Position numbers and translations under genes: made by a program. The notes beneath the pieces are model-generated. The model saw only the letters and a list, made by a program, of their open reading frames with translations. It was not told the origin of the DNA and ran no database searches. This document shows positions 1 through 14,563 of a stretch of 14,563 nt of DNA, piece after piece. Every line of letters starts with the position of its first letter. The stretch's first letter is position 1. Origin of the DNA: Gemmatimonadota bacterium (GTDB taxonomy: Bacteria > GCA-2686955); the NCBI GenBank assembly GCA_002686955.1, contig NYZA01000127.1, positions 1 to 14,563 of the forward strand, written 5' to 3'.

Positions 1-196
1 CGAGGGCCTGGGCCGCGAGCACGCAGGCAACGGCCGAATCGATCCCACCAGAGAGACCGAGAACCACCTGATCCAGTCCGAGCTTGCGCACTTCATTCGA
101 GATGAAGCCCTCTAGCACGCGGCGAACGACGGGCGGATCGAGGGAGGGAATACCGCGTTCCTCCTCCCCTCGCAGCCAGCGATATCGATCGCTCAT
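1..196 (-). CDS. nadE: NAD synthetase, synthetase (ATP pyrophosphatase) domain, 3' end outside window
   Basis: Only the first 65 residues are inside the window; the gene runs off the left edge. Residues 47-55 form the PP-loop signature GLSGGIDSA of N-type ATP pyrophosphatases, preceded by a typical amphipathic helix (VVRRVLEGFISNEVRKLGL), as in NAD+ synthetases. The family adenylates nicotinate adenine dinucleotide and amidates it to NAD+, the last step of NAD synthesis. The start is ATG at 196. It overlaps the stop of the upstream nitrilase-domain gene in an ATGA and has a strong Shine-Dalgarno 5 nt upstream. In most bacteria the amidase and synthetase domains of the glutamine-dependent enzyme are one polypeptide; here they are two genes in different frames. 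The fold is certain. The NAD synthetase call rests on the adjoining amidase gene, because the PP-loop alone is shared with other amidotransferases. Confidence 0.87.
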   Translation of the reverse strand, partial: MSDRYRWLRGEEERGIPSLDPPVVRRVLEGFISNEVRKLGLDQVVLGLSGGIDSAVACVLAAQAL

Positions 197-1077
197 GATC
201 GCTCCCCCTCCGAGCGACCGAAGCGCCGGCGCCGCACCCAGTCGAGCTCGCGAAGCGCAAGATCGAGATCTTCGTCTCGATACAGGGGCGAATCCCTGCG
301 CTCCCGCCGGACCTCGCCCAGGTCGATCTCCACTTCGAATAGCAGCTCATCGAGGATCGGCGCCTTGGCCGCAACCCGCCCGGAGGGCAGCACGACGTGC
401 GATCCGCCCCCGAAATTGATGCCGTCCTCGAAGCCGACCCTGTTGGCGTATAGGACATAGACACCGTTCGCCTTGGCATGAAAACGATTGAGGACCTCCC
501 ATGTGGCTCCGCTCTCCGGCTCGGCATCGCGGTCGGGCTGAGTTTCGCTCCCCCGCAGGGGTCCGGCGCTCGGGACGATCAGAATCAGGGCACCATCTTG
601 GGCGGCCACGAGGGGCGGAACCGCGTGCCACATATCTTCGCAGGTGAGCAGTGCCGCTCGGCCGAACGATGTCTCGAAGGCCCGAATGCGATCGCCCGCC
701 GCGAAATAGCGCTGCTCCTCGAAGAGTCCGTAGGTCGGCAGGAAGATCTTGCGGTGAGCATGGATGCACGCGCCGCCGTGGAGGTAGATGGCCGTGTTGA
801 AGAAGCGGTGATCTGTGGACTCCTCGACCAGACCGACTACGATGTCGATCTCTCTCGAGGCTTCGAGCAGAGGACGCAGCCGGGAATCCTCCAGGCGGAT
901 CGCGATTTCGGGCACGAGGTCCTTCAGGAAGTACCCGGTCAGGGAGAGCTCCGGCAGGACGCAGAGCCGCGCTCCATGCACCCGCGCATTCGCGATTACC
1001 TCGAGGTGGCTCGCGAGATTGCGGTCGAAATCCCCGAGGATCGGATTGATCTGGGCGAGGCAGGTTTTGAACTTCAA
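193..1077 (-). CDS. Carbon-nitrogen hydrolase (nitrilase-fold) glutaminase subunit of a split NAD synthetase
   Basis: Nitrilase superfamily protein that would hydrolyse glutamine and pass ammonia to the synthetase encoded by the next gene. The Glu-Lys-Cys triad is visible: Glu43 in LPELSLTGYF, Lys110 in HRKIFLPTYGLFEEQRYF and Cys146 in LLTCEDMWH. The LAQINPILGDF opening is typical of the amidase half of bacterial NadE, which supports this over a generic amidohydrolase. The start is chosen as TTG at 1077 (294 aa, MKFKTCLAQ...), because the family begins only a few residues before LAQINP and this start clears the HAD gene's stop at 1091. An ATG at 1122 (309 aa) is the alternative and would overlap the HAD gene by 32 nt. 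The stop overlaps the nadE start in an ATGA, suggesting translational coupling and a 1:1 complex. Function is inferred from the family and neighbour. Confidence 0.87.
   Translation of the reverse strand: MKFKTCLAQINPILGDFDRNLASHLEVIANARVHGARLCVLPELSLTGYFLKDLVPEIAIRLEDSRLRPLLEASREIDIVVGLVEESTDHRFFNTAIYLHGGACIHAHRKIFLPTYGLFEEQRYFAAGDRIRAFETSFGRAALLTCEDMWHAVPPLVAAQDGALILIVPSAGPLRGSETQPDRDAEPESGATWEVLNRFHAKANGVYVLYANRVGFEDGINFGGGSHVVLPSGRVAAKAPILDELLFEVEIDLGEVRRERRDSPLYRDEDLDLALRELDWVRRRRFGRSEGERS
202..211 (-). promoter_or_regulatory. Strong Shine-Dalgarno for the split nadE gene
   Basis: On the minus strand GGAGGGGGAG lies 5 nt before the ATG at 196, inside the last codons of the nitrilase-domain gene. 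It supports real independent initiation of the synthetase gene, rather than a sequencing frameshift that broke a fused gene. Confidence 0.7.
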
Positions 1078-1090
1078 GGCTTTCTCGAAA

Positions 1091-1780
1091 CTAGAGGTGA
1101 GTGCCGGCGTCGGTGAAAGCATAGCCCGGCGGCTGGAACCTTTCGATCCGCCAGCCCATCCGCCTCGCGACCGGCGCCAGCGCGGGGGAAGGATTCGTGG
1201 CGACGGGATGACCGACCGCGGACAGAACCGCCACATCGCTCAGATCATCGCCATAGGCGAAGGATCGCTCGGGATCGAGCTCATTCTCGCGAAAGAGCCG
1301 ATGGACGATTCGCCGCTTGCCGGCGCCGAAGGGGTGGTTTCCCTCGAGCGCTCCGGTGATGCGGCCATCGGTCGTTTCGAGACGCGATGGGAACCACAGG
1401 TCGGCGCGAAGAGCATCGACGAAGGGGGCGAGGAGCACGTCGAGGGTTCCTGAGAGAAGGACGACGAGATCTCCCTTGGACTTGTGCTCCTCCACGACCT
1501 GCCAGGCCTTCGCGTAGACGCGTGATCTCAGCACCTCGTCGAAACAGGCAAGCGCCTCTCGCTCGAGCTCGGAGCGCTTCCAGCCGCGCCAAATGAACTT
1601 GTTCCCCTTGGTGGCTGCGATCGGGCCACGCCTGGCAAGGGCCAGCGCTCCGGCGGCCGCGTAGGGGAAGGTGCGGAGTGGGACCCTCCTTTTCGCCAGA
1701 AGGTAGCGGAAGAAGGCTCGCTCCGATGATGGAGGGGCGAGGAGGGTGCGGTCGAGGTCGAAGATAGCGGCGGCTCTCAA
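1091..1780 (-). CDS. HAD superfamily subfamily IB phosphatase
   Basis: A 229-aa cytoplasmic HAD hydrolase with all four motifs: motif I FDLDRTL (Asp8 nucleophile, Asp10), motif II LLSGT (Ser110), motif III Lys155 in GAGKRRIVHRLF, and motif IV YGDDLSDVAVL (Asp178, Asp182) followed by GHPVATNP. The helical cap between motifs I and II and the overall pattern match the HAD-IB group (SerB-like; homologs include acyl-phosphate and lysophospholipid phosphatases). The substrate cannot be read from sequence. The start is chosen as TTG at 1780, which forms a TTGA overlap with the stop of the polysaccharide deacetylase and places motif I at residues 7-13. A longer in-frame extension to 2086 is Arg/Pro-rich, overlaps the deacetylase completely and looks like a shadow. 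It is downstream of galE and the deacetylase in one likely operon, suggesting an envelope role, which is inference. Confidence 0.85.
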   Translation of the reverse strand: MRAAAIFDLDRTLLAPPSSERAFFRYLLAKRRVPLRTFPYAAAGALALARRGPIAATKGNKFIWRGWKRSELEREALACFDEVLRSRVYAKAWQVVEEHKSKGDLVVLLSGTLDVLLAPFVDALRADLWFPSRLETTDGRITGALEGNHPFGAGKRRIVHRLFRENELDPERSFAYGDDLSDVAVLSAVGHPVATNPSPALAPVARRMGWRIERFQPPGYAFTDAGTHL

Positions 1781-2775
1781 CGCCGGGCTCCGGCTTCGGT
1801 CGATCCGGCGCTCTCGTCGCTCGGAAGAAGATCGGCCATGGTTGCGAGCCGCAGCTTTCCCTCGCCGGCGCGGCGACCCGCGTGCGCCAGGATCGAATCG
1901 AGTGCTTCGAACACGATCTCTCCATGGTTCAGGAGGTTCCATGGATGGAACCAGAGGTGGAAGACACGCCCAGTGCGAATCGCTTTCTCTATTCCCGCGA
2001 TCGCCTTGCGGGACCTGAGTGTGGCGGGGATGAAACGGCGAAAGCCCTCCGCTCGCGTCAAGAGCATCGAACCGGGCACCGACCAAAGGCCGGGGAGCAC
2101 CTCGCTCGGCACGACGGCCGGCGGATCGGTCGGCAGCAAGAGGTCGATGATCCTGAGCGGCTTGCGGACCGACTCCGGCACGGGGATGCGCTCCATCCAG
2201 GAACGATCGAGCTCCCGGTAGATACGAAAACGACTGTCTCGCAGGCTCGAGAGATGGCCGACCGAATTCCGGGGGAAGACGAAAGAGGTGGGACGGATCC
2301 CGGTGGCGCCTTCGACGACGGCCGCCGCGGCCTCCATCTCGGCCATCGCGGTTGCAGCGTCACAGCCCCGATCTCCGATGATCGCGTGGCTGAAGCCATG
2401 GCACCCGATGTCGTGGCGAACCGCCGCGCCTCGAATGAGCTTCGCCAGTTGCGGCTGATACCAGGCGGGATGGCGATCGGCGGGGCCACAGGGATCGTGC
2501 CGGTACCAATCGCCTTTCAGCCAGGAATGCCGCGGTCGCGGCATCTCGGGGTGGGGCAACCCCTCCACTCCACGATCGCATCCGTCGAGAAGCAGATGCC
2601 CGACCAGTGCCCAGGTAACCGGCATCTCGTATCGATCGAAGAGCTCGAGAAGAGCATCGACGATCTCTTCGACCCGCGCGAAGGGGATCGTCGCCGGGTC
2701 GATCCGATCGTGCACACCCCACGCGAATTCCACATCGAGCGAGAGGACGAAGGTGGCGGTGGGTCTTCGGGGCAT
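1777..2775 (-). CDS. Polysaccharide deacetylase (NodB-like, carbohydrate esterase 4 family)
   Basis: A 332-aa protein with a NodB-type fold. LSLDVEFAWG (residues 11-20) supplies the acidic metal/catalytic residues. GCHGFSH (124-130) supplies the His pair (His126, His130). FVFPRNSVGH (165-174) is the arginine/proline motif, and a late FHLWFHPWNL supplies the C-terminal His. Family members remove N-acetyl groups from sugar polymers such as peptidoglycan, poly-GlcNAc or exopolysaccharide; the real substrate is unknown. No signal peptide is visible, so it may act on a cytoplasmic or lipid-linked intermediate. The start is ATG at 2775, preceded by GGGGAAGA and 26 nt after the galE stop; an ATG-type start at 2844 would overlap galE. 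The stop is shared with the HAD start (TTGA), so the two are probably coupled. Confidence 0.86.
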   Translation of the reverse strand: MPRRPTATFVLSLDVEFAWGVHDRIDPATIPFARVEEIVDALLELFDRYEMPVTWALVGHLLLDGCDRGVEGLPHPEMPRPRHSWLKGDWYRHDPCGPADRHPAWYQPQLAKLIRGAAVRHDIGCHGFSHAIIGDRGCDAATAMAEMEAAAAVVEGATGIRPTSFVFPRNSVGHLSSLRDSRFRIYRELDRSWMERIPVPESVRKPLRIIDLLLPTDPPAVVPSEVLPGLWSVPGSMLLTRAEGFRRFIPATLRSRKAIAGIEKAIRTGRVFHLWFHPWNLLNHGEIVFEALDSILAHAGRRAGEGKLRLATMADLLPSDESAGSTEAGARR

Positions 2776-2801
2776 GCGCTGATCTTCCCCGGAGACGTCG
2801 G

Positions 2802-3794
2802 TCAGTCCCCGTATCCGTGCGGATGGCGTTGATGCCAGCTCCAAGCAGTGCGAAGGACCGTATCAAGATCGGAGTGCTCGGGCGTCCAACCCAGCTCGGT
2901 CCGCGCAAGATCGGAGGCGGCGACCAGCTCTGGGGGATCGCCTGGACGGCGTGGCCCCACTTCGACGGGAATCTCCCGTCCGGTGATCTCACGGGCGGCT
3001 TCGATGACCTCTCTCACCGAGTAGCCCCTGCCGACACCGAGATTGTATGCGCGGCTGCGGGCGCCACGATCGGAGAGCAGCGACTCCATCGCCAAGCGGT
3101 GGGCGGAGGCGAGATCGAGAATGTGGATGTAGTCGCGGATGCAGGTTCCGTCCGGTGTGGGGTAGTCATCTCCATGGATGAACAGCTTCGGCCTGGTGCC
3201 AAGGGCCGCCTCGAAAACGATCGGAATCAGATGGGTTTCCGCCTCATGGTCCTCACCCAGATCGCCGTCGGCTCCGCAGGCGTTGAAGTAGCGCAACGCG
3301 ACGGCGCGAAGTCCCCAGGCCTCTTCGGCCTTCCATAACTCCTTCTCGAAAAGAAGCTTCGATTCGCCGTAGGGATTGGTGGGGAGCTGCGGCAGGCGCT
3401 CGTGGATCGGCATCTCCTTCGGTTCGCCGTAGGTTGCGCACGTCGAAGAGAACAGAAAAGCGCGCACGCCGTGATCGCGGCAGGCGTCGAGGAGGATCTT
3501 CCCCTTTTCGACGTTGTTCCGCATGTACAGCTCGGGTTGCTCCACCGATTCGCCCACCAGGGCGTAGGCAGCGAAATGCATGACCGCGGCGATCGATCTC
3601 TCGGCGAAAGCGCGATCGAGTCGAGTGCGATCGCCCAGATCCCCCCTCACGAAGGTCGCGCGTTCGTCGATGGCGGATCGATGGCCGCGTTCCAAGCTGT
3701 CGTAGACGACGACCTCGTTCCCTTGGTCTATCAGGTTCTTGACGCAGATGCTTCCTATGTAACCTGCACCGCCGGTCACCAGAATGGTCGGCAT
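2802..3794 (-). CDS. galE: UDP-glucose 4-epimerase
   Basis: A 330-aa extended short-chain dehydrogenase/reductase of normal GalE length. Interconverts UDP-glucose and UDP-galactose (some homologs also act on the N-acetyl forms), feeding polysaccharide and LPS synthesis. The NAD-binding motif TGGAGYIG is at residues 7-14. HFAAYALVGES (73-83), the serine/threonine segment SSTCATYG (116-123), the catalytic pair Tyr142/Lys146 in NPYGESK, and RYFNACGAD all follow family order. The C-terminal substrate region includes DGTCIRDYIHILDLA and YNLGVGRGYSV. The ATG at 3794 has GAGAGGATC just upstream and opens the five-gene run galE, deacetylase, HAD phosphatase, nitrilase, nadE. A long intergenic region lies upstream, so this is where a promoter is expected. 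Confidence 0.93.
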   Translation of the reverse strand: MPTILVTGGAGYIGSICVKNLIDQGNEVVVYDSLERGHRSAIDERATFVRGDLGDRTRLDRAFAERSIAAVMHFAAYALVGESVEQPELYMRNNVEKGKILLDACRDHGVRAFLFSSTCATYGEPKEMPIHERLPQLPTNPYGESKLLFEKELWKAEEAWGLRAVALRYFNACGADGDLGEDHEAETHLIPIVFEAALGTRPKLFIHGDDYPTPDGTCIRDYIHILDLASAHRLAMESLLSDRGARSRAYNLGVGRGYSVREVIEAAREITGREIPVEVGPRRPGDPPELVAASDLARTELGWTPEHSDLDTVLRTAWSWHQRHPHGYGD

Positions 3795-3966
3795 GCGGAT
3801 CCTCTCTGAAGTGGGTCGAAAGCGAAGGGCGAAAGATATCAGAAAGGGGAAGGCGAACGGGCCGGTGTGAAGTCGCCCGATGCAGGTTTAGCTGAAGATC
3901 GCAACTACCCTGCGGATGAGGATTTGGCGCGTTCTCCCCAAGCACTTCCCCATAGTTCCCCCCAAG

Positions 3967-4166
3967 TTATCCACAGGATCGGGCAGTCAAGCTATTCATT
4001 TGTGAATCTCGCAACCCGTTTTTGTTCAACAGATTACAGCCGCACCATCGACCTGTTGCGTGCGAGGCCGCGCCGAGGTTCGCGGCAAGTGTGGAAAACG
4101 CTCTCGGCTACCGATCTGCTCCTGCTGGGGTCCGCAAAAGCGGTGTAAACGACGCCATGTGGGTAA
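3967..4166. promoter_or_regulatory. DnaA-box cluster, possible origin or DnaA-regulated promoter
   Basis: TTATCCACA at 3967-3975 matches the DnaA box consensus TTATNCACA exactly. On the opposite strand are AGATTCACA (4001-4009, 7/9), TTTTCCACA (4090-4098, 8/9) and TTACCCACA (4158-4166, 8/9). An AT-rich patch of about 45 nt (roughly 60-65% AT) lies between the first and third boxes and could be an unwinding element. The usual origin neighbours (dnaA, dnaN, gidA, parAB) are absent in this window and gene orientation does not switch here. This could therefore be an origin, a DnaA-titrating or regulatory site, or partly chance. The boxes are seen; the function is inferred. Confidence 0.4.
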
Positions 4167-4206
4167 GGACGGGAGAAAAGGGCTGGCGACGTGGTTGGGC
4201 TGGGTC

Positions 4207-4212
4207 TATACT
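4207..4212 (+). promoter_or_regulatory. Candidate -10 box for the Flp pilin gene
   Basis: TATACT matches the sigma-70 -10 consensus at 5 of 6 positions and sits 72 nt before the chosen ATG. The -35 position with a 17-nt spacer reads TGGCGA (3/6), so this is a weak or factor-dependent promoter at best. Confidence 0.35.
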
Positions 4213-4283
4213 GCAGAGCATCCGTGAAGATGGGGGGGCCCATCACGGATCGCATCATTGTGCCCGTTCTTCCGGGGGACCTG

Positions 4284-4484
4284 ATGATCGGCCGAGCCAA
4301 ATCAGGATTGAGAGCTCTTCGCGAGGATCGCGGGGCCGGGTACGTCGAATACGTGTTGATCGTTTCATTGGCCGCGATCGCGCTCATCACCGCCACACGC
4401 ATCTACCAGGAGAAGATCGAGCTGATCTTCTCGCGCGCCGCGGTCGAGATTCAGAACAACTTTCCCGGGACCGGGGGGAACTGA
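4284..4484 (+). CDS. Flp/Fap-type (type IVb) pilin precursor
   Basis: A 66-aa small protein with the class III prepilin signature. A short basic leader (MIGRAKSGLRALREDRG) is followed by AGYVEYVLIVSLAAIALI, which contains the G|xxxxEY motif (cleavage after Gly17 puts Glu22 at +5 and Tyr23 at +6). A hydrophobic helix runs from about 23 to 38, followed by a short amphipathic tail ending in PGTGGN. Such pilins are processed by a TadV/prepilin peptidase and assembled by the Tad secretion machinery for adherence. ATG 4284 is chosen because the leader length fits the family and GGGGGA lies 4 nt upstream; ATG at 4230 would add 18 residues. It is the only plus-strand gene and no tad genes are nearby, so it may be an orphan pilin or a remote member of a Tad system. 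Confidence 0.8.
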   Translation: MIGRAKSGLRALREDRGAGYVEYVLIVSLAAIALITATRIYQEKIELIFSRAAVEIQNNFPGTGGN

Positions 4485-4498
4485 GCGAGCTGCGCTCA
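4482..4498. terminator. Small hairpin between convergent pilin and deoA stops
   Basis: TGAGCG (4482-4487) pairs with CGCTCA (4493-4498) around a 5-nt loop. The arms contain the pilin TGA on one strand and the deoA TGA on the other. There is no U-tract on either side, so it is at best a weak bidirectional terminator or a 3'-end stabiliser. Confidence 0.3.
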
Positions 4499-5800
4499 AT
4501 CGATCCGATCGACCAGAAGTGGTTGCGGGGGCACGGGGTCTGGGCCGATGGTAAATGCTGCCGCGGCGCGTGATCGAGCAGACTCCGCCCCGGCCTCGTC
4601 GCGGGCGTAGATCCGCAGGAGCGATTCGCCCCGGTCCGCGTACTCACCGGGTTTGACACGAAGGACCAGCCCCACCGCGGGATCGATCGGGTCACCCACA
4701 CTCTTGCGGCCTGCCCCCATATCGACGGCCAGCTCCCCCAGCGCCCGTCCGTCGATCTCAACGATCCGACCCGACTGGGGAACGGGAAGATCAACGACTA
4801 CCGGGCCGGCTGGGAGGAGAGCGCGGTCGGTGGCTACCCGAGGATCGCCCCCTTGCGCTTCGACGAAGCGGGCGAATACCTCCAGCGCGTCGCCGGAATC
4901 GAGGGCGTGGGTGATCGAGAGCTCCGCCGCGGCGCGAGATTCGGCGGCATCGGAGAGCAGCAGCATTTCGGCGCCGAGCGCCACTACCAGCTCCCTGAGA
5001 TCGGCCGGCCCGGCACCGTGCAAAAGATCGATCGCCTCGGCGACCTCTAGTGCATTTCCGATTGCCGCACCGAGCGGTGCGTCCATCGCGGTGATCAAGG
5101 CTACGGAAGATCGGCCGGCGGCCCGGGTGACGTCCACCAATGCGCGGGCCAGCGACCGGGCGTCAGCGAGCTGCCGCATGAATGCGCCCCGTCCGACCTT
5201 GACGTCGTAGACGAGTCCGGCCGGCCCCGCGGCGAGCTTCTTGCCTACGATCGAGCCGACGATCAGGGGCAACGAATCGACAGTCGCCGTGACATCGCGC
5301 AGGGCATAGAGCACCCGGTCGGCGGGAGCCAGGTCGCTGGTCTGCCCCACGATCGCGCAACCGGCGCGCGCGACGACGCTCTTGAACTGGTCGATGCTCA
5401 GGTCGGCGCGAAAGCCGGGGATCGATTCCAGCTTGTCGAGCGTTCCTCCGGTGTGGCCGAGGCCGCGACCGGAGAGCATCGGAACCGGGACGCCGCAAGC
5501 CGCGACAGCCGGCGCGAGTGCCAGGGAAGTCTTGTCACCAACGCCACCGGTCGAGTGTTTGTCGACGGTCTTGGGGCCGAGGGCGGAGAGATCGAGCACG
5601 CATCCCGAGTCGCGAATGGCCCGTGTATAGGCGGCCGTTTCTTCGGATGTCATGCCGCGAAAGTAGATCGCCATCAGAAGGGCGGAGACCTGATAGTCGG
5701 GTATCTCTTGCCTTGAAACAGCTCGAACCCAGGCGTCGATATCGGCGGTAGGGATCGGCTGCCCACGCTTCTTGAGCTCGATCAGCTCGATGGGGTTCAT
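4496..5800 (-). CDS. deoA: Thymidine / pyrimidine-nucleoside phosphorylase
   Basis: A 434-aa member of the nucleoside phosphorylase II family at normal length. Phosphorolyses thymidine or deoxyuridine (and in broad-specificity forms uridine) to the base plus (deoxy)ribose-1-phosphate. Conserved blocks are the phosphate site VDKHSTGGVGDKTSL (His82 in the HSTGGVGDK loop), SGRGLGHTGGTLDKLESIPG, the base/sugar site YALRDVTATVDSLPL with its Arg, GSIVGKKLA with the Ser and Lys of the active site, and DVKVGRGAFM. These resemble E. coli DeoA slightly more than Bacillus Pdp, though specificity cannot be settled by eye. The ATG at 5800 is 22 nt after the exported-protein gene. It is the last gene of the nucleoside microcompartment run, facing the pilin gene. 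No obvious microcompartment targeting extension is seen, so it may act in the cytosol. Confidence 0.93.
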   Translation of the reverse strand: MNPIELIELKKRGQPIPTADIDAWVRAVSRQEIPDYQVSALLMAIYFRGMTSEETAAYTRAIRDSGCVLDLSALGPKTVDKHSTGGVGDKTSLALAPAVAACGVPVPMLSGRGLGHTGGTLDKLESIPGFRADLSIDQFKSVVARAGCAIVGQTSDLAPADRVLYALRDVTATVDSLPLIVGSIVGKKLAAGPAGLVYDVKVGRGAFMRQLADARSLARALVDVTRAAGRSSVALITAMDAPLGAAIGNALEVAEAIDLLHGAGPADLRELVVALGAEMLLLSDAAESRAAAELSITHALDSGDALEVFARFVEAQGGDPRVATDRALLPAGPVVVDLPVPQSGRIVEIDGRALGELAVDMGAGRKSVGDPIDPAVGLVLRVKPGEYADRGESLLRIYARDEAGAESARSRAAAAFTIGPDPVPPQPLLVDRID

Positions 5801-5822
5801 TGGAAGGTCTCACTCATGGAGG

Positions 5823-6302
5823 TCAGAAGCGAAGCGAGAATCGGACGTCTCCCCCGCCATCCAATGATGGCTTCAGGAGCAGCTCGCTACGGGCTGGCCG
5901 CGTCTCGTCCCCATAGAGGCGAAGCAGTAAGGCGGCGGTGGTGAGTGTGGCCAAGCCCGTCGCGGCGGCCATTGTACGAGCGCGGTTGCCCTCATCCCAC
6001 TCCGCCAGCGCTTGCTCGTGGAGGGAGCGCCTTTCACCGAAAGCGCGGCTCGGATCGTGGGAGCGGGCATCGAGGGTGCGCGCTCTCCGCCAGTGGTCGA
6101 GCGCACTGCCAAGGAATAGGCCGGTGGCTGTTCCCGCCGCGGCCGAGATCACCCAGGCGCCGACCCGCCTGCGGGCCGCGCGGTCGATCGGGTCGACGGC
6201 TGTCGCTGGCACGCCGGGATCCGCTGAAGCGGCCGGAGCGAAAATCGAAAGGGCGAGGATCGAGAGAAGGGTCCGCGCAAGGGCAAAGCAACCGCCCCTC
6301 AA
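5823..6302 (-). CDS. Exported/membrane protein of unknown function inside the nucleoside operon
   Basis: A 159-aa protein I do not recognise. Residues 1-27 look like a signal peptide (basic start, hydrophobic [13 protein letters not shown], Ala-x-Ala before DPG). A predicted helix at 47-67 ([19 protein letters not shown]) and another at 110-130 flank a polar, charged stretch. The C-terminus SLLLKP... to DVRFSLRF ends in Phe with alternating hydrophobic residues, as some outer-membrane-inserted strands do, which is only suggestive. The start is TTG at 6302, forming a TTGA overlap with the deoC stop and preceded by GGAG. This coupling says it is co-translated with deoC, yet an exported protein has no obvious job in a cytosolic microcompartment; uptake or sensing of nucleosides is speculation. 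Confidence 0.65.
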
Positions 6303-7171
6303 GCGGCTGCGCTCCGCTCATCGGTCACGATCTTGACCGAAGCGCTGGCGCCTATCCTGCTGGCGCCCGCCTCGATCATGCGGCGTGCGGTCTCGGTGTC
6401 GCCAACACCGCCGGACGCCTTCACGCCCATCTCTTGCCCCACGGTTTGGCGCATCAGCAGGATGTCTTCGATCGTGGCTCCCCCCTTGCTGAAACCGGTC
6501 GAGGTCTTGACATAGTCGGCACCCGCCAGGCGCGCGGCGCGGCAGGCCCGCACCTTTTCGTCGTCGGTGAGCAGCGCCGTTTCGATGATCACCTTGACCA
6601 GTGCCCCGCCCGCGGCGGCGTCGGCCACGCCTCGAATGTCGTTCTCGACGACCTTGAAATCGCCCGACTTGGCGGCGCCGATATTCATCACCATGTCGAT
6701 CTCGTGCGCGCCCTCTTCGATGGCCCGCTTCGTTTCGTAGCTCTTCGCGGCGGGGGAAGTCGCGCCAAGAGGGAAGCCCACGACGGTGCAGACCTTGACT
6801 TTCGTGCCTCTGAGCAGCTTCGCGGCCAATGGCACATAGTACGGATTGACGCAGCAACTCGCGAAACCGTGCTGCTTGGCTTCGAGGCAGAGCTGGGCAA
6901 CTTGGTGACGCGTCGCTTCGGGCTTGAGCAGAGTGTGGTCGATATGCGCGGCGAGGGTGGGACGAACGGAGCGGACACCGGGGGCGGCGCTGATCCTCGC
7001 GGCGCCGTTGGCGTGGAGCACCTGGACCACATCGTGGCGCTTCCTCAGGCAATGGCCCGAGTTCGTACATGGAGTGCACTGGGTGAAGGAGTGCGAGGCG
7101 CCGGCCCCTTCCTTACGGAGCGCCTCGAGAACGTGATCGGTGATCCGCTCGACCAATTGAGTGTGGTTCAT
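6299..7171 (-). CDS. deoC: Deoxyribose-phosphate aldolase with BMC-type N-terminal extension
   Basis: A 290-aa class I aldolase cleaving 2-deoxyribose-5-phosphate to glyceraldehyde-3-phosphate and acetaldehyde. The catalytic TIM barrel begins near residue 73 ([14 protein letters not shown]). Active-site residues are Asp159 in [10 protein letters not shown], the Schiff-base Lys222 in [15 protein letters not shown] and Lys251 in VKASGGV. Ordinary DeoC is about 220-260 aa; the extra 70 residues are N-terminal. Residues 4-18 ([15 protein letters not shown]) form an amphipathic helix like those that target enzymes into bacterial microcompartments. They are followed by [10 protein letters not shown] (Cys32, 35, 41), a possible metal or Fe-S ligand set. 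The ATG at 7171 overlaps the stop of a shell-protein gene (ATGA). The enzyme call is certain; encapsulation is inferred from the helix and context. Confidence 0.94.
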
Positions 7172-7470
7172 GCCTGCTTGCCCGCGGTGTCGGTGCTCGG
7201 AGAATCGAGATCAATGGCGTCTACGACGGCGACGATGACGGCCTGAAGCGGGATCCGATCCCGCCCCAAGAGGATTCTCGCACCTCCCCCCTCTTTGGAG
7301 ACAAGAACGGTGTCGCCTTCGCCGGCATCGACCTGATCAACCGCCAGAAAAGTAGCGCCCTCGGGGGCCTGGTCGAGACCGAGCGGCTGGACCACTAGGA
7401 GTTTGTACCCGCTCAGATTCGGGTCTTTCTCCGTCGCTACGACCGTGCCGGCGACCTTGCAGATGATCAT
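7168..7470 (-). CDS. BMC pentameric shell (vertex) protein, EutN/CcmL family, copy 1
   Basis: A 100-aa EutN/CcmL (BMC-P) protein. Pentamers of this OB-like fold cap the twelve vertices of bacterial microcompartments. Family features are the opening [28 protein letters not shown], a central [21 protein letters not shown] and the closing [16 protein letters not shown] short polar tail ([12 protein letters not shown]) extends past the core. It keeps a GxAR-like turn where typical members have GSSAR. It is copy 1 counting from deoC; its stop overlaps the deoC start (ATGA). It starts at ATG 7470, 56 nt after the previous shell gene, the longest gap inside this run. Neither this gap nor the flanks shows a clear terminator. 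Confidence 0.92.
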
Positions 7471-7526
7471 GGCCCGTCAGTCTACCTCATGGCTCGCGTG
7501 GCTCCGACATCGGTCCTTCGGCCGCC

Positions 7527-7814
7527 TCATTTGCGCCAAGGCGGCGCGAAATCGCCGTCGATCCGATCCACGATGCCGACGATCGCCAAATCGACCGGCA
7601 AGAGCGCGACGTCGAATGGCAGGCTCGCCTCTCTCGAGCCAACGGTGATCACCAATTCGTCGGGTCCGGCACCCACGGCGTCGACCGCCGCTTCCGGCGC
7701 ACCGATCGGATTCCGTTCAAAATCGAGAGGCTGAACGATCCGCATGCCGAGCCCCACGAGGCCCGGATCCTTCTGCGTGGCCCAAATCGTTCCTATCACG
7801 CGCGCGAGATTCAT
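7527..7814 (-). CDS. BMC pentameric shell (vertex) protein, EutN/CcmL family, copy 2 (divergent)
   Basis: A 95-aa EutN/CcmL protein. The N-terminus [21 protein letters not shown] and the strands IVQPLDF, AVDAVGAGPDELVITVG and PVDLAIVGIVDRIDG are typical. The usual GSSAR turn before the last strands is replaced by GSREASLPFDVALL, so the surface there differs from copies 1 and 3. The C-terminus is short and ends APPWRK. The ATG at 7814 overlaps the rpiB stop in an ATGA. It presumably occupies vertices alone or in mixed particles with the other two pentamer paralogs. Confidence 0.92.
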   Translation of the reverse strand: MNLARVIGTIWATQKDPGLVGLGMRIVQPLDFERNPIGAPEAAVDAVGAGPDELVITVGSREASLPFDVALLPVDLAIVGIVDRIDGDFAPPWRK

Positions 7815-8491
7815 GGCCGGCCGCCCGCCATGCGTTGCTCGAGAGCGGTGATCTTGTCGATGCGCTTCTGGTGGCGCTCTCCGCCGAACTCCGTCTTGAG
7901 GAAGGTCCGAACGAGCTGATCGGCCAGCCCTTCGCCGATCAGGCGGGCTCCAAGGGTCAGCACATTGGCGTCGTTGTGCTCCCGTGCATTGCGGCAGCTC
8001 GAAATGTCATAGGCGAGAGCCGCGCGAATGCCCGGGACTTTGTTGGCGGCCATGCAGGAGCCGATGCCGGCCCCGTCGAGCACGATGCCCCGCGCGGCGG
8101 CGCCGGCGGAGACGAGAATCGCCACGCGTTCGGCGATGTCGGGGTAGTCGACCGGATCGGTGCCATGGCAGCCGATGTCTTGCGGCGCGAAGCCCAGATC
8201 GCGAACCGAAGCGAGCACGGTACGCTTCATCTGAACACCCCCGTGATCGCAGCCAATGGCGATTCGGGCGCCGCTGGCGGGAAATGGTGCGGAGGGCGGA
8301 GCGGCGGCGACTCGGCCCCGAACTACAACGATTCGCCGGTCGCGAATCGCGTCGGCGGCGAGGGGGGTAATCAGCGTTCGCTCGCCCAGACGAAGCTCGG
8401 AGCCGGGAGCAAGGGAACGGGCGGCCGCTTCGGCGACCAGCCGCAGCTCGCTCCAGTCGACGACGGTGGTGCCGAGATCAGGCCGATTCAA
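7811..8491 (-). CDS. rpiB: RpiB-family sugar-phosphate isomerase with BMC-type N-terminal module
   Basis: A 226-aa RpiB/LacAB family isomerase (about 150 aa core) plus a 72-residue N-terminal module. The core starts at [11 protein letters not shown] (75-85) and includes [37 protein letters not shown] and [17 protein letters not shown] (His172). RpiB interconverts ribose-5-P and ribulose-5-P. The residue matching the catalytic Cys of E. coli RpiB (CGTG) is Asp139 here (DGAG); Cys146 lies seven residues on. Thus either the mechanism is altered or the substrate is another sugar phosphate. The N-terminus has an amphipathic helix (13-27) and [21 protein letters not shown], resembling the start of EutT. 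The start chosen is TTG 8491, with GGAG 6 nt upstream; the ATG at 8497 directly abuts that GGAG. The gene overlaps the shell gene upstream and ends in an ATGA overlap with shell copy 2. Confidence 0.9.
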
Positions 8492-8774
8492 CGCCATCTC
8501 CGTCGGAGACTGAGACGTCGAGCCGATCGACGATGGCCATGATGACCGCATCGACCGGGCGGTCGGTGGTGACTTGTGTCTGGCGAGCGGAGCTGCCCCC
8601 CGCGTAGAGCACAACTTCGCTCACTCCGGCACCGACGGAGTCCGCCGCCACGACGAAGCTGGATTTGAAGGAATGGTCGAGATCGAGGTCTCGCACGATG
8701 AGCAGCTTCAAGCCGGTGAGTGAGTCCACCTTGCGGGTCGCCCAGACCGTTCCCACCACTCGCCCCAGCTTCAT
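8478..8774 (-). CDS. BMC pentameric shell (vertex) protein, EutN/CcmL family, copy 3
   Basis: A 98-aa EutN/CcmL protein and the most canonical of the three. Starts [21 protein letters not shown], then [26 protein letters not shown], the family turn GGSSARQT, and [16 protein letters not shown], followed by an acidic tail. Its ATG at 8774 overlaps the cdd stop in an ATGA and its 3' end overlaps the start of rpiB by 14-20 nt. It is therefore embedded in a translationally coupled string cdd, shell 3, rpiB, shell 2. The short interspersed shell genes among enzyme genes are typical of metabolosome operons. Confidence 0.93.
8498..8501 (-). promoter_or_regulatory. Shine-Dalgarno deciding the rpiB start
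   Basis: GGAG on the minus strand sits 6 nt before TTG 8491 but directly touches ATG 8497 with no spacer. This favours initiation at the TTG. Start sites were judged by eye only. Confidence 0.45.
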
Positions 8775-9211
8775 GATCGACCGCCTTCGCGCGCGGGGGG
8801 GGGATCGAAGGAGAAGCTGTCGGGGAGAAGAGCTTCGATGCTCGTTTCGACCCGCTCACCCCGCTGATTCACCAGCAACACCCGTGCCCCACCCCCGAAC
8901 TCCGCGATCACCTGACGACAGGCGCCGCAGGGAGACGCCGGCGGGGAGGAGGTCGAGGCGACGGCGACCGTGCGCACCTCTCTTGCTCCCGCAGTGACCG
9001 CCGCCCCGATCGCGATCCGCTCGGCGCAGATCGTCAGCCCATAGGAGGCGTTCTCCACATTGACCCCCTCGAAGACACCGACTTCGGTCTCGACGACCGC
9101 CCCCACCGGAAAGCGAGAGTAGGGAGCGTAGGCGTTGCCGAGCACTCGGAGGGCCTCTTTGATTAGCTCGTCGTCATTCAATCGATCGATCCCGGCGATG
9201 TGGGCGTCCAA
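8771..9211 (-). CDS. cdd: Cytidine deaminase
   Basis: A 146-aa homotetramer-type cytidine deaminase converting cytidine/deoxycytidine to uridine/deoxyuridine plus ammonia. Zinc and catalytic residues are clear: ICAE (Cys62, Glu64) after NASYGLT, and PCGACRQV (Cys95, Cys98). [11 protein letters not shown] (28-38) is the family's nucleoside-binding start. The start as given is TTG at 9211. A second TTG at 9181 (136 aa, DDELIKEAL...) fits usual family length better, and neither has a strong ribosome-binding site. A 9-bp C homopolymer near the 3' end encodes three Pro in the tail. The stop overlaps shell gene 3 (ATGA). As first gene of the locus, it feeds pyrimidine deoxynucleosides to DeoA. Confidence 0.93.
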
Positions 9212-9230
9212 GCCTGAAATCCCGGCTTGA
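9208..9230. repeat. Short inverted repeat at the head of the BMC locus
   Basis: CAAGCC (9209-9214) and GGCTTG (9224-9229) are complementary arms around a 9-nt loop, spanning the TTG start codon of cdd. It could be an operator half-site pair or sequester the start. It is only 6 bp, so chance is possible. Confidence 0.3.
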
Positions 9231-9263
9231 CAGTCGAGAGGTTATCACGTGGGATGCGCGCAT

Positions 9264-11378
9264 TCACTTCCGCACGCGGATCCGGGCGCCTTCTTCCTCG
9301 CCAAAACTGCCGATGACCCGCGCCATGGCGGCTCGCGTTGAAAGAACACGCTTGATATATGCGCGGGTCTCCGCGTACTCCGCACCATCGGTGAAGTGAG
9401 CGGCGTCGCGACCGGGGGTTCGGGCTTCCCAGAGGTCTACGGCGGCGGCGCCCGCGTTGTACGCCGCGAGCGCGCGCTCCTCTCTTCCTTCGTAGCGCCG
9501 CAGGAGCTCCGCCAGATGGGCGCAGCCCAGCCGAATGTTGGTCGCCGGGTGTGTGAGATCGGCGGGAATTCGCTCCTCACCCTCGGCACGACCCTTCGCA
9601 ACGATCGCCGCCGCCGTGGAGGGCAAGAGCTGCATGAGTCCGACAGCCCCGGCGGGCGATCGCGCGGTTCGGTTCCCGGCGCTTTCCGCCTCGATGATGG
9701 CGCAGCCGAGCAGCGGATCGGCGCCGGGCCCCAGCGCCTTCTCGACGAGGGGCAGGTAAACCAGGGGGTGCAGAAGAAGATCCCACTCGAGATCCCCCGG
9801 AGCCCACCCGCGCCCTTCCAGTCGAGGGCGAACGATCCTGGCGGCGATGTCGAGCGCTCCGAGCTCGAGGGCACTCTTTGCCACGGCCAGCGCTTCGGCG
9901 CCGTCTCTGGGGTGCATCCGCTCCACGGCGAGCAACTCCCGCCGCGCCCAGCGGTCGAAACCGAGGCTGGCCAGCGCCAAGGTGCGATCTAGAACCTCTC
10001 GCAGGCCGACGCGCATCTCAGCGGCACCGGTGAGCGTGGTCGCGAGCAGGGAATCCCTGAGGGCTTCGACTCGCTTCAGCTCGAAAGGCCCGCTTTCCGA
10101 TCGTGCCGACGGGCGCAGCAACTCCAGATAGGCGCTGGCCGGAGGGAGATCGGGGAGCCGATCCGCCCTGCCTTCGGCAACCCACGCCCAGTAGGTCCCG
10201 GCGTCCCGCAGAACCGCTGTCGCCCCGCGCTCGGCCAGCCGCCGAGCATCGCGCCGGGCCGCGCCGTCGTCCCCCAGCTCCAGTCTCAGGAGCGCTCGGT
10301 GCAAGAGAGCCTCGCTCAGGAGCCCACCCCCCGCGCCACCCTCGATCATCCGCTCCAGCAGTGTGATCGCCGCGGCACGATCACCCCTCTGCTCTTCGAG
10401 CCAGGCCGCCGCCCAGAGCCCTCTCGCCCGCCACCGCGGAAAACGCTCGGCGAGCTCCAGATACGCCCCGACCGCCGACTCGATATCGCCTTTCGCCTTG
10501 TGGGAGCGAGCAATCGCCAAAACGGCTCGCTCTCCGACTCTCGGACGCCGATCCAGCTCTCGCCACGCGGCACGCCCCGCTTCGACCGCACCCGACGATA
10601 TGAGCAGCTCCGCCCGCCTCATCCGCAACTCGATATCTGCGTCGGCATCGGCATCGGGTCCCCCTAACGCCTCCCCGCAAAGCGCAATCGCCTCATCGAG
10701 GCGACCCAATGCCGCCAGCGACTCCACTTCGAGCATCCGCCGCTCGCCTTTCTCGAGCGCCGCGCGAAGAGCCGGCAAGCCCAGAATCTCGAGCGCCGAC
10801 TCGCCTGGATGCCGCCCACAGAATTCCCTCGCCGCCTCGACCACCGATCCGCCGCTCCCCAACGCGACCCGGACCCACAGCTCCGACCAGGCTGCCGCGT
10901 CGTCTCGCCCGGAGCGCGCAAGGCGCTCGATCAGCGGGAGCGCCGCGGCGGTGTCCGCCGTTGCCAGCCAAGCCCGGGCCGCCGACGGTCGGAGCTCACG
11001 GCGCACCACGAGGGACCGCGCCGACCGGGCGAGCGAGTCGATTGCGGAGACTGTTGTATCCCCATCGAGAGCTCTCAGCAATACCGCGTACTCCGAGAGC
11101 ACCGATCGCAGCTCTCGCGGAGCGCTGCCGAGCAGCCTCGAGGCCTCCCTCCGCGGGCCATCCCCCGTCGATCCCCCGCGAAGCAACGATCGCTCCACCG
11201 CCGCGACCACCCACTCCTCCCCCGAATTCGCCGCCAAGCGCCGCGCCTCGGCGCCACTGCCGAAGCGCGCCTCGAGCATCGCCGCCTCGGCACGCGAGTG
11301 GGCGCTTCGTACAGTGTTTCCCCGACCCGCGACAGGTGCGAAAACCGTCGCTGCCGCAAGCAGGATCGCGGGTATCAG
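9264..11378 (-). CDS. Slt70-like lytic transglycosylase, probable CTG start
   Basis: About 704 aa. The C-terminal domain (roughly 535-690) is a family 1 lytic transglycosylase that cleaves peptidoglycan to 1,6-anhydro-muropeptides. ESAGNRTARSPAGAVGLMQ has catalytic Glu565. It is followed by THPATNIRLGCAHL, ALAAYNAG and ETRAYIKRVL. The rest is alpha-helical with repeat-like Ala/Leu/Arg segments, as in the superhelical part of Slt70. The first ATG in frame (11279) lacks a signal peptide. The frame stays open to codon 11378, giving IPAILLAAATVFAPVAG, a plausible signal sequence. No ATG, GTG or TTG exists between the preceding in-frame stop and 11279. CTG at 11378 forms a CTGA overlap with the upstream stop, with GAGAG 6 nt before it. 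ATT at 11381 is another possibility. The stop at 9264 is 52 nt before cdd. Confidence 0.88.
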   Translation of the reverse strand: MIPAILLAAATVFAPVAGRGNTVRSAHSRAEAAMLEARFGSGAEARRLAANSGEEWVVAAVERSLLRGGSTGDGPRREASRLLGSAPRELRSVLSEYAVLLRALDGDTTVSAIDSLARSARSLVVRRELRPSAARAWLATADTAAALPLIERLARSGRDDAAAWSELWVRVALGSGGSVVEAAREFCGRHPGESALEILGLPALRAALEKGERRMLEVESLAALGRLDEAIALCGEALGGPDADADADIELRMRRAELLISSGAVEAGRAAWRELDRRPRVGERAVLAIARSHKAKGDIESAVGAYLELAERFPRWRARGLWAAAWLEEQRGDRAAAITLLERMIEGGAGGGLLSEALLHRALLRLELGDDGAARRDARRLAERGATAVLRDAGTYWAWVAEGRADRLPDLPPASAYLELLRPSARSESGPFELKRVEALRDSLLATTLTGAAEMRVGLREVLDRTLALASLGFDRWARRELLAVERMHPRDGAEALAVAKSALELGALDIAARIVRPRLEGRGWAPGDLEWDLLLHPLVYLPLVEKALGPGADPLLGCAIIEAESAGNRTARSPAGAVGLMQLLPSTAAAIVAKGRAEGEERIPADLTHPATNIRLGCAHLAELLRRYEGREERALAAYNAGAAAVDLWEARTPGRDAAHFTDGAEYAETRAYIKRVLSTRAAMARVIGSFGEEEGARIRVRK

Positions 11379-12835
11379 AATCGACTCTCGACGCCGACCG
11401 TCAGGGCCGGTCGCACTCGCCGCGCGGCCGCCTCTCCCTCGATGTCGGTCGCCTCGAGCTCATAGCGGCCTGTCCCTTGCCGGTCGAGGAAGTAACAGAA
11501 TTTCCGCTCGCTCCGAACCACCATCTCCCAGAGCTCCCCCGCGCGCGCCTCGGCGCCGAAGTCCTCCACGATCCGCTCGTTCGGCTCCCCGTACTTGATC
11601 AAGATGCGGCCGCGATCGGTCCGCCAACCCTCGCGATGAGGCTCCGAGTACCGCTTTTCGGCCAGCTCGTAGCGCCGCAACATATCCGCCCTGAAAGGCT
11701 TCACCGGAAGCGAGCGCGTCTCGGCGGCCCGAATCCACCAATCCTCGACAAAGCGCCTGCGCGCGGGATCGTCGGTCAAGGCCTGAAAGCGCTCACGGTC
11801 GACCGGGGCCGCCAGGTAGCGCAAAAACATGGCGTCGTACGACGCGAGCAGATCCGCGTCGAGCGTCGAAACATAGGGATCCGGCGGGCTGAGCTGTCCC
11901 TCTTGACCCAGGAAGCTGAAGATCCGGTCGCGCCGCGCCGCGATCTCTCCCGATGAATCGATGTACTCCATCACCAGTCGATAGAAACCGGTATCGAGGC
12001 AGCCGATATTGAAGCCGGAGAGGGTCGGATTCAGCCCCGGCTCGAGCTTCACCACCCCGCCATCGACTCGGCCGCCCTCGCCGCCCCAGCGGTCGTTTCC
12101 GTACAGATCTTCGATGCCGTATCGTAAGTGGATCGCTCCGGGAGAGCCGCCAGCGTTGAAGTTCTCGGCAAAGAAGACTAGCGTGCTCAGGTTACTTGAG
12201 AAGCTCCGCGTCGGATTCGGGTAGAACTCGACCCCCCCCTTAGGGTAGGCCGACTCCCCGGAAATGGGAGCGATCTGGTTCGTTAGCTGCACCTCGCCGA
12301 AGATGAGATCGCCGCCGGCCGATTCGGGCAGTCGGCTCCACCAATGCGCCGCCGCACCCAGAGCGCCCCCACTGCCCTCCATCTCGACCCGCGATTCGAT
12401 TCGATGGGGAGCGCGCTCGAGCACGATTTCGAGCTGTTCCAATAGATAGTGGCTCGCCGCCTCGGCCAGAATCTCCTCACTGATCTCGATGCTTCGCTCG
12501 TTATGCACTCGGGTGGAGGCTTTCGACTGGCCGTCCTTCGTGCCGCTCAGATCGAAGCGCAGCTTTGCCACATGGCCGGCCGCCGTCGCGTGGAAATCGA
12601 GCTGATCGTACGCGATTCGGTAGTAAGCCTCGACCCTCATGGAGTCGTTCGAGACCGGAAAGACCGCTGAGTCGACAAAATGCCCGGGCGCTCCCCCCTT
12701 CGCGGACTGGATCCAGAAATCGGGTTGCGGGATGTGTCGGGGGTACTCGACCCGCTCTGAATGAGCGGTCCAAGCGCTCGCCCAGAGGCAGATAACCACC
12801 AGCGGGAGCAGGGGGATTTGGCACGCTATTTTCAT
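11375..12835 (-). CDS. GWxTD-domain exported protein
   Basis: About 486 aa with an N-terminal signal peptide (MKIACQIPLLPLVVICLWASAWTA, cleaved near residue 24-26). A beta-rich middle (segments such as VEFYPNPTRSFSS and LSTLVFFAENFNAGG) is followed by an alpha-helical region (DADLLASYDAMFLRYLAAP). The GWxTD motif itself is in HREGWRTDRGRILIKYGEPNE (Trp404). This domain is of unknown function and common in FCB-group and candidate-phylum bacteria, where proteins are exported. The start is ATG 12835; ATG 12853 (MRWARP..., six more residues) is equally plausible and gives a more basic n-region. The stop TGA is shared with the transglycosylase start. Located between tonB and a murein hydrolase, an envelope role is likely. 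Confidence 0.85.
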   Translation of the reverse strand: MKIACQIPLLPLVVICLWASAWTAHSERVEYPRHIPQPDFWIQSAKGGAPGHFVDSAVFPVSNDSMRVEAYYRIAYDQLDFHATAAGHVAKLRFDLSGTKDGQSKASTRVHNERSIEISEEILAEAASHYLLEQLEIVLERAPHRIESRVEMEGSGGALGAAAHWWSRLPESAGGDLIFGEVQLTNQIAPISGESAYPKGGVEFYPNPTRSFSSNLSTLVFFAENFNAGGSPGAIHLRYGIEDLYGNDRWGGEGGRVDGGVVKLEPGLNPTLSGFNIGCLDTGFYRLVMEYIDSSGEIAARRDRIFSFLGQEGQLSPPDPYVSTLDADLLASYDAMFLRYLAAPVDRERFQALTDDPARRRFVEDWWIRAAETRSLPVKPFRADMLRRYELAEKRYSEPHREGWRTDRGRILIKYGEPNERIVEDFGAEARAGELWEMVVRSERKFCYFLDRQGTGRYELEATDIEGEAAARRVRPALTVGVESRF

Positions 12836-12878
12836 CGGCCTTGCCCATCGCATCACCGAGAGCCCGCGATCGCCGCCC

Positions 12879-13484
12879 TCAGCGAAGCTTGAAGTCCACC
12901 GGCACCGCGATCTGAACTCGAACCGCACGGTCACGCTGCATGGCGGGGTTGAACTTCCACTGTTTCACGGCCTCGAGCGCGGCATCGTCCAGTCCCGGGA
13001 TCGATCCTATGACCTTCGCTTCGATCACGCTGCCCTCCTCGTCCACCCCAACCAGCACGCGGACCGTGCCCTCGATCCCGGCGCGTCGCGCGAGCGATGG
13101 GTATTTGGGGTCGACCTTCTTCTTGACCGTCGGGGCGACATCGTACGCAACGAAATAAACAGGTGCATCGGGCTCGGGCGGCGGGGTCCAAACCGTGTCG
13201 ATGACCGTGTCCGCGATCGTCACATCGTCCGGAACTTCGTCGCTTTCGGTCTCGATCGGAATCGAAGGGCGTGGAGGCGCCTTGATCTGTTGCTGTTGCT
13301 GGATCTCGGGCGGAATGTCGAAGGTCACGATCTTGTCGAGACTCTCCGACTCGTAATCTGTGTCGTCTGATCCTTTGACGATAAGAAAGAGCAGAGTGGA
13401 AATCAGCAGCGCGAGAAGCACCGACTTCTCGTAGGTGATCTCGCTAAACCGCTTCAGATCGGCTTCGGGGTGCTTTCGGATCAT
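12879..13484 (-). CDS. TonB-family energy transducer
   Basis: A 201-aa short TonB. A cytoplasmic basic N-terminus (MIRKHPEADLKRF) leads to a membrane anchor at about 21-37 (SVLLALLISTLLFLIVK). A periplasmic Pro/acidic linker follows (QQQQQIKAPPRPSIP, then acidic stretch 79-93), and then a C-terminal TonB domain from about 118 (VDPKYPSLARRAGIEGTVRVLV, DDAALEAVKQWKFNPA, VRVQIAVPVDFKL). It transmits proton-motive force from ExbB/ExbD to outer-membrane receptors. The start is ATG 13484 in an ATGA overlap with the exbD stop. A longer in-frame reading to 13901 overlaps exbD entirely and is a shadow. A short linker suggests a modest periplasm span. Confidence 0.9.
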   Translation of the reverse strand: MIRKHPEADLKRFSEITYEKSVLLALLISTLLFLIVKGSDDTDYESESLDKIVTFDIPPEIQQQQQIKAPPRPSIPIETESDEVPDDVTIADTVIDTVWTPPPEPDAPVYFVAYDVAPTVKKKVDPKYPSLARRAGIEGTVRVLVGVDEEGSVIEAKVIGSIPGLDDAALEAVKQWKFNPAMQRDRAVRVQIAVPVDFKLR

Positions 13485-13894
13485 CGTTCCGTCACTGTTG
13501 CGAGGTTGACCTGAAGCACATTCCCGCGCTTGAACTCCTCGAATACATTCTCGACGAAGCCGTAGCGCGCGTCCTTGTCCACCTTGATATTGGTCACGAT
13601 CTCCGGATTCGTCGCGAGCTTGCTCCCCATGACTCTCGAGACCTGCGGCAGATCGACGATCAGATCGTCGATGCAAACCCGCCCCTGCCGATCCACCCAA
13701 ACAGAGCAGATATTCCGTCGCTTGTCCGGGATCTTCCTGGTCGACTCGGCCTTCGGCAGCACCACGTCGATCCCCTGGAACTTCACGAATACCGTCGAAA
13801 CCATGAAGAAGATCAGCAGTAGAAACGCAATATCCGACATCGAAGCGGTCGGGAGCTCCGCCACCGGCGCGGCCGATTTCTTGAACTTCGCCAC
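13481..13894 (-). CDS. ExbD/TolR-family biopolymer transport protein (copy 2)
   Basis: A 137-aa protein with the ExbD layout. A short basic cytoplasmic tail is followed by a single TM helix MSDIAFLLLIFFMVSTVF (Asp21 is the conserved proton-path residue) and a periplasmic domain (VVLPKAE, VWVDRQGRVCIDD, IKVDKDARYGFVENVFEEFK). It starts at GTG 13894, preceded by GAGGG 7 nt upstream and 3 nt after the previous stop. Its stop overlaps tonB. With ExbB it forms the stator-like motor driving TonB; presence of two ExbD paralogs in tandem is common in FCB-type loci, perhaps forming a heteromeric complex. Confidence 0.92.
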   Translation of the reverse strand: MAKFKKSAAPVAELPTASMSDIAFLLLIFFMVSTVFVKFQGIDVVLPKAESTRKIPDKRRNICSVWVDRQGRVCIDDLIVDLPQVSRVMGSKLATNPEIVTNIKVDKDARYGFVENVFEEFKRGNVLQVNLATVTER

Positions 13895-13897
13895 AGC

Positions 13898-14305
13898 TCA
13901 ACCCTCTCGTGCCGCGAGCGAAACGCGGGTCGCTCTCGACTTCTTCAGCTCATCCATCACGTCGATCATGACCTTGTACGGCGCGAGCGGATCGGTCTTG
14001 AGCGAGATGATCAAGCGCTCGTTCTCGGCGAGCCGTCGCCTGACCTCGTTCTCGATGTTGCCCACCGGCATGATCTTTCGCTCGACGGCGACCGCCCCGG
14101 CCGAGTTGATCCAGATATGGCAGATGTTCTTCTTCTGCACCTGGGTCTCTTCGGACTCCGCCGGCAGCACGATCTTCATGCCTTTGTCTTTGCTGAAGGT
14201 CGTTGTGACCAAGAAGAAAAAGAGCAGCAGGAACGCAATATCGGCCATCGATCCGGTCGGGATGCTCGCCTCGCCGGCTCCTTTTCGCTTTCTCTGCAAG
14301 GCCAC
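13898..14305 (-). CDS. ExbD/TolR-family biopolymer transport protein (copy 1)
   Basis: A 135-aa ExbD-family protein. A basic N-terminus (MALQRKRKGAGEA) and a single TM helix SMADIAFLLLFFFLVTTTF carry Asp22 as the conserved membrane acid. A periplasmic part follows (IVLPAESEE, IWINSAGAVAVERKIMPV, SLKTDPLAPYKVMIDVMDELK). It starts at GTG 14305, 3 nt after the exbB stop, and is followed 3 nt later by its paralog. Divergence from copy 2 is mainly in the periplasmic part. Confidence 0.92.
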   Translation of the reverse strand: MALQRKRKGAGEASIPTGSMADIAFLLLFFFLVTTTFSKDKGMKIVLPAESEETQVQKKNICHIWINSAGAVAVERKIMPVGNIENEVRRRLAENERLIISLKTDPLAPYKVMIDVMDELKKSRATRVSLAAREG

Positions 14306-14308
14306 GGG

Positions 14309-14563
14309 TCAGCTCGCCGCGTTCGAGCCGGCCCCCTCATCGAGGATCGCGACCAGTGCGGCCGCCGACTCCTGCATATCGATGACCAGGCCGTTCACCT
14401 TGTTGAGGAAGAAGTTATACGAAAGCTGGAAGGGGATGGCTACGACCAACCCGCCGAGAGTCGTGAGCAGCGCGATCGAGATGCCGGATGCCACGATCGT
14501 CGGCTCGACCTCGCCGGCCGCCGCGATCGCATCGAACGCCTGGATCATGCCCCAGACCGTTCC
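14309..14563 (-). CDS. ExbB/TolQ/MotA-family proton channel protein, 5' part outside window
   Basis: The C-terminal 84 residues of an ExbB family protein; the beginning lies beyond the right edge. GTVWGMIQAF just at the edge is the family signature (GTVxGMIxAF). It is followed by GISIALLTTLGGLVVAIPFQL, the last transmembrane helix, and a cytoplasmic helix (LSYNFFLNKVNGLVIDMQESAAALVAIL). With the two ExbD proteins it would form the proton-driven motor that energises TonB. Confidence 0.92.
   Translation of the reverse strand, partial: GTVWGMIQAFDAIAAAGEVEPTIVASGISIALLTTLGGLVVAIPFQLSYNFFLNKVNGLVIDMQESAAALVAILDEGAGSNAAS

Follow-up and report, generated by a model that had tools for sequence, protein, structure and literature searches.

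Why should an operon of pentose and nucleoside enzymes encode three pentameric vertex proteins of a bacterial microcompartment (BMC) and no hexamer? The window analysed here is a whole contig (C127, 14,563 bp) of a metagenome-assembled genome (MAG) that is 84.5% complete. As the first-pass annotation described, the genes at 4496-9211 all lie on the minus strand in the order cdd, BMC-P, rpiB, BMC-P, BMC-P, deoC, a gene for an exported protein and deoA, and the window is indeed free of BMC-H, BMC-T, aldehyde dehydrogenase (AldDH), phosphotransacylase and deoB genes. From cdd to deoA the spacings are -4, -20, -4, +56, -4, -4 and +22 nt, that is, neighbours overlap by 4 nt four times and by 20 nt once. 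The start codon of cdd is TTG, and that of rpiB is most likely the ATG at 8497, giving 228 aa, rather than the TTG at 8614.

All three small reading frames match the pentamer family PF03319, with E-values of 1e-25 to 1e-29 and scores of 88-101 bits against a gathering cut-off of 25, and they fall in separate tree clades: a, the main clade (8478..8774; 5.3e-29), b (7527..7814; 5.0e-25) and c (7168..7470; 1.6e-26). The closest solved relative of BMC-P 'a' is the Haliangium shell pentamer (5v74, 3.8e-26). Three vertex paralogs had been thought unusual, a view that was not supported, as a 'triplet' of three BMC-P clades is normal. The puzzle of pentamers without hexamers is resolved because wall genes are present on two other contigs of the genome. 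One, C236, carries two BMC-H genes (PF00936 matches at 1172 and 1482), a CoA-acylating AldDH, PduL and a fourth BMC-P accompanied by ACT and DUF711 genes. The other, C68, carries a PduS and PduT-like pair, the latter a tandem BMC-T (PF00936; 4854-5369) that resembles PduT (3n79, 1.8e-40), with Cys as the residue at aligned position 38. The first-pass annotation had suggested looking in the rest of the genome for PF00936, AldDH, PduL and deoB; all but the last were found, there being no match to DeoB (TIGR01696) in the 84.5%-complete MAG. Its proposals of a satellite locus and of an SPU-like class have both stood, and we consider it highly probable (about 0.85) that a single SPU-type metabolosome has its genes distributed over three or more genomic places and that the window is its enzyme-bearing satellite.

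The combination of DeoC and RpiB with shell genes is common to all subtypes of the SPU (sugar phosphate utilising) metabolosome (Axen 2014, PMC4207490; Sutter 2021, PMC8217296). Here a DeoC-type aldolase (PF01791) and RpiB (PF02502) are linked to BMC-P genes and DeoC is N-extended, as in SPU systems; AldDH, PduL, PduS and further shell genes are in the genome, BMC-H and AldDH being on other contigs. The system differs from SPU loci in its three-locus split, in the presence of cdd and deoA in the operon, in the TIGR02518 type of its AldDH and in having a fourth BMC-P, in the company of ACT and DUF711 genes. As the locus contains only PF03319, not PF00936, and other shell genes lie elsewhere, it has the make-up of a satellite (Axen 2014; Sutter 2021); however, Axen's strict definition asks for contiguous shell genes with no other BMC-related genes, and here rpiB sits between pentamers with deoC next to them. 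The locus is thus 'satellite-like' in Axen's terms and a satellite in Sutter's. The FRAG metabolosomes (FRAG1-7), whose function is listed as unknown (Sutter 2021, PMC8217296), are similar in their scattered shell genes, here on three contigs, in the BMC-P triplet (clades a, b and c), in an unusual AldDH and in their occurrence in candidate phyla. In contrast to FRAG loci, where shell genes are mostly remote from known enzymes and an aldehyde-generating signature enzyme is said to be missing, the triplet here stands beside clear signature enzymes, deoC and rpiB, in one operon. Type I of the Haliangium ochraceum (HO) metabolosome likewise has a satellite of two BMC-P and an aldolase (PMC8217296), and BMC-P 'a' is closest to the HO pentamer, but the three BMC-T, including a double-stacked type, that mark HO were not found in this 84.5%-complete MAG, which has one tandem PF00936 gene, PduT-like, and two BMC-H; RpiB, cdd and deoA are additional here.

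Our sample of the phylum comprised two genomes, the present one and one of a sister genus. The latter, compared for gene order as the first-pass annotation had suggested, has an identical operon and the same three-way split; between the two, the cdd-deoA block is unbroken while the flank between deoA and a nitrilase gene has changed. Because only these two genomes were compared, the conservation of cdd and deoA within the phylum represents a single lineage, which counts against the satellite reading. A Planctomycetota contig (L028) and G030 show the order BMC-P/RpiB/BMC-P/BMC-P/DeoC again, with PduL lying ahead of the run in G030. In an unrelated family, f52, deoB is upstream of BMC-P in 3/3 genomes (G052, G375 and G244) and BMC-P, deoC and deoA are adjacent in two of them (G375 and G244), the third ending at a contig edge. 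G169 also has a deoB close to its SPU locus, but this one was not counted because two opposite-strand genes intervene. None of the papers found describes nucleoside-salvage genes inside such shell-gene operons.

Could the pentamers do something besides capping a shell? That they are free enzyme scaffolds, as the first-pass annotation allowed, fits a window contig without BMC-H or BMC-T, but it conflicts with the two BMC-H, the BMC-T and the fourth BMC-P of the same genome and with the BMC-H pairs and BMC-T of the sister-genus and f52 genomes. This idea is extremely improbable and already largely refuted, and we infer that the window pentamers are ordinary vertex caps. A second compartment, in which the C236 BMC-P would belong to a shell with the BMC-H, AldDH and PduL of that contig and the window pentamers to a different shell with hexamers encoded in the missing ~15% of the genome, would account for four BMC-P genes in a MAG that is 84.5% complete. 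It would also accommodate the AldDH, for which TIGR02518 is the best family (603 bits vs 262 for NF011927); the enzyme is AdhE-like, not EutE/PduP-like as at the other SPU loci checked, and in three SPU-like AldDHs taken from other loci the preference is reversed. This counts against the satellite reading, as does the C-terminal helix of the AldDH, whose amphipathicity was not significant by shuffling (p=0.16). An AldDH on the EUT1-like branch has been reported for SPU types except SPU6, and is not a stated requirement. Against two compartments, just one BMC-H pair and one BMC-T occur in either of the family's two MAGs, and the f52 genomes, which are 90-98% complete, carry this set as well (Pa-Pd, a single H1-H2 pair and one BMC-T); we regard a second compartment as very unlikely.

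The more serious challenge to the satellite reading concerns the substrate, which might be deoxyribose or another pentose phosphate of different origin, with cdd and deoA as salvage genes that are neighbours by chance. Neither Cdd (8771..9211; TIGR01354 4.3e-38), a cytidine/deoxycytidine deaminase, nor DeoA (4496..5800; NF004490 1.7e-160, TIGR02644 above cut-off), a pyrimidine-nucleoside/thymidine phosphorylase, has a cargo extension or encapsulation peptide, the amphipathicity of the Cdd N-terminal helix being without significance (p=0.26), and this also counts against the satellite reading. Most SPU loci examined are without deoA or cdd, and the phosphopentomutase gene deoB was not found in this MAG, a further point against. 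Nevertheless, deoA adjoins BMC-P/deoC on the same strand in two families, deoB adjoins BMC-P on the same strand in the three f52 genomes, and deoA adjacency in four genomes compares with about 0.5 expected by a rough chance estimate, in a count that leaves out G435, where deoA and BMC-P are 17 kb apart. A source other than nucleosides is therefore unlikely. In f52 a GlmM/PGM gene adjoins BMC-P and was considered as the missing phosphopentomutase; it was rejected, as it scores as GlmM and these genomes have a true DeoB. Its homologue in the present genome adjoins glmS-like and dnaB-like genes and was rejected as the missing mutase as well; it is probably a housekeeping gene because of its glmS-like neighbour.

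The SPU class is one of the most widespread of all BMC types, but a role in DNA catabolism was inferred for it from DeoC and RpiB alone. In deo operons, deoCABD in E. coli and deoA-deoC-cdd in Firmicutes, DeoC, DeoA and, in Firmicutes, Cdd are clustered as here, whereas here DeoC has an encapsulation-like extension, shell genes are interleaved and deoB and deoD are absent. The nucleoside-salvage genes are the unusual part of this shell operon and support deoxynucleosides as the source of substrate; the position of cdd and deoA inside the operon is the informative part, which the first-pass annotation did not stress. Probably, then, the compartment breaks down sugars salvaged from DNA. Flux would begin with cytosolic Cdd and DeoA, which would convert (deoxy)cytidine, deoxyuridine and thymidine to base and deoxyribose-1-phosphate; a mutase, for which no gene was found in this MAG, would yield deoxyribose-5-phosphate, which would pass into the shell. 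The AldDH of C236 would convert acetaldehyde to acetyl-CoA and PduL would then form acetyl phosphate, with RpiB serving the ribose-5-phosphate side and electrons leaving via the PduS/PduT-like pair of C68. The window pentamers and the C236 BMC-P would cap the vertices of one shared shell, with facets of the two BMC-H and the BMC-T. Shell genes with cdd/deoA in one lineage and with deoA/deoB in another point to a deoxynucleoside feed, which is directly testable. Salvage-gene operons also hint at what some scattered shells may do, a role listed as open in the 2021 catalogue.

In an alignment of 32 sequences DeoC, the deoxyribose-phosphate aldolase (6299..7171; TIGR00126 5.8e-87), keeps the Lys and Asp that are conserved in class I aldolases. 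Its N-terminal extension (6950..7171) is kept across phyla and holds a Cys motif, CxxC...C, and a helix at residues 3-20 that is predicted by AF2 (pLDDT about 85) and amphipathic (muH p=0.003). This helix is encapsulation-peptide-like and may serve in cargo loading. BMC-domain genes occur in 27 of 28 genomes with N-extended DeoC vs 3 of 22 with plain DeoC, a comparison confounded by phylogeny.

RpiB, ribose-5-phosphate isomerase B (7811..8497; PF02502 7.7e-50, Foldseek against RpiB structures 5e-17), has an N-terminal extension of ~75 aa carrying a module of ~45 residues (8315..8464; TExD..LTPLA), with a predicted E-H-E-H-E fold (AF2 pLDDT about 90-97, residues 12-61). Searches of 27,288 and 34,704 ORFs with hmmsearch, together with hhalign, placed the module also at the start of EutT and, weakly, of EutQ, at the C-terminus of PduL and in small stand-alone proteins of BMC loci. 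Neither Pfam nor NCBIfam has a matching model, hmmsearch against PDB sequences gave noise only, and Foldseek with the RpiB model matched the isomerase domain solely. The H1/H2 region of EutQ has been reported to dock onto the shell (PMC12487888). We tentatively suggest, as a possibility we hold to be rather doubtful, that RpiB is a shell-cargo adaptor, its module being a portable domain that also forms the ~47 N-terminal residues of EutQ and EutT, the C-terminus of the PduL of this genome and the stand-alone proteins, and that docks like EutQ H1/H2; if confirmed, the shared module would give a common principle of assembly. On this doubtful reading, scattered shells of the FRAG kind that share this BMC-H pair and pentamer complement (e.g. 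G054) would be organelles of deoxynucleoside catabolism. The exported protein (5823..6302), which has no match in Pfam or NCBIfam, is retained in the sister genus with 50% identity over 101 aa (L122).

The minus-strand operon in the window very probably belongs to a fragmented metabolosome resembling the sugar-phosphate-utilising (SPU) class, whose pentamers and signature enzymes sit together on an enzyme-bearing satellite and which has nucleoside salvage built in. The run from cdd to deoA described by the first-pass annotation held in order, coordinates and family matches: cdd (8771-9211), the gene for the pentameric vertex protein BMC-P a (8478-8774), rpiB (7811-8497 from an ATG start, the ORF list placing an upstream TTG at 8614), BMC-P b (7527-7814), BMC-P c (7168-7470), deoC (6299-7171), a gene for a small exported protein (5823-6302) that lies inside the operon, belongs to no known family and has a counterpart in the sister genus, and deoA (4496-5800). 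Far above the cut-off, cdd, rpiB, deoC and deoA matched their families and the three small ORFs proposed as pentamers matched PF03319 (5e-29, 5e-25 and 2e-26 for a, b and c); these ORFs also matched pentamers of solved structure, among them 5v74 and CcmL. The successive junctions from cdd to deoA (-4, -20, -4, +56, -4, -4 and +22 nt) are the signature of one operon; GC across the window is fairly even at 60-68%. Upstream of cdd, an ExbB/ExbD/ExbD/TonB-like run (12879-14548) adjoins a GWxTD-like protein and an SLT transglycosylase, all but the last called by eye, and the SLT-cdd adjacency is also found in G001, a relative from the same phylum.

The earlier suggestion that this is a satellite locus, its facet genes lying elsewhere, was borne out by searches of the rest of the genome (4.28 Mb in 270 contigs, 84.5% complete, 0.9% contamination), in which the window makes up the whole of contig C127. 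PF00936 identified two BMC-H genes at positions 1172 and 1482 of contig C236 and a tandem BMC-T at 4854-5369 of contig C68, and PF03319 added to the three window genes a fourth at C236:4258. The order on C236 is BMC-H1, BMC-H2, CoA-acylating aldehyde dehydrogenase (AldDH), PduL, BMC-P d, ACT-like protein and DUF711; on C68 it is PduS-like, BMC-T. The BMC-T is PduT-like (3n79, 1.8e-40), and its Cys43, placed from the offset of this alignment, corresponds to Cys38 of PduT, the Fe-S ligand. Since non-BMC genes flank the operon for 4.5 kb on one side and 5.4 kb on the other, the window is not a fragment broken off C236 or C68. BMC-H2 (L009 1419-1895) is extended at its C-terminus by a tail that resembles that of EutK and includes a stretch weakly similar to HeH/LEM (Pfam E 0.05). 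The best model for the C236 AldDH was TIGR02518 (603 bits, just below cut-off; the G001 copy just above), whereas three SPU-type AldDHs from other loci were best matched by NF011927; the core dehydrogenase thus differs from those of the SPU loci checked. AldDHs near shell genes of FRAG, a published class of scattered shell loci, scatter over different parts of the 2021 catalogue's tree (PMC8217296).

Within the phylum the comparison was with one other genome, G001, of another genus, in which the operon recurs with unchanged gene order (identity 79% for DeoC, 71-76% for BMC-P, 55% for RpiB, 64% for DeoA and 70% for Cdd) and the H1-H2-AldDH-PduL and PduS-BMC-T pieces are likewise separate. The deoA-to-nitrilase interval is 3.3 kb here versus about 1.1 kb in G001, the cdd-deoA block being intact in both. 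The core order BMC-P, RpiB, BMC-P, BMC-P, DeoC recurs in a Planctomycetota contig (L028) and, preceded by PduL, in genome G030. Three vertex paralogs without facets had been considered unusual; a triplet as such is common, BMC-P genes occurring mostly either alone or in sets of three paralogs (PMC8217296). In a phylogeny of some 60 pentamers the window's three fall into distinct clades (a, b and c), each of which also holds one member of the BMC-P triplets of other loci, and BMC-P d groups with a pentamer of L135, a locus of the unrelated family f52. A gene of the d clade is followed by ACT-like protein and DUF711 at L009 4258-6473, L135 9634-12782 and L164 5386-8410; in f52 genomes a nitrilase also follows, and a nitrilase homologue lies at 193-1236 of the window.

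A set of 386 genomes from across the domain includes 94 that encode PF03319 and 308 with a TIGR02644-like match (167 above cut-off). Here deoA adjoins BMC-P in at least four, namely the present genome, G001 and two f52 genomes (G375 and G244) with the order BMC-P c, DeoC, DeoA; a rough estimate of the chance expectation, for deoA within 5 kb of BMC-P, is about 0.5 genome. In the third f52 genome, G052, the contig edge comes after DeoC. A search for deoB, also proposed earlier, found no DeoB in the present genome and only a weak partial match in G001, both assemblies being about 84% complete; the GlmM-like mutase that the present genome does encode adjoins a glmS-like gene and is probably a housekeeping enzyme. 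At least the three f52 genomes carry a full-score deoB (TIGR01696) upstream of BMC-P a (and b), and in two of them a deoxyhypusine-synthase-like gene, called by eye, lies between deoB and BMC-P a (L126 9966-10943, L136 3975-4952). DNA degradation products were proposed as the SPU substrate from DeoC and RpiB (PMC4207490, PMC8217296), a proposal that salvage genes inside operons extend. In the literature searched, no passage linked bacterial microcompartments to thymidine phosphorylase, and the few papers mentioning microcompartments alongside phosphopentomutase or cytidine deaminase seemed off topic from their titles and abstracts.

DeoC is extended at its N-terminus by about 70 residues, and loci of Acidobacteriota, Chloroflexota and Planctomycetota conserve this extension. 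A helix predicted at residues 3-20 (pLDDT about 85) is amphipathic beyond shuffles (p=0.003; G001 counterpart weaker, p=0.17). PF00936 is present in 27 of 28 genomes with extended DeoC versus 3 of 22 with plain DeoC, phylogeny being a confounder. The extension contains a Cys cluster (7030-7080, minus), found also in DeoC of L017, L020, L044 and L064; most Chloroflexota copies read CxxCxxCxxxCP, the pattern of 4Fe-4S ferredoxins, which is degenerate in other phyla. A helix-like C-terminal tail of the AldDH is kept in G001 but is not significant by shuffling, and Cdd and DeoA showed no amphipathic-helix cargo signal.

For residues 12-61 of RpiB an E-H-E-H-E unit is predicted with confidence (pLDDT about 90-97). 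A module of about 45 residues, TExD...LTPLAxD, which matches no Pfam or NCBIfam model, was seen at the N-terminus of SPU RpiBs, at the C-terminus of PduL, in small proteins encoded beside BMC-H and at the N-termini of EutT and EutQ (window 8315-8464, minus; L009 4128-4255; L071 11382-11666; L175 7401-8492; L141 19503-21004). A profile of 11 RpiB-type segments, run against 27,288 ORFs of fetched loci, ranked SPU RpiBs first, followed by this genome's PduL at its C-terminus (1e-6), a small protein adjoining BMC-H in loci of Elusimicrobia (best score 6e-5), and E. coli EutT (0.003) and EutQ (0.04). One iteration over 34,704 ORFs gave 1e-10 for the PduL tail, 2e-8 to 2e-4 for the small proteins, which are not independent scores because one such protein had entered the profile, 5e-5 for EutT, 0.005 for a G169 gene adjoining PduL and 0.09 for EutQ, against 0.67 for the best reversed-sequence match. 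With hhalign, probabilities were 95-97% for PduL, 78% for EutT and 50% for EutQ; given its weak scores in both comparisons, EutQ alone is only suggestive as a carrier. EutQ is reported to bind the shell through its N-terminal H1/H2 helices and cargo peptides through H3/H4 (PMC12487888); by way of this module, RpiB may dock on the shell.
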